DNA of 52,459 bases, from the NCBI GenBank assembly GCA_015068555.1, contig SVKI01000010.1, positions 1-52,459 on the forward strand, in the 5' to 3' direction. How positions within the stretch are numbered: the stretch's first letter is position 1; every line of letters begins with the position of its first letter. Shown piece by piece: positions 1-52,459 of the stretch. The position numbers and the translations under genes were made by a program. The notes beneath the pieces were generated by a model. It worked only from the letters and a program-made list of their open reading frames with translations. It made no database searches and was not told the DNA's origin. This stretch comes from Oscillospiraceae bacterium. GTDB taxonomy: Bacteria > Bacillota > Clostridia > UBA1381 > UBA9506.

Positions 1-232
1 TGTTAGCCACAATATTGTGCGGTTCGTTCGGCTTATGGAAAACTGCCTGACCTCGACCGAGCACATGCTTTGTTTCGCCTGCCGTAACGATGATTTCGCC
101 CCTATCCACATATACAATCTCCCAAAAGTTGTGTTTATCCATGGACCCATTAAAGTTTTTGGCAAATTCAAAATAAAAAATACTCATTATTTTTTCTATG
201 TCAATCACAGGCACTATTGGCTCTTTCAGCAT
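1..232 (-). CDS. AraC-family regulator, N-terminal part (runs off left edge)
   Basis: Reading the minus strand from an ATG at 232 gives 77 open codons to the window edge. The start is preceded by a GGGGGA ribosome site. The peptide begins MLKEPIVPVIDIEKI and contains FWEIVYVDRGEI, then a G-rich turn and QAVFHKPNEPHN. This is the pattern of the cupin (sugar/effector-binding) domain at the N-terminus of AraC/XylS regulators; the helix-turn-helix half would lie outside the window. The gene is divergent from the M14-type peptidase at 458, so it is the natural candidate to regulate it. The seen part is cupin; the AraC assignment is inferred from the domain and layout. It could instead be a stand-alone cupin. 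Confidence 0.72.
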   Translation of the reverse strand, partial: MLKEPIVPVIDIEKIMSIFYFEFAKNFNGSMDKHNFWEIVYVDRGEIIVTAGETKHVLGRGQAVFHKPNEPHNIVAN

Positions 233-353
233 GCCGATTCCCCCATAATAAGTAAAGAACCTTCTTTATTTACCCAAAAAAAATTCTATTTTCGCATATA
301 ACCACAATTTCATTTATATCATAAAATATTATTTCAGTCAAGACTCACTTTAT

Positions 354-367
354 AAAAGTACACTTTT
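354..367. promoter_or_regulatory. Inverted repeat in divergent intergenic region (possible operator)
   Basis: AAAAGT-AC-ACTTTT forms a short palindrome between the AraC-like gene and the peptidase gene, about 20 bases upstream of the peptidase -35 box. It is a possible binding site for the divergent regulator, though AraC proteins more often use direct repeats. AT-rich palindromes also arise by chance. Confidence 0.3.
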
Positions 368-383
368 TGTTTCTATATGTGAC

Positions 384-412
384 TTGTTTTTCCGGTTTAT
401 AAATATTACAAT
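384..412 (+). promoter_or_regulatory. Promoter of the M14-type peptidase gene
   Basis: TTGTTT (384-389) and TACAAT (407-412) are separated by 17 bases and lie 45 bases before the ATG at 458. The match is good but the -35 box is not perfect, in keeping with an activator-dependent promoter. Confidence 0.5.
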
Positions 413-457
413 AATACCATAACAACATATTTGTCAATGAACGAAAGGACGATTTAT

Positions 458-1906
458 ATGAAACAGTTATCAGTTCGTGATTGTCTCCACGTTGAGGAAT
501 TTCCGGCATATATGGATGGTTGGTGCAAAAAAAAGCCGGGATATGTAACCGTCAGCACAATCGGCAAAAGCGGCGGCTATGACATCTTAAAAGCAGTATT
601 TACCGACCCTAACGTGAGCGACGAGGATAAGCAAGTCGTTCTGCTTACGGCCCAGCATGCATTGGAGCTTTCCGGCATTAACTCACTGCTCAGCGTAGGT
701 AATTATCTTGTTTCGGATGCCCCGGATGCCGGCGAGATGCTCCAAAAGCTCATCATCGTGATGATTCCCTGTTCCAATCCTTATACCTATGCCAAGCAAG
801 ATGATGCCTATGCGGGTAAAAACGAGGCCGGAATAGATGAGTATGTTGCTTTTGACTTCAACGGAATCTCATTTGATGCCGAAACTGCTCCGGCGGCTCA
901 CGCCATCAAGCAGACGCTGGATTTTTACAAACCCGATCTAATGATGGATGTTCACGGCGTGATTTATCAGAACCAAATGGTCGTTGAGTCCTTGGGTTTT
1001 AGCGGAAACCCGACGCAGCGCTTTTATAACAATGAATTTGTCTGTCAGGTACAGCAAGCCGGTACGGATGCGGGGCATGCCATGAAGAGTCTGGATAGCT
1101 TAGAGGTCCTTCTGCAGACGTGTCTAGAGTGCACAGATGAGGAAATCAACAGTCGTTTCCTGGTGCAGAAGGGCAGGCCGGCTCAGGCATCGCTATACTC
1201 ATATTACCACTACCACACCCTTGGCGGCACATTCGAAACCGGATGGGAGGGAAGCGTCGTTCCTCAAATCCTCGAGGCATTGAGGATCGGATGCAGAACA
1301 TGGCATGGTGAGTATTATGCAGGTTATCCTACAAGGACAGTTGTAGGCCCCGGGATAAATCACAGTCTTCGGGCTTACGGAAATACTGCATCAATGAGAA
1401 GAAAGAGTCGCATTGAGCTTTGGAAAAACAGAGACAAGATAGGGTTTGGCCTTGGCCATCCCGAAATGCCCGGGTTGGAATCGGTATTCATTTATACCGA
1501 CCCCAACGTTGCCGAAAACGTCGCAGCGTATTATGAACCCATGAACGACGTTATTGCCAAAATGGCACAGATGTGTGACATTGACGCAGAACGAATGCTG
1601 AAAATGCTCGATGCGCACTATCCGCAGCATGTGGGATATTGTCGCAACGCGAACGGTGATGCACTGCAGATTGAACATGGTATGACCGTACGTGTGGGAT
1701 TGCCGTTTGCCGATGCCAGGAATTTCACCGTTCTTTATAACGGGTATGAAAAGCAGGAAGACGAGCTTGACGGTTATACTGTGACCAAAGACGCTAACTG
1801 GGTTTATATTGACCTCCACATTCCTGCCGATAAAATCTCTCCCTTTGCCATTGCAATGGTAAAATACGACTGTACAATTCCTCAGGCTGGCATCATGGAG
1901 TTTTAA
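458..1906 (+). CDS. M14-family zinc carboxypeptidase-like protein
   Basis: A 482-residue soluble protein without a visible signal peptide. Zinc-ligand pattern of the M14 family: H67-x-x-E70 (in AQHALELSG), H166 (in MMDVHG) and a candidate catalytic glutamate E260 (in TFETGWEG). M14 enzymes are zinc metallopeptidases that remove C-terminal residues or cleave amide bonds; the substrate here is unknown. The start at 458 is chosen because GAAAGGAC precedes it; an upstream in-frame TTG at 431 has no such site. The divergent AraC-type gene suggests induction by a specific nutrient, and cytosolic location suggests action on an imported peptide or amino-acid conjugate. A terminator follows at 2083. 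Confidence 0.75.
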   Translation: MKQLSVRDCLHVEEFPAYMDGWCKKKPGYVTVSTIGKSGGYDILKAVFTDPNVSDEDKQVVLLTAQHALELSGINSLLSVGNYLVSDAPDAGEMLQKLIIVMIPCSNPYTYAKQDDAYAGKNEAGIDEYVAFDFNGISFDAETAPAAHAIKQTLDFYKPDLMMDVHGVIYQNQMVVESLGFSGNPTQRFYNNEFVCQVQQAGTDAGHAMKSLDSLEVLLQTCLECTDEEINSRFLVQKGRPAQASLYSYYHYHTLGGTFETGWEGSVVPQILEALRIGCRTWHGEYYAGYPTRTVVGPGINHSLRAYGNTASMRRKSRIELWKNRDKIGFGLGHPEMPGLESVFIYTDPNVAENVAAYYEPMNDVIAKMAQMCDIDAERMLKMLDAHYPQHVGYCRNANGDALQIEHGMTVRVGLPFADARNFTVLYNGYEKQEDELDGYTVTKDANWVYIDLHIPADKISPFAIAMVKYDCTIPQAGIMEF

Positions 1907-2019
1907 GCAGCGTAAAACATTCGAAAGCTCCTTTTGCACAAAATAACTAACCCTTGACAAATTTACTGTCTCAACAAACCGGGGGCTGTACGTCAGACCA
2001 TTTCATCTCTTATTATAAA

Positions 2020-2073
2020 AAAATAAGTGCAAGCAATCAACTACATCAATAGTTAATTGACTTACACTTTTAT
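2020..2073. terminator. Long imperfect hairpin downstream of peptidase
   Basis: Arms of about 19 bases (AAGTGCAAGCAATCAACTA and its near-complement ending TTACACTT) with a six-base loop, flanked by A-rich and T-rich runs. It may be a first terminator ahead of the stronger one at 2083, working in either direction. Confidence 0.45.
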
Positions 2074-2082
2074 TGTACCAGG

Positions 2083-2110
2083 GGCTGTAGCAAATGCTAC
2101 AGCCTGTTTT
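2083..2110. terminator. Terminator between convergent genes
   Basis: GGCTGTAGCA and TGCTACAGCC pair around an AA loop and are followed on the plus strand by TGTTTTT. The stop codon of the minus-strand glycosylase gene lies inside the hairpin. A very similar hairpin ends the gene at 7144. Confidence 0.8.
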
Positions 2111-2594
2111 TGTATCCTAAAGACCTCACAACACGCCACGCTTCTATAAGCCGCTCTAATGACCAGGCGGCATTTGCCGGCGAGGTGGAAGGCAGCCTTT
2201 GCGCCTGTATGTTATATGTTTTGCGCATATATTGATTAAAGTATTTTTCCGCCGCTCCTCCATTAACAAAAATCTTTATAACCGCAGAATTCTGCAAAAT
2301 GCAGCTTATATCATTTGGCACGGCATTTGTAATGCTGCTGTCGGCACTACCTGTAATCTCGCAAGAAGCCAACACATCCCACAGGGCAATTCTGTTCCTT
2401 TTTAGGAACTCCTTTTTTTGGGGAATTGTCAGTGGCACCTCCTCTTCAAAAACAGACGATAAAACGCGCCAGAACCGGTTTTGCGGATGTCCGTAGAAAA
2501 ACCCTTGCTCCCGGGATTTAACCGAAGGAAAGCTGCCTAAAATCAGTATTTTTGAATGTTCATCATAAAACGGCGGGATCGGATGCGTAATCAT
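2097..2594 (-). CDS. Hypoxanthine-DNA glycosylase (UDG superfamily, family 6)
   Basis: A 165-residue base-excision repair enzyme. The N-terminal LILGSFPSVKSREQGFFYG and HPQNRFW match the uracil-DNA glycosylase fold in its family 6 (HDG) form, which removes deaminated adenine (hypoxanthine) from DNA; the C-terminal LPSTSPANA is the second active-site segment. Length is usual for the family. Its ATG overlaps the TGA of the upstream carboxypeptidase gene by four bases, so the two are translationally coupled and share the promoter at 3937-3965. The glycosylase call is strong; substrate preference within the superfamily is from family knowledge. Confidence 0.85.
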   Translation of the reverse strand: MITHPIPPFYDEHSKILILGSFPSVKSREQGFFYGHPQNRFWRVLSSVFEEEVPLTIPQKKEFLKRNRIALWDVLASCEITGSADSSITNAVPNDISCILQNSAVIKIFVNGGAAEKYFNQYMRKTYNIQAQRLPSTSPANAAWSLERLIEAWRVVRSLGYKNRL

Positions 2595-3901
2595 CGGTTG
2601 TAAAAATCACGGCGCATCTGCTGACGACGGCGTTCACGCGCAATACGACGCTTTTTGGCCTCATGCATCGACCGCAAGATTAAGAACAAAACGATAATGG
2701 TCAGCGGCGTCATAACCCAAACATTGAAAATCAGATGGAACAACGTCGAAAATACCATGCGCAAAAAGCTTCTCGATATAGGCTGATTCGCAACTAAGTT
2801 AACTGCACCCAAAGACTGACCATCATAAAAATATTCTGCCCTGCCTAAAATATCGCCCTTTTTAACGGGTGCATAAATCTCCTCTTCAACAACAATCTCC
2901 GAGGATAATTTGTTTTTATCATAACCACCCGGCAGCAAAGCTTCAAAGGGCTCCTGTGCTGTTAAAATGGCCGTTTCATTGCCCTTGGCCCAATGCACCT
3001 CGTGTGTGGCAATAATTTCATTGACATCTGCAACGATATGTAAAGAAAAGTTATTAAATGCATAGTTAAACAGAGCTGCTGTATCTAAGAAAGAACCATT
3101 CTCCGTGCTTTCAAAAGGAGCTCCCAGCGTCACACAGAAAAATTCCTTTCCGTCTTTTGAGGCAAAAGAGGTTAAGCAAAAACCTGCTTTTTGCGTAGAA
3201 CCCGTTTTAATGCCAGAAGCATATTTATATACATACTGATGTCCCTTCATGGGATTAATCAGCGCATTATTGTTAGACAGGTAACGAACTTCTTCATACT
3301 TCTCCGTCGGCGGGATCTCATACTGTGCCGTTCCCACAATTTTAGCAAACAACTCGTTCTCCATAGCATGCATACACAAGGTTAGTAAATCACGCGCCGT
3401 CGTATAATGATTATCATCGTGGTAGCCATGGGTATTCACAAAATTTGTATTGAGCATCCCCAACTCGTCGGCACGCACGTTCATCATATCCACAAAAGAA
3501 GGAATGTCGCCTGCAACGGCTTCTGCCAAAACATTGGCCGCATCATTGGCCGAAGCAACAAGCAGGGCATATAAAAGCTGCTCTACCGTAAGCTTTTCAC
3601 CCTGTAAAATGCCTATATTACTTCCGTCACGGTCAATCCGGATAGCCGTTTCACTGGCCGTTAAAACGGTAGCAGGATCTAAATTTTCAATGGCTAAAAG
3701 GGCCGTCATCACCTTGGTTGTACTGGCAGGATATGCTTTTTCATCTGCCTTTTTTTCATAAAAAATGCGTCCTGTCCCTCTTTGCGCTAAAATGGCATGC
3801 TCCGAAACAATTTCCGGTAACGTAGCCTCTTTGGCCCACGATTGGGGTACAAATGTAAAACAGATGAATAAAATAAGTAATATCGCGCTGATTTTTTTCA
3901 C
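2591..3901 (-). CDS. dacF: D-alanyl-D-alanine carboxypeptidase (PBP5/DacF type)
   Basis: A 436-residue low-molecular-weight penicillin-binding protein. It trims the terminal D-Ala of peptidoglycan stem peptides on the outer face of the membrane. It has an N-terminal signal peptide (about 1-23), the catalytic triad motifs S60-T-T-K, S117-A-N and K232-T-G, a PBP5 C-terminal beta domain, and a C-terminal hydrophobic helix (about 392-412) followed by a very basic tail, consistent with a membrane anchor. The start is a GTG with AGGAGGGC upstream, and a consensus promoter lies at 3937-3965. The close link with a DNA glycosylase gene has no obvious functional meaning. Confidence 0.92.
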   Translation of the reverse strand: MKKISAILLILFICFTFVPQSWAKEATLPEIVSEHAILAQRGTGRIFYEKKADEKAYPASTTKVMTALLAIENLDPATVLTASETAIRIDRDGSNIGILQGEKLTVEQLLYALLVASANDAANVLAEAVAGDIPSFVDMMNVRADELGMLNTNFVNTHGYHDDNHYTTARDLLTLCMHAMENELFAKIVGTAQYEIPPTEKYEEVRYLSNNNALINPMKGHQYVYKYASGIKTGSTQKAGFCLTSFASKDGKEFFCVTLGAPFESTENGSFLDTAALFNYAFNNFSLHIVADVNEIIATHEVHWAKGNETAILTAQEPFEALLPGGYDKNKLSSEIVVEEEIYAPVKKGDILGRAEYFYDGQSLGAVNLVANQPISRSFLRMVFSTLFHLIFNVWVMTPLTIIVLFLILRSMHEAKKRRIARERRRQQMRRDFYNR

Positions 3902-3936
3902 AACAAGCCCTCCTCAATACTAATCACAACATATTT

Positions 3937-3965
3937 ATTATACCAGTCATACAAGATTCTGTCAA
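3937..3965 (-). promoter_or_regulatory. Promoter of dacF operon
   Basis: On the minus strand TTGACA, a 17-base spacer and TATAAT, a perfect housekeeping consensus, 36 bases before the GTG start of dacF. Confidence 0.85.
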
Positions 3966-4082
3966 CCTCGACACAATATGTAGTGATTCGTCAAAAGGCG
4001 CATAAAAAGGGATGTTTTGAATCTTTATGCAAATTTACCAAAACTTTTTTTATTGTCTTTTTAAATTTATTAAGTGTGCGAA

Positions 4083-4111
4083 TTGCAAAAAAAGTCGAAT
4101 CATGCTATTAT
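4083..4111 (+). promoter_or_regulatory. Promoter of candidate small RNA
   Basis: TTGCAA (4083-4088), 17 bases, TATTAT (4106-4111). It is not followed by a credible gene but by a terminator about 100 bases downstream. Confidence 0.6.
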
Positions 4112-4117
4112 AAAGAT

Positions 4118-4222
4118 ACACCACAACAAACACAACAACCAAACTTTTTTTCATTTTCCCTCCTTTTAGAATAAAGGAATTCGTACAAAAAAACAAGAGC
4201 CTGTCTGGCTCTTGTTTTTTTG
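4118..4222 (+). ncRNA. Candidate small regulatory RNA
   Basis: This 441-base gap (3902-4342) between divergent genes holds a self-contained unit: a promoter at 4083-4111, about 105 transcribed bases and a strong terminator (AACAAGAGCC/GGCTCTTGTT, loop TGTCT, then seven T). The gene for DegV has its own promoter after the terminator, so the unit is not its leader. The 5' part is rich in ACA repeats; the middle holds CCCTCCTTTT (4158-4167), complementary to a Shine-Dalgarno sequence, partly closed in a small TCCTTT/AAAGGA hairpin. This is the layout of a Gram-positive antisense small RNA. No known family is recognised. Confidence 0.45.
4192..4222. terminator. Bidirectional-type terminator
   Basis: A ten-base-pair stem (4192-4201 with 4207-4216), A-rich on the left and T-rich on the right. 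It lies between two plus-strand promoters, which makes it the 3' end of the unit starting near 4118. Confidence 0.85.
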
Positions 4223-4242
4223 TATATTTATATACTTCCCTC

Positions 4243-4271
4243 TTGACGCACTCAGCAATCTATGATAAAAT
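4243..4271 (+). promoter_or_regulatory. Promoter of first degV gene
   Basis: TTGACG, 17 bases, TAAAAT; about 65 bases of untranslated leader before the ATG. Confidence 0.75.
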
Positions 4272-4342
4272 AGTTTTTAATACTAGATTAGGCAGTTTAC
4301 CCCTTTATCAATAAATCGTCTTATGACAGAACGGAGTACATG

Positions 4343-5215
4343 ATGAGCTATATAATTTTAACGGATTCCTCTGCCAATCTGACAGATGAATTAATCGAAC
4401 AATGCGGTGTGTCAGTTATTTCCTTTACCTTTCATGTGGGAGATAAAGAATTAAAAAGCTATATCAAAGGTCAAAAAACAGATTTAAAACAATTTTACAC
4501 CATGATGGAGGAAAAAGAGCACATTACAACCAGCCTGATTTCACCGGATGCTTTTACCGATTTTTTCGAGGAGTTTCTCCAAAATGGGCTTGATATCTTA
4601 TATATCGGCTTTTCTTCAGGCTTAAGCGGTACCTATCAATCCTCTACCATTGCAGCCGAACTATTAAGAGAAAAATATCCCGACCGCAAGATTCTGACGG
4701 TTGATACCCTGTGTGCTTGCCTGGGACAGGGACTTTTGGTCTATCACGCCTCCGAGCTTAAAAAGGCCGGAAAGAACATTGATGAAGTGTATGATTGGCT
4801 AATGGAAAACCGTCTGCGCATGTGCCACTGGTTCACCGTTGATGACCTATTCTTCTTAAAACGTGGTGGTCGAGTATCCGGCACAGCAGCCATTTTAGGC
4901 TCACTTTTACAGGTCAAGCCCGTTATGCATGTTGATGACAACGGCAAACTGATCGTAGTAGAAAAAGCACGCGGCAGAAAGCAGTCTTTTCAGGCTATGG
5001 TTCGCCATATGGAGCAAACGGTAGAAAACCCTGAAGAGCAAATGATTTACATTGCTCACGGAAACTGCGAAGAAGAGGCTCTGTATGTACAGCAGTTGAT
5101 TCTGGATAAATTTTCTGTCAAGGGAACACTTATCAACTGTATCGATCCTGTTATTGGTTCTCATTCCGGCCCTGGAACAATGGCCATCTTCTATTTAGGA
5201 AGAAACCGGGATTAA
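4343..5215 (+). CDS. DegV family fatty-acid-binding protein
   Basis: A 290-residue cytosolic DegV/FakB-type protein. Family members bind a single fatty acid and can present it to a fatty acid kinase (FakA) for phosphorylation. Visible family motifs: TDSSANL at the N-terminus, GFSSGLSGTYQ in the middle, DDLFFLKRGGRVSG and HSGPGTMAIFYLG near the end. Two ATGs are adjacent; the second (4343) sits six bases after GGAG and is preferred. The gene is monocistronic between its promoter and a terminator at 5227. FakA is not in the window, so a role in fatty acid incorporation is inferred from the family only. A second paralogue lies at 22884. Confidence 0.88.
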   Translation: MSYIILTDSSANLTDELIEQCGVSVISFTFHVGDKELKSYIKGQKTDLKQFYTMMEEKEHITTSLISPDAFTDFFEEFLQNGLDILYIGFSSGLSGTYQSSTIAAELLREKYPDRKILTVDTLCACLGQGLLVYHASELKKAGKNIDEVYDWLMENRLRMCHWFTVDDLFFLKRGGRVSGTAAILGSLLQVKPVMHVDDNGKLIVVEKARGRKQSFQAMVRHMEQTVENPEEQMIYIAHGNCEEEALYVQQLILDKFSVKGTLINCIDPVIGSHSGPGTMAIFYLGRNRD

Positions 5216-5226
5216 CATAATATATT

Positions 5227-5260
5227 AAAAAGAGTTGTACAAATGTACAACTCTTTTATT
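5227..5260. terminator. Terminator after degV
   Basis: AAAAGAGTTGTAC and GTACAACTCTTTT form a perfect hairpin with an AAAT loop followed by T-rich sequence. Confidence 0.85.
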
Positions 5261-5310
5261 GTGTTTTTCTGTAGCTTTCTTGTATTTTTTAAATTATATT
5301 TGTATTTTTA

Positions 5311-5339
5311 TTGACTTTTTGATTAATTTTAGATATAAT
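5311..5339 (+). promoter_or_regulatory. Promoter of XRE regulator
   Basis: TTGACT, 17 bases, TATAAT, 32 bases ahead of the start codon. Confidence 0.85.
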
Positions 5340-5371
5340 AGCCCTGTAACTCATTTTATGGAGGTAAGGCT

Positions 5372-5743
5372 ATGAATCTTTACACTCAATGTGCCAACCG
5401 TTTAAAACAGTTGCGTCGTGAATCCGGTCTTTCGCAAGAGGTGTTAGCTAAAAAGTTACGCATCTCCCGCAGTTGTCTTGCCAATTATGAGAGTGGTAAA
5501 AGACAGCCTGATTATGCCACCTTAATTCACATCGCTGACCACTTTAACGTCCTGACAGATTATTTGATTTGCCATATCAATCTGCGCTCATTAGAGCCTG
5601 AAGCAGCTGAAACTGCACTATATTTGCAAAATTATTTTTCAAGGCAGAGTTTCATTTTGGACCTTTCTGTTTTTACGCCTCAAAATCAAATGCTTATTTT
5701 GCATTATTACCACTTCCTTACGGCCAAAATACCGCACCAATGA
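5372..5743 (+). CDS. XRE-family transcriptional regulator
   Basis: A 123-residue DNA-binding protein. The first 60 residues are a Cro/CI helix-turn-helix (RLKQLRRESGLSQEVLAKKL, then SRSCLANYESGKRQPD and LIHIADHFNVLTDYLI). The C-terminal half has no recognised sensor domain; it is rich in aromatic and leucine residues and may mediate dimerisation. A clear GGAGGTAA site precedes the ATG. It has its own consensus promoter and lies downstream of degV and upstream of the glycerol-1-phosphate dehydrogenase gene, so it could control either; no repeated operator was seen. Confidence 0.85.
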   Translation: MNLYTQCANRLKQLRRESGLSQEVLAKKLRISRSCLANYESGKRQPDYATLIHIADHFNVLTDYLICHINLRSLEPEAAETALYLQNYFSRQSFILDLSVFTPQNQMLILHYYHFLTAKIPHQ

Positions 5744-5763
5744 CTCGGCTGTACCCCAACCGC

Positions 5764-5792
5764 TTGACAACGCACAATTTTTCCTGTAATAT
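5764..5792 (+). promoter_or_regulatory. Promoter of glycerol-1-phosphate dehydrogenase gene
   Basis: TTGACA, 17 bases, TAATAT, then AGGAGG and the ATG at 5828. Confidence 0.8.
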
Positions 5793-5827
5793 CTTTACAT
5801 AGAAATAAGCAAACAGGAGGCACTAAC

Positions 5828-7144
5828 ATGATAGAATCTACTGTATTTGATGGTACAATCACCTGTTCCTGCGGCAAGGTTCACCGTTCTTCACTGGAAT
5901 TTTGCGTCATCGAAAATGGAGCACTTACCCGGCTTGCAAGCTTTGTTAAGCAGTATGGCGGGAAGAAAGTCTTTTTGCTGTCTGACGTAAACACCTACCC
6001 CTTAGCCGGCGACAGAATCGTTAGTCAACTGCGTGAAAATGGTATCGTCTGCATCTCCCATGTTTTTTCAGATGCACATTTAGAGCCGGACGAACACGCC
6101 GTGGGCTCCGCTCTTATGCACTTTGATTCAAGTTGCGACTGCATCGTCACACTCGGTTCAGGCGTCTTAAACGATATCGGAAAGATTTTAGCGAGTCATA
6201 TGCACCTTCCGTATATCGTTGTAGCAACCGCTCCTTCTATGGACGGTTATGCTTCTGCCAGTTCTTCCATGGCGATGGACGGCGTGAAAGTGAGCCTCCC
6301 AACCACCTGTCCCCGGGTCGTTATCGGCGATATTGATATCGTAAAGCAAGCACCCATGCATATGCTTAAATCCGGCATAGGTGATATGCTTGCAAAGTAT
6401 GTAAGCCTCTGCGAGTGGCGCATTTCCCATCTTATCACCGGCGAATACTATTGCGAAGCCATTGCCGATTATATCCGCACCATTTTACACACCTGCATCG
6501 AAGCTTCTCCGGGATTGATGGAACGGAATGACGATAGCGTGAAAACCATTTTAGAAGGCCTCGTCGCCTGCGGTTGTGCTATGGAATACGCAGGGCTTTC
6601 AAGACCGGCCTCCGGCATCGAGCATTACTTTTCACACCTGTGGGATATGCGTGGCCTTTCGTTTGGCGAACCGGTTGACCTGCACGGCATTCAGTGTGCC
6701 ATCGGCACACGCTACGCACTACGAGCCTATGAGCAAATATTGAGAATAACGCCCGATATACACCGCGCACAAACCTATGTGGCCGGTTTTGATATTGATA
6801 ACTGGTTTGATGAGCTTCGTGCTTTCGTTGGCAAGGGTGCCGATGCCATGATTGCCCTTGAACAAAAAGAGGGAAAGTATGATCCTCTAAAACACAAAGA
6901 GCGAATCACACACATTATACAGCATTGGGATGATATCTGTTCCATTATACGGGAGGAACTTCCCTCCTCCGCTGAATTTGATGCGATTTTAAAAACTCTT
7001 CAAATGCCCGAAACCCTTTCCGAAATCGGCCTTGATGAAGCCATCCTGCCCATGACCTTTAAGGCCTCAAAAGACATTCGAGATAAATATGTTTTGTCAC
7101 GACTTGCCTGGGATTTGGGTATTATTGACGAAATAAAACTATAG
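5828..7144 (+). CDS. sn-glycerol-1-phosphate dehydrogenase (EgsA/AraM type)
   Basis: A 438-residue member of the iron-alcohol-dehydrogenase-like superfamily. It reduces dihydroxyacetone phosphate to sn-glycerol-1-phosphate with NAD(P)H, the backbone stereochemistry of archaeal lipids; in Bacillus the product feeds a prenyl-glycerol phosphate pathway. Visible: the nucleotide-binding GSGVLNDIGK (about 101-110), conserved APSMDGYASASSSM, and metal-ligand histidines in SRPASGIEHYFSHLWD and DLHGIQ. It is slightly longer than the Bacillus protein. It is flanked by its own promoter and terminator, and no prenyltransferase lies nearby. Family call is confident; the metal and cofactor preference cannot be read. 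Confidence 0.82.
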   Translation: MIESTVFDGTITCSCGKVHRSSLEFCVIENGALTRLASFVKQYGGKKVFLLSDVNTYPLAGDRIVSQLRENGIVCISHVFSDAHLEPDEHAVGSALMHFDSSCDCIVTLGSGVLNDIGKILASHMHLPYIVVATAPSMDGYASASSSMAMDGVKVSLPTTCPRVVIGDIDIVKQAPMHMLKSGIGDMLAKYVSLCEWRISHLITGEYYCEAIADYIRTILHTCIEASPGLMERNDDSVKTILEGLVACGCAMEYAGLSRPASGIEHYFSHLWDMRGLSFGEPVDLHGIQCAIGTRYALRAYEQILRITPDIHRAQTYVAGFDIDNWFDELRAFVGKGADAMIALEQKEGKYDPLKHKERITHIIQHWDDICSIIREELPSSAEFDAILKTLQMPETLSEIGLDEAILPMTFKASKDIRDKYVLSRLAWDLGIIDEIKL

Positions 7145-7145
7145 A

Positions 7146-7173
7146 GGCTGTAGCATTTAGCTACAGCCTTTTT
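7146..7173. terminator. Terminator between convergent genes
   Basis: GGCTGTAGC/GCTACAGCC with an ATTTA loop and a T-rich tail, between the glycerol-1-phosphate dehydrogenase gene and topA. It has the same stem sequence as the terminator at 2083. Confidence 0.85.
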
Positions 7174-7197
7174 ATTGTAACCCCAACGAGTTTCTTA

Positions 7198-9276
7198 TTA
7201 TAATTTTTTCTCATATTCGCAATTTTCACTGCTACACACGATTTTTTTAGCTTTACCTGCTTTTTTCAGAAGCAATCCTCCGCACTTAGGACAGGTTTCC
7301 GTAGCAACCGGCGTATCCCAGGTCATAAAATCACAACGAGGATTGTTTTCACAACCAAAATACTTTTTGCCACGCTGCGACTTCTTCTCTAAAATTCGAC
7401 CTTTACATTTAGGGCAGATGGCGCCTGTTTCCTTGACGATTGGCTTGGCATTCCGACATTCCGGGAAGCCCGGGCAGGCCAAAAACTTACCAAACCGACC
7501 CATCTTATACACCATGTTGCGTCCGCATTTTTCGCAAATAACATCTGATACTTCATCGGCAACCTTGATTTTATCCAATTCTTTTTCTGCCTTTTGAAGA
7601 TGTTCCTGGAAAGGACCATAAAATTTGCGGATGATGTTCATCCAGTCCATATCACCATCTTCAATGGAGTCCAATTCCTTTTCCATATTCGCGGTGAAGG
7701 CCACATCCACAATGTTTGCAAAATAGTCCGACATAATATCCGTTACCACCTGACCCAGTTCTGTGGGCACCAGTTGCTTTTTATCGCGACTTACATAACC
7801 ACGGGAGGTGATGGTGGTAATCGTCGGGGCATAGGTACTGGGTCGGCCGATGCCCTTTTCCTCCAACGCCTTAATCAGCGTTGCTTCGGTATAACGCGGT
7901 GGCGGCTGCGTGAAATGCTGCGTATTTTCAATGCCTGCACAAATCAGCTTATCACCTGCAGAAAGGGGCGGCAATTTAGCATTTTTCTCTGTGTTTTCTT
8001 CGTCTGTTCCTTCTACGTACAGCACCATGAAGCCTTTAAACTTCATTTGGCTACCGCTTGCTTTAAAGACATATTGCCCGGCATGTATATCAACATTCAC
8101 CATGTTATAAACAGCCGATTCCATCTGACATGCTACAAAGCGTTCCCAAATCAGTTTATACAGCTTATACATATCCGGTGTTAAGGCACCCTTTAAAAGT
8201 GCCGGCGTCAGTGAAACATCCGTGGGACGAATGGCTTCATGTGCATCCTGTGCTGTGTTTCTTGTTTTATAAATGCGAGCCGTATGTGGCAAATACTCTT
8301 TTCCAAATTGCTCACCAATGTACGCACGCGCTTCGGCAACTGCTTCTTTTGAGATACGCAAAGAATCTGTTCTCATATAGGTGATTAGACCCACGGTTCC
8401 GTGACCGGGAACGGCCACACCTTCATAGAGATTCTGCGCAGCAAGCATGGTTCTTTTAACGGTGAAGCCGAGCTTACGCGAAGCTTCCTGCTGCAGGGTA
8501 CTGGTGATAAAAGGAGGCGACGGATTCCGTTTTTTTTCTGCTTCTTTAACAGAATCCACAACAAAATCGGCACTTTGCAAATTCGCCAACACTTTCTCCA
8601 CTTCTGTTTGATTGGTAAGCTTGATCTTCTTGCCGTTTTTTCCATAAAAATCAGCAACAAAGCTTACTTTTGCTTTACCATCTGACAGTTTTGCTTCGAT
8701 CAGCCAATATTCCTCTGCCACAAAATTTTCAATCTCCTGCTCACGGTCGCAAATCAGCTTACAGGTCACCGATTGCACACGACCGGCAGATAGGCCTTTT
8801 TTAACTTTTTTCCAAAGAATCGGGCTGATTTTATAGCCCACAATACGATCTAACACGCGGCGCGCCTGTTGCGCATCCACCAAATCACGATCTACGGCAC
8901 GTGGCTCGGTAATGGCATTTTTCACCGCCGTTTTTGTAATTTCATTAAATGTAATACGGCATTTTTCCGTTTCGTCAATACCCAAAAGTTGTGCTAAATG
9001 CCAGCTAATTGCTTCTCCTTCACGGTCCGGGTCAGTTGCAAGGTATATTTTTTTAGATTCCTTGGCCGCCTTTTTTAATTTAGCAAGCAAATCACCCTTA
9101 CCGCGAATGGTGATATATTTTGGTTCAAAATTATGCTCTATATCAATGCCGAGCTGACTTTTAGGTAAATCACGAACATGGCCAAATGAGGCCATTACGC
9201 TATAGGATTTACCGAGATATTGCTTAATGGTTTTCGCTTTCGCCGGAGACTCTACAATAACCAAGTTAGATGCCAT
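7198..9276 (-). CDS. topA: DNA topoisomerase I (type IA)
   Basis: A 692-residue enzyme that relaxes negative supercoils by single-strand passage. The N-terminal Toprim domain starts VIVESPAKAKTIKQYLG and contains ATDPDREGEAI with the metal-binding acidic residues; the active-site tyrosine lies in YMRTDSLRIS (about residue 303). Three C-terminal four-cysteine zinc fingers are visible (CEKCGRN..., CPKCKGRI..., CPKCGGLL...), the usual Bacillota arrangement. GAAGGAGG precedes the ATG. It lies 23 bases after dprA, the conserved dprA-topA order. Confidence 0.97.
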   Translation of the reverse strand: MASNLVIVESPAKAKTIKQYLGKSYSVMASFGHVRDLPKSQLGIDIEHNFEPKYITIRGKGDLLAKLKKAAKESKKIYLATDPDREGEAISWHLAQLLGIDETEKCRITFNEITKTAVKNAITEPRAVDRDLVDAQQARRVLDRIVGYKISPILWKKVKKGLSAGRVQSVTCKLICDREQEIENFVAEEYWLIEAKLSDGKAKVSFVADFYGKNGKKIKLTNQTEVEKVLANLQSADFVVDSVKEAEKKRNPSPPFITSTLQQEASRKLGFTVKRTMLAAQNLYEGVAVPGHGTVGLITYMRTDSLRISKEAVAEARAYIGEQFGKEYLPHTARIYKTRNTAQDAHEAIRPTDVSLTPALLKGALTPDMYKLYKLIWERFVACQMESAVYNMVNVDIHAGQYVFKASGSQMKFKGFMVLYVEGTDEENTEKNAKLPPLSAGDKLICAGIENTQHFTQPPPRYTEATLIKALEEKGIGRPSTYAPTITTITSRGYVSRDKKQLVPTELGQVVTDIMSDYFANIVDVAFTANMEKELDSIEDGDMDWMNIIRKFYGPFQEHLQKAEKELDKIKVADEVSDVICEKCGRNMVYKMGRFGKFLACPGFPECRNAKPIVKETGAICPKCKGRILEKKSQRGKKYFGCENNPRCDFMTWDTPVATETCPKCGGLLLKKAGKAKKIVCSSENCEYEKKL

Positions 9277-9299
9277 TTTCTTCCTCCTTCATAAATTAC

Positions 9300-10511
9300 C
9301 TACATCAGGCAAAATCGCTTTCCGCTCATGGCTTGTACCACACCCTTCATCTCCAAAGTGGTCAAGGTTGCTGAAAGCATAGCCGGCGAAAATCCTTTTG
9401 CCGCCAGCTGATCAATGTGTATCGGGTCCTTGGATAGATGAGCAAGCACAGCCTGCTCTTCCTCGGTCAGTTCCGGTAACGGTTGCTTAGGCTCTTCTCT
9501 GTCAGTTTGTACGACCTGCTCAGACTTTTTGACCCGCTGTTTGTTTGGTTTTTCCGCCATTATTTCTTCAGTTTCATAAAGCTCTATAGGCTTCTGCTGC
9601 GAAAGAACCGGTCGGTTCTTCTCCATAATGGCAGAATAGTTTGTTTCATACATATGATAAACATCCATAGGGCCCAACACCGGTATAGCGCCCTGCGCCA
9701 ATAATTTGTTAGAGCCAACGCTGAAAGAGCTTGTAATATCAGCCGGTACCACAAAAACATCTCTGTTTTGAGCCAAAGCATAGCCGGATGTGATGAGTGC
9801 ACCGCTTCCCTCAGGCGCTTCAACCACAACTGTGCCTCTTGATAAACCGCTAATAATACGATTTCTGGCTCTAAAATGGTGCGGAAGTGATGGCGTCCCC
9901 GGCGGATATTCTGACAACACCATGCCATTTTTAATAATTTCGCGCATGAGTTTTGCATGAGAAGGCGGAGAGGGCTTATCCACACCACCCGCCAAAACTG
10001 CAACGGTTTTACCACCGGCTAAAAGCGCACCCCAATGAGCCGCCGCATCATTACCAAGAGCCATTCCGCTGACAACAGTTATGCCCTGACTGGCCATAAT
10101 GGCAGAAAGTTTTTCAGCCGTCGTCAGTCCATACGGCGTAGCCTTCCTCGTGCCAACCACAGCCACTGTCATATGGTCATTTAAATTTATCCTTTCCGCA
10201 TACCTTGCATACAATACATAGGGCGGATCGGGAATTGATAAAAGAAGTTTGGGATACAGTTCATGCTCAGGGGTTAAAATTTTAATTTGTTTATCCTGAC
10301 ACAAATTAAAGACCGACTCTGCTTCGCTCAGGCTTTTATCACATAAAACCTCAACATCCTCCGGCGTAAGCTCCGCGCATAAAGACAGCTTCTTCCTGTC
10401 CGCATGATAGATGTGCTCGGGCGATGGGAAGCAGTCCAACAGCCGATGCATTTTCTGATTGCCAATTCCCTTTTTAAGTGTTAACCACAACCAATATCGT
10501 AATACGGCCAT
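9300..10511 (-). CDS. dprA: DNA-processing protein DprA
   Basis: A 403-residue protein that binds single-stranded DNA entering by transformation and loads RecA. It has an N-terminal helix-hairpin-helix-like region, the central Rossmann-type domain with VVGTRKATPYG, SGMALGNDAAAH and FRARNRIISGLS (the conserved arginine-rich ssDNA groove), an acidic, low-complexity linker (about 300-345), and a C-terminal winged-helix domain (about 345-403). It is the first gene of a dprA-topA unit. No other competence genes are in the window. Confidence 0.95.
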   Translation of the reverse strand: MAVLRYWLWLTLKKGIGNQKMHRLLDCFPSPEHIYHADRKKLSLCAELTPEDVEVLCDKSLSEAESVFNLCQDKQIKILTPEHELYPKLLLSIPDPPYVLYARYAERINLNDHMTVAVVGTRKATPYGLTTAEKLSAIMASQGITVVSGMALGNDAAAHWGALLAGGKTVAVLAGGVDKPSPPSHAKLMREIIKNGMVLSEYPPGTPSLPHHFRARNRIISGLSRGTVVVEAPEGSGALITSGYALAQNRDVFVVPADITSSFSVGSNKLLAQGAIPVLGPMDVYHMYETNYSAIMEKNRPVLSQQKPIELYETEEIMAEKPNKQRVKKSEQVVQTDREEPKQPLPELTEEEQAVLAHLSKDPIHIDQLAAKGFSPAMLSATLTTLEMKGVVQAMSGKRFCLM

Positions 10512-10676
10512 TGCAAGTCCCTTTTCCTTCCTTATAATATACGACTCCTCATATTACACTACTACAAAACTGAATAATTGTAAAGATGTTTTTCTGCAAA
10601 GCCAAAAAAATACAATCGTTCGAATGTATTTTGGTTATTTCCTCTGCATTTCCGTTTAAACTAATAAAAAAAACTG

Positions 10677-10705
10677 TTGAATCTTATGCCCGGATGTGTT
10701 ATAAT
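10677..10705 (+). promoter_or_regulatory. Promoter of SRP RNA (and probably dnaX)
   Basis: TTGAAT, 17 bases, TATAAT, within a very AT-rich tract. Transcription would begin near 10712, ahead of the SRP RNA. Confidence 0.8.
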
Positions 10706-10749
10706 ATAATATATATAATAATTTAGCGTTCAGCGCGCAAGCGTTGTCG

Positions 10750-10844
10750 GCCGGGTCCTGCGCAATCTGAGCCTGTGAACCTCGTCAGATGGGGAACCAA
10801 GCAGCGATAAGCGGTGTCTTGGATGTGATGCAGGACCACCCGGT
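10750..10844 (+). ncRNA. ffs: Signal recognition particle RNA (4.5S/scRNA)
   Basis: A long hairpin: GCCGGGTCCTGCGCAA on the left pairs with TGCAGGACCACCCGG on the right. The apex carries the conserved domain IV: GTGAACCTCGTCAG, a GGAA tetraloop and AAGCAGCGATAAG, the binding site of the SRP54 (Ffh) M domain. The tetraloop is closed by GG/CC, whereas the common form has CC/GG, so the helix is kept by covariation. The surrounding transcript (about 10712-10914) ends in a CCGC/GCGG hairpin with seven T. The position just before dnaX is the usual one in Bacillota. Exact mature ends are not certain. Confidence 0.88.
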
Positions 10845-10892
10845 GTGAATCTGTTTTCAGAGGTCCTGTTGGGGCAACATTTTTAAACAAAT

Positions 10893-10914
10893 CCGCCAAA
10901 AGAGCGGTTTTTTT
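10893..10914 (+). terminator. Terminator after SRP RNA
   Basis: A short CCGC/GCGG stem with a seven-base loop and a run of seven T. The stem is weak, so some read-through into dnaX, which has no clear promoter of its own, is likely. Confidence 0.6.
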
Positions 10915-10978
10915 CGTATTACCACAAAAATTCTACCCATAATGAATGAGCCAAAAGCCGGTAAGGGAGGTGTGCAGA

Positions 10979-12616
10979 TTGGCCTATCAAGCGCTATATA
11001 GAACTTGGCGACCTATGGTCTTTAACGATGTAGCCGGCCAGGAGCACATCACACAAACCCTGCGCAACCAAATCAAAACGGAAAATTTAGCACATGCCTA
11101 TCTGTTTTGCGGCACCCGCGGCACAGGAAAGACCTCTACAGCGAGAATTTTGGCAAGAGCTGTGAACTGTTTGCACCCCGTAGACGGCAATCCCTGTAAT
11201 GAATGTGAAATCTGTCGTGGTATTTTGGATGACAGTATTTTAGATGTTATTGAGATGGACGGTGCCTCTCGTAACAAGGTCGAAAACATTCGAGACCTGA
11301 TTGATGATGTCGCCTTCCTGCCAACCCGCGCCAAAAAGAAAGTATACATCATTGACGAAGTGCACATGGTCACCGAGCAGGCCTTTAACGCCCTCTTAAA
11401 AACCCTGGAAGAACCACCGGCACATGTACTTTTTATTTTAGCTACTACGGAACTGAATAAAATTCCGGCAACGGTGCTTTCAAGATGCCAGCGCTTTGAT
11501 TTTAAGCGCATCACCACCGAAACCATTGCCAATCATTTGCATGAAATTGTCACCGCCTCCGGCCGAAGCGTCAGCCGCGAAGCCTTGCGTCTTGTGGCAG
11601 AACTCGGTGATGGCTCCATGCGTGATTCTTTAAGCATTTTAGAGCAGGCCTTAGGCTATACCGATGAGGCTATTGGTTACGAAGAACTGTTGAACATTAT
11701 CGGCATTACCGATTATGATGCACTATTTTCCATTTGCGACGCTATCAGCCGTTGTGATGGTGGTGCTGCCCTTGAGGTCTTAGATGAAATTATCGAAAAC
11801 GGAAAAGAGCCGGAAGTGTTTATGGATCGCCTATGCCGCTTCCTTCGTGATTTGTTGGTGGTGAAATTAACACACCGGCCGGAACAAATTATAAACACCT
11901 CAGAAGCGCAATTAGAGCGCATGAAAACGCTGGTTGCCTCCTTCACCCGCGAAAAGCTGATCTATGCTTTAAAGCTGATGAACGAGTCTATGGCCAGCGC
12001 CAAAACCTCAGGCTATAGCCGAACCGTTTATGAGCTTACCTTGGTTAAGCTCTGCGAACCGGCTTACGACGCCTCTTTAGAAGCGCTGTGCGCGCGCATA
12101 GCTGAGCTCGAAAAAAGGCTGGCAAGCGGCAGCTTTACCACCTCTTCCGCTCCGCCGGAACAGGAAGCACCTCCTTGGGAGGAACCGGAGCTGACACACG
12201 TCGCTCCTGTGCAAGCTCCTGCACCCGTCATAGAGCCGGAAGCACAACCCATCGCAGAAGAAAAACACGAAGTTTCCGGCAACGGGTCTGTTATTGACCG
12301 TTTTGATGAAGTGAAAGACTATATGAAGGCCCACGGTGGCATTCCCGTACTGCCTCACATCAACCGGGCCAATCCCATGATTTTGCAGCAAAAATTTGCA
12401 TTGGTCTTTCCTAAAGACGCCATGATGAATAAAACCGTCGTGAGCCGTGCCGGTAATATTGAGCTGATTCAAACTGCCATCCGCGCCGTCACGAACGAGG
12501 ATTGGGAAGTGCTTTGTCTTTCCGAAAAAGAGGCCGGTGTAACCACAAATGAAGATGATGCTTTTAATCGCCTGATAGAGCTTAGCAAGTCTCATCCAGA
12601 GATTGAAATTATTTAG
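10979..12616 (+). CDS. dnaX: DNA polymerase III subunit gamma/tau
   Basis: A 545-residue clamp-loader ATPase. Start: a TTG at 10979, eight bases after GGGAGG, gives the canonical N-terminus MAYQALYRTWRP; an ATG at 10946 is in frame but has no ribosome site. Walker A GTRGTGKTSTA, a four-cysteine zinc module (CLHPVDGNPCNECEIC), Walker B IIDEVHM and the sensor LSRCQRFDF are all present in the first 180 residues. The linker around 370-440 is rich in Pro, Glu and Ala; the C-terminal tau domain contacts the polymerase. It heads the ybaB-glycosyltransferase-darA-holB-ricT run. Confidence 0.96.
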   Translation: MAYQALYRTWRPMVFNDVAGQEHITQTLRNQIKTENLAHAYLFCGTRGTGKTSTARILARAVNCLHPVDGNPCNECEICRGILDDSILDVIEMDGASRNKVENIRDLIDDVAFLPTRAKKKVYIIDEVHMVTEQAFNALLKTLEEPPAHVLFILATTELNKIPATVLSRCQRFDFKRITTETIANHLHEIVTASGRSVSREALRLVAELGDGSMRDSLSILEQALGYTDEAIGYEELLNIIGITDYDALFSICDAISRCDGGAALEVLDEIIENGKEPEVFMDRLCRFLRDLLVVKLTHRPEQIINTSEAQLERMKTLVASFTREKLIYALKLMNESMASAKTSGYSRTVYELTLVKLCEPAYDASLEALCARIAELEKRLASGSFTTSSAPPEQEAPPWEEPELTHVAPVQAPAPVIEPEAQPIAEEKHEVSGNGSVIDRFDEVKDYMKAHGGIPVLPHINRANPMILQQKFALVFPKDAMMNKTVVSRAGNIELIQTAIRAVTNEDWEVLCLSEKEAGVTTNEDDAFNRLIELSKSHPEIEII

Positions 12617-12697
12617 TTTTTCCTGCGCCTTATCCGCCCACGATAAGACATGCGCATTACACAAAATGAATCAGTGGGCAGAAAGGCTATGATACCA

Positions 12698-13045
12698 ATG
12701 GCAAAAGGAAACAAATTTACAGGTGGTGGCGTAAACCAGAATAGAAACGCCATGATGCAGCGCGTGCAGAAAATGCAGGAAGACATGGAACGCATGCAAA
12801 ATGAGATTAACGAGCAAACCGTTGAAGGAACAGCAGGCGGCGGCGCTGTAACCGTTGTGATGAAGGGCAACCGCGATGTTGTTTCCGTCAGCTTGAAACC
12901 CGAAATCGTTGACCCCGATGATATCGAAATGTTAGAAGATTTAATCGTTGCAGCCGTCAATGAAGCCGGCAGTAAAGCAGGCGCATTGATGGAGGAAGGC
13001 ATGGCCGGCATCACCGGCGGTTTGAATATACCCGGTCTGTTCTAA
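12698..13045 (+). CDS. ybaB: YbaB/EbfC-family nucleoid-associated protein
   Basis: A 115-residue DNA-binding protein that forms a tweezer-shaped dimer and sits after dnaX in most bacteria. The Met- and Gln-rich helix (MMQRVQKMQEDMERMQNE), the segment GGGAVTVVMKGNRDVVSVSL and the C-terminal acidic helix are typical. The start at 12698 (MAKGNK) is preferred over 12689, which lies only two bases from GAAAGG. In many Bacillota recR follows; here a glycosyltransferase gene takes that place. Confidence 0.9.
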   Translation: MAKGNKFTGGGVNQNRNAMMQRVQKMQEDMERMQNEINEQTVEGTAGGGAVTVVMKGNRDVVSVSLKPEIVDPDDIEMLEDLIVAAVNEAGSKAGALMEEGMAGITGGLNIPGLF

Positions 13046-13058
13046 ACGGAGGTAGCGT

Positions 13059-14183
13059 ATGAAAGTGCTGTTTTTATCTGTTCCCACCGGACAGGGACAT
13101 CATCAAACGGCTAAAGCCGTACAGGAATACCTTGCGGGTCAACCGGAGGTTACATGTGAATTTTTAGATGTTGTTGACAATACAAGCACGCTGCTTGCAG
13201 AATATCTGCAAAAAGGATATCTGCTCTCCACCACCAAAACGCCAAGAGTTTACGGCACGATTTACGATATGGCCGACCGACGTGACGCAACCAAGGCGTC
13301 CGGGCTTGGCAGGGTTGTTAAATCCATTCTGAACAAGAAGCTTTTTGAATATATAAAAGCCTATAATCCGGACATTATCGTTGCCACGCATTTGATTTCG
13401 GCAATGGCTTTTACCTATCTGCGTAAAAAACACGAAATCCGCGCCAAGGCAATTGCGATTGTGACCGATTTCACCTTTCATCCCTTTTGGGAAGATACAA
13501 AAATGGACTATTATATCACGGCTTCAGAACTGCTGGAGTATCAGGCCATTAAGAAGGGACACCCGGCCGAGCGAATCAAACCCTTTGGTATACCCATTCA
13601 GCCTCACTTTGCTGATAAGCAGAGCAAAGAAGATGTACGCAGGCAATTGGGAATAGAAGATAAGTTTACCGTTTTGGTTATGATGGGCTCTATGGGCTAC
13701 GGAAGCAGTACGCTGGAAACCGTTCGTACTTTAAATCGAATGAATGAAGATTTTCAGCTCATCACTGTCTGCGGCAATAACAAAAAACTTAAGAATTCTA
13801 TTGACCGCATGACGAAATATAAACCCATAGTAAACTACGGTTATACCAATCAGGTGGCCACTTTGATGGATGCTGCAGATTGCATTATAACCAAACCCGG
13901 CGGACTTTCCACTTCGGAGGCTTTGGCAAAAAATCTGCCGATTATCATGCTTGACCCAATTCCGGGGCAAGAGGACCGGAATAAAGAGTTTATGTTAAAT
14001 AACGGTATTGCTCTTTCCGTCAGTGAAACTTTTCCCGTTACAGAAGCTGTCTATCAACTGATACACCATCCCTTTAAGGCAGAGATGCTAAAACATAACA
14101 TTAGGCACATCGCTAAGCCTTATGCTGCCCGCGATGTCGGTCAGTTTATGGCAGAATTGTATAAAAGCATGAAAAAGGAATAG
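13059..14183 (+). CDS. MGDG synthase/UgtP-like glycosyltransferase (GT28)
   Basis: A 374-residue peripheral-membrane glycosyltransferase of the type that adds a hexose to diacylglycerol (glycolipid and lipoteichoic acid anchor synthesis). The N-terminal domain starts LFLSVPTGQGHHQTAKAV, the glycine-rich hallmark of this family, and the C-terminal nucleotide-sugar domain holds MMGSMGYGSS, then KPGGLSTSEALAKNLP and PIPGQEDRN. ACGGAGG precedes the ATG 13 bases after ybaB, so it is in the dnaX operon. Sugar and lipid acceptor cannot be determined. Its place among replication genes is unusual. Confidence 0.82.
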   Translation: MKVLFLSVPTGQGHHQTAKAVQEYLAGQPEVTCEFLDVVDNTSTLLAEYLQKGYLLSTTKTPRVYGTIYDMADRRDATKASGLGRVVKSILNKKLFEYIKAYNPDIIVATHLISAMAFTYLRKKHEIRAKAIAIVTDFTFHPFWEDTKMDYYITASELLEYQAIKKGHPAERIKPFGIPIQPHFADKQSKEDVRRQLGIEDKFTVLVMMGSMGYGSSTLETVRTLNRMNEDFQLITVCGNNKKLKNSIDRMTKYKPIVNYGYTNQVATLMDAADCIITKPGGLSTSEALAKNLPIIMLDPIPGQEDRNKEFMLNNGIALSVSETFPVTEAVYQLIHHPFKAEMLKHNIRHIAKPYAARDVGQFMAELYKSMKKE

Positions 14184-14184
14184 T

Positions 14185-14210
14185 TTATATAGCCCTTCGG
14201 CTTTATATAA
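14185..14210 (+). other. Intercistronic hairpin before darA
   Basis: TATATAGCC and GGC-TT-TATATAA pair around a short CTTC-containing loop. There is no T run after it, so it is more likely an mRNA processing or stability element than a terminator. A second stem GCCTGC/GCAGGC follows at about 14224-14257. Confidence 0.4.
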
Positions 14211-14278
14211 AATGCGTTTTACATGCCTGCAGTAAAATGCATGGGTTAATCCGCAGGCAGAAAGGTTAAGGGATTTCT

Positions 14279-14611
14279 ATGAAACTTGTATTTGCAATCG
14301 TAAACAACGAAGATGGTAATTTGGTTATGCGCGAGCTGAATAAAGCCGGTTTTTCTGTAACTAAAATGGCCTCTACGGGTGGATTTCTGCGCGCTGGCAA
14401 CACCACGCTTTTAGTCGGCACCGATGAAGCCCTGGTGCAGGAGGCTGTTGATATCATCTCCAAACACAGCATGAAGAGAAAACAAATCATGTTTACTCCC
14501 GAACCCTTTATCGGCGCAGTCGGGAACGACTACGCTGCCTACCCTGAAGAAATTGAAGTGGGTGGCGCAACCATCTTTGTAGTGGATGTGGAGCGTTTTG
14601 AAAAGGTTTGA
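14279..14611 (+). CDS. darA: Cyclic di-AMP receptor DarA (PstA, PII-like)
   Basis: A 110-residue PII-like trimeric protein that binds c-di-AMP. The fold starts MKLVFAIVNNEDGNLVMREL and contains KMASTGGFLRAGNTTLLVG, the nucleotide-binding segment of the family; the C-terminal strand is GGATIFVVDVERF. Length fits. An AAGGGA site precedes the ATG. Its output in the cell is not settled even in model species. In this window another potential c-di-AMP target is TrkA (19723-21081). Confidence 0.92.
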   Translation: MKLVFAIVNNEDGNLVMRELNKAGFSVTKMASTGGFLRAGNTTLLVGTDEALVQEAVDIISKHSMKRKQIMFTPEPFIGAVGNDYAAYPEEIEVGGATIFVVDVERFEKV

Positions 14612-15623
14612 TTATAAAACCATCATCGGCCATGAGCTGGTGTGCGAAAAATTACAACAGGCTGTAAAATCCGGTCGCACCGTGAGTGCATATGTGCTCT
14701 CCGGTGCCGCCGGTATCGGCAAAAAAACCGTGTGTAGGGCCTTTACAGCCGCATTATTGTGTGAAACCCCCGTAAACGGCAATGCTTGCGGAGTTTGTGA
14801 GTCGTGCCGTTTGCTGGCTGCCGATTCACATCCTGACTGTATTCATTTGTTACTACCGGAGGATAAGAAAACCATTGGCGTAGATTTAGTCCGCGATGTA
14901 TTAATTAAAGAAGCCTCCATCAAACCGTTTACCTCCGGTCGTAAGGTGTTTATTGTAAACGACGCAGACACGATGACTGTGCAGGCACAGAACGCCTTGC
15001 TGAAAGTGTTGGAAGAACCCCCGCAATACGCGGTATTTATCTTATTAAGCCAAAACAAAGAGGCTCTTTTAGACACGGTTCTTTCGCGCGCATTAAAATT
15101 GCAGCTTTTGCCTCTGCCGCTTCGTTTGTGTGAAGGCTACTTCAAGACAGAACAAGATGTCGATGCGACGCGTCTTGCTTTTGTTTCCCGGTTTTGTCAG
15201 GGTGTTTTAGGCCGGGGTAAACGAATGCTCGGTGATGACGCGTATTACGATTTATATCAAAGCACGGTGCAACAGCTTGCCTCTTTCCATAAAAGCGATG
15301 CGGCATTTACAGATATGCAGCGTTTTTTAACCGATCAAAAAGAACAGGTTAACGATATCACCGATTTTATGCTGCTGTTTCTCCGTGATTGTTTGCGCAT
15401 GCATACATCCGGGATTGAAAAAATGATTTGTATTGACCATAAAACAGCCGTGCAGCAACTGAGCCGGGCACTTGAGCCTGCCTCCTTTGTGCGCATGATG
15501 GAAGCTGTTATAAAATATAGAGAACGATTGCAAAAAAATGCGAATTTTACTGCAGCTTCTCTCGAACTTATGTGTGTAATTCAGGAGGAAATCCATGATA
15601 AAAGTAGTCGGAATCCGCTTTAA
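14586..15623 (+). CDS. holB: DNA polymerase III subunit delta'
   Basis: A 345-residue clamp-loader subunit. GAAGIGKKTV is the P-loop region, followed by a four-cysteine zinc module (CETPVNGNACGVCESC), then ALLKVLEEPP and LSRALKLQL, as in DnaX-like AAA+ proteins. The start overlaps darA by 26 bases. ATG at 14586 is given, but an in-frame TTG at 14598 lies just after GGAG and may be the real start. The darA-holB-ricT order is the conserved Bacillota arrangement. Confidence 0.92.
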   Translation: MWSVLKRFDYKTIIGHELVCEKLQQAVKSGRTVSAYVLSGAAGIGKKTVCRAFTAALLCETPVNGNACGVCESCRLLAADSHPDCIHLLLPEDKKTIGVDLVRDVLIKEASIKPFTSGRKVFIVNDADTMTVQAQNALLKVLEEPPQYAVFILLSQNKEALLDTVLSRALKLQLLPLPLRLCEGYFKTEQDVDATRLAFVSRFCQGVLGRGKRMLGDDAYYDLYQSTVQQLASFHKSDAAFTDMQRFLTDQKEQVNDITDFMLLFLRDCLRMHTSGIEKMICIDHKTAVQQLSRALEPASFVRMMEAVIKYRERLQKNANFTAASLELMCVIQEEIHDKSSRNPL

Positions 15624-16467
15624 AGCGGTGGGAAAAATTTATTACTTTGATCCCGACGGAAAAGAGCTTTCCATGGGAGACGGCGTCATTGTCGAAACAG
15701 CACGCGGCACAGAATACGGTCAGATTGCCATGCCCGAAAAAGAAATTGACGAAAAAAAGTTTTCTATTCCCATTAAAAAAATCATTCGAAAAGCAACAGA
15801 AGCCGATAAAAAAACATTGGCCGAAAATGCAAAAAAAGAAAAAGAAGCGCGCGATGTCTGCCTGTCTAAAATCCGCTCTAACAAGCTCGACATGAACTTA
15901 ATAGATGTTGAGTATACCTTTGACAGAAGCAAAATTCTATTTTACTTTACCGCCGACGGTCGTGTTGACTTCCGCCAGTTGGTAAAAGACCTTGCCTCAG
16001 TGTTTAAAACCCGCATTGAACTGAGACAAATCGGCGTGCGTGACGAAGCCAAGATGCGCGGTGGCCTCGGAATTTGTGGCAGACCCCTTTGCTGCTCCTT
16101 GTTTTTAGGTGATTTTGAGCCCGTTTCTATTAAGATGGCTAAGGAACAGTCTCTTTCGCTAAACCCCACAAAAATCTCCGGTACGTGCGGCAGATTAATG
16201 TGTTGTTTAAAATATGAACAGGATGCCTACGAGGCCCTGCTGAAGGAAACGCCCAATGTTGGCGCCATTGTGGAGTCGCCGGCCGGTCGGGGCGTTGTGG
16301 TTTCTACCAATCTGTTAAGGGGGTTGGCGCAAATTCGCCTTGATTCTTCGGCAGAAAATGCTTTGAGCGAGTTCAAGGTGTCAGAGCTTGTGATTATCAA
16401 AGACAGCGCCAAACGCCACACAGACGATGACATTGACCTCTCCACTTTGAAAGAGCTGGAAGGATAA
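15595..16467 (+). CDS. ricT: RicT (YaaT) PSP1-domain protein
   Basis: A 290-residue protein of the PSP1 family. In Bacillus it joins RicA and RicF in an Fe-S-bearing complex that guides RNase Y mRNA processing. The cysteine motifs GGLGICGRPLCCS and GTCGRLMCCL are the conserved cluster ligands. The middle has a Lys/Glu-rich helix (about 65-90). CAGGAGG lies upstream of the ATG, inside holB, whose end it overlaps by 29 bases. RicA and RicF are not in the window. Confidence 0.92.
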   Translation: MIKVVGIRFKAVGKIYYFDPDGKELSMGDGVIVETARGTEYGQIAMPEKEIDEKKFSIPIKKIIRKATEADKKTLAENAKKEKEARDVCLSKIRSNKLDMNLIDVEYTFDRSKILFYFTADGRVDFRQLVKDLASVFKTRIELRQIGVRDEAKMRGGLGICGRPLCCSLFLGDFEPVSIKMAKEQSLSLNPTKISGTCGRLMCCLKYEQDAYEALLKETPNVGAIVESPAGRGVVVSTNLLRGLAQIRLDSSAENALSEFKVSELVIIKDSAKRHTDDDIDLSTLKELEG

Positions 16468-16513
16468 AATAATGACGGAATAGCCGTATATGCGGCCGGA
16501 AGGGAGAAATATC

Positions 16514-16837
16514 ATGGCAAAGAAAAAAGCAGAATTCTTATTATATGAGGGTCGTCCGCTTCTGCGTGACGGTAACAAATTGTATTATGGTGATTTTAGC
16601 GAAAACTTTATCACTCGTTTCACCATCACAGAAACCAAAAAGGTAAACGACTTAGAAGTTGCTTCAAAGGTTATGATTGAACTGTTGGAGAAGAACGGCG
16701 AGGATATAAGTTCTGCTCGCTTAATCAAAAAAGCAGAGCGTGACAGTTTATATGCTGCTTTAGACATCGGCGTTTACTGGTTGGAAGACATCTTAGAGAT
16801 GGAAAAAGAATTTATGCAAAAATTAAATGCACAATGA
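16514..16837 (+). CDS. Conserved-looking small protein of unknown function
   Basis: A 107-residue soluble protein, start fixed by AAGGGAGA at 16500-16507. It begins MAKKKAEFLLYEGRPLLRDG, continues with LYYGDFSENFITRFTI, KKVNDLEVASKVMIELL and ends in a helical segment LYAALDIGVYWLEDILEME. It looks well folded and codon use is like its neighbours. I recall similar uncharacterised proteins in Clostridia but cannot verify this. It is the last gene of the dnaX-holB-ricT run, followed by a terminator at 16840. No function is proposed. Confidence 0.75.
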   Translation: MAKKKAEFLLYEGRPLLRDGNKLYYGDFSENFITRFTITETKKVNDLEVASKVMIELLEKNGEDISSARLIKKAERDSLYAALDIGVYWLEDILEMEKEFMQKLNAQ

Positions 16838-16839
16838 TA

Positions 16840-16870
16840 AACAGCCACCCTTTACGGGTGGTTGTTTCTT
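16840..16870. terminator. Terminator of the dnaX-ricT gene run
   Basis: AACAGCCACCC and GGGTGGTTGTT pair around TTTAC, followed by TCTTA. Confidence 0.75.
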
Positions 16871-16908
16871 ATTGAATCATAGTATTACTTGGTTTTAGCT
16901 GAATTTTA

Positions 16909-16937
16909 TTGACTTTATAAAGGAATATATATATAAT
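16909..16937 (+). promoter_or_regulatory. Promoter of ddh
   Basis: TTGACT, 17 bases, TATAAT, 45 bases ahead of the ATG. Confidence 0.85.
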
Positions 16938-16982
16938 AAATAAGGTAAATATGTTGATTTTGTAAACGAAAAGAGGAACAGC

Positions 16983-17966
16983 ATGAAGATTAAAATTGCA
17001 ATTGTTGGTTACGGTAATTTGGGCAAGGGCGTCGAATGTGCCATTTGCCAGAATGATGACATGGAGCTTTATGGTATTTTTTCCCGTAGAGATCCAAAAA
17101 CGCTTAAAACGCTGACCGGCGCCAAGGCTTTTCACATAGATGAAATTCTTTCTCATAAGGATGAGATTGATGTCTTGATTCTCTGCGGTGGCAGCGCAAC
17201 TGACCTGCCCACACAAACCCCGGAGCTTGCGAAAAACTTTAACGTTATTGACAGCTTCGACACGCATGCAAAGATTCCGGAACACTTTGCCGCCGTTCAT
17301 GCCTCTGCAACTGCCGGTAAAAAAGTGGCCATTATTTCATCCGGCTGGGATCCGGGCCTGTTTTCTGTAAACCGGTTATATGCCCAGGCTGTCTTGCCCG
17401 AAGGCGAAGATTACACCTTCTGGGGCAAAGGCGTAAGCCAGGGGCATTCTGATGCCATCCGCCGTATTGATGGCGTTTTAGACGCACGGCAGTACACTAT
17501 CCCTGTAGATGCTGCTCTCGCCGCCGCAAGAAGTGGTGAAAACCCCACGCTTTCGACCCGCGAAAAGCATATCAGAGAATGTTTTGTGGTCGCAGCTGAA
17601 GGAGCCGATTTAAAAAGAATCGAAAATGAAATCGTAACCATGCCCAATTACTTTGCCGATTACGACACCACGGTGCACTTCATCACCGCTGAAGAAATGG
17701 CCAAAAACCACAGCGGCATTCCCCACGGCGGTTTTGTAATCCGTTGCGGAAAAACCGGTTTAAATAAGGAAAATACGCATGTAATCGAATATAGCTTAAA
17801 GCTTGATTCAAACCCCGAATTTACTTCCTCAGTCATTGTAGCCTACGCAAGAGCGGCTTACAAAATGCAGGCAGAAGGTCAAACCGGTTGCAAAACCGTT
17901 TTCGATGTGGCACCGGCTTACCTGTCACCCAAATCTCCCGAAGAATTACGCAAAACAATCCTATAA
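16983..17966 (+). CDS. ddh: meso-Diaminopimelate D-dehydrogenase
   Basis: A 327-residue NADPH-dependent enzyme that makes meso-diaminopimelate in one step by reductive amination of tetrahydrodipicolinate, for lysine and peptidoglycan. The Rossmann N-terminus is IAIVGYGNLGKGVE; other family segments are GIFSRRDP, SFDTHAKIPEHF, SSGWDPGLFSVNR, GKGVSQGHSDAIRRI and the C-terminal ARAAYKMQAEG. Length matches characterised enzymes. It is monocistronic, with its own promoter and terminator. The call implies a meso-DAP type cell wall or lysine synthesis by this route. Confidence 0.95.
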   Translation: MKIKIAIVGYGNLGKGVECAICQNDDMELYGIFSRRDPKTLKTLTGAKAFHIDEILSHKDEIDVLILCGGSATDLPTQTPELAKNFNVIDSFDTHAKIPEHFAAVHASATAGKKVAIISSGWDPGLFSVNRLYAQAVLPEGEDYTFWGKGVSQGHSDAIRRIDGVLDARQYTIPVDAALAAARSGENPTLSTREKHIRECFVVAAEGADLKRIENEIVTMPNYFADYDTTVHFITAEEMAKNHSGIPHGGFVIRCGKTGLNKENTHVIEYSLKLDSNPEFTSSVIVAYARAAYKMQAEGQTGCKTVFDVAPAYLSPKSPEELRKTIL

Positions 17967-17975
17967 AAATAACCA

Positions 17976-18014
17976 TAAAAAAGGTGTAACCGCTTCTGCG
18001 GTTACACCTTTTTT
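17976..18014. terminator. Bidirectional terminator between ddh and tautomerase gene
   Basis: AAAAAGGTGTAACCGC and GCGGTTACACCTTTTT form a perfect stem around TTCT, A-rich on the left and T-rich on the right, between converging genes. Confidence 0.92.
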
Positions 18015-18245
18015 TCACATTGGTTTATATTCAGGCTTCTTATATAAATTTGCCTCGTCCTTCATAATTTCAGGATAAAAAACCTTTTCGCCCCATTCCT
18101 TGGGGTCGTAATCGTAGATTGAAACACTTACATGTTCCGGCGTGCATCCTAAGGTTTCCTGCAGGGCTTTGGAAAGCGCCTCTGTCACCGCCTTCTTCTG
18201 CTCTTCTGTTCTACCCTGATACATTTTTAATGTTATGTGTGGCAT
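18015..18245 (-). CDS. 4-Oxalocrotonate tautomerase family protein
   Basis: A 76-residue tautomerase-superfamily protein. After Met removal the N-terminal proline (MPHITLKMYQGRT) would be the catalytic base, and the beta-alpha-beta fold with HVSVSIYDYDPKEWGE is visible. It is a little longer than 4-OT proper (about 62 residues). The physiological substrate is unknown; no aromatic degradation genes are near. It follows trkH by 17 bases and may be the last gene of the hslO-trkA-trkH unit. Confidence 0.85.
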   Translation of the reverse strand: MPHITLKMYQGRTEEQKKAVTEALSKALQETLGCTPEHVSVSIYDYDPKEWGEKVFYPEIMKDEANLYKKPEYKPM

Positions 18246-18262
18246 TGTGTAACACTCCTTTT

Positions 18263-19708
18263 CTATCTTCTTTTCCAGGTTGAAAGACTAAATAAAGTTA
18301 TAATGGGTAAAAATTCCAAACGACCGGCTAACATATCTACAGAAAGTACCAGCTTAGAAAAACCGGAAAGTGAGGCAAAATTGCTTACCGGTCCCACCGC
18401 TTCAAGACCTGGTCCCACATTGTTAAGGCAGGTGCCGACTGCCGTGAATGTGCTTGCAAAAGATAGATTGTTGAGCGATACGAGCAACATGGATATTACA
18501 TAAATGAACACATACATCGACATGTACGACATAACACCCAAATATGTTTTTTCGTCTACTGCCTTGCCCTCTAACTTAAGGCTGGAAACCGAACGCGGTC
18601 TAAGCTGGTGGCGCATCTCGTGAAAGACTGTTTTAAACAAAATCACCACACGGGAGATTTTAATACCGCCACCTGTTGAACCGGCCATGGCACCAAAGAA
18701 CATGAGCAATATCAAAATACTTTGGGATAAGAGTGGCCACTGTCCGTAGTCCGCCGTAATAAAGCCGGTTGTTGTTATAATGGAGCTGACCTGAAATACG
18801 GCATAGCGAAAAGCCTCCAAAAAGCTCGCATACTGAGACGAAATGTTTAAGGTAATAATCACTGCGGCCACAACTATAATACCCAAAAACCATCGTAATT
18901 CTTCGCTTTTTAACGCCTGCAGAACTCTACCCGTTAAGATCAAATAAAACAAAGTGAAATTGACGCCAAACAAAATCATAAAAATCGTAATGATAGCATC
19001 AATCGCCACGCTGCCATAGGCCGCTATACTTGCATTTTTTGTAGAAAATCCCCCGGTACCGGCTGTAGAGAACGAGTGCAGCAGGCTATCAAACCAAGAC
19101 ATGCCAGCAATACGCAAACAAACAACCTCAAGTAAAGTCAAGACAATATAGATTCCGTATAAAATCCGCGCCGTACTGCGCATGCGGGAAACCAGCTTGC
19201 CCACTTGCGGGCCCGGCACCTCTGCACGCATCAGATGAATTGACTGGCTGGCGTGGCTTTTGGGAAGCACGGCAAGCACAAATACAAGCACACCCATACC
19301 ACCTATCCAATGCGTAAAGCTGCGCCAGAACAACGAACTTAAACAAAGCTTCTCAATATCCGTTAAGATTGTTGCACCGGTTGTTGTAAATCCTGATACC
19401 GTTTCAAAAAAAGCATCAATAAAAGAAGGGATTTCACGGCTCAAATAAAAAGGCAAAGCGCCAAACAATGAAGTGAAAATCCATACCAGAGCCACAATAA
19501 CAAAACCTTCTTTTGCATACAACTCACTATGCTTCGGTTTTTTAACGCTAAAAGCAAAGCCGAGGACAAGCTGGCAAGCAATTGCAAGCAAAAAACCGGT
19601 TACAGTATTCTCATGATTGATTATGGCCACAAGAAGGGGTAAACACGTCAGCAGCGCCATAATCACCATAATGCGCCCAATCAGGTAGGCCACCATTTTA
19701 TAGTTCAT
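18263..19708 (-). CDS. trkH: Trk-type potassium uptake protein, membrane subunit
   Basis: A 481-residue integral membrane protein with about ten to twelve hydrophobic segments. The four pore-loop filter segments are visible: TTTGAT (about 110), STAGTGGFS (about 225), TTTGFI (about 318) and LNNVGPG (about 435). It moves K+ through the membrane and needs the TrkA gating subunit encoded 14 bases upstream. AGGAGGTC precedes the ATG. Confidence 0.95.
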   Translation of the reverse strand: MNYKMVAYLIGRIMVIMALLTCLPLLVAIINHENTVTGFLLAIACQLVLGFAFSVKKPKHSELYAKEGFVIVALVWIFTSLFGALPFYLSREIPSFIDAFFETVSGFTTTGATILTDIEKLCLSSLFWRSFTHWIGGMGVLVFVLAVLPKSHASQSIHLMRAEVPGPQVGKLVSRMRSTARILYGIYIVLTLLEVVCLRIAGMSWFDSLLHSFSTAGTGGFSTKNASIAAYGSVAIDAIITIFMILFGVNFTLFYLILTGRVLQALKSEELRWFLGIIVVAAVIITLNISSQYASFLEAFRYAVFQVSSIITTTGFITADYGQWPLLSQSILILLMFFGAMAGSTGGGIKISRVVILFKTVFHEMRHQLRPRSVSSLKLEGKAVDEKTYLGVMSYMSMYVFIYVISMLLVSLNNLSFASTFTAVGTCLNNVGPGLEAVGPVSNFASLSGFSKLVLSVDMLAGRLEFLPIITLFSLSTWKRR

Positions 19709-19722
19709 AACCCTGTGACCTC

Positions 19723-21081
19723 CTATGCAAAAATATCCTCTAAATTCTTCACATAACCATCCGTTGCTGTTACAATAACAACGCTGTCGCCAACCTCTAA
19801 ATGGCTGTCACCGTTAGGAATAATCACTCTGCCATGGCGAATGATGCAGGCAATCAGCATACCCTTTTTCATTTTCAATGCCTTTAGCGGCTTATCCGTA
19901 TAATGACTTTTATCGCGGATAGCAAATTCCAAAGCCTCAACCTGGCCGTTAACAATCTTATACAGCGTTTTGATGTCAGCATCTTTGGCATATTCCATCG
20001 CACGCACATAGCGGATGATGCGATTGGCCGTAATGACTTTTGGGGAAACAAAACTGTCTATTTCCATATGCTCTGCCATATTAGCAAACGAGCGTCTGTC
20101 GATTTTAGTAATTACCTTTGAAACGCCGAGCGTTTGTGCATACATGGCAAGAACCATGTTCTCTTCATCGATACCGGTCAGCACCACGCACGCATCAGAA
20201 CTGGCGAGACCTTCCTCCTGCAAGGTGGCATGGTCTGTTCCGTCGCCGTGGATAATCGTTGCCTTAGGAAGCATTTCAGAAAGCTCTAAGCACCGCTTTT
20301 CCGATTGCTCAATAATGCGGATATCAACGCCGGTATCGCTCAGCTGGCGAGCCAGATAGTAGCCAATCTTACCACCACCGATGATTAACACATGCTTGGA
20401 TTTCTGCTTAAACATGCCAATGTCCTTGAAAAAGGAAGCCAGGGCGCTGTGCGAGCCGGTGATATGGATTCTATCCCCTGCCAAAAGCATAAAGTCCCCG
20501 TCAGGGATGTACACTTCATCCTCACGCTGAACAGCACAGATTAAGACTTTTTCTTTACAGATTTTATATAACTCAGAAAGCTTATGTCCGGCTAAGTATC
20601 CATTTTCCGGCAGTCTGATTTCTGCTAAATCCACACGACCCTTAGAAAAGCAATCCAGCTTAATAGCAGAAGGAAAACGCAATACGCGTGAAATTTCCTG
20701 GGCTGCCTCAAATTCAGGATTAACAATCATGCTCAAGCCCAGTTCTTCACGAATAAAAACAAGCTGCTGCGCATATTCCGGATTACGCACGCGGGCAATG
20801 GTATGATCCGTGCCCAGTTTTTTTGCCATCAGACAGCTTAAAATATTCATCTCATCCGAGCTGGTTGCCGCTATCAGCAAATCAGCACGAGTCGCACCGG
20901 CCTCAACCAAAATGTTATAATTCGCGCCGTTACCGGAGAGACCTGCCACATCAAAGGCACTCACAGCGTGTTCAACAACCTCAGGATTGTTATCTATTAC
21001 CATCACATCATGGCCTTCCCGCGACAGATATTCGGTTAATATCATGCCGACCTTACCGTCTCCCACAATGATAATTCTCAT
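19723..21081 (-). CDS. trkA: Trk system potassium regulatory subunit TrkA
   Basis: A 452-residue cytosolic gating protein with two tandem RCK units. The first NAD-binding fold begins MRIIIVGDGKVGMILTEYL and the second VLIIGGGKIGYYLARQL (about 230); each is followed by an RCK_C domain (about 140-220 and 370-450). RCK_C domains bind c-di-AMP in several Bacillota, and the receptor DarA is also in this window; a link is inference. It lies between hslO (12 bases) and trkH (14 bases). Confidence 0.96.
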   Translation of the reverse strand: MRIIIVGDGKVGMILTEYLSREGHDVMVIDNNPEVVEHAVSAFDVAGLSGNGANYNILVEAGATRADLLIAATSSDEMNILSCLMAKKLGTDHTIARVRNPEYAQQLVFIREELGLSMIVNPEFEAAQEISRVLRFPSAIKLDCFSKGRVDLAEIRLPENGYLAGHKLSELYKICKEKVLICAVQREDEVYIPDGDFMLLAGDRIHITGSHSALASFFKDIGMFKQKSKHVLIIGGGKIGYYLARQLSDTGVDIRIIEQSEKRCLELSEMLPKATIIHGDGTDHATLQEEGLASSDACVVLTGIDEENMVLAMYAQTLGVSKVITKIDRRSFANMAEHMEIDSFVSPKVITANRIIRYVRAMEYAKDADIKTLYKIVNGQVEALEFAIRDKSHYTDKPLKALKMKKGMLIACIIRHGRVIIPNGDSHLEVGDSVVIVTATDGYVKNLEDIFA

Positions 21082-21093
21082 ACTGATTCCCTC

Positions 21094-21957
21094 CTACACA
21101 AGCAGGTCTTGTAATTCCTCTTTGCTAAAACGATACACCTTTGGGCAGAACTGACAGGTAATCTCCGCTCCGCCGTCTTTTTCTATCATATCACAGAGCT
21201 CTTCTTTACCAAGGCTGATAAGAGCCCGACAAATTTTATCCCGGTTGCAATCACAACGATATTCATATTCTGCACCGTCTAAATATTTAATGGTAAAGCC
21301 TTCTGTCAGTTTTTCAATAATTTCCTCAGCTGTAAGGCCATCTTCCAGCATTGTCGTAAGTGGCGGCAATGCATTTAAATTTTCTTCCAGGCGAATCGCC
21401 ACAGCATCACTTGCTCCGGGCATCAGCTGCACAATAAATCCGCCTGCCTGCTTGGCGCTTAAATCCGTATCCACCAAAACGCCCAAGGCAATCGCGGTCG
21501 GTGTTTGTTCCGACTTTGCATAATAATAGGTAAAATCTTCACCAATCTCGCCGGTTACAAGCGGGACTCGGCCCACATACGGATCCTTCATGCCCAGGTC
21601 GCGCGATATAGCCAAAGAGCCTTTGCCCACAGCACCGCCGACATCTAACTTACCTCTCTTTAGCGGCATGTCTACCAACGGCTCATAGGCATAGCCTTTT
21701 ACCATGCCGGCACCATCCGAAGAACAAACCATGCCTTTTAAGGGGCCGTCACCTTTAATATACACGGTTACATTATCCGTCGGAGCCTTCAGCATAGAAC
21801 CCATAAGCGCTGTCATCGTCAGCGTTCTGCCCAAAGCCGCCGTCACTACGGGTGATGTGTGGTGAATGGATTGCGCCGCATTCACAATATCACGGCTGTC
21901 TATAAAACTGATACGAAGATTACCTTCTGTATCGATCACTCTTGTTATCTTTCCCAT
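21094..21957 (-). CDS. hslO: Redox-regulated chaperone Hsp33
   Basis: A 287-residue holdase chaperone activated by oxidative unfolding. Most of the length is the substrate-binding core (starting ITRVIDTEGNLRISFIDSRD); near the C-terminus CDCNRDKI and CQFCPKVY are the four zinc-binding cysteines (CxC and CxxC) that act as the redox switch. It leads the hslO-trkA-trkH operon. Its promoter lies inside a palindrome (21996-22020), suggesting repression at that site. Confidence 0.96.
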   Translation of the reverse strand: MGKITRVIDTEGNLRISFIDSRDIVNAAQSIHHTSPVVTAALGRTLTMTALMGSMLKAPTDNVTVYIKGDGPLKGMVCSSDGAGMVKGYAYEPLVDMPLKRGKLDVGGAVGKGSLAISRDLGMKDPYVGRVPLVTGEIGEDFTYYYAKSEQTPTAIALGVLVDTDLSAKQAGGFIVQLMPGASDAVAIRLEENLNALPPLTTMLEDGLTAEEIIEKLTEGFTIKYLDGAEYEYRCDCNRDKICRALISLGKEELCDMIEKDGGAEITCQFCPKVYRFSKEELQDLLV

Positions 21958-21990
21958 GTTTCTCTTCCTTGTCTTTTGTATTTACTTTAC

Positions 21991-22020
21991 ATTATATTGC
22001 ATTTTAAACATAAATGCAAT
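21991..22020 (-). promoter_or_regulatory. hslO promoter inside an inverted repeat
   Basis: On the minus strand TTGCAT, 17 bases, TATAAT. The -35 box and spacer are covered by ATTGCATTT-N7-AAATGCAAT (21996-22020), a nine-base inverted repeat that could be the operator of a repressor. It is not the CIRCE heat-shock sequence. Confidence 0.6.
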
Positions 22021-22088
22021 GTTTATTCTATCAAAAACATTTTTTTCTTATGATAAATACAAAAAAGACAGTTTTTTCTCTTTATTTG

Positions 22089-22691
22089 TTACTCTTTGTT
22101 CCTTCTGCGCACAAATGACCACAGGATAATGGAAATCTGGCCGATGATACCGGGTAAATATAAAAGCGCCGTTTGGATAGAAAAGTACAGAAATGACATA
22201 TGTATAGCAAACAGCACTGACCACATCAGGCAGGAAATAATCAGATAATTCCTTCTTGGATTAAACCAAAGTGTGTTGAAAACCAAGCGCACCACAATAG
22301 CAAGCGGCAGGGCAAAAACAAAATACAGCCATTGAAAGGTGACCTCCTGAAGAATCATTGTGGTGATCACAAACGCAAGCAACACCAAAAGCCAGACAGC
22401 AGCCTCTGCCAAATAGCTGATAATATGCCGGTTATACTTCCCTGCTCCTTGTTCCCGCAGCTTTGCAACCTGTTCGGGTTTGTCACTCATGACAAGCGCA
22501 TCAAGAGAAACATGAAAAAACTCTGCCATTTCTACCAGTGCTGCAATGTCAGGCGTGGATTCCGCCCGTTCCCATTTCGATATGGTTTTGTCTGAATAAT
22601 GCAGCTGGTCAGCAAGCTCCAATTGCGTCATATCACGAAGTGTTCTGAGCTTGATGATGTTTTGTGCCAATCTAATTTTTGTATCCTTCAT
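22089..22691 (-). CDS. XRE-family regulator with C-terminal membrane domain
   Basis: A 200-residue protein joining a Cro/CI helix-turn-helix (about 10-65; MTQLELADQLHYSDKTISKW) to four hydrophobic helices (about 90-195). Membrane-tethered XRE proteins of this kind are common in Bacillota and are usually uncharacterised. GTATTAAGGAG precedes the ATG and a consensus promoter lies at 22724-22752. It is divergent from the second degV gene. A signal sensed at the membrane is inferred from topology only. Confidence 0.82.
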   Translation of the reverse strand: MKDTKIRLAQNIIKLRTLRDMTQLELADQLHYSDKTISKWERAESTPDIAALVEMAEFFHVSLDALVMSDKPEQVAKLREQGAGKYNRHIISYLAEAAVWLLVLLAFVITTMILQEVTFQWLYFVFALPLAIVVRLVFNTLWFNPRRNYLIISCLMWSVLFAIHMSFLYFSIQTALLYLPGIIGQISIILWSFVRRRNKE

Positions 22692-22723
22692 GAGAGTGCT
22701 CCTTAATACAATCTACCTTTTTT

Positions 22724-22752
22724 ATTATATGATGAAACAGACAAAAAATCAA
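22724..22752 (-). promoter_or_regulatory. Promoter of membrane XRE regulator
   Basis: On the minus strand TTGATT, 17 bases, TATAAT, 33 bases before the ATG. Confidence 0.75.
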
Positions 22753-22883
22753 GGCAAAAAAGTTCTCTCCGCTCCGTAGAATTGCCTCTCTACTGTTCAA
22801 AGAGCGCATTCTATCGCCGGTAGGTGGACGACAGATGACCCATATGATATGCTGAAAGTACAGTTATGAAAGGTGGTTTTATT

Positions 22884-23717
22884 GTGAGAAAAATTAAGAT
22901 TGTGGCTGATTCTTCAGCCAATATACAAAGCCTCAAGCAGATTGATTTTGCATCGGCGCCTCTCAAAATCATGACAGATGAGAGAGAATTCACAGATGAC
23001 ACAGCTCTCCGTGTTGAAGAAATGGTTCTGTTTTTTGATGCATACAAGGGTAAATCCAAAACATCCTGCCCCGGCCCGGCTGATTGGTTAGATGCCTTCG
23101 GCGATGCCGATGACATTTTCTGCCTGACCATCACAAGCGGACTCTCGGGAAGCTATAACGCTGCTTGTATTGCCAAAAAAATGTATGAATCCGAACATAT
23201 AGGCTCGCGCGTTTTTGTCATTGATACACTTTCGACCGGACCTGAAATGGAACTTTTGATTGAAAAAATCGAAGAATGTATTACGCAAAATATGAGCTAT
23301 GAGGAAATCTGCCCCCTTATCTCTTCCTATCAGCAGAAAACAGGTCTTATATTTATGCTGGAATCCTTAAAAAACTTCGCAGCAAACGGCAGAGTTTCCC
23401 CCGCCATCGCCCGCCTGACAGGTCTGCTTGGCATCCGCATCGTCGGCAAAGCCAGTGATGCGGGCACCTTAGAGCCTCTCAGCAAGTGTCGCGGCGAAAA
23501 CGCCTCACTAAAATCCATTTGCTCTCATCTACAGGCAAGTGGTTATCAGGGCGGAAAGATACGCATTGCACACAGTCAGAATCTCCCTGCCGCTATTCGC
23601 CTGAAGAATCTCATTAAAGAAAGTACCCCCTCTGCCGATGTTGCCATCAGAGAATGCAGAGGTCTTTGCAGCTATTATGCCGAAAAAGGCGGCTTGTTGG
23701 TTGGATTTGAGATATAA
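22884..23717 (+). CDS. DegV family fatty-acid-binding protein (second copy)
   Basis: A 277-residue DegV/FakB-type protein. The start is a GTG at 22884, seven bases after AAAGGTGG; an ATG at 22866 is in frame but overlaps that site. Motifs: KIVADSSANI, TITSGLSGSYNAA, VIDTLSTGPEMELL, ESLKNFAANGRVS and the C-terminal YYAEKGGLLVGFE. It is clearly diverged from the copy at 4343 (for example LKNFAANGRVS in place of LFFLKRGGRVS), so the two may bind different fatty acids. Confidence 0.86.
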   Translation: MRKIKIVADSSANIQSLKQIDFASAPLKIMTDEREFTDDTALRVEEMVLFFDAYKGKSKTSCPGPADWLDAFGDADDIFCLTITSGLSGSYNAACIAKKMYESEHIGSRVFVIDTLSTGPEMELLIEKIEECITQNMSYEEICPLISSYQQKTGLIFMLESLKNFAANGRVSPAIARLTGLLGIRIVGKASDAGTLEPLSKCRGENASLKSICSHLQASGYQGGKIRIAHSQNLPAAIRLKNLIKESTPSADVAIRECRGLCSYYAEKGGLLVGFEI

Positions 23718-23720
23718 CAT

Positions 23721-23779
23721 AAAAAAAGACCGGATTGCGGCAGCTCTCGTTAGGGAGCATCGCAATCCGGTCTTTTTTA
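23721..23779. terminator. Bidirectional terminator, end of the fumarate operon
   Basis: A 19-base stem (23721-23739 with 23761-23779; core GACCGGATTGCG/CGCAATCCGGTC) flanked by A7 and T6, with a smaller GCTC/GAGC hairpin in the loop. It separates degV from the 3' end of the fumarase genes and marks the end of the 13-gene operon. Confidence 0.9.
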
Positions 23780-23785
23780 TAGCAT

Positions 23786-24343
23786 TTATTTACGGTTAGC
23801 AAGATATGCTGCTCTACCCTCTTCGTATAGGTTATTGCCTTCGCTGTCAATAATGACAACCAGAGGCATATCTTCCACATACAGCTTACGCAGAGCCTCA
23901 GCACCTAAATCCTCAAATGCGATTAGTTCTGCACTTTTAATGCACTTTGCAAGCAGTGCACCCGCACCGCCGATTGCACCAAAGTAAACACCGCTATGCG
24001 CCTTCATGGCTTCCACAACTTCCGGCAGGCGAGCGCCCTTACCAATCATGCCACGTGCACCAACCGACATCATCGTCGGTGCATAGGCATCCATACGACC
24101 GCTTGTGGTCGGACCGGCAGAACCGATTACCTGACCGGGTTTAGCAGGCGTAGGGCCGACATAATAGATGGTCGCATCCTGCGGGTCAAAGGGAAGCTCC
24201 TCACCGCGAGCCAGTGCTTCGCACATTCTCTTATGACCTGCATCACGGGAGGTGTAAATGGTACCGGTTAAAAGCACTTCGTCACCGGCTTTTAAGCTTT
24301 TTGCAAGTTCCTCTGTAAGAGGTAATGTTATCTTTCTGGCCAT
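23786..24343 (-). CDS. fumB-like: Fumarate hydratase, beta subunit (Fe-S, class I)
   Basis: A 185-residue swivelling domain corresponding to the C-terminal part of class I fumarases (also TtdB of tartrate dehydratase). Segments: AGDEVLLTGTIYTSRDAGHK, YYVGPTPAKPGQVIGSAGPT, TSGRMDAY and MIGKGAR. With the alpha subunit it interconverts malate and fumarate using a [4Fe-4S] cluster. GGAGGTG for this gene lies in the end of the alpha gene, one base away. The tartrate dehydratase alternative is less likely given mdh and fumarate reductase in the same operon. Confidence 0.9.
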   Translation of the reverse strand: MARKITLPLTEELAKSLKAGDEVLLTGTIYTSRDAGHKRMCEALARGEELPFDPQDATIYYVGPTPAKPGQVIGSAGPTTSGRMDAYAPTMMSVGARGMIGKGARLPEVVEAMKAHSGVYFGAIGGAGALLAKCIKSAELIAFEDLGAEALRKLYVEDMPLVVIIDSEGNNLYEEGRAAYLANRK

Positions 24344-24344
24344 A

Positions 24345-25187
24345 TTAAAGCACCTCCGATTTATGACGGGTTACATGACAGTTAATGTTAATGGCACAGG
24401 GCATACCTGCGATATGTGTTGGCAGTGTTTCAATATTTAAGCCAATCGCTGTGGTTTTTCCGCCAAAGCCCTGAGGACCAATACCCAATTCGTTGATTTT
24501 TTCAAGCATTTCTTTTTCAAGGTCTGCATAAAACGGATCGGGATGAGAAGAATCGAGCGGTCTCATCAGTGCCTTTTTAGCAAGCAGCGCCGCCTTATCA
24601 AAGGTACCGCCGATACCCACGCCAACGACCATAGGCGGGCAGGGATTCGGACCGGCAGTTTCCACAGCTTCAATGATAAAATCTTTGATACCCTGCAGAC
24701 CTGCAGAAGGCTTAAACATGCGAATCATGCTCATGTTTTCGCTACCAAAGCCTTTGGGGCCAACAGTAATTTTTACCTGCTCACCGGGCACAATCTCAGT
24801 GTAGAGCATTGCCGGTGTATTGTCGCCGGTGTTGCCGCGACGCACGGGATCACCCACAACAGATTTACGCAAATAGCCTTTGTCATAACCGCGGCGAACG
24901 CCTTCGTTTACAGCATCTGTCAGGTCGCCGCCAACTAAGTGAACATCCTGACCGATTTCTAAAAATACGCAAGCCATGCCGGTATCCTGACAAATGGGCA
25001 CATTTTCGTTATCTGCAATTTCAAAATTTTCAATGATGTTATCCAAAACGCCTTTAGCGATTTCGCCGTCTTCACATGCACGGCAGCTTTTAATGGCACA
25101 TTTAACATCTTCGGGCAAATGATTATTTGCTTCAATACAAAGCTTTTCCACCACATCGGTGATTAAACTGACATTAAGTTCACGCAT
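24345..25187 (-). CDS. Fumarate hydratase, alpha subunit (Fe-S, class I)
   Basis: A 280-residue protein carrying the three cysteines of the catalytic [4Fe-4S] cluster, in CRACEDG, PICQDTGMA and NPCPPMVVGVGIGG. It makes the split form of class I fumarase, oxygen-sensitive and typical of anaerobes. Other family segments: GCCGKTT-type end is replaced by PQGFGGKTTAIGLNIE. AAAGGAG precedes the ATG. It lies 12 bases after the exchanger gene and is the step from malate (made by Mdh) to fumarate (used by the reductase). Confidence 0.92.
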   Translation of the reverse strand: MRELNVSLITDVVEKLCIEANNHLPEDVKCAIKSCRACEDGEIAKGVLDNIIENFEIADNENVPICQDTGMACVFLEIGQDVHLVGGDLTDAVNEGVRRGYDKGYLRKSVVGDPVRRGNTGDNTPAMLYTEIVPGEQVKITVGPKGFGSENMSMIRMFKPSAGLQGIKDFIIEAVETAGPNPCPPMVVGVGIGGTFDKAALLAKKALMRPLDSSHPDPFYADLEKEMLEKINELGIGPQGFGGKTTAIGLNIETLPTHIAGMPCAININCHVTRHKSEVL

Positions 25188-25199
25188 TGAAATTCTCCT

Positions 25200-26468
25200 T
25201 TACTTAAAGATAATAATCAAGAACTGCGATACCAGAACAACTACAATGAGTGCGATGGGATAAGTAGCTGCATAAGCTGCTGCAACCTCTTCGGTGCCTG
25301 CCGTGTTAATCAGGGTGCCCAATGCAGGCGTTGAGGTCATACCGCCTGTGATAGAACCCAGGTTGTTGAGCAAGCTGAGTTTTAACACATATTTAGCAAA
25401 CAGATAACCTACAATCATGGGGATAATTGTCATAATCACGCCGTATACAAAATACATGGGGTCAAAGTTTGCAACAAACTCTGCACCGCCGGGAATACCG
25501 GCACCGATTAAGAACAACATCAAGCCCAATTCGCGAAATACCTTTAAGGTAGATTCCGGCGGCATTAAACTAATTTTTCCGGCTCTGCCAAAGTGACCGA
25601 ACACCAAAGACATTAAAAGACAACCACCGGTTGTGGTGAGAGAAAAAGCTGTTCCGCTGATGCCGTTTCCGGCAAACAACGAAGCATAACCGCCACCGGA
25701 CAGAGGAATTTTAATCATGCCGACTAAAACGCCGATGATAGCCGCCAGTGCAAACGCCGCAATACCAAAGCCGTCAAGTTCAATCAACTTGCCTTTGTAT
25801 TCCTTCTTTTCGCCGTCATCAATCTGCGTCAGTTTAGCTCTTTCTTCTGCCATATTAGCCTTAGAGAATTTCGGCACGAGTTGAACGAATAGAACAACGC
25901 CCAGCACGCCGAAGATATAGGCAATACCGTGGCCAACAGAAACAAGGCTTTCAAGTTCAGCTGCAACCGTGTCCTTCGCTGCAGAAAAAGCTGGTGTGGA
26001 GGTAAGAGAACCGGATAAAAGACCAACAATCATCGCTGTAAAACCTTCTCTGGTTTCAATGCTTGAACCGTAGCCAAATATCTCGCCTAAGTAAATACAA
26101 CCAGCAGCCGAAAGTCCACCGGCAATGATGATTAAAAGACCCAAAAGCACATAGGATTTAAAATTCTTTTTCATATTGCTGAAGAACTTGGGACCGGCAA
26201 TAAAGCCGACTGAGGTTACAAAGAAAATTAAGCCTAAGCTTTCAATAATCTTCAAAGCCTTGTCGGTATATTCAGGCAGTTGTGCAGCCAAAGGCTTATA
26301 GAAAAAGCAACCAAAAAGCAGAGCGACAATAAATACGCCGGCTGTTCCTAAATTAACGCCCTTAATCGTTACACGACCCAGTGCATATCCCAGGAAGGCA
26401 ATAATCATCAAGCAAAACATTAAAAAGGTAATTCCCGTAACAGAAATTACGCCACCAAATAATGTCAT
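25200..26468 (-). CDS. AspT/SucE-type (AAEx family) dicarboxylate exchanger
   Basis: A 422-residue integral membrane protein with about ten to twelve helices in two halves around a soluble central loop (about 215-240). Each half has the family signature: GLLSGSLTSTPAFSAA and GGMTSTPALGTL. AspT exchanges aspartate for alanine, and the relative SucE exports succinate. The start at 26468 (MTLFGGV) follows GAAAGGAA; further upstream ATGs lack a site. Placed between fumarate reductase and fumarase genes, it most likely exchanges C4-dicarboxylates (for example malate, fumarate or aspartate against succinate). The substrate is inferred from context. It lacks the TrkA_C central domains seen in some relatives. 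Confidence 0.8.
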   Translation of the reverse strand: MTLFGGVISVTGITFLMFCLMIIAFLGYALGRVTIKGVNLGTAGVFIVALLFGCFFYKPLAAQLPEYTDKALKIIESLGLIFFVTSVGFIAGPKFFSNMKKNFKSYVLLGLLIIIAGGLSAAGCIYLGEIFGYGSSIETREGFTAMIVGLLSGSLTSTPAFSAAKDTVAAELESLVSVGHGIAYIFGVLGVVLFVQLVPKFSKANMAEERAKLTQIDDGEKKEYKGKLIELDGFGIAAFALAAIIGVLVGMIKIPLSGGGYASLFAGNGISGTAFSLTTTGGCLLMSLVFGHFGRAGKISLMPPESTLKVFRELGLMLFLIGAGIPGGAEFVANFDPMYFVYGVIMTIIPMIVGYLFAKYVLKLSLLNNLGSITGGMTSTPALGTLINTAGTEEVAAAYAATYPIALIVVVLVSQFLIIIFK

Positions 26469-26516
26469 AACAAATATTCCTTTCTTATATGAAATAAATT
26501 TCCGTCTATACATCCG

Positions 26517-26550
26517 AAACACCGGGGCGGTCACAACCGCCACGGTGTTT
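26517..26550 (-). other. Strong intercistronic hairpin
   Basis: In the 94-base gap between the flavoprotein gene and the exchanger gene, AAACACCG/CGGTGTTT and GGCGGT/ACCGCC form a 14-bp stem with one mismatch. No T run follows on the minus strand. It is probably an RNA processing or stabilising element that divides the operon into redox and transport/fumarase parts; partial termination is possible. Confidence 0.65.
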
Positions 26551-26562
26551 TAGGAACAATTT

Positions 26563-28161
26563 TTATCTTTCGTGACGGGCATACTGAGGCAGCAGGAGCG
26601 GAGATACCGCATCGCCTGCAAGGCCGGCACCGGCCAGTTCCTTAGCATAGTCATCAACATGTGACAGCGTCATCGTGCCTAAGGTTACGTCCTTAGCACG
26701 AGCTGCTGCAGCCTTACCTGCATTACGACCAAATACAATAATATCAAGCAAGGAGTTACCCATCAGGCGGTTTCTGCCGTGGATACCACCAACTGCTTCG
26801 CCGGCAACGAGCAGGTTGGAAATTGCTTTGGTAAAGCCATCGCCACCAATTTCAAGACCACCGTTCTGATAATGCAGAGTGGGATATACAAGGATAGGAA
26901 CCTTTCTCATATCAATGCCGTAATTTAAGTACATACGAAGCATTGCAGGAATTCTCTTTTCGATAGTGCCTTCGCCACCTAAGATTTCAATCATCGGTGT
27001 ATCCAGCCATACACCGCTGCCAAGCGGTGTGTCTACACCCTTGCCGTTGGCGCATTCACGGATAATGGCAGAAGCTGAAACGTCTCTTGTTTCAAGAGGA
27101 TGCGCATAGGCTTCACCATCTTTATTAACGAGCATTGCACCCAAAGAGCGCACTTTTTCAGTAACGAGCGCACCAAAAATCTGTGAAGGATATGCAACAC
27201 CTGTGGGATGATACTGAATGGTATCCTGATACAGAAGGGGTGCACCGGCACGGTAACCTAAAATCAGACCGTCGGCTGTAGCACCGTAATGGTTGGAGGT
27301 CGGGAAGTTCTGATAATGCAGGCGACCTGCACCGCCGGTTGCGATAACAACGGTTTTAGCACGGGCAACTGCGTAATCGCCGGTTTCCATATTAAGGAGC
27401 ACGGCACCTGCAACCTGACCCTTTTCATCTTTAATCAGTTCCACTGCAGAAGTAAATTCTACCACGGGAATACCGCGGTTAATCACTTCATCACGCAGAG
27501 TACGCATGATTTCTGCACCGGAATAGTCTTTGCAGGCATGCATTCTTTTTCTGGAAGTACCGCCACCGTGGGTGGTAACCATGCGACCGTCAGCATCTTT
27601 ATCAAACATAACGCCCAGATTGTTAAGCCATTTTATGGCATCGGGAGCTTCCATAACCAAACGACGCAGAAGTTCGGGGCGCGCTGCGAAGTGACCGCCG
27701 CCAAACGCATCTAAGTAATGCTGAACGGGAGAGTCGTTCTCTTTATCAGCTGCCTGGATGCCACCTTCTGCCATCATGGTGTTGGCATCACCGATACGAA
27801 GCTTAGTAACAATCATAACATTGGCACCGGCTTCGTGTGCTTCGATTGCCGCTGAAGAGCCGGCACCGCCGCCACCAATGACCAGCACATCCACATCATA
27901 GTCAACTTTAGAAAGGTCAACGGATGTGTGTAACAGTCTGCTGTTTGAATGCAGCAAATCAGTCAGTTCTGCCGGGGCTTTCTGACCCTTGTTGGGTCCA
28001 ATTTTAATTTCTTTAAATCCATCTTCACGGTAGTCGGGATGGTATGCCTTAAGAAGGGCATCCTTTTCATCGGCCGTCATTCTTCTGGGCTCTGTTTTCA
28101 TACGCTCCTGACGGGTTGCCTCCACCTTTTTGATAGATTCAAGCATTTCCGCTGTAAACAT
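26563..28161 (-). CDS. Fumarate reductase/succinate dehydrogenase-type flavoprotein, soluble form
   Basis: A 532-residue FAD protein. About 88 residues precede the FAD fold (VLVIGGGGAGSSAAIEA, 93-109), an unusual N-terminal extension, and only about 50 follow the last FAD segment (GRNRLMGNSLLDIIVFGR), so the C-terminal domains of SdhA/FrdA are missing. The histidine that binds FAD covalently in FrdA is replaced by N127 (NTMMAEGG). Substrate-site elements remain: YHPTG, TEKVRSLGA with the catalytic-type arginine, ETRDVSASAI and LHYQNGG. TAAGGAGGG precedes the ATG. It resembles the flavoprotein of thiol:fumarate reductase more than membrane FrdA. It should reduce fumarate to succinate with electrons from the adjacent Fe-S protein. 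L-aspartate oxidase was considered and rejected on context. Confidence 0.85.
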   Translation of the reverse strand: MFTAEMLESIKKVEATRQERMKTEPRRMTADEKDALLKAYHPDYREDGFKEIKIGPNKGQKAPAELTDLLHSNSRLLHTSVDLSKVDYDVDVLVIGGGGAGSSAAIEAHEAGANVMIVTKLRIGDANTMMAEGGIQAADKENDSPVQHYLDAFGGGHFAARPELLRRLVMEAPDAIKWLNNLGVMFDKDADGRMVTTHGGGTSRKRMHACKDYSGAEIMRTLRDEVINRGIPVVEFTSAVELIKDEKGQVAGAVLLNMETGDYAVARAKTVVIATGGAGRLHYQNFPTSNHYGATADGLILGYRAGAPLLYQDTIQYHPTGVAYPSQIFGALVTEKVRSLGAMLVNKDGEAYAHPLETRDVSASAIIRECANGKGVDTPLGSGVWLDTPMIEILGGEGTIEKRIPAMLRMYLNYGIDMRKVPILVYPTLHYQNGGLEIGGDGFTKAISNLLVAGEAVGGIHGRNRLMGNSLLDIIVFGRNAGKAAAARAKDVTLGTMTLSHVDDYAKELAGAGLAGDAVSPLLLPQYARHER

Positions 28162-28174
28162 GATGATTCCCTCC

Positions 28175-28849
28175 TTATTTCTCAATTTCTCTGGTGTTGT
28201 AAAGTTCTTTCATCTCTGTGATGGGCTTTTGCATAATCTGCTCAATCAGTTCATCATAAGCACCCTTATTGATTTCTTCCACACGAGTTTTTAAGTGGTC
28301 GGTTTCAGGGGCGATATATTTACCGGTCAAACGTCTTGCCAAAAGACCAACCATGGGGTGACTGATGCCGGCCGGACAACGAACAGAGCAGCAACCGCAG
28401 CTTACACAGTCAAAGGATTCTTCTGCACACTTTTCATATTCGCCACGCTGTGCATACGCAATATATTGCATAACGTTTAAATCCTGTGTGCAGGCCTTTG
28501 TGCAGGCGTTACAACCGATACAGCTGTAAATTTCAGGATACAGTTCCATCATAATCTGCTGGGTCGGTTTAATCTCCTCAATGTCATAGGTGCGCTTATC
28601 GGTCGGGAAGAAGGGAATGCTTGCAACATACATGCCTTCCTCTACCTGTGTCTGACAAGCAAGACAGGTTTTGAGTTCGTTCTTTCCCTTAATGCGATAA
28701 ATGGTCGCACAGGCACCGCAGAAGCCATGGCGGCAACCGCAGCCTCTTTTTAATGTGTAACCGGCATATTCCATAGCCGTCATAATGGTCAGGTCACCGG
28801 GTACGCTGTATTTCTTACCGAAAAAGTATACATTTACCATGTTATCCAT
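28175..28849 (-). CDS. FrdB/TfrB-like iron-sulfur subunit
   Basis: A 224-residue soluble electron-transfer protein. The N-terminal plant-type [2Fe-2S] domain has C39-x4-C44-x2-C47 and C62/C65 (with an extra C37); two ferredoxin-type motifs follow, C110-x2-C-x2-C-x3-C120 and C148-x2-C-x2-C-x3-C158. In standard FrdB the second and third clusters are [4Fe-4S] and [3Fe-4S]; here all four cysteines are present in both, suggesting two [4Fe-4S]. There is no C-terminal CCG domain, unlike TfrB of methanogens, but a separate HdrB is encoded in the operon. It passes electrons to the flavoprotein encoded 13 bases downstream. No membrane anchor gene (FrdC/SdhC) is present. Confidence 0.87.
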   Translation of the reverse strand: MDNMVNVYFFGKKYSVPGDLTIMTAMEYAGYTLKRGCGCRHGFCGACATIYRIKGKNELKTCLACQTQVEEGMYVASIPFFPTDKRTYDIEEIKPTQQIMMELYPEIYSCIGCNACTKACTQDLNVMQYIAYAQRGEYEKCAEESFDCVSCGCCSVRCPAGISHPMVGLLARRLTGKYIAPETDHLKTRVEEINKGAYDELIEQIMQKPITEMKELYNTREIEK

Positions 28850-28867
28850 AATCGTAACGGTCCTTTC

Positions 28868-29722
28868 TTAATATTCATTGGGCAGCTCGTCTATCTCGTC
28901 GCAACGAAATACCGGGCCATCTTTACAAACATATTTGGAGCCGATGTTGCAGCGTCCGCATTTACCAACGCCGCACTTCATACGGAGCTCTAACGTGGTG
29001 TAAACCTGCTCTTTAGAAAAGCCCATTTCCATCAGAGCCGCCAAAACAAATTTAATCATAATCGGTGGCCCGCAAACAAGAGCGGTTTTATCGGTTGAAA
29101 AACCGATTTCCTTAAGGTAAGCGGGTACAAAGCCAACATGACCTTCCCATCCCTCTTGCTCTCTGTCGATGGTGAGATATACGTTCACGCCCTCTGTTTT
29201 TTCCCAAACCTCGCGAATTTCCTTAAGCTGAACCAAGTCGTCAGCAGAGCGGGAACCGTACAGAATGTCAACGGTGCCGTAGTTTTCGCGATTATCAATG
29301 ACGTAATTGATAACAGAGCGAAGCGGTGCAAGACCGATACCGCCGGCAATAAACAAAAGATTTTTACCCTTTAACTCGGTTTCTACGGGGAAGTTGTTAC
29401 CGTAAGGTCCGCGAACGGTTATCTCGTCACCAACTTCTAAGCTGTGCAGTTGCTCAGTAAGCATTCCGCAACGCTTAATGCTGAATTCCTGATACTCCTT
29501 ATTGGTAGGAGAAGATGTAATCGAAAACATACCCTCGCTGACACCTGGCACGCAAACCATAGCGCACTGACCGGGCATATGCTCGAACAGTTTACCACCT
29601 TCGGGCGCATTCACACGGAAGGTTTTAACATCCGGTGTTTCCTGACGGATATCGGTGATGATACCCACCTTTGGAATTAATGTGTCAAGCGAAAAGTCGT
29701 CATGGCAATGACAATCACACAT
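28868..29722 (-). CDS. flxA: FlxA-like NAD(P)H:acceptor oxidoreductase module (FAD, [2Fe-2S])
   Basis: A 284-residue flavoprotein of the ferredoxin-NADP reductase superfamily, related to sulfhydrogenase gamma and anaerobic sulfite reductase B. Order: a short Cys/His-rich N-terminus (MCDCHCHDD), an FAD domain (MFSITSSPTN), the nucleotide-binding domain (FIAGGIGLAPLRSVI; ALVCGPPIM) and a C-terminal [2Fe-2S] site (CGVGKCGRCNIGSKYVC). It should take a hydride from NADH and feed the Fe-S subunits. GAGGAGGG precedes the ATG at 29722, which overlaps the upstream gene by eight bases. The FlxA name follows the Flx-Hdr precedent in sulfate reducers. Confidence 0.85.
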   Translation of the reverse strand: MCDCHCHDDFSLDTLIPKVGIITDIRQETPDVKTFRVNAPEGGKLFEHMPGQCAMVCVPGVSEGMFSITSSPTNKEYQEFSIKRCGMLTEQLHSLEVGDEITVRGPYGNNFPVETELKGKNLLFIAGGIGLAPLRSVINYVIDNRENYGTVDILYGSRSADDLVQLKEIREVWEKTEGVNVYLTIDREQEGWEGHVGFVPAYLKEIGFSTDKTALVCGPPIMIKFVLAALMEMGFSKEQVYTTLELRMKCGVGKCGRCNIGSKYVCKDGPVFRCDEIDELPNEY

Positions 29723-30752
29723 TTGCTTTTCCCTCCTCTTGCGCAAAAGCTTTAATCACCTTTACAATATTGAGTGATGCGGGACATTTATCCACACAAC
29801 GTCCGCAACCTACGCAGGAATACATACCGTCGTTATTGGCCGGGAAGTATACCAGCTTGTGCATAAACCGCTGACGGAAGCGCTGCATCTGACTGGTACG
29901 GTTGTTACCGTGCGCCATCATGGTAAAGTCAGAGTACATGCAGGAGTCCCAGCAACGGTATCTCTGTACGCCGTTACCTGTGTTATAATCCTTAATGTCA
30001 TAACATTGGCAGGTTGGGCAAGAGAAGGTACAGGTACCGCAAGCTAAGCAGGGCTTATATAATTTTTCCCACAGGGGAGAATCAAATTTTGCATCCAGTG
30101 CGTTGCCGTCCCAACCTTCTAAGGAAAGGTTAGCATACGGCAGCTTTTCTGTGATAGCACGAATCGAAGCCATTTCTGCTTCCACTTCTGCTTCATCGCA
30201 TTCAGCTAAAACAGAAGCAACAATTTTTGTGAGGGCTTCACCCTTTTCAGTCAGCGCCTTCCAGTAGAGGTCCTCGCCAATCAGCCAGGCTGCTATATCA
30301 GCGGCGGGCTCTGCCGCATCTACGCCAAATACCTTACAGAAGCAGGATTCTTCCGGCTCGTGACAAGCCAAAGCCACGATGGTGCCGTGGGCACGGCGTG
30401 CGGCATAGAAGGTATCAACCGGATCAGATAAAAAGACTTTATCCAACACCTCGATACCCTTCACATCACAGGCACGCATACCAAAAACGGTAAACGGCTT
30501 ATCCTGCAATGCTTCCGGTTCGATGGAAAGCTTTTTATCTTCTCTGCGGCAGGTGTACAGCGTTTCGCTTTGCGGGAAGAATGCGTCCTTAGGCGATTTT
30601 ACGGTTTTTAAGGTGTCGATATCTACAATCGCATCTTCATCCCAGGCTGCAAAGTTAGCACTGCCGTTTATATCAACCGGTACATATAAATCCTGAGCGT
30701 CTGCAATCAAACGGAATAATGATGGCAGTTCGCTTTTTGCTATTTTAAACAT
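29715..30752 (-). CDS. FlxB/FlxC-like 4Fe-4S dicluster protein (hydrogenase beta/AsrA type)
   Basis: A 345-residue protein of the family that includes sulfhydrogenase beta and anaerobic sulfite reductase A. The N-terminal 230 residues have no cofactor motif except a possible site at GMRACDVKGIEVLD and CFCKVFG; the C-terminal part has two four-cysteine motifs, CLACGTCTFSCPTCQC (about 235-250) and CVGCGRCVDKCPAS (about 315-328). It probably wires FlxA to the Hdr core. AAAGGGGAT precedes the ATG, three bases after the previous gene. Which Flx letter applies cannot be decided without alignment. Confidence 0.82.
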   Translation of the reverse strand: MFKIAKSELPSLFRLIADAQDLYVPVDINGSANFAAWDEDAIVDIDTLKTVKSPKDAFFPQSETLYTCRREDKKLSIEPEALQDKPFTVFGMRACDVKGIEVLDKVFLSDPVDTFYAARRAHGTIVALACHEPEESCFCKVFGVDAAEPAADIAAWLIGEDLYWKALTEKGEALTKIVASVLAECDEAEVEAEMASIRAITEKLPYANLSLEGWDGNALDAKFDSPLWEKLYKPCLACGTCTFSCPTCQCYDIKDYNTGNGVQRYRCWDSCMYSDFTMMAHGNNRTSQMQRFRQRFMHKLVYFPANNDGMYSCVGCGRCVDKCPASLNIVKVIKAFAQEEGKANV

Positions 30753-30755
30753 ACA

Positions 30756-31727
30756 TTATCCCCTTTCTGCAACAATGCTCGGTTCAACGTCTTCAAAGGT
30801 GAAATCGGTGAGCGGGCCTTTGGCTTCTGCATCGCTACCAGCCTGGAATTCACCATAGAATTCGTTGATATCCTTGATAAATTTGCGGTTAAACAAATGA
30901 AGCGGAATACCCTGCGGGCAAACACGACTGCATTCACCGCAATCGGTACAACGTCCGGCCACATGGAAGGCACGGATGATGTGGAACATTTTTTCTTCAA
31001 AGGAATCCACATTTGCTTTTTGTGCACTGTCAAACTTGGTGCTGTCAAACACACATTTACGGCAACTGCAAGCCGGGCAAACATTACGACAGGCGTTGCA
31101 GCGAATGCACTTGGAAAGCTCCTTCTGGAAGAAGGCAAACTTTTCTTCGGGGCTCATGGCCTCAATTTTTTCTACTTCGCTGAAGCGCTCAGCATCGACT
31201 GTATCAACCGATTCGCCAATCACCTCATCAAACACAACGTGTTCCTTGCCCTTGCAAACGTGGCAACGTTCGAGCATTGCATCGTTATAAGCACAGGTTT
31301 TGGTGCCATACAGGGTTTCAACCGTGAGTGTATCAGGGCCGTCCATTTCGGCGCCGGATACCGCTGTGATGCCCTTAATGCCAAGCTTTTTCATGCGCTC
31401 AACATCGAGCTTGCCACGGCAACCCACACCAATGATGTAGGCATTTTCACGCACAACACGGTGTTCTTTTAAAAGCTGATTAAAGCTATAAGAATCGCAA
31501 GGTTTTAACATAACTAAAGTTTTACCTTCCTGCTTGCAGGCTTCAATCATATATTTGCTTAAGTTGGCACCGCAGAATCCGTTATACACAAATTCTTCGA
31601 GTTCCTCAGCAGTTTCAAAAAATGCCGGTTCCGGGTTGTAACCCAGATCGCCCTTTTTCCAACCAAGTACGCGATTAACAGCACCGCTTGAAAGAAGCTC
31701 CTTGGCACGATTCACTAATTCTTGCAT
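30756..31727 (-). CDS. FlxB/FlxC-like Fe-S electron-transfer protein
   Basis: A 323-residue soluble protein. The middle (MLKPCDSYSFNQLLKE, VGCRGKLDVERMKKLG, ERCHVCKGKEHV) resembles the F420/formate dehydrogenase beta (FrhB/FdhB) family; two ferredoxin-like motifs follow, CIRCNACRNVCPACSCRKC (about 208-226) and CTDCGECSRVCPQG (about 260-273). GGGGGAT precedes the ATG, which overlaps mvhD by 13 bases. It is one of the Flx electron carriers between NADH and HdrA. Confidence 0.82.
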   Translation of the reverse strand: MQELVNRAKELLSSGAVNRVLGWKKGDLGYNPEPAFFETAEELEEFVYNGFCGANLSKYMIEACKQEGKTLVMLKPCDSYSFNQLLKEHRVVRENAYIIGVGCRGKLDVERMKKLGIKGITAVSGAEMDGPDTLTVETLYGTKTCAYNDAMLERCHVCKGKEHVVFDEVIGESVDTVDAERFSEVEKIEAMSPEEKFAFFQKELSKCIRCNACRNVCPACSCRKCVFDSTKFDSAQKANVDSFEEKMFHIIRAFHVAGRCTDCGECSRVCPQGIPLHLFNRKFIKDINEFYGEFQAGSDAEAKGPLTDFTFEDVEPSIVAERG

Positions 31728-32152
31728 CTCAAATCCCCCAATCTGACATTTCTGCCCAGAGAATGGATTTTCTCAACAAATTCATTCATGGTCGTAGAGA
31801 ATTTCACGCCCTCAGCTGCAGAAACCCATTCCACGCGCGTACGGCCGTTTTCAACGCCGATGTAATCCAGCATGGAGAACAGCAGGGTCATTCGTCTTCT
31901 TGCGTAATAGTTGCCCGTGCTGTAGTGACAGTCGCCGGGGTGGCATCCGCAAAGAATTACACCGTCGGCACCCTTTTCAAAAGCACGCAGAATGAACATG
32001 GGATTCACGCGGCAGGAACAGGGTACGCGAATGATTTTTACATCTGCAGGATACGAAAGACGGCTGCTGCCGGCAAGATCTGCACCGGCATAGCTGCACC
32101 AGTTACAGCAAAAGGCCACAATTTTCGGCTTAAAGGTTGTATCTATCGACAT
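31715..32152 (-). CDS. mvhD: MvhD/FlxD-type [2Fe-2S] linker protein
   Basis: A 145-residue protein of the methyl-viologen-reducing hydrogenase delta family, which connects an electron input module to HdrA. The cysteines cluster as CCNWC (15-19), CSCRVNP and LCGCHPGDCHY, the conserved pattern. The ATG at 32152 gives MSIDTTFKPKIVAFCC and lies ten bases inside the end of hdrA; an upstream ATG is in frame but lies deep in hdrA. Its presence shows that the Hdr complex here receives electrons from a docked module rather than working alone. Confidence 0.92.
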   Translation of the reverse strand: MSIDTTFKPKIVAFCCNWCSYAGADLAGSSRLSYPADVKIIRVPCSCRVNPMFILRAFEKGADGVILCGCHPGDCHYSTGNYYARRRMTLLFSMLDYIGVENGRTRVEWVSAAEGVKFSTTMNEFVEKIHSLGRNVRLGDLRCKN

Positions 32153-34131
32153 ATTGCATCTACCTCCGCTATAATCTGTCTGTTCGAGAAGCCCTGCAGG
32201 TCCATAGCACCTGACGGGCATGTTACGGTACAAGCACCGCAACCCTGACACAGAGCATTATTTACCACAGCAACACGACGGGTTTCACGAATGCCGTGGT
32301 CGTTGATTTCTTTATCTTCATAGGTAATGGCGCCATACGGACAAACGTTAGCACAAGCCGAGCAGCCATTACATAACAGTTCATCAGATTTTGCTGTACA
32401 GGGGTTCGTCATCAGCTTATCCTTAGCCAAAAGACCAATGGCCTTCACCGCCGCAGCACCTGCCTGGGCAACCGTTTCAGGAATATCCTTCGGACCCTGA
32501 CAAACACCGGATAAGAAGATGCCGGCTGTAGGAGATTCTACAGGGCGCAGTTTAGCATGGCCTTCTGTTAAGAAGTTGTTTGTATCGATGCTGGCCGTCA
32601 CCATGGTTGCAATTTTACGAACGGAAGGCTCTGGCTCGATAGCTGTTGCAAGCACAACCATATCCGCATAGGTCTTAATCTGCTTGTTATCCAGCATATC
32701 CACAGCCTGTACAAGCAACTGGCCGTCAGGCTGCGGTGCAACCTTACCAACCTGACCTTTTACATAATTGACGCCGTATTCCTCAACAGCACGGCGGTAA
32801 AATTCATCAAAGTTTTTACCGGGTGTACGAACATCAATATAAAATACGGTTACATCCACATCGGGATACTTATCACGGATGAGCATAGCATGCTTTGCTG
32901 TGTACATACAGCAAATTTTGGAGCAATAGCTCTTGCCGCGGTCATCACTGCAACGGCTGCCGACACACTGCACGAACACAATGTGCTTCGGATGTTTGCC
33001 GTCAGACAGTCTTTCTAAGTGACCCTTGGTCGGGCCTGCCGCATTCATAATGCGTTCCAGTTCCAAAGAGGTGATAACATCCTTGCTCTGGTTATAGGCA
33101 AATTCATCGTAGCGGTCAAGCTTTATGGTATCAAAACCGGTTGCCACCACGATGGCACCATACTTCTGCGTTACGATTTCGTCCTGCTGGCTGTAATCAA
33201 TCGCGCCGGCCTGACAAATCTTTTCACACAAACCGCACTTACCTGTTTTAAATTTGATACAGCTTTCGCGGTCAATCACAGGCACATTGGGGATAGCCTG
33301 TGCAAAAGGCGTGTAAATCGCGCTTCTGGTCGAAAGACCTCTGTTAAATTCACTGAGCGCCTTTTTGGACGGACATTTTTCCTGACAAAGTCCGCAACCG
33401 GTGCACTTTGTCATATCAATACTGCGGGCCTTTTTACGGATATCAACCGTAAAGTCGCCCACGAAGCCGGATACCTTTTCCACCTCACTGTAGGTGTGGA
33501 TGGTGATTTTTTCGTGCGCTGCCGCTTCCACCATTTTTGGGGTTAAGATACAAGCTGAACAGTCAAGCGTCGGGAAGGTTTTGTCAAGCTGTGACATTCT
33601 GCCACCGATACTGGGCGTTTTTTCAACAATGTCTACCTCGTAGCCTGCTTCTGCAATATCAAGTGCCGTCTGGATGCCGGCGATGCCGCCGCCAATCACA
33701 AGCGCACGCTTGGTTACAAGACTTTCACCCGGTTGCAGAGGCGCATTTAAATTCACCTTGGCAATGGCCGCACGGGCTAAGATAACTGCCTTTTCAGTGG
33801 CCACTTCCATATCTTTATGAATCCAGGAGCAATGCTCACGGATATTTGCAATTTCAACCATGTAGGGGTTGATGCCGGCACGCTCTGCCGCCTTTCTGAA
33901 GGTTGCCTCGTGCATACGGGGCGAGCAAGAGCAAACCACAATACCGGTCAGCTTCTTCTCGCGAATGGCTTCTGCGATTAAAGCCTGTCCTGCTTCGGAG
34001 CACATGTAGGGATAATCATCAGCATGAACAACGCCGGGCTCCTTCAGGGCCATTTCTGCAACTTTTTTAACATCTACCGTTGCTGCAATATTACTGCCGC
34101 AATGACATACAAAAACACCAATTCTTTGCAA
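32143..34131 (-). CDS. hdrA: Heterodisulfide reductase subunit A-like, electron-bifurcating flavoprotein
   Basis: A 662-residue protein, the site of flavin-based electron bifurcation in Hdr complexes. In order: an N-terminal HdrA-type Fe-S domain (VCHCGSNIAA; VVCSCSPRMHE), the FAD fold (ALVIGGGIAGIQTALDIAEA, 143-162) with CSAC at 191-194, a ferredoxin motif at 243-253, a second at 291-306 with a lengthened first gap (C-x8-C), and two C-terminal [4Fe-4S] motifs at 587-597 and 628-638. The preferred start is TTG at 34131, eight bases after AGGAGG; a GTG at 34140 overlaps that site. It lies between hdrC and mvhD. Confidence 0.94.
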   Translation of the reverse strand: MQRIGVFVCHCGSNIAATVDVKKVAEMALKEPGVVHADDYPYMCSEAGQALIAEAIREKKLTGIVVCSCSPRMHEATFRKAAERAGINPYMVEIANIREHCSWIHKDMEVATEKAVILARAAIAKVNLNAPLQPGESLVTKRALVIGGGIAGIQTALDIAEAGYEVDIVEKTPSIGGRMSQLDKTFPTLDCSACILTPKMVEAAAHEKITIHTYSEVEKVSGFVGDFTVDIRKKARSIDMTKCTGCGLCQEKCPSKKALSEFNRGLSTRSAIYTPFAQAIPNVPVIDRESCIKFKTGKCGLCEKICQAGAIDYSQQDEIVTQKYGAIVVATGFDTIKLDRYDEFAYNQSKDVITSLELERIMNAAGPTKGHLERLSDGKHPKHIVFVQCVGSRCSDDRGKSYCSKICCMYTAKHAMLIRDKYPDVDVTVFYIDVRTPGKNFDEFYRRAVEEYGVNYVKGQVGKVAPQPDGQLLVQAVDMLDNKQIKTYADMVVLATAIEPEPSVRKIATMVTASIDTNNFLTEGHAKLRPVESPTAGIFLSGVCQGPKDIPETVAQAGAAAVKAIGLLAKDKLMTNPCTAKSDELLCNGCSACANVCPYGAITYEDKEINDHGIRETRRVAVVNNALCQGCGACTVTCPSGAMDLQGFSNRQIIAEVDAICR

Positions 34132-34136
34132 TGTGC

Positions 34137-34526
34137 TCACCTCCTGTATCTTCTGAACGCACTAACCAAAAGCTGCTGGGGAAGTTCCTCGTCAAGCAGG
34201 GCGGGAATTTCATCAGCCTTTAAATAATCCTGACCCTTTTGACGCACCACAAGCTGTCTTGCGGCATCAATCAGCTTAGCCGGCTCCACATCGCGCGGGC
34301 AACGCTCTAAGCAGGCAAAGCAGGAAAGGCATTTCCACAGCGATTTGGAAGTCGCCAGTGCTTCAATTTCACCGTTCATGATATAAGACGCGAACTGATG
34401 CGGCTTAATATCCATTTCATTAAAAGAAGGACAAGCAGCAGAACATTTGCCGCACTTCATGCATTTGTACGGATTGCTGCCACTAATTTCTTTAATGAGC
34501 TGTACTTGATTTTTCATATTATTCAC
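34137..34526 (-). CDS. hdrC: Heterodisulfide reductase subunit C-like ferredoxin
   Basis: A 129-residue protein with two [4Fe-4S] motifs: C22-x2-C-x2-C-x3-C32 and C66-x2-C-x2-C-x3-C76. HdrC carries electrons from HdrA to HdrB. The GTG at 34526 follows GGAGG by 12 bases and overlaps hdrB by eight; the internal ATG three codons later is the alternative. Length is somewhat shorter than methanogen HdrC. Confidence 0.92.
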   Translation of the reverse strand: MNNMKNQVQLIKEISGSNPYKCMKCGKCSAACPSFNEMDIKPHQFASYIMNGEIEALATSKSLWKCLSCFACLERCPRDVEPAKLIDAARQLVVRQKGQDYLKADEIPALLDEELPQQLLVSAFRRYRR

Positions 34527-35316
34527 AGGCTTTTTCCGCCTCCTCTTTCACGCCGAGAGCTTCAGCCAGTAATTCGGTAAAGTAGTGTACGGGCAAGGTG
34601 CCGCTTTTATTTAAGTTATACATGCAAAGCGGACATGCGGTAATTAACATTTCTGCACCGAAACCGGCTGCACTTTCAAGCACCGTGTCGCACATAGATT
34701 TGGCCTGTTCCTTTTCTTTTAAGGAGATGTAACCGCCACAGCATTCGTTGCGGTAGGGATACACAACAGGCTCCGCACCGATGGCACGGATAAAATCTTC
34801 AATAATGGTGGGGTTTTCAGGGTCATCAAAGCCTAAAACCTTGCCGGGACGAAGCAGAAGGCAACCATAATAAGCACCTATCTTCTTGCCGGTTAAGGGG
34901 TTTGTTACCTTTTCTTTTAATACATCAAAACCCACTCTGTCACGCAGAACCTCTAAAAAGTGAAGCACGGTGGTTTCACCCGTATAAGGCACTTCGTTTT
35001 CCATATAGTTATTGGCTCTTTTGCACATGTCAGCGTTATGCTTCATATCATGATTCACACGCTTAATTACATGATGGCAAGCAGAACACAAGGTAACTAA
35101 ATCCTGCTCTTTTTCTCTTGCAGCGCAAAGTGCACGAACAGAAGAGAGCTTAGTTGCGATTTCATCTGTTCCTAAAGGATACACACCGCCGCAGCACTGC
35201 CAATCCTCAATTTCTTCTAAGGTAAAGCCCAGCGCTTTGGCCGAGGCTTTAGCATAAGCATCTAAATCCCGCGCTTTCGTGCGCAGCGTGCACCCCGGAT
35301 AATAACTGTACTTCAT
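34519..35316 (-). CDS. hdrB: Heterodisulfide reductase subunit B-like (two CCG domains)
   Basis: A 265-residue protein with both CCG domains complete: C9, C41-C42-G-G, C77-x2-C80 in the first; GCLLLRP, ECCGGY and CPLCMYN in the second. In HdrB each holds a non-cubane [4Fe-4S] cluster that cleaves a disulfide. Whether the acceptor here is a disulfide or the clusters serve as a relay to the FrdB-like subunit is not known; the full set of ligands argues that real chemistry takes place. It lies 20 bases after mdh. Confidence 0.93.
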   Translation of the reverse strand: MKYSYYPGCTLRTKARDLDAYAKASAKALGFTLEEIEDWQCCGGVYPLGTDEIATKLSSVRALCAAREKEQDLVTLCSACHHVIKRVNHDMKHNADMCKRANNYMENEVPYTGETTVLHFLEVLRDRVGFDVLKEKVTNPLTGKKIGAYYGCLLLRPGKVLGFDDPENPTIIEDFIRAIGAEPVVYPYRNECCGGYISLKEKEQAKSMCDTVLESAAGFGAEMLITACPLCMYNLNKSGTLPVHYFTELLAEALGVKEEAEKACE

Positions 35317-35336
35317 AGCTTTACAGTCTTCCTTTC

Positions 35337-36284
35337 TTACAGTGTAATCTGGCTGATAACGCTCTTTAACATATCAGCGCTGTTATGAAGCTTTTTGTAT
35401 TCCTCATCATTCAGTTTAACGGGCACCTTGCCGTAAACACCCTTGGGACCGATTAAGGTCAGCGTGGAGAGGCAAACATCTTCTAAGTCATACTCGCCAT
35501 GCATCATGGTCGAAACAGTAACAATTGAGTTGTTTGTTGACATCAACACCTTACACAAGCGAACAACAGAAGCGGATACTGCATAGAAGGTAGCACCTTT
35601 ATTGGCGATGATAGTACCACCGGATTTACGGGTGTATTCCTCAATAGCTTCTCTGTCGAGTCTGGGCACTTCACGGCCGGCGGCCTTAGATAAAGCAATA
35701 TATTCATCCAGCATAACACCGGAAACCTGCGCACAAGACCAGGGTACAAAAGAAGAATCACCATGTTCACCAAACACATAAGCATGAATGTTTTTCTGTG
35801 CGATGTCGAAATGTTCAGAAAGAGCCACACGCAAACGCGCCGTATCAAGCAATGTACCGGAACCGATAATCTGGCGTTCAGGCAGACCGGAAATCTTGGT
35901 GAATACATGTGTAATAATATCTACGGGGTTGCTCACAATTACATATAAAGCATTGGGAGCCGCCTTGGTGATTTCGGGTGCTACACTTTTAATAATATCT
36001 ACATTGGCCTGCGTTAACTCAATTCTTGTCTGACCGGGCTTTCTGGCAAGACCGGAAGTGATGATAACGATGTCGGAATCCTTTGCATCGGCATAATCAC
36101 CGGATTCAACCGAGATAGGATCACGGAAGCTGGTACCCTGCAGGATATCCATAACCTCGCCGTCAGCCTTTTTCTTATTGATATCAATCAATACGATTTC
36201 TGTCGCGAGATTTTCGTTTGACAGTGTATACGCGATGGTTGAACCAACACTGCCTGCACCAATGATAGTAATTTTACAACTCAT
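35337..36284 (-). CDS. mdh: NAD-dependent malate dehydrogenase (LDH/MDH superfamily)
   Basis: A 315-residue cytosolic enzyme. The Rossmann motif is ITIIGAGSVGSTIAY, with catalytic histidine in GEHGDS, NPVD and the substrate arginine in DTARLRVAL. In the mobile loop GLARKPGQTR an arginine occupies the specificity position where lactate dehydrogenases have glutamine, which favours oxaloacetate/malate. The first-gene position ahead of fumarase and fumarate reductase genes agrees. AAAGGAGAG precedes the ATG at 36284. It would reduce oxaloacetate to malate with NADH, the first step of the reductive branch. LDH remains a less likely alternative. Confidence 0.85.
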   Translation of the reverse strand: MSCKITIIGAGSVGSTIAYTLSNENLATEIVLIDINKKKADGEVMDILQGTSFRDPISVESGDYADAKDSDIVIITSGLARKPGQTRIELTQANVDIIKSVAPEITKAAPNALYVIVSNPVDIITHVFTKISGLPERQIIGSGTLLDTARLRVALSEHFDIAQKNIHAYVFGEHGDSSFVPWSCAQVSGVMLDEYIALSKAAGREVPRLDREAIEEYTRKSGGTIIANKGATFYAVSASVVRLCKVLMSTNNSIVTVSTMMHGEYDLEDVCLSTLTLIGPKGVYGKVPVKLNDEEYKKLHNSADMLKSVISQITL

Positions 36285-36421
36285 GATAGACTCTCCTTTA
36301 CATATCTTCAATTATAGACTGCAAAATCTTTAATCAGGTTCCGTCATCTGTATATCAAGCTTTTATTTTCCTGTTTTTTCCATGTTTTCAGACAACAAAA
36401 AACCTTTTATTACAGTATAAC

Positions 36422-36450
36422 ATTGTATCATATTGATAATTATTTGTCAA
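36422..36450 (-). promoter_or_regulatory. Promoter of the mdh-hdr-flx-frd-fum operon
   Basis: On the minus strand TTGACA, 17 bases, TACAAT; transcription would start near 36415, leaving about 130 bases of leader. No other promoter of this quality was seen within the operon. Confidence 0.8.
36433..36450. promoter_or_regulatory. Rex-like 18-bp palindrome over the operon promoter
   Basis: TTGATAATTATTTGTCAA keeps the frame TTG-NN-AA-WWWW-TT-NN-CAA of Rex operators (typically TTGTGAAWWWWTTCACAA), differing at the two inner positions of each half. It covers the -35 box and most of the spacer. Rex is an NADH/NAD+-sensing repressor of fermentative genes. The rex gene is not in the window. Confidence 0.45.
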
Positions 36451-36632
36451 ATTCTTTTCCCTGATATTGGCGCAAAAAATGCAATTTTTCTGTTTTCTAC
36501 AAAAACAACAAAAAAAGCCTCTTTTTTTTGTCCGTTTTTTAAGGTAAACAAGCTTCTTTTTACATCTATGCATAAAAAAGAGGTGTTATGATTATGGAAT
36601 GTGTATATTCTGTGAAGAGCTTTAAAAATCTG

Positions 36633-36661
36633 TTGCAAAACCCTCTTCTTTTTGGTACAAT
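36633..36661 (+). promoter_or_regulatory. Promoter of cyclophilin gene
   Basis: TTGCAA, 17 bases, TACAAT. The rest of the 421-base gap (36285-36705) between divergent genes is AT-rich and holds the mdh leader, the two promoters and A/T tracts; no gene was seen. Confidence 0.75.
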
Positions 36662-36705
36662 ATTATCAGGTTATACATAGACACATGCAGAAGGAGAGAA
36701 CATAC

Positions 36706-37191
36706 ATGAACACAAAAAAAATTATTATCACCATGCAAACAGGCGACGTGATGGAGGCTGAGCTATATCCTGAAATTGCACCCAAAACAGTTGCCAACTT
36801 TGTTCAGTTAATTGAAGACGGCTTTTTTGAAGGTCTGATTTTTCACAGAGTGATTAAAGGCTTTATGATTCAGGGCGGCGGCTACGACAAAGACGGTAAC
36901 CACAAAGACGCTGCCACCATCAAAGGCGAATTTGCCTCCAACGGTTTTGAAAACCCCTTAAAGCACGAACGAGGCGTTCTTTCCATGGCCAGAACCATGG
37001 TGCGCGATTCCGCTTCCAGCCAATTCTTTATCATGCATCAGGCAGCTCCGCACTTAGATGGTGAATACGCCGCCTTCGGCAAAGTAACAGCCGGCCTTGA
37101 GGTGATTGATAAAATCGCCAATGTGCCCACCGACTTTTCCGATTGCCCCATCGAGCCACAGGTAATTGCTTCTATTAATATGGCTGAATAA
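36706..37191 (+). CDS. Peptidyl-prolyl cis-trans isomerase, cyclophilin type
   Basis: A 161-residue cytosolic cyclophilin that speeds prolyl bond isomerisation in protein folding. Motifs: GLIFHRVIKGFMIQGG with the catalytic arginine, ASSQFFIMHQAAPHLDGEYAAFGKV. There is no signal peptide. The start at 36706 follows AAGGAG; an upstream in-frame ATG at 36652 lies inside the promoter. It is monocistronic, ending at the terminator at 37195. Confidence 0.93.
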   Translation: MNTKKIIITMQTGDVMEAELYPEIAPKTVANFVQLIEDGFFEGLIFHRVIKGFMIQGGGYDKDGNHKDAATIKGEFASNGFENPLKHERGVLSMARTMVRDSASSQFFIMHQAAPHLDGEYAAFGKVTAGLEVIDKIANVPTDFSDCPIEPQVIASINMAE

Positions 37192-37194
37192 CAG

Positions 37195-37242
37195 AAAAAA
37201 CGGCTGTAAAACAATTATACATTGTTCAACAGCCGTTTTTTT
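37195..37242. terminator. Terminator after cyclophilin gene
   Basis: AAAAACGGCTGT pairs with ACAGCCGTTTTT; the loop itself contains an ACAAT/ATTGT hairpin. It directly precedes the tandem repeat. Confidence 0.85.
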
Positions 37243-37258
37243 CTGCCTCTTTGGGTTC

Positions 37259-37756
37259 GCGGTCAGGACCTTTTTTACAGCCCAGTCAGAAGGGGATAGG
37301 AAAAAATGTTTCTGAATGGACAAACCGAACCCATAGGGGGTACCCGAAGGCGTACGATGGTACGCCGAGAGGTGAGGTTTGTTCATAGCAAAAAGGCTTG
37401 ATTTGAGTAAAATCTCAAAACCTGAGATTTTTCAACTTTTTGCCAAATCCCTATTGCTCCGCAAGACCATCTCATCAACTTTTTCTGCCTTTTTGCGGTC
37501 AGGACCTTTTTTACAGCCTGATCAGAAGGGGATAGGAAAAAATGTTTCTGAATGGACAAACCGAACCCATAGGGGGTACCCGAAGGCGTACGATGGTACG
37601 CCGAGAGGTGAGGTTTGTTCACAGCAAAAAGGCTTGATTTGAGTAAAATCTCAAAACTTGAGATTTTTCAACTTTTTGCCAAATCCCTATTGCTCCGCAA
37701 GACCATCTCATTAACTTTTTCTGCCTTTTTGCGGTCAGGACCTTTTTTACAGCCCC
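37259..37756. repeat. Tandem repeat, 236-bp period, two full copies and a partial third
   Basis: Copies begin with GCGGTCAGGACC at 37259, 37495 and 37731. The two full copies differ at only a handful of positions (for example CCAGTCAG/CTGATCAG, AACCTGAG/AACTTGAG), and the third stops after 26 bases at the mutS2 stop codon. Each full copy contains GGCGTAC/GTACGCC and AATCTCA/TGAGATT hairpins. Short open frames in each copy (minus strand MNKPHLSAYHRTPSG...; plus strand AKRLDLSKISK...) lack ribosome sites. It fills the gap between the cyclophilin and mutS2 genes. No transposase-type ends are evident. Confidence 0.93.
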
Positions 37757-37757
37757 T

Positions 37758-40115
37758 TTATTTAAGCGTAATCACCGTTACGCCGGTATCCCCTTCGCCG
37801 AGTTGACCGGCACGGAAGGCGCTGACCATTTTATGGTGGCGCAAGTAATCCGTAATGCCTTTGCGCAAAACACCGGTGCCCTTGCCGTGAATCACCGTAA
37901 TCGTTTGCAGGTTCGCCATCAGTGCCCTGTCGATAAAACGATCTACCTCCATCAGGGCTTCATCCAGCGTTTGACCGCGCAAATCGATTTCCGTTTTCAT
38001 ATCGTTGCTCACACGGCTTTTTGAAACCGTGGAGTTTTTCTTTTTTTCTTCATGTTGTTCAAACAACAAATCCTCAAGTTTAGCTTTTACCTTCATAATG
38101 CCTGCCTGCAGTTGCACCATTCCGGTTGCGTCCGGCGCAGAAAGTACCGTTGCCACCTGATCGAGTGATAAAATGCGCACCACATCACCCGGCTTTAAAT
38201 GCTTAGGCGGCTTACCCGTCCGCTTTGGCGCCGTGGTCTTTTTACCTGCCAACTTTTCCTGTTCGGCCCGCAGCGCTGCTTTGGCACGTTCCGCTTCCTG
38301 CAATGCTTCCTTAATGGCTGCCGTATCACGCAAGGCGCGAATCTCTTTAACAGTGCGTTGAGATTCTTCTTTGGCATCTTCTAAAATACGAAGCGCCTCT
38401 GTTCGTGCTTCTTCCAAAATCCTAACACGCTTTTTATCAAGCTCAGCACGCTCGTTTTGCAATTCTTTGCGCAAAGCGCGGATGTCACGGTTCATGGTTT
38501 CGGCCGCACGCTTTTCTTTTTCGGCTCGTTGCCGGTTTTTCTCAAGCCTTGCCAGCACATCTTCCATCTGTACATTATCTTCTGCCAGTTGTTCCCCGGC
38601 ACGCTCTAAAATTTCTTCCGGCAGGCCCAATCTGCGTGAAATGGCAAAGGCATTACTTTTACCCGGAATGCCAATTAAAAGCCGATACGTCGGTGACAAT
38701 GTTTTCAAATCAAATTCACAGGATCCATTCTCCACCCGTTCGGTTGATAAGGCATAAAGCTTTAACTCGCTGTAATGGGTCGTGGCTGCCGCTTTAGCAC
38801 CACGATTGCGCACATAATCCAAAATCGCAATGGCAAGCGCTGCGCCTTCCGTTGGGTCCGTGCCGGCTCCCAGTTCATCGGCGAGCAGCAAGCTTCTTTC
38901 GTTGATACGTTCTAAGATGCTGACCAAATTCACCACATGGGAGGAAAAGGTACTGAGACTCTGTTCAATACTCTGCTCATCACCAATATCGGCAAACACA
39001 TGCTCAAAAACGGAAAGACGGCTGTTCTCCGCCGCCGTAACAAACAGGCCGGAAGCCGCCATTAAGGAAAGCAGACCCAGCGTTTTAAGCGAAACCGTTT
39101 TACCGCCCGTATTGGGTCCGGTAATCACCAAGGTATCAAAATCCTCACCCAGGTACAAATCCACAGGCACAACCCTATCTGCCGGCAAAAGCGGATGGCG
39201 GCCTTTTTTAATATCCACAACGCCTTTGTCATTCAAAGCAGGCTGTGTACCGTTATATGAAAGAGAAAGCCTTGCTTTTGCAAATAAAAAGTCAAGCTCA
39301 AAAATTGTCGTAACATTGCAGGTTATCTCTTCTTTATAGTCACACACAAAAGCGGAAAGTTCTGCCAAGACGCGGTTGATTTCCTCTCGCTCCTCCGCTT
39401 CTAATGCCGCCAGCGAATTGGTGAGAGAAACCACCACCATCGGCTCTACAAAAAGTGTTGCACCCGAAGCCGAAGAATCGTGCACGATACCCTTGATTTC
39501 GCCTTTGCACTCTGCTTTTACCGGTAGCACGTATCGATCGCCGCGCATCGTTACAATAGGGTCTTGCAGCGCTTTTTGATATTTGGGCGAAGCAATCATT
39601 TCTTGCAGGCTGTCACGAATTTTGGCGGCCATCGTTTTCTTTTTTCTGCGAATAGAAAGCAGTTCCGGGCTGGCAGTATCAGCCATCTCGTCCTCACTGA
39701 TAATGGCATCAAAAATTTTGTCAGAAACAGACCTTAACGGCTCAAGCATCCGGCAATAGGCCGTAATGGTGCCTTCTTCCAATGCTTTATCATCCTCAAT
39801 ATAGCGCTTGACCATGCGCGCTGTTTTTAATAGCTCGGCAATTGCCAAAAGCTCACGCATGGAAAGAACGCCACCCCGCTCTGCACGCATAACCGAGGGC
39901 GTAACATCTGTCGTTTTCATGCCCGGTGGATTGCCACGGCGCAAAAGAACACCCACTGCCGAGGCCGTTTGCTCCTGTAGAGCATTTGCCTCGGCCAAAG
40001 ATTCAGTGGGTTGTAAGGAAACAATACGGTTGCGAACCGGCTCGTTTTGCGTAAACTGTGCCAGTTGCAATAAAATTTTATCAAATTCTAATGTCTGTAG
40101 TGATTTTTTATCCAT
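37758..40115 (-). CDS. mutS2: MutS2 ATPase/endonuclease
   Basis: A 785-residue MutS-family ATPase with a C-terminal Smr domain. It separates collided ribosomes and feeds quality control in Bacillus, and also limits recombination. Walker A is TGPNTGGKTVSLKT (about 330), Walker B LLADELGAGTDPTEG; a charged coiled coil (about 515-640) precedes the Smr domain (last 80 residues), with DLRG and HGKGTG. The gene for RqcP, another ribosome quality-control protein, lies two genes upstream in the same run. TAGGAG precedes the ATG. Confidence 0.96.
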   Translation of the reverse strand: MDKKSLQTLEFDKILLQLAQFTQNEPVRNRIVSLQPTESLAEANALQEQTASAVGVLLRRGNPPGMKTTDVTPSVMRAERGGVLSMRELLAIAELLKTARMVKRYIEDDKALEEGTITAYCRMLEPLRSVSDKIFDAIISEDEMADTASPELLSIRRKKKTMAAKIRDSLQEMIASPKYQKALQDPIVTMRGDRYVLPVKAECKGEIKGIVHDSSASGATLFVEPMVVVSLTNSLAALEAEEREEINRVLAELSAFVCDYKEEITCNVTTIFELDFLFAKARLSLSYNGTQPALNDKGVVDIKKGRHPLLPADRVVPVDLYLGEDFDTLVITGPNTGGKTVSLKTLGLLSLMAASGLFVTAAENSRLSVFEHVFADIGDEQSIEQSLSTFSSHVVNLVSILERINERSLLLADELGAGTDPTEGAALAIAILDYVRNRGAKAAATTHYSELKLYALSTERVENGSCEFDLKTLSPTYRLLIGIPGKSNAFAISRRLGLPEEILERAGEQLAEDNVQMEDVLARLEKNRQRAEKEKRAAETMNRDIRALRKELQNERAELDKKRVRILEEARTEALRILEDAKEESQRTVKEIRALRDTAAIKEALQEAERAKAALRAEQEKLAGKKTTAPKRTGKPPKHLKPGDVVRILSLDQVATVLSAPDATGMVQLQAGIMKVKAKLEDLLFEQHEEKKKNSTVSKSRVSNDMKTEIDLRGQTLDEALMEVDRFIDRALMANLQTITVIHGKGTGVLRKGITDYLRHHKMVSAFRAGQLGEGDTGVTVITLK

Positions 40116-40149
40116 TCGTTTTCTCCTAAAAGGGAAAATTCATTCGCAC

Positions 40150-40947
40150 TCAAAAAGTCGGCAAGCTGTCTAAAAGTGCCTGTGCCTCTTCATGGCTGAC
40201 AGAGCTCATAAAAGTGGTGCGTATAGTCAGGGCATGCGTAAGATGCACTTTGGCATCTTCAAACTTGCCTAATTCTTTTTCCACCAACGCAGCGTTATAA
40301 TAAGCCTCAATGAAGCGTGACTCCTTCGCCATAAGCTCCGTCACGTATTGATAAGCAGATTCATAGTCTCTTAAGGCGATGTGGAGCTGAACCATGTTGT
40401 CCAAAATCACAACATCATCCTTATTATATTCATAAGCCTCAAAGTTAAACTCTTTGGCTTTGATCAAATTGCCGTTTAAAATGTATAAATAGCCTAAGCT
40501 TCCATAGGTGTTTGTGTTCTTAAAATAAGGAAATATCTCTTCCAACTCTTCTGTTGCTTCCAGTCTTCTGCCTGTTTTAAGTAGCAGCACCGCGTGGTTA
40601 GACTTAGCCTTATACTTAAGCTCCGGTTTCAGCGGAAAAGCTAACACTGCGTTTAGCAGATTCTCCGAGCGTTCCACTCTGCCCTCACGCATCAAATAGT
40701 AGGCGTACGTGATTTTTTGTTGCACATCCATGCCGTGGTTATAGGCTCTTTCATACCAGCGAAAGCAACCGTTGATATCGCCTTTGGCATAGTTTTGCAA
40801 TGCAAGACTGATGCAAAGGCGGCTGTAGCGTTTTACATAAAAGTAAATGCCCAGTACAACAAGCACAATGAGTCCCCAAATGAGATTGGTGCAAAAAGCC
40901 CAGATGGTTAATGCTAAAAAACCGATTAATAAAATAATTTCTAACAT
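40150..40947 (-). CDS. TPR-repeat membrane protein, unknown function
   Basis: A 265-residue protein: two closely spaced N-terminal hydrophobic helices (about 3-20 and 22-40, ILLIGFLALTIWAFCTNLIW), then helical repeats of tetratricopeptide type (about 50-255; for example NYAKGDINGCFRWYERAYN, YIEAYYNAALVEKELGKFEDAK-like). The helical part should face the cytosol and bind a partner protein. It is between rqcP and mutS2 with short gaps (37 and 34 bases) and a good AGGGGAG site, so it belongs to this run; no function is proposed. Confidence 0.75.
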   Translation of the reverse strand: MLEIILLIGFLALTIWAFCTNLIWGLIVLVVLGIYFYVKRYSRLCISLALQNYAKGDINGCFRWYERAYNHGMDVQQKITYAYYLMREGRVERSENLLNAVLAFPLKPELKYKAKSNHAVLLLKTGRRLEATEELEEIFPYFKNTNTYGSLGYLYILNGNLIKAKEFNFEAYEYNKDDVVILDNMVQLHIALRDYESAYQYVTELMAKESRFIEAYYNAALVEKELGKFEDAKVHLTHALTIRTTFMSSVSHEEAQALLDSLPTF

Positions 40948-40984
40948 AGTATTCTCCCCTATGATGACTTTCTATCCAAAAGGC

Positions 40985-41227
40985 TTACGGCATAACCTCA
41001 TACATTTCTGCCGCTTCACCCTTTAAGGCGTGCTCGGTCACGCGTACCACACGGGCACGCATAGTACGTTCACCAAAACGTAGCTCCAGCACGTCCCCCT
41101 CCTTTACATCATAGGAGGCTTTTGCAGGCTTTCCGTTCACCGTTACGCGGCCCTGGTCACAGGCTTCGTTAGCAACTGTGCGGCGCTTGATGATGCGGGA
41201 AACCTTTAAAAATTTATCTAATCGCAT
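40985..41227 (-). CDS. rqcP: S4-domain ribosome quality-control protein RqcP
   Basis: An 80-residue S4 RNA-binding protein (YabO/Hsp15 type). It starts MRLDKFLKVSRIIKRRTVANEACDQGRV and continues VNGKPAKASYDVKEGD, the compact S4 fold. RqcP stabilises the P-site tRNA on stalled 50S subunits during C-terminal alanine tailing by RqcH. The nearby mutS2 acts earlier in the same rescue pathway. Confidence 0.92.
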   Translation of the reverse strand: MRLDKFLKVSRIIKRRTVANEACDQGRVTVNGKPAKASYDVKEGDVLELRFGERTMRARVVRVTEHALKGEAAEMYEVMP

Positions 41228-41243
41228 GGCTCATTTCCTTTCT

Positions 41244-42239
41244 TTAGCGAGCAACAAAGCCGATTTTTCTATATACCTTGCCAAGCGTTTTATAGGCGAT
41301 TTTCGCCGCCGTTTCAGCACCTTTTTTATACACCTCTTCTACATAGGCTTTATCTTTTGCAAGCTCTTCATAGCGCTTACGAACAGGTGCAAGCTCTGCT
41401 GCAACAGCTTCACCGACCGCCTGCTTGAAGGTGCCATAGCCCTGGCCGGCAAATTCCTTTTCGGCTTCTTCGACAGTCTTGCCTGTAACGGCCGCATAAA
41501 TGGTTAAAAGGTTTGTTACGCCCGGCTTATCTTCACTTGCGCGGACCTCGCTTTCGGAATCTGTTACCGCTCGCTTAAACTTTTTAATAATCACTTCTTC
41601 CGGGTCTAACAGCCATACATAACCATTGGGATTCGGGTCAGATTTTGACATCTTGTTCTCCGGCGACTGCAGGCTCATCACGCGGGCGCCGGCTTTACCG
41701 ATGTACGGTTCCGGAACAGTGAAGGTGTCGCCGTAGTGGTGGTTAAAGCGATTGGCAATATCGCGTGTTAATTCAATGTGCTGCAGCTGGTCATTACCAA
41801 CAGGCACCAAGTCCGCCTGGTACAGCAAAATATCGGCCGCCATCAGCACCGGATAGGTAAACAGACCGGCATTGATGTTATCGGCATGTTTTTTAGATTT
41901 ATCTTTAAACTGCGTCATGCGCGAGAGTTCGCCCATTTGCGCATTACACGAAAGAACCCAGGCAAGCTCGGCATGTGCCGGCACATGAGACTGGAAAAAC
42001 AAAATAGATTTCTCCGGGTCAATGCCGCACGCCATATATTGCATCAGCACTTCCATGCTTCTTTTACGCAGCTCTGCCGGTTCCTGACGCACGGTGATAG
42101 CGTGCATATTCATAACTGAGTACATGCAATCATACTCATCTTGTAATTTAATCCAGTTTTTCAGCGCGCCCAGGTAGTTGCCCAGTGTGAGTTCTCCTGA
42201 AGGCTGCATACCGGAAAATATTCGTTTCTTTTCTTCCAT
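41244..42239 (-). CDS. trpS: Tryptophanyl-tRNA synthetase
   Basis: A 331-residue class I aminoacyl-tRNA synthetase. The HIGH-equivalent is in PSGELTLGNYLGAL and the KMSKS motif is KMSKSDPN; MMADILLYQADLVPVGNDQ-type substrate contacts are present. No T-box leader is visible: the gene lies 36 bases after an aminotransferase gene and 16 before rqcP. AACGGAG precedes the ATG. Confidence 0.97.
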   Translation of the reverse strand: MEEKKRIFSGMQPSGELTLGNYLGALKNWIKLQDEYDCMYSVMNMHAITVRQEPAELRKRSMEVLMQYMACGIDPEKSILFFQSHVPAHAELAWVLSCNAQMGELSRMTQFKDKSKKHADNINAGLFTYPVLMAADILLYQADLVPVGNDQLQHIELTRDIANRFNHHYGDTFTVPEPYIGKAGARVMSLQSPENKMSKSDPNPNGYVWLLDPEEVIIKKFKRAVTDSESEVRASEDKPGVTNLLTIYAAVTGKTVEEAEKEFAGQGYGTFKQAVGEAVAAELAPVRKRYEELAKDKAYVEEVYKKGAETAAKIAYKTLGKVYRKIGFVAR

Positions 42240-42275
42240 ATCTGGCTCCGTTCTGCCGCAGCTTGCGGCTATGTA

Positions 42276-43469
42276 TTACAGTTTTTCTGTAAGCAGTTCA
42301 CCCAAAATGCGAATGCCCTTTAAGATTCTTTCATCACTCATGGTTGAATAATTCAATCTGAAGCAATGGCTGGGTGCATCCACATCAGTCATAAAGGCAT
42401 TGCCCGGCACAAATGCCACCTTGCGTTTTACCGCTTCACGCATCAGGGCGCCGGTATCTGTTCCCTTCGGGCAGGTCACCCAAATGAAGATGCCACCTTC
42501 CGGTCTTGTATAAGACACGATTTTGGGGAAGTAGGTATCCATGCAGGAAAGCATGTATTCACAGCGATGCTTATACAGCTGTCTTGCCTTTTCGATGGAG
42601 CTGTCAATATCATACTTCTGCAGATATTCAGAAGCAATCATCTGTGAAAAAACATTGGTATGTACATCGGTTGCCTGCTTGGCCACCGTCATTTTTTCCG
42701 TTAGACCTTTATCAAAAATTAAATACGCCAGTCGCAGACCCGGGGAGAATACCTTGGAAAAAGAGCCCAGGTATACCACATGACCGGTTGTATCCATGGA
42801 TTTGATGGTCGGCAATTTTTCGCCGGAAAAACGGAGTTCGCCGTAGGGGTTATCCTCTAAAATCACCACATTATATTTCTGTGCCAGCTCCAGCATACCC
42901 TTGCGCACGGCAAGACCGGAGGTGATGCCGGAAGGATTCTGGAAGGTGGGAATGGTGTAAATCAGCTTGATGTTTTTGTTGTTCTTTAAAGTTTCTTCTA
43001 AAATGGCAAGATCCATGCCGTCATCATTCATGGGCACGCCATAAAGCTTTGCGTTATAGGTGCGGAAGGTGTTTAAGCAACCGATAAAGCTGGGTTCTTC
43101 GCAAACCACGCCATCACCTTCGTTTAAAAGCACCTTGGCTGTTAGGTCACATCCCTGCTGTGAACCGCTGACGATGATGATATCCTGATTCTCTGTATTG
43201 ATATTTTCCTTCGTGCGCATTCTCTCTAAAACGGCTTCCTTCAGGGGGATGTAGCCTTCAGAAAGTCCGTAAGACAGCGCCTTGTTGGAGTCGCTTGTCA
43301 GCACATCTGCGCAGATTTCCTTAATCGCTTCCACGGGGTAGGTTTCCGGTGCCGGAACGCCACCGGCAAAGCTGATGATTTCGGGGTCAGCTGCCACTTT
43401 AAAAATTTCACGGATGGCCGAAGCCTTAACACCCAACATTTTGTCTGAAATTAAATTTGAAAAATCCAT
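42276..43469 (-). CDS. PLP-dependent aminotransferase, class I/II (2-aminoadipate aminotransferase-like)
   Basis: A 397-residue fold-type I aminotransferase. Features: SFAGGVPAPETYPVE, SGSQQGCDLTAKVLLNEGD, NPSG, EDNPYGELRFSG and the PLP-binding lysine in GSFSKVFSPGLR; the C-terminal GGIFIWVTCP binds substrate. The subgroup includes LysN-type 2-aminoadipate and broad-range aromatic/branched aminotransferases; the substrate cannot be decided here. It is six bases after tatD. Confidence 0.88.
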   Translation of the reverse strand: MDFSNLISDKMLGVKASAIREIFKVAADPEIISFAGGVPAPETYPVEAIKEICADVLTSDSNKALSYGLSEGYIPLKEAVLERMRTKENINTENQDIIIVSGSQQGCDLTAKVLLNEGDGVVCEEPSFIGCLNTFRTYNAKLYGVPMNDDGMDLAILEETLKNNKNIKLIYTIPTFQNPSGITSGLAVRKGMLELAQKYNVVILEDNPYGELRFSGEKLPTIKSMDTTGHVVYLGSFSKVFSPGLRLAYLIFDKGLTEKMTVAKQATDVHTNVFSQMIASEYLQKYDIDSSIEKARQLYKHRCEYMLSCMDTYFPKIVSYTRPEGGIFIWVTCPKGTDTGALMREAVKRKVAFVPGNAFMTDVDAPSHCFRLNYSTMSDERILKGIRILGELLTEKL

Positions 43470-43475
43470 TCTTCT

Positions 43476-44240
43476 TCACTCCTGTATACCAAAAAAGTTT
43501 TTTCCGTTTTCGTAGGTTATCCGGGCCGTTTCTTCTATAGAAAGACCCTTTATCTCGGCCAGCTTTTCACCGACAAAACGCACCTTTGAGCTATCGTTTC
43601 GCTGCCCTCTGTGCGGTTCCGGCGACAGATAGGGGCTATCTGTTTCAATTAAAATGCGTTCCACCGGCACACTTAATGCTACCTCTCGCGTCTTCTTGCC
43701 GTTTGAAAATGTGAGCGGACCGGCAAAGGAAATATAAAAACCCATATTGACCAGCTCTTTGGCCATTTCAACGCTACCGGAATAGCAATGAAAAACACCC
43801 CGGTTATAGCCTACGCTTTTGATGATTTCCATCGTGTCGCCATGGGCGTCGCGGTCGTGCACAATAAAAGGAAGGTCAAGCTCCCGTGCCAGCTCTATCT
43901 GCCGACGAAACCATTTTTTTTGCAAATCCCGCGAGGAATTTTCATAATGATAATCAAGCCCAATTTCTCCAATGGCAACAACCTTGGGATTGGCCGACAA
44001 GGTACGCAAAGCTTCAACATCTGCTTCCTGCATGTCTTCTGCATCGTGCGGGTGAACACCCACCGACGCATAGATAAAGTCATATTGCTTGGAAAGCTCC
44101 ACACTGGAAAGAGAGCTTTCCAGATCGGCGCCAATATTCACCGCCAATGTAACACCGCTTGCATAAACTGCCTCAATCACGCTGTCACGGTCATCGCAAA
44201 AGCGGTCATCATCTAAATGTGTATGTGTATCAAAAAACAT
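43476..44240 (-). CDS. tatD: TatD-family metal-dependent hydrolase (DNase)
   Basis: A 254-residue TIM-barrel amidohydrolase-superfamily nuclease. Metal ligands are visible: DTHTHLDD at the N-terminus, the glutamate in AIGEIGLDYH, histidines in PFIVHDRDAH and GVFHCYSG, and the aspartate in IETDSPYLSPEPHRG. TatD enzymes trim DNA ends (3'-5' exonuclease) and act in repair. GAAGGGA precedes the ATG. Confidence 0.94.
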   Translation of the reverse strand: MFFDTHTHLDDDRFCDDRDSVIEAVYASGVTLAVNIGADLESSLSSVELSKQYDFIYASVGVHPHDAEDMQEADVEALRTLSANPKVVAIGEIGLDYHYENSSRDLQKKWFRRQIELARELDLPFIVHDRDAHGDTMEIIKSVGYNRGVFHCYSGSVEMAKELVNMGFYISFAGPLTFSNGKKTREVALSVPVERILIETDSPYLSPEPHRGQRNDSSKVRFVGEKLAEIKGLSIEETARITYENGKNFFGIQE

Positions 44241-44252
44241 ATTGTTCCCTTC

Positions 44253-44729
44253 TCAGTTTCCGCTGTAGCCTGTGTCTTCCGGCAGGTTTTCCTGCGCAGC
44301 AGCACTTGTGGCCAATACATCGCACCGCTCGTTTTCCGGATGTCCGTCATGCCCCTTCACCCAATGAAAGGTTACCTCATGTTTTGAAAGAAGCACTAAA
44401 ACCTGCTCCCACAAATCCACGTTAAGGGCCGGCTCTTTATTGCTTTTAATCCAGTTCTTCTTCTTCCAGCCGTACACCCAACCCTGATTCACAGCGTCCA
44501 CCACATATTTACTGTCGCTGTAGAGTTCAACCACACAGGCTTCCTTCAGCTTTTCCAGTCCGCGAATCACGGCCAAAATTTCCATACGGTTATTCGTGGT
44601 GAGTCGGTAGCCACCGGAAAGCTCTAACGTGTGGGCACCGTAACGCAGAATGGCACCCCAGCCACCGGGACCGGGATTGCCCGAGCAGGCACCGTCAGTA
44701 AACAGTTCTACTTTCTTTTTATCAGCCAT
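44253..44729 (-). CDS. rnhA: Ribonuclease HI
   Basis: A 158-residue enzyme that cuts RNA in RNA-DNA hybrids. Catalytic acidic residues lie in FTDGACSGNPGPGGW, in NRMEILAVIRGLE, in LYSDSKYVVDA and near the C-terminus in GHPENERCDVLA; HWVKGH is the conserved histidine loop. The ATG at 44729 follows GGAGGAAC. It overlaps the end of nrnA by eight bases. Confidence 0.96.
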   Translation of the reverse strand: MADKKKVELFTDGACSGNPGPGGWGAILRYGAHTLELSGGYRLTTNNRMEILAVIRGLEKLKEACVVELYSDSKYVVDAVNQGWVYGWKKKNWIKSNKEPALNVDLWEQVLVLLSKHEVTFHWVKGHDGHPENERCDVLATSAAAQENLPEDTGYSGN

Positions 44730-45693
44730 CCAGTTCCTCCAGGCGCTTGGCGATGGTTTCAATCAACTTTGCTTCCAAAACTTCTTGCGAAAGCTCTGTC
44801 ACAAAACCGGCCGCACATTTGTGCCCGCCTCCACCAAATTCCGATGCCAACAACGCCAAATCTATATTTTCTTTACAGCGCAGGCTCACCTTCAGCTTAC
44901 CCGGCTCTTTATCCTTAATCAAAACGCTCACCTCAACACCCTCTACAGAGAGAACGGTATTGGGCAGTTCTTCCAGCTCTTCATGCGCTAAGTCGTATGC
45001 TTCTATAAAGCTATCGGGGCAATGCAAAACGCCGATTTTGCCATCATGGAATACGCGAATCCGCTCGGCAACCGCACCCGTAAATTTCAGCTTTTTCAGC
45101 TTAACGGTATCATACAGATGGCGGGTAATGGCCCGTTGATCCAATCCGCAAGCCAAAAGCTCTGCTGCTATGGTAAAGGTGCGCACCGATACATTGGAAT
45201 ATTTAAAATGGCCCGTATCGGTAGAAAGACCCGTATAAAAGGCCACAACAGCCTTATGGGGCAGATTCTCCGTCAGCATTTTGGAAAGCATATAGGTAAG
45301 CTCACAACAGGCAGCCGCCATCGGCTCCGTCAGATATACATCTCCAAAAGGCGCATCGGCGCGGTGATGGTCAAGCACCACCTTACAATCTATGGATAAA
45401 AAGAAATCCTTTAGAGAACCCAATCGGTTTAAGGCTCCGCAATCCAAGGCAAGCGCCGTATCAAAATCGGCCGCCTCACCTGTCAGACTATAGCCATCAT
45501 TCAGGTAAGAAAAACGCTCAGGCAGTTCTGTTTCTAAAAACAAAACCGCCTGCTTACCCAGTGACTCGAGCACTGCCTTCATGCCGAAGGAAGAGCCCAG
45601 GGCATCTCCGTCCGGATTTGTATGTGTAAAAATGGCAATGCGTTGCGCCTTTTGCAACGCATGCCAGATCGGTTTTAACTGTTCCACAAGCAT
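44722..45693 (-). CDS. nrnA: DHH/DHHA1 phosphoesterase (NrnA, bifunctional oligoribonuclease/pAp phosphatase)
   Basis: A 323-residue enzyme that degrades nano-RNAs and dephosphorylates pAp. Metal motifs of the DHH domain: HTNPDGDALGSS, the aspartate in LALDCGA, VVLDHHR and STDTGHFKYSN; the DHHA1 domain ends with GGGGHKCAAG. The start at 45693 (MLVEQLKPI) follows AAAGGGG. It follows rbfA, the conserved infB-rbfA-nrnA order of Bacillota. Confidence 0.94.
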   Translation of the reverse strand: MLVEQLKPIWHALQKAQRIAIFTHTNPDGDALGSSFGMKAVLESLGKQAVLFLETELPERFSYLNDGYSLTGEAADFDTALALDCGALNRLGSLKDFFLSIDCKVVLDHHRADAPFGDVYLTEPMAAACCELTYMLSKMLTENLPHKAVVAFYTGLSTDTGHFKYSNVSVRTFTIAAELLACGLDQRAITRHLYDTVKLKKLKFTGAVAERIRVFHDGKIGVLHCPDSFIEAYDLAHEELEELPNTVLSVEGVEVSVLIKDKEPGKLKVSLRCKENIDLALLASEFGGGGHKCAAGFVTELSQEVLEAKLIETIAKRLEELDG

Positions 45694-45709
45694 AACCCCT
45701 TTATCGACT

Positions 45710-46054
45710 TTATTTTCCTTGTGTTTGCTTGAGCAATTCGTTAATTCTTGCGCCGTGCTGTAAGGAGCGGTCAAGCTCAAAATCCGGCTCCGGCGTGTAA
45801 CGCAGCTTTAGGCGGTTTCCCACCTCGCGGCGCACATAGCCGGCAGACTTTTTCAGCGCCTTTACGGCCTCTTGCTGCACTTCCTCGCTACCCATCACGC
45901 TCACGTAGATTTTCGCATAGCGTAAATCCGGTGTTACATTCACCGCCACAACGCTCGTCATCATGGGTATGCGGGGGTCTTTCATATTTCTGATTACATC
46001 AGAAAGCTCTTTTCTGTATTCTTCATTGATTCTGCCGATTCGGTTGGCACTCAC
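45710..46054 (-). CDS. rbfA: Ribosome-binding factor A
   Basis: A 114-residue KH-type protein for late 30S subunit maturation and cold adaptation. It starts (GTG) MSANRIGRINEEYRKELSDVI and has MTSVVAVNVTPDLRYAKIYV and LRYTPEPDFELDRS. GGAGAGGA precedes the start. It lies between infB and nrnA. Confidence 0.95.
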   Translation of the reverse strand: MSANRIGRINEEYRKELSDVIRNMKDPRIPMMTSVVAVNVTPDLRYAKIYVSVMGSEEVQQEAVKALKKSAGYVRREVGNRLKLRYTPEPDFELDRSLQHGARINELLKQTQGK

Positions 46055-46102
46055 AATGTATCCTCTCCATTCTCAAAGGTATCGCCGGATGGAAGGCGGC
46101 TT

Positions 46103-48370
46103 TTATTTTTCTACCTCAACCATCTTAAAGCCTTCAACAATGTCTCCGTCTTTAATATCGTTAAAGTTTTCAATACCCAAACCGCATTCGTAACCGGCGT
46201 TCACTTCCTTCACGTCATCCTTAAAGCGCTTGAGCGAAGCCAGCTTACCTTCGTGCACCACGATGCCGTCACGCACGATACGCACCTGCGTATTACGGGC
46301 AATAGAACCATCCTGCACATAGCAACCGGCAATGGTGCCTACGCCGGATACCTTAAAGGTTTGACGGATTTCGGCATGGCCGGTCACCTCTTCACGGAAG
46401 GTCGGCTCAAGCATGCCCTTCATAGCCGCTTCAATCTCTTCAATCGCATTGTAAATAACGCGATAGGTACGCACATCAACGCCCTGACGTTCTGCACTGG
46501 CAGCCGCACCAGGGTCGGGACGAACGTTAAAGCCAACGATAATCGCATTAGATGCAAAGGCCAGCATAACGTCGGATTCGCGAATGGCACCCACACCGCC
46601 ATGAATCACCTTAACGCGCACTTCATCATTGGAAAGCTTTTCAAGGGACTGGCGAACGGCCTCTACGGAACCCTGTACATCGGCTTTTACGATGATGTTT
46701 AAGTCTTTAACCTGACCTTCTTTAATACGGTCAAACAAGTCATCCAGCGTGACAGCTGTATGCGCTTTGATTTTTTCTTCTTTTAATTGTTGTTTTCTGC
46801 TTTCTACAACGCTTTTACCCAAACGCTCATCATCAATGGCGTAGAACAAATCGCCGCCATCGGGCGTTTCGGAAAGACCGGTAATTTCAACAGGCACAGA
46901 AGGTCCTGCCTTTTTAATGCGTTTGCCTTTATCATCGAGCATGGCACGAACATGGCCGATAGCCGTTCCGGCAAGCACAATATCGCCAACCTTTAAGGTA
47001 CCGTTCTGCACCAGAACAGTTGCGACCGGTCCACGGCCTTTATCCAGCTTCGATTCAATAACTGTACCCTTTGCCTTGCGGTTGGGGTTCGCCTTCAGTT
47101 CACGCATCTCGGCAACCAAGAGAACCATTTCCAAAAGACCTTCAATGTTAAGCTTTTGTTTGGCTGAAACTTCCACGCAGATGGTATCACCACCCCATTC
47201 TTCGGGAATCAGGCCGTGCTCAGTTAAATCCTGCTTGATACGGTCGGGATTAGCGCCGTCTTTATCAATTTTGTTAATGGCCACAATGATGCTGACATTG
47301 GCCGCCTTGGCATGGTTAATCGCCTCAATGGTCTGGGGCATAACGCCGTCGTCTGCCGCAACCACCAAAATGGCAATATCTGTTACCTGCGCACCTCTTG
47401 CACGCATCGCAGTAAAGGCTTCGTGACCGGGTGTATCTAAGAATGTAATTTTCTTGTCATGAATGCGCACACGATGTGCACCGATGTGCTGCGTGATGCC
47501 GCCGGCCTCAGTATCGGTTACATTGGTGCTACGGATAGCATCGAGCAATGAGGTTTTACCGTGGTCAACGTGACCCATAACCACAACGACGGGCGAACGA
47601 TATTCTAAGTCTTCGGGCTTATCCTCTTCTTCTGCAAGGAGAATTTCTTCATCAGTCAGAATAATTTCCTGCTCTACTTCTGCACCCATATCCTCTGCAA
47701 TCAGGGAAGCCACATCAAATTCAATACTCTGATTGATGGCCGCCATAATGCCGAGCGTCATCAGCTTTTTAATAATCTCGGTAGGAGAAACGCCTAAGCG
47801 GGAAGCAAATTCGCCAACTGTAATTTCGTTGGGAATTAACACTTTTTTCTTCTCCTTTTTAACCTTTTGCTCCTTAACAGGCTGCGCCTTCATTTTGGAG
47901 TTGACAGCATTGTCGCGGTGACGGTTTGCGCCTTTTTTGAGCTTCTGCTTTTTAACACCATCTTCCGATACATTGGTTGGAACAAGTTCCTCGAGCTTTT
48001 CCGTATCCATCTTATTAACATCCAAAACAGTCTGACGAGTATCAACATGACGCACTTTACGCTTAATAGGTTCATCCGGAAGGGGAACAGGTTCTGTCTG
48101 AGCTTCAGCCGACTCTGCTACTTCCTTTTTGGATTTCGCTTTTTTCTCCGACACTTCGGGCGCCGGAGCCTTTTCTTTACCAAAAACAGGAATTTCTACA
48201 GCTTTGTCAAACCGCTGCGTGAAAACCTCAAATATAATGTCGAGCTGATCCTGCTCAAGCACAGTCATGTGATTTTTAATCTCATGACCGAATTCTCCCA
48301 ACAGGGCTATCAGTTCCTTTGAATTTGTGTCCAGCACTTTAGCCAGCTCATGTACTCTCACCTTTGTCAT
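46103..48370 (-). CDS. infB: Translation initiation factor IF-2
   Basis: A 755-residue GTPase that brings initiator tRNA to the ribosome. An N-terminal IF2_N motif ([13 protein letters not shown]), a Lys/Glu-rich variable region (about 65-180), a second IF2_N domain, then the G domain with [22 protein letters not shown] and NKID; C-terminal domains include [16 protein letters not shown] precedes the ATG. No ylxQ (L7Ae-like) gene lies before it, unlike in Bacillus. Confidence 0.97.
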
Positions 48371-48431
48371 AGTTCCACACCTCCGAAATTTTGCATGGGG
48401 CCGGTTTTGCCCGCCCCACCGTCAGCAACGT

Positions 48432-48713
48432 TCAATGAGTCATCTCATCCTGTATGGGCGCTAATTGCTGTATCACCGCATCATACACGGCCTGGTCAAC
48501 TCTACCGCGAAAGGCTCTGTCTAACCGCCGTTGCCTGATAAGCTTTTCGACACAGGCAGACTGCTTACACAAATAAGCACCTCTGCCTTGTGCCTTGCCT
48601 GTGGGGTCGGGGAAAATCCCCTCCTCATTTTTAACCACACGCATAAGCTCTTTTTTTAAAAATTTTTGTCCGCAACTGATGCATTCCCTGATGGGCTCAT
48701 GTACAGACTTCAT
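48432..48713 (-). CDS. ylxR: YlxR (RnpM) RNA-binding protein
   Basis: A 93-residue YlxR-family protein. RECISCGQKF and GRGAYLCKQSACV carry the conserved cysteines and the GRGAYLC motif. In Bacillus it binds RNase P RNA and modulates that enzyme. GGAGGAATAAG precedes the ATG, five bases after nusA. Confidence 0.92.
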   Translation of the reverse strand: MKSVHEPIRECISCGQKFLKKELMRVVKNEEGIFPDPTGKAQGRGAYLCKQSACVEKLIRQRRLDRAFRGRVDQAVYDAVIQQLAPIQDEMTH

Positions 48714-48718
48714 ATTGC

Positions 48719-49747
48719 TTATTCCTCCGGCTTAATATCAATTTTCCAGCCGGTTAGCTTGGCAGCCAATCTGGCGTTCTGTCCCGATTTGCCGATAGCC
48801 AGAGACAACTGATGCGCCGGTACAACAACATGTGCTGCATGCGCTTCTTCATCTACCGATACGCTGACAACCTCTGAAGGGCTAAGTGCCTCCTGGATAA
48901 AGCGAACCGGATCCTCAAAATATTTAACGATATCTATTTTTTCCCCATTCAGTTCATCACATACATATTGTACGCGTACCCCCTTCGGACCAACACAAGA
49001 GCCAACCGCGTCTACATTAGCATCTGCACTGAACACAGAGATTTTACTTCTGGAACCGGCTTCACGAGCAATGGATTTGAGTTCCACCACGCCGGTTGAA
49101 AATTCAGGCACTTCCTGCTCGAACAGGCGGCGCACCAGGCCGGGATGACTTCTTGAAAGCGTCAGTTTCGGACCTTCCTTGGAGGACTTAACGCCCACCA
49201 CATAAAATTTCATGCGCTTACCGGGCACATAGCTTTCGCCGGCCATTTGCTCAGACGCCGGCATTTCGGCTTCCTTGTCGCCATCAATCTGCACGCTGAC
49301 CGCACGCTGTTCTACTTTGGTAATAAGACCTGTGATTAAAGTATTTTCCTTATCACGGTAGTATTCATAAGCATATTCATTTTCTGCTTCGTTAATGCGT
49401 TGCACAACCACCTGCTTGGCTGTTTGTGCCGCAATACGACCAAAGTCTTTGGGAACAATTTGAATCGGCACAATATCACCCACCTGATAGGTTGCATCAA
49501 TCTTCTGTGCCTCCGAAAGTTCCATTTCCACCTGAGCGTCTTCTACAACGTCCACTACAGTCTTTTTCTGCACCAAGGAAACTGCACCTGTTTCTCTGTC
49601 AATTGATGCTTCCACATTCTGTGTATGACCGTAATTCTTTTTGTAGGCCGCGAGCAAAGCTCTTTCAATGGTTTCGATAATGATTTCTTTATCAATGTTT
49701 TTGCTGGCCGATAATTCTGTTAACGCAGACATAAACTCCTGATTCAT
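48719..49747 (-). CDS. nusA: Transcription termination/antitermination factor NusA
   Basis: A 342-residue RNA polymerase-binding factor: an N-terminal domain (starting MNQEFMSALTELSASKNID), an S1 domain (about 135-200), then two KH domains with SCVGPKGVRVQ and LAIGKSGQNARLAAKLTGW. As in other Bacillota it has no C-terminal acidic repeats. The ATG at 49747 follows TGGAGGTC. Confidence 0.97.
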   Translation of the reverse strand: MNQEFMSALTELSASKNIDKEIIIETIERALLAAYKKNYGHTQNVEASIDRETGAVSLVQKKTVVDVVEDAQVEMELSEAQKIDATYQVGDIVPIQIVPKDFGRIAAQTAKQVVVQRINEAENEYAYEYYRDKENTLITGLITKVEQRAVSVQIDGDKEAEMPASEQMAGESYVPGKRMKFYVVGVKSSKEGPKLTLSRSHPGLVRRLFEQEVPEFSTGVVELKSIAREAGSRSKISVFSADANVDAVGSCVGPKGVRVQYVCDELNGEKIDIVKYFEDPVRFIQEALSPSEVVSVSVDEEAHAAHVVVPAHQLSLAIGKSGQNARLAAKLTGWKIDIKPEE

Positions 49748-49774
49748 AATGATGTTTGACCTCCACATTATAGT

Positions 49775-49812
49775 TCCCGAAAACCGGGAGATACTTCGTC
49801 TTATGTGACGAA
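49775..49812 (-). other. Two small hairpins between rimP and nusA
   Basis: TCCCG/CGGGA (49775-49789) and TTCGTC/GACGAA (49795-49812) lie in the 65-base rimP-nusA gap, without T runs. They may mark an RNA processing point. Confidence 0.4.
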
Positions 49813-50274
49813 TTAAAATATAACAGCCAACCGGACAGATGCCGCTTTTGAAAGCGGAATCTCCATGGCTTTACCTTCATAATTCAAAAAAACGGTTTCA
49901 TTTTCAAAGGCAACCAATTCTGCTGTAAAATCCTTCAAGCCGTCAATCGGCCCATAGAGTTTTACATCCACCTGATGGCCGATGTATCGCGCAAAATCGG
50001 AAGGCCGCTTAAGCTGACGGTCAAGACCCGCCGATGAAACCTCCAAAGAATATGCCGAGGGGATGGGATCCTTCTCATCCAGCTTGGCTGAAAGCGCTAC
50101 ACTGACCGCTTCGCAATCGTCAATACCGACGCCTCCCTCTTTATCAATATAAACACGTAAAACGTTATTTTTTCCCTCTTTTAAAAATTCAATATCCCAA
50201 ACAGAAAGACCCAAATCTGCACAAATGGGCTCTGTCATTTCTAAAACAAGCTGCTCGGTTTTTGAATATGCCAT
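49813..50274 (-). CDS. rimP: Ribosome maturation factor RimP
   Basis: A 153-residue 30S maturation factor. The N-terminal half has MTEPICADLGLSVWDIEF and GVGIDDCEAVS; LEVSSAGLDRQLKRPSDFARY marks the domain border, followed by an SH3-like C-terminal domain. The start at 50274 (MAYSKTEQ) follows GAAGGAGAG. It begins the rimP-nusA-ylxR-infB-rbfA operon. A structured non-coding region lies just upstream. Confidence 0.95.
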   Translation of the reverse strand: MAYSKTEQLVLEMTEPICADLGLSVWDIEFLKEGKNNVLRVYIDKEGGVGIDDCEAVSVALSAKLDEKDPIPSAYSLEVSSAGLDRQLKRPSDFARYIGHQVDVKLYGPIDGLKDFTAELVAFENETVFLNYEGKAMEIPLSKAASVRLAVIF

Positions 50275-50311
50275 GCTGCTCTCCTTCATCAAAAAATTGG
50301 GTAATACAATG

Positions 50312-50495
50312 CGAAAGAGTGGGATAAAGCCCACTCTTTCGAAACATTACGTATAACAACGGTGAAATTGCTTTAGCAACTTCAACACACTGTTACAACC
50401 TCTTGCAAGGTTATAACCTTCACCTTTGCAGGTTGTTCACCAACACAAACACAAAGTAACAAACTGTTACTTCTGTATCACTCTGCTGAAGCAGA
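50312..50495 (-). other. Hairpin-dense non-coding region upstream of rimP
   Basis: The 223 bases between the zinc-ribbon gene and rimP contain seven hairpins or palindromes: 50312-50341 (12-bp perfect stem, CGAAAGAGTGGG), 50365-50382 (TTGC/GCAA), 50397-50412 (AACCT/AGGTT), 50407-50420 (AAGGTTATAACCTT), 50432-50444 (GTTG/CAAC), 50454-50472 (AAGTAACA/TGTTACTT) and 50482-50495 (TCTGC/GCAGA). None has a following T run, so they are not ordinary terminators. It may be a structured leader of rimP or a 3' element of the zinc-ribbon mRNA. Confidence 0.6.
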
Positions 50496-50497
50496 AC

Positions 50498-50767
50498 TTA
50501 TCTGTGGTTTGCAAAACACTCACTGCAATATACAGGTCTGTCTTCCTTCGGCTCGAAGGGAACCTGAGCTTCTTTGCCGCAATCAGCGCAAATAGCAGTG
50601 TGCATTTCTCTTGACTGTCTCAGGCTGTTCTTTCTTGCAATTCTGCATTCTTTGCAGCGGGTGGGTTCGTTTTCGAAACCTTTTTCTGCATAGAATTCCT
50701 GTTCGCCGGCTGTGAATACAAATTCTGCACCACAATCCTTACAAACTAATGTCTTGTCTTCGTACAT
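50498..50767 (-). CDS. Zinc-ribbon protein with three CxxC pairs or more
   Basis: An 89-residue cysteine-rich protein. CKDCGAEF, CKECR, CADCGK and CSECF give four CxxC knuckles, enough for two zinc ribbons. The N-terminal MYEDKTLVCKDCGAEFVFTA and QEFYAEKGF match a small zinc-binding family frequent in Bacillota and Chloroflexi with no settled function; nucleic-acid binding is likely. It lies 85 bases after sigH. CTCACTTT-flanked upstream sequence contains only a weak GAGGGAA site. Confidence 0.82.
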   Translation of the reverse strand: MYEDKTLVCKDCGAEFVFTAGEQEFYAEKGFENEPTRCKECRIARKNSLRQSREMHTAICADCGKEAQVPFEPKEDRPVYCSECFANHR

Positions 50768-50852
50768 GTGTTTTCCCTCACTTTGAAATATAAAAAATTT
50801 TATTGTAAATAAGGAGCAAACTCCCTTTTACCAGAACCAACACACGACACCG

Positions 50853-51509
50853 TCAACCTGAAGCCTTGTTACTAAAGAGAAATTTTTCCAGCTTGCGCTT
50901 AATGCGTTGCAACGCATTATCAATTGATTTCGGGTCTTTATGCAGTGCTTCGGCAATCCTTACATAAGAATAACCATTTAAATGATGCATAAGCACCTTG
51001 GCCTCAAATTCGGAAAGATGTTTATCGATTTCGCCTTCCATACCCTTGAAATCTTCCTGTTCAATCACAATACTCTCCGGATTTGCACCTTCGTTTTCGC
51101 CTGCATATCCAATGTGTTCAAAATAATACAGACCGCTCTCATGCCCATTCAGCGAGACATATGTGTTAAGCGGCATGTGCTTTTGACGGGTGGCTGTTTT
51201 AACGGCTGTTATGATGTGGCGCGTAATACAAAGCTCAGCAAAGGTTTTAAAACTTACCTTCCTGTCAGCCTTGAAGCTGCGAATGGCTTTGTATAAACCA
51301 ATCATTCCTTCCTGGATAACATCCTCCCGGTCAGCCCCCACCAAAAAATACGACTTGGAGCGGAGCTTTACAAAACTTTTGTAACGATTGACAATCAGTT
51401 CAACAGCGTAGCCATCTCCCTTTTGCGCGGCAATTACAAGTTCTTCCTCGCTGGACTCTGCGTTGACAGACTTTTGCTGCACTAAGTCGTTCTGCAAAAC
51501 CTCGGGCAC
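50853..51509 (-). CDS. sigH: RNA polymerase sigma factor SigH
   Basis: A 218-residue sigma-70 family factor of the SigH/Spo0H type. Region 2 contains VGADREDVIQEGMIGLYKAIRSF and FAELCITRHIITAVKTATRQK, very close to Bacillus SigH; region 4 is LSEFEAKVLMHHLNGYSYVRIAEAL. In spore formers SigH directs early stationary and competence genes; non-sporulating Clostridia also keep it. The start is a GTG after AGGAGG. dprA in the window could be a target, but no SigH promoter was searched for systematically. Confidence 0.93.
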   Translation of the reverse strand: MPEVLQNDLVQQKSVNAESSEEELVIAAQKGDGYAVELIVNRYKSFVKLRSKSYFLVGADREDVIQEGMIGLYKAIRSFKADRKVSFKTFAELCITRHIITAVKTATRQKHMPLNTYVSLNGHESGLYYFEHIGYAGENEGANPESIVIEQEDFKGMEGEIDKHLSEFEAKVLMHHLNGYSYVRIAEALHKDPKSIDNALQRIKRKLEKFLFSNKASG

Positions 51510-51549
51510 GGCACGAAACCTCCTGCCAATATTTTAAGTCTTTGAATCC

Positions 51550-51578
51550 ATTATATTCTAATGAAACAGGAAAGTCAA
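51550..51578 (-). promoter_or_regulatory. Promoter of sigH
   Basis: On the minus strand TTGACT, 17 bases, TATAAT, 41 bases before the GTG start. Confidence 0.8.
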
Positions 51579-51627
51579 GTAAATTTAAAATATTTTTTAA
51601 TTTTTTAAAATTTTTTTCAATTTTCTC

Positions 51628-51656
51628 TTGCATTCTGATAAAGTCTGTGCTATAAT
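51628..51656 (+). promoter_or_regulatory. Promoter of tRNA-Ser
   Basis: TTGCAT, 17 bases, TATAAT, about 50 bases before the tRNA. Confidence 0.75.
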
Positions 51657-51706
51657 TCTATCTTGCGAGAAGTTTTGAGGCTTTTCCAAAACAACTACAT
51701 ACGCAC

Positions 51707-51798
51707 GGAGAGGTGGCTGAGCTGGCCTAAGGCGCACGATTGGAAATCGTGTAACGGCTAATACCCGTTCGAGGGTTCGAATCCCTCCCTCTCCGCCA
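51707..51798 (+). tRNA. tRNA-Ser (anticodon GGA)
   Basis: A class II tRNA of 92 bases with encoded CCA. The acceptor stem is GGAGAGG/CCTCTCC with discriminator G; D arm GGTGGCTGAGCTGG...; anticodon arm ACGAT-TGGAAAT-CGT with GGA; a long variable arm (AACGG...CCGTT) and T arm GAGGGTTCGAATCCCTC. It reads UCC and UCU serine codons. A terminator follows. Confidence 0.97.
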
Positions 51799-51802
51799 AA
51801 CA

Positions 51803-51835
51803 AAAAAGCATCACCATTTGGTGGTGCTTTTGTTT
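51803..51835. terminator. Terminator after tRNA-Ser
   Basis: AAAAGCATCACC and GGTGGTGCTTTT pair (one G-T) around ATTT, followed by T-rich sequence. Confidence 0.85.
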
Positions 51836-51843
51836 CTATAGCA

Positions 51844-51991
51844 GGGATTTGAACCCGAGAAGAGGGTTCGTCGAAGCAGCCGGAGTGCATCGCAGTCCGG
51901 TCTGCGGAGCTCGAGCACGGTAGTTTTTTTCGGGCACCGCCAAGAGCGGTCGAAAAAAGACCGGCGCAGAGTATCCCTCCCTCTCCGCCAA
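51844..51991. repeat. tRNA relic and duplicated tRNA-Ser 3' end
   Basis: ATCCCTCCCTCTCCGCCAA, the last 18 bases of tRNA-Ser plus one, occurs at 51781-51799 and again exactly at 51973-51991. Between them, GGGTTCAAATCCC on the minus strand (51844-51856) is a T-arm consensus without a tRNA around it, and CCGGA/TCCGG and TTTTTTCG/CGAAAAAA hairpins follow. The layout is that of an integration scar or a decayed tRNA cluster. No integrase gene is in the window. Confidence 0.65.
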
Positions 51992-51992
51992 C

Positions 51993-52062
51993 GACACAGG
52001 GGGGACGGTTCTGTCGTGCAGTTAAAAAGAAGGAGAACACAAGAGAACCGTCCCCCTGTGTC
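51993..52062. repeat. Inverted repeat at one end of the RAYT remnant
   Basis: GACACAGGGGGGACGGTTCT (51993-52012) is matched, inverted and with one G fewer, by AGAACCGTCCCCCTGTGTC (52044-52062). A degenerate third copy, AGAACCATCCCCTTGGCACC, is at 52321-52340 beyond the transposase start. Such GGGGACGGTTCT ends are typical of REP-type transposase units in Bacillota, from general memory. Confidence 0.75.
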
Positions 52063-52273
52063 CGTTTTTGATGTCTTTTAGCAAAAGGTGAACATGATTC
52101 CCCATAAGACAATAAGCATGTATTTCAAATTGCATTTCGTGTTGATATCTTCCCAATGTTTGAAGAAAGCGCTCATTGTCTTCTTCGTCCTCAAAAATGT
52201 TTTGTTGCCCAATTCCTCTTAACAAAACATGATAAAACCCACTTTCGCTTTTCTTGCGTGCTTGTCTTGGCAT
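52022..52273 (-). pseudogene. REP-associated tyrosine transposase (RAYT, Y1 type), truncated
   Basis: The frame opens with MPRQARKKSESGFYHVLLRG, then RFLQTLGRYQHE and CLMGNHVHLLLKD, the N-terminal 67 residues of a Y1_Tnp/RAYT protein including the HxH metal motif. At 52073 it passes straight into the inverted repeat, so the last 16 codons are repeat sequence, and the catalytic tyrosine helix and the rest are missing. Full-length proteins are much longer. It cannot be an active transposase; an internal deletion joined the transposase start to the far end of the element. Confidence 0.85.
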
Positions 52274-52280
52274 AAAAAAT

Positions 52281-52312
52281 CACCTCGGAGATGATTACAC
52301 ATCTCCGAGGTG
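52281..52312. repeat. 13-bp perfect hairpin upstream of RAYT remnant
   Basis: CACCTCGGAGATG and CATCTCCGAGGTG with an ATTACA loop, eight bases upstream of the transposase start. RAYT enzymes recognise such REP hairpins at element ends. It contains the GAGGTG ribosome site on the minus strand, so it may also hide the transposase start in mRNA. Confidence 0.8.
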
Positions 52313-52355
52313 GTGTCAACAGAACCATCCCCTTGGCACCCCTCGCACATTACCC

Positions 52356-52384
52356 TTGACAACATTCTCGCTTTTGTGTAGAAT
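52356..52384 (+). promoter_or_regulatory. Promoter at right edge
   Basis: TTGACA, 17 bases, TAGAAT (a TATAAT overlaps at 52384-52389 but at a poor distance). Expected start near 52391. Confidence 0.65.
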
Positions 52385-52390
52385 ATAATT

Positions 52391-52459
52391 GAACCGGAGG
52401 TTGTTTAATCCGGCAGGCAATTGTAGCCTTGCTCCTTTAAACTCCTCTTTGGTTCTTTT
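52391..52459 (+). ncRNA. Candidate small RNA or leader cut by the window edge
   Basis: The predicted start coincides with GAACC, which pairs with GGTTC at 52451-52455, followed by TTTT to the edge. Inside, GGAG can pair with CTCC and GCAGGC with GCCTTGC. So about 65 bases form a closed structure that could end as a terminator. It may be a stand-alone RNA or an attenuating leader for a gene outside the window. No known RNA family is recognised. Confidence 0.35.

Follow-up and report, generated by a model that had tools for sequence, protein, structure and literature searches.

The 52,459-nucleotide stretch of Oscillospiraceae DNA analysed here (the window) encodes an unusual fumarate reductase flavoprotein, FrdA. 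By alignment and tree reconstruction this protein is a member of a discrete, coherent family, which branches as a separate sister group to the complex II flavoproteins and is widespread in Clostridia. The members of this extended FrdA family carry a long N-terminal extension, have an asparagine where the flavin-linking histidine would stand and end shortly after the FAD domain. In the window the gene lies next to genes for an iron-sulfur partner, FrdB, and for a set of Flx and Hdr proteins (Table 1). We consider it probable, though far from assured, that FrdAB is a soluble, noncovalent-FAD fumarate reductase fed from NADH via Flx/MvhD-HdrABC, possibly with bifurcation, and that the extension lies packed against the core of the flavoprotein.

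Table 1. Coordinates of the genes and features of the fumarate reductase region in the window.
Feature	Position	Strand	Basis or remarks
Class I (Fe-S) fumarase alpha + beta (presumed)	23786..25187	(-)	ORFs; identity read from sequence
AspT/Asp-Al_Ex transporter, candidate succinate exporter	25200..26543	(-)	start codon uncertain
frdA-like gene, 532 aa, predicted soluble fumarate reductase catalytic subunit	26563..28161	(-)	ORF, Pfam, alignment
Short C-terminal tail of FrdA, residues 490-532, replacing the ~130-aa Succ_DH_flav_C	26566..26694	(-)	Pfam, alignment
Asn127 codon, position of the flavin-linking His (E. coli FrdA His44)	27781..27783	(-)	alignment
N-terminal extension of FrdA, residues 1-87	27901..28161	(-)	no Cys; restricted to the extended FrdA family
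frdB-like Fe-S subunit, 224 aa	28175..28849	(-)	[2Fe-2S] C39/C44/C47/C65 and two CxxCxxCxxxC (C110-C120, C148-C158)
FlxA-like NAD(P)H-oxidising FAD subunit	28868..29746	(-)	FAD_binding_6, NAD_binding_1, DHODB Fe-S domain; start probably ~29722
FlxB-like Fe-S subunit	29715..30752	(-)	sulfhydrogenase beta / AsrA-like
FlxC-like Fe-S subunit	30756..31727	(-)	C-terminal half like FdhB of Fdh-Hdr complexes
FlxD/MvhD-like subunit	31715..32251	(-)	FlpD domain; start probably ~32152
HdrA	32143..34140	(-)	motifs for FAD and for ferredoxin-type [4Fe-4S]; proposed site of bifurcation at the flavin
HdrC	34137..34526	(-)	two [4Fe-4S] motifs
HdrB	34519..35316	(-)	two CCG motifs for noncubane clusters, each invariant over 75 sequences

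The frdA reading frame starts with an ATG at 28161, preceded by GGAGG about 8 bases upstream, and stops at 26563. With Pfam, FAD_binding_2 was assigned to residues 91-471 only (229.7 bits), the other matches being weaker, overlapping dinucleotide-binding families. Succ_DH_flav_C (PF02910) was not found by Pfam in the protein, nor was it found in the whole available genome (1.33 Mb, about 74% complete); the domain was detected in 11 out of 14 control genomes. Among the best 25 of the 60 NCBIfam models matched, none reached its own cut-off. The best match was to TfrA, with 331 bits over residues 88-500 (cut-off 718), and scores of 275, 250.5 and 205 bits were obtained for sdhA_frdA_Gneg (cut-off 567.3), nadB (cut-off 452.75) and the flavocytochrome c model TIGR01813 (cut-off 285.45). 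Automatic annotation is therefore likely to label the protein an ordinary FrdA.

A scan of reference genomes returned at least 579 related stretches. The best 80 of these, found in Lachnospiraceae, Oscillospiraceae and other Clostridia, matched with 80-92% identity, beginning at residue 1 or 2 and reaching residue 527 or beyond. The family is carried by 17 of 41 kin genomes (the window's own included), in two of them as fragments only, as counted from the individual rows. Across 398 genomes of the phylum, 47 gave a match at E≤1e-60. By the same kind of count a full-length family gene is present in 39 of the 47, a number that includes the window's own genome; excluding the window gene, identities are 54-65%. 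Ten other matches in the phylum were at most 41% identical, with start points at residues 85-89 in nine cases and 64 in one, and end points at 483-524; identity among the phylum matches thus drops from 54% to 41%.

For the alignment, 149 family-like loci were collected, one incomplete locus was dropped, and duplicates and the copy of the window itself (L081) were removed, leaving 126 sequences plus the window (127 members). These are 53-92% identical to the window FrdA, and other FrdA, SdhA and NadB proteins are at most 41% identical. In a tree of the core columns rooted on E. coli NadB, the family was monophyletic with a support of 1.0 and sister to the FrdA/SdhA-type group that includes E. 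coli FrdA and SdhA. TfrA was left out of this tree and compared through its NCBIfam model. No solved structure of the family was found by sequence among 60 of the 65 matches listed.

The window FrdA has about 87 residues before the FAD domain and 43 after the last FAD segment. Over the 127 members, 78-91 residues (median 87) precede the position of residue 88 and 40-54 (median 43) follow that of residue 489. In 13 comparison proteins the core is preceded by 3-42 residues, with one exception of 115, and followed by 125-187, with the exception of a 430-aa NadB-like protein with 38. The sequence-only reading had described the extension, the lost histidine, the missing C-terminal domain and an intact substrate site from a single protein; all four recurred in the alignment, and within the comparison set the combination of an extension with a short C-terminus was not common in membrane-type FrdA. 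A frameshift, a wrong start or a misassembly has a negligible probability as the origin of the odd ends. Nothing speaks for such an artefact beyond the unusual length, the ribosome-binding site at the ATG is good, and all 148 complete family ORFs measure 524-558 aa, a conservation of length across the sequences that already refutes it.

Upon alignment with E. coli FrdA, His44 corresponds to Asn127, which is invariant in 127 out of 127 members. The equivalent position is occupied by His in E. coli FrdA, E. coli SdhA and four Bacillota SdhA-type proteins, by Ser in E. coli NadB and by Gly, Asn or Asp in the other comparison proteins, so that asparagine alone is not unique to the family. An 8-alpha-histidyl flavin bond is impossible on asparagine. 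Residues His232, Thr234, Thr244 and Glu245 of E. coli FrdA align with His318, Thr320, Thr334 and Glu335, and Arg248, Arg287, His355 and Arg390 with Arg338, Arg359, His430 and Arg465. All of these except Thr234 are established catalytic residues of fumarate reductases. The positions of His232, Glu245, Arg248, Arg287, His355 and Arg390 are identical in all 127 members, and that of Thr244 is Thr in 126 and Ser in one. A further change, absent from the list of the sequence-only reading, is a remodelling of the loop at E. coli FrdA Phe116 to H198-G-G-G201, where the local alignment is ambiguous by one residue.

According to the available parts of two reports, the covalent bond raises the flavin potential, and complex II relatives whose FAD is noncovalent can reduce fumarate but not oxidise succinate (PMC9557727); the rise amounts to about 100 mV and is needed for succinate oxidation (PMC10238741). 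We infer that the window FrdA holds its FAD noncovalently and reduces fumarate. A Sdh5-type flavinylation factor was not found in the available genome, which supports noncovalent FAD weakly, since flavinylation without such a factor occurs in some prokaryotes (PMC9557727, available part).

The partner subunit FrdB contains two complete four-cysteine cubane motifs, conserved in 121 sequences, whereas the second motif of E. coli FrdB consists of C205, C211 and C215 only. The motifs predict one [2Fe-2S] and two [4Fe-4S] clusters and no [3Fe-4S] cluster. No CCG domain was found in FrdB with Pfam or NCBIfam. The genes for FlxA, FlxB, FlxC, FlxD/MvhD, HdrA, HdrB and HdrC are adjacent in the window and make up a FlxABCD-HdrABC gene set, the Flx names being our assignment from domain content. 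No membrane anchor gene was found in the operon; the ORFs between 23786 and 36311 all have other assignments. In a promoter and terminator scan, promoter-like sites were fewer than in shuffled sequences.

Neighbouring genes were labelled by tblastn with the window's own proteins at a coverage above 0.4. Among the close loci, the FrdB gene was present in 70 out of 70 with at least 1.4 kb of upstream DNA, and all eight partner genes (FrdB and the Flx-Hdr set) in 56 out of 56 with at least 8 kb. The genes at 23786..25187, which we take to encode the alpha and beta subunits of a class I fumarase, would make fumarate, and the alpha gene lies near frdA in 53 of the 62 close loci with enough downstream DNA. 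Fumarate is therefore the likely substrate. For HdrB, with both noncubane motifs kept, disulfide chemistry and a plain wire function are both possible; use of CoM or CoB is not known from these bacteria.

In the proposed mechanism, electrons would pass from NADH to FlxA and on through FlxB/C and MvhD to HdrA. At the HdrA flavin one stream would go to ferredoxin and the other via HdrC and HdrB to FrdB, from where the FAD and finally fumarate would be reduced. Noncovalent binding would lower the flavin potential, suiting fumarate reduction and not succinate oxidation, and succinate would leave through the adjacent AspT-type carrier. The extension would pack on the flavoprotein core and stand in for the lost C-terminal domain in part of its role in structure or in contact with FrdB. 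For 2 NADH + fumarate + 2 Fd, about -49 kJ/mol was computed at standard potentials, so that bifurcation would be feasible. It is HdrA alone that suggests bifurcation to ferredoxin, and the available part of a review warns that Hdr homologues alone are insufficient evidence for it (PMC5861303).

The extension is restricted to the extended FrdA family: in 199 genomes, 21 out of 21 matches to it lay within FrdA ORFs. Its predicted helices span residues 4-22, 30-40 and 64-70 and its strands 49-51 and 61-63, and the conserved motifs include HPD and GxNKG. It is less conserved than the core, with a mean frequency of the commonest residue of 0.67 versus 0.84 and with 8 out of 87 versus 138 out of 402 positions conserved at 98% or more. 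In a model of the full-length protein (mean pLDDT 70.8, pTM 0.76) the first eight ten-residue blocks have a pLDDT of 77-93, indicating a confidently folded extension; the active-site loops are poor, with blocks down to 35. Prediction of the extension alone was weaker (pLDDT 72, pTM 0.35). This behaviour, folded in the full protein and weak alone, fits a segment folding against the flavoprotein core.

Searched alone, the extension had no sequence match in the PDB at E values up to 1 and came close to the cut-off of no Pfam family; matches against PHROG were weak only (best E 0.0056), and Foldseek with the extension-only model, itself weak, returned nothing below E 2.5. For the full model, Foldseek ranked E. 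coli FrdA (1kf6_A, E 3e-27) and mycobacterial Sdh1 at the top. VIA-align gave a near tie between FrdA, SdhA and flavocytochrome c (Z about 21-23), covering only residues from about 67 to 523. In our reading the extension is a structural part of the FrdA/FrdB unit. As it always accompanies the loss of the C-terminal domain, it may have taken over part of the role of that domain, perhaps at the interface with FrdB.

Out of 39 distant family genes, 30 were examined with wide flanks. The full Flx-Hdr set was present at four of these loci, HdrA and MvhD without FlxA/FlxB at nine, and HdrB/HdrC without HdrA at four. At 13 no Hdr/Flx gene was found within about 14 kb, an upper bound, since in L131, L150, L153 and L157 one flank extends no further than 2-5 kb. 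With the full set missing at 26 of the 30 loci, the FrdAB family as such does not need Flx-Hdr. HdrA was searched at E≤1e-60 in 16 genomes, the 12 that hold the 13 Hdr/Flx-free loci and four with HdrBC only, and was present in 12. It was not found at this threshold in G420, G111, G336 and G107, each 99% complete. A CCG-domain protein was not found in G111, G336 and G107 either, and in G420 CCG occurred in one 723-aa ORF only. The FrdA proteins of these four genomes (L094, L097, L098 and L123) keep the same extension motifs.

These loci bear on the role of the extension, for which the sequence-only reading had suggested docking to the Hdr/Flx complex. All 56 close loci with sufficient upstream DNA have Flx-Hdr beside the extended FrdA, and canonical relatives without Flx-Hdr partners have no extension, as docking would predict, but the retention of the motifs in four near-complete genomes without an HdrA match implies that the extension is not simply a dock. 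The three genomes without a CCG protein and the 13 of 30 distant loci without a nearby Hdr/Flx gene also argue against docking. As a general role it found no support, and we regard it as quite improbable; it could apply to the Flx-Hdr-linked subset. A less improbable alternative, although still an unlikely one, is that FrdAB stands alone and takes its electrons from a diffusible carrier, be it ferredoxin, flavodoxin or a low-potential thiol produced by HdrB, with Flx-Hdr merely co-regulated. The same 13 loci agree with this, as does the retention in HdrB of both noncubane sites expected for disulfide reduction. However, the CCG domains with which TfrB oxidises thiols are missing from FrdB, and at L153, L156, L158 and L160 HdrB and HdrC precede FrdB without HdrA, which suggests direct HdrB-FrdB contact.

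Operation as a succinate dehydrogenase, by reverse bifurcation or confurcation, seems least plausible among the alternative functions and is very improbable. Four distant loci (L124, L130, L132 and L144) do lie beside succinyl-CoA ligase-like and TCA-type genes, as read by eye from ORF starts. Against this, Asn127 is invariant, noncovalent-FAD relatives do not oxidise succinate (PMC9557727, available part), and fumarase and a candidate exporter flank the window gene, as in a fermentative succinate operon (PMC7282089, available part). Feeding of a fumarate-reducing FrdAB from NADH through Flx/MvhD-HdrABC is our preferred reading for the window.

That operon is the 'succinate operon' of Pseudoclostridium thermosuccinogenes (CDQ83_RS03365-15), for which ferredoxin coupling or bifurcation has been proposed (PMC7282089). 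Like the window it comprises fumarase, a seven-gene Flx-Hdr set, a putative transporter for succinate and a fumarate reductase of two genes (CDQ83_RS03325-20), with the fumarase genes first whereas in the window they are last; the likeness is one of operon layout (PMC7282089). In the available literature on this operon nothing was found on the extension, the histidine position or the C-terminus (PMC7282089). In gammaproteobacteria, tfrAB is interspersed with flxABCD-hdrABC, and direct electron transfer has been suggested (PMC6315080, available part). TfrAB shares the Hdr-type link with the window, and FrdB and HdrB together match regions of TfrB. The TfrAB of methanogens is soluble. The TfrA model differs from the window FrdA in that it is longer by about 130 positions at the C-terminus and lacks the N-terminal extension, and TfrB carries the CCG domains that in the window are on a separate protein, HdrB.

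The E. coli FrdABCD and SdhABCD complexes share with the window the FAD_binding_2 domain, the catalytic residues, a partner with [2Fe-2S] and [4Fe-4S] clusters and the fold (1kf6_A). In contrast to them, the window FrdAB has no flavin-linking histidine, no PF02910, an extra N-terminus, a predicted second cubane instead of the [3Fe-4S] cluster and no anchor subunits in the operon. Shewanella flavocytochrome c3 has noncovalent FAD and no SdhA-type C-terminal domain. Like the window FrdA it has an extra N-terminal segment, of about 100 residues, and its structural Z is tied with that of FrdA, but this segment is a tetraheme domain whereas residues 1-88 of the window FrdA contain no cysteine.

For extracts of Blautia luti, MV:fumarate activities of 504-989 mU/mg over six growth conditions and transcription of frdAB were reported (PMC12773636, available part). 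In B. luti, the genome that holds the family member L071 encodes another FrdA-like protein, L163, which by eye has a longer C-terminus and Gln in place of the flavin-linking His. On account of this second protein the extract activity is not assignable to the extended FrdA, and it was rejected as proof of the function of the latter. In Clostridium sp. Marseille-P3244 the family gene (L042) was the single match at E≤1e-20.

In the available parts of the literature the succinate operon (PMC7282089) and the tfrAB-flxABCD-hdrABC cluster (PMC6315080) were found, and no description of the extension, the asparagine or the missing domain. The operon type is thus already known and the family-level diagnosis seems new; added here are the family definition, the invariant asparagine, the exclusive extension and the independence from Hdr. 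In the gut, succinate is a major exchanged product, and fumarate reduction in Clostridia without quinone-linked FrdABCD is poorly documented. The invariant asparagine, the missing C-terminal domain, the family-specific extension and the cubane-only FrdB together make a clean enzyme marker, with which ferredoxin reduction during succinate formation, and hence extra energy conservation, becomes testable.

A wider and more tentative proposal, which we hold as possible rather than probable, has three parts taken jointly. The extended noncovalent-FAD FrdAB would serve Clostridia generally as a 'plug-in' fumarate acceptor, connecting to a number of donor modules (Flx-Hdr in the case of NADH, Hdr-MvhD types, HdrBC alone and others). 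Succinate formation in gut Lachnospiraceae and Oscillospiraceae would be bifurcating and ferredoxin-reducing, and the N-terminal segment would act as a clamp onto the all-cubane FrdB in place of the SdhA C-terminal domain.

Some minor observations were made on the loci. The clusters at L153, L156, L158 and L160, ordered HdrC-HdrB-FrdB-FrdA and without HdrA, resemble a split thiol:fumarate reductase. At L129 a short, cytochrome-like ORF with a CxxCH motif stands before FrdB and could represent a further donor type, and at L143 and L146, in genomes without HdrA, frdBA is immediately preceded by a pyruvate-carboxylase-like gene of 1144 aa (both read by eye). In the window, a strong hairpin (AAACACC...GGTGTTT) at 26500-26562 (-) separates the frdA stop from the AspT-type transporter gene; it overlaps the listed start of the transporter, the true start of which is probably further in. 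Directly upstream of HdrB lies a gene (35337-36311, reverse strand) which we take, from its sequence, to encode an L-lactate dehydrogenase, and which is kept there in many close relatives.
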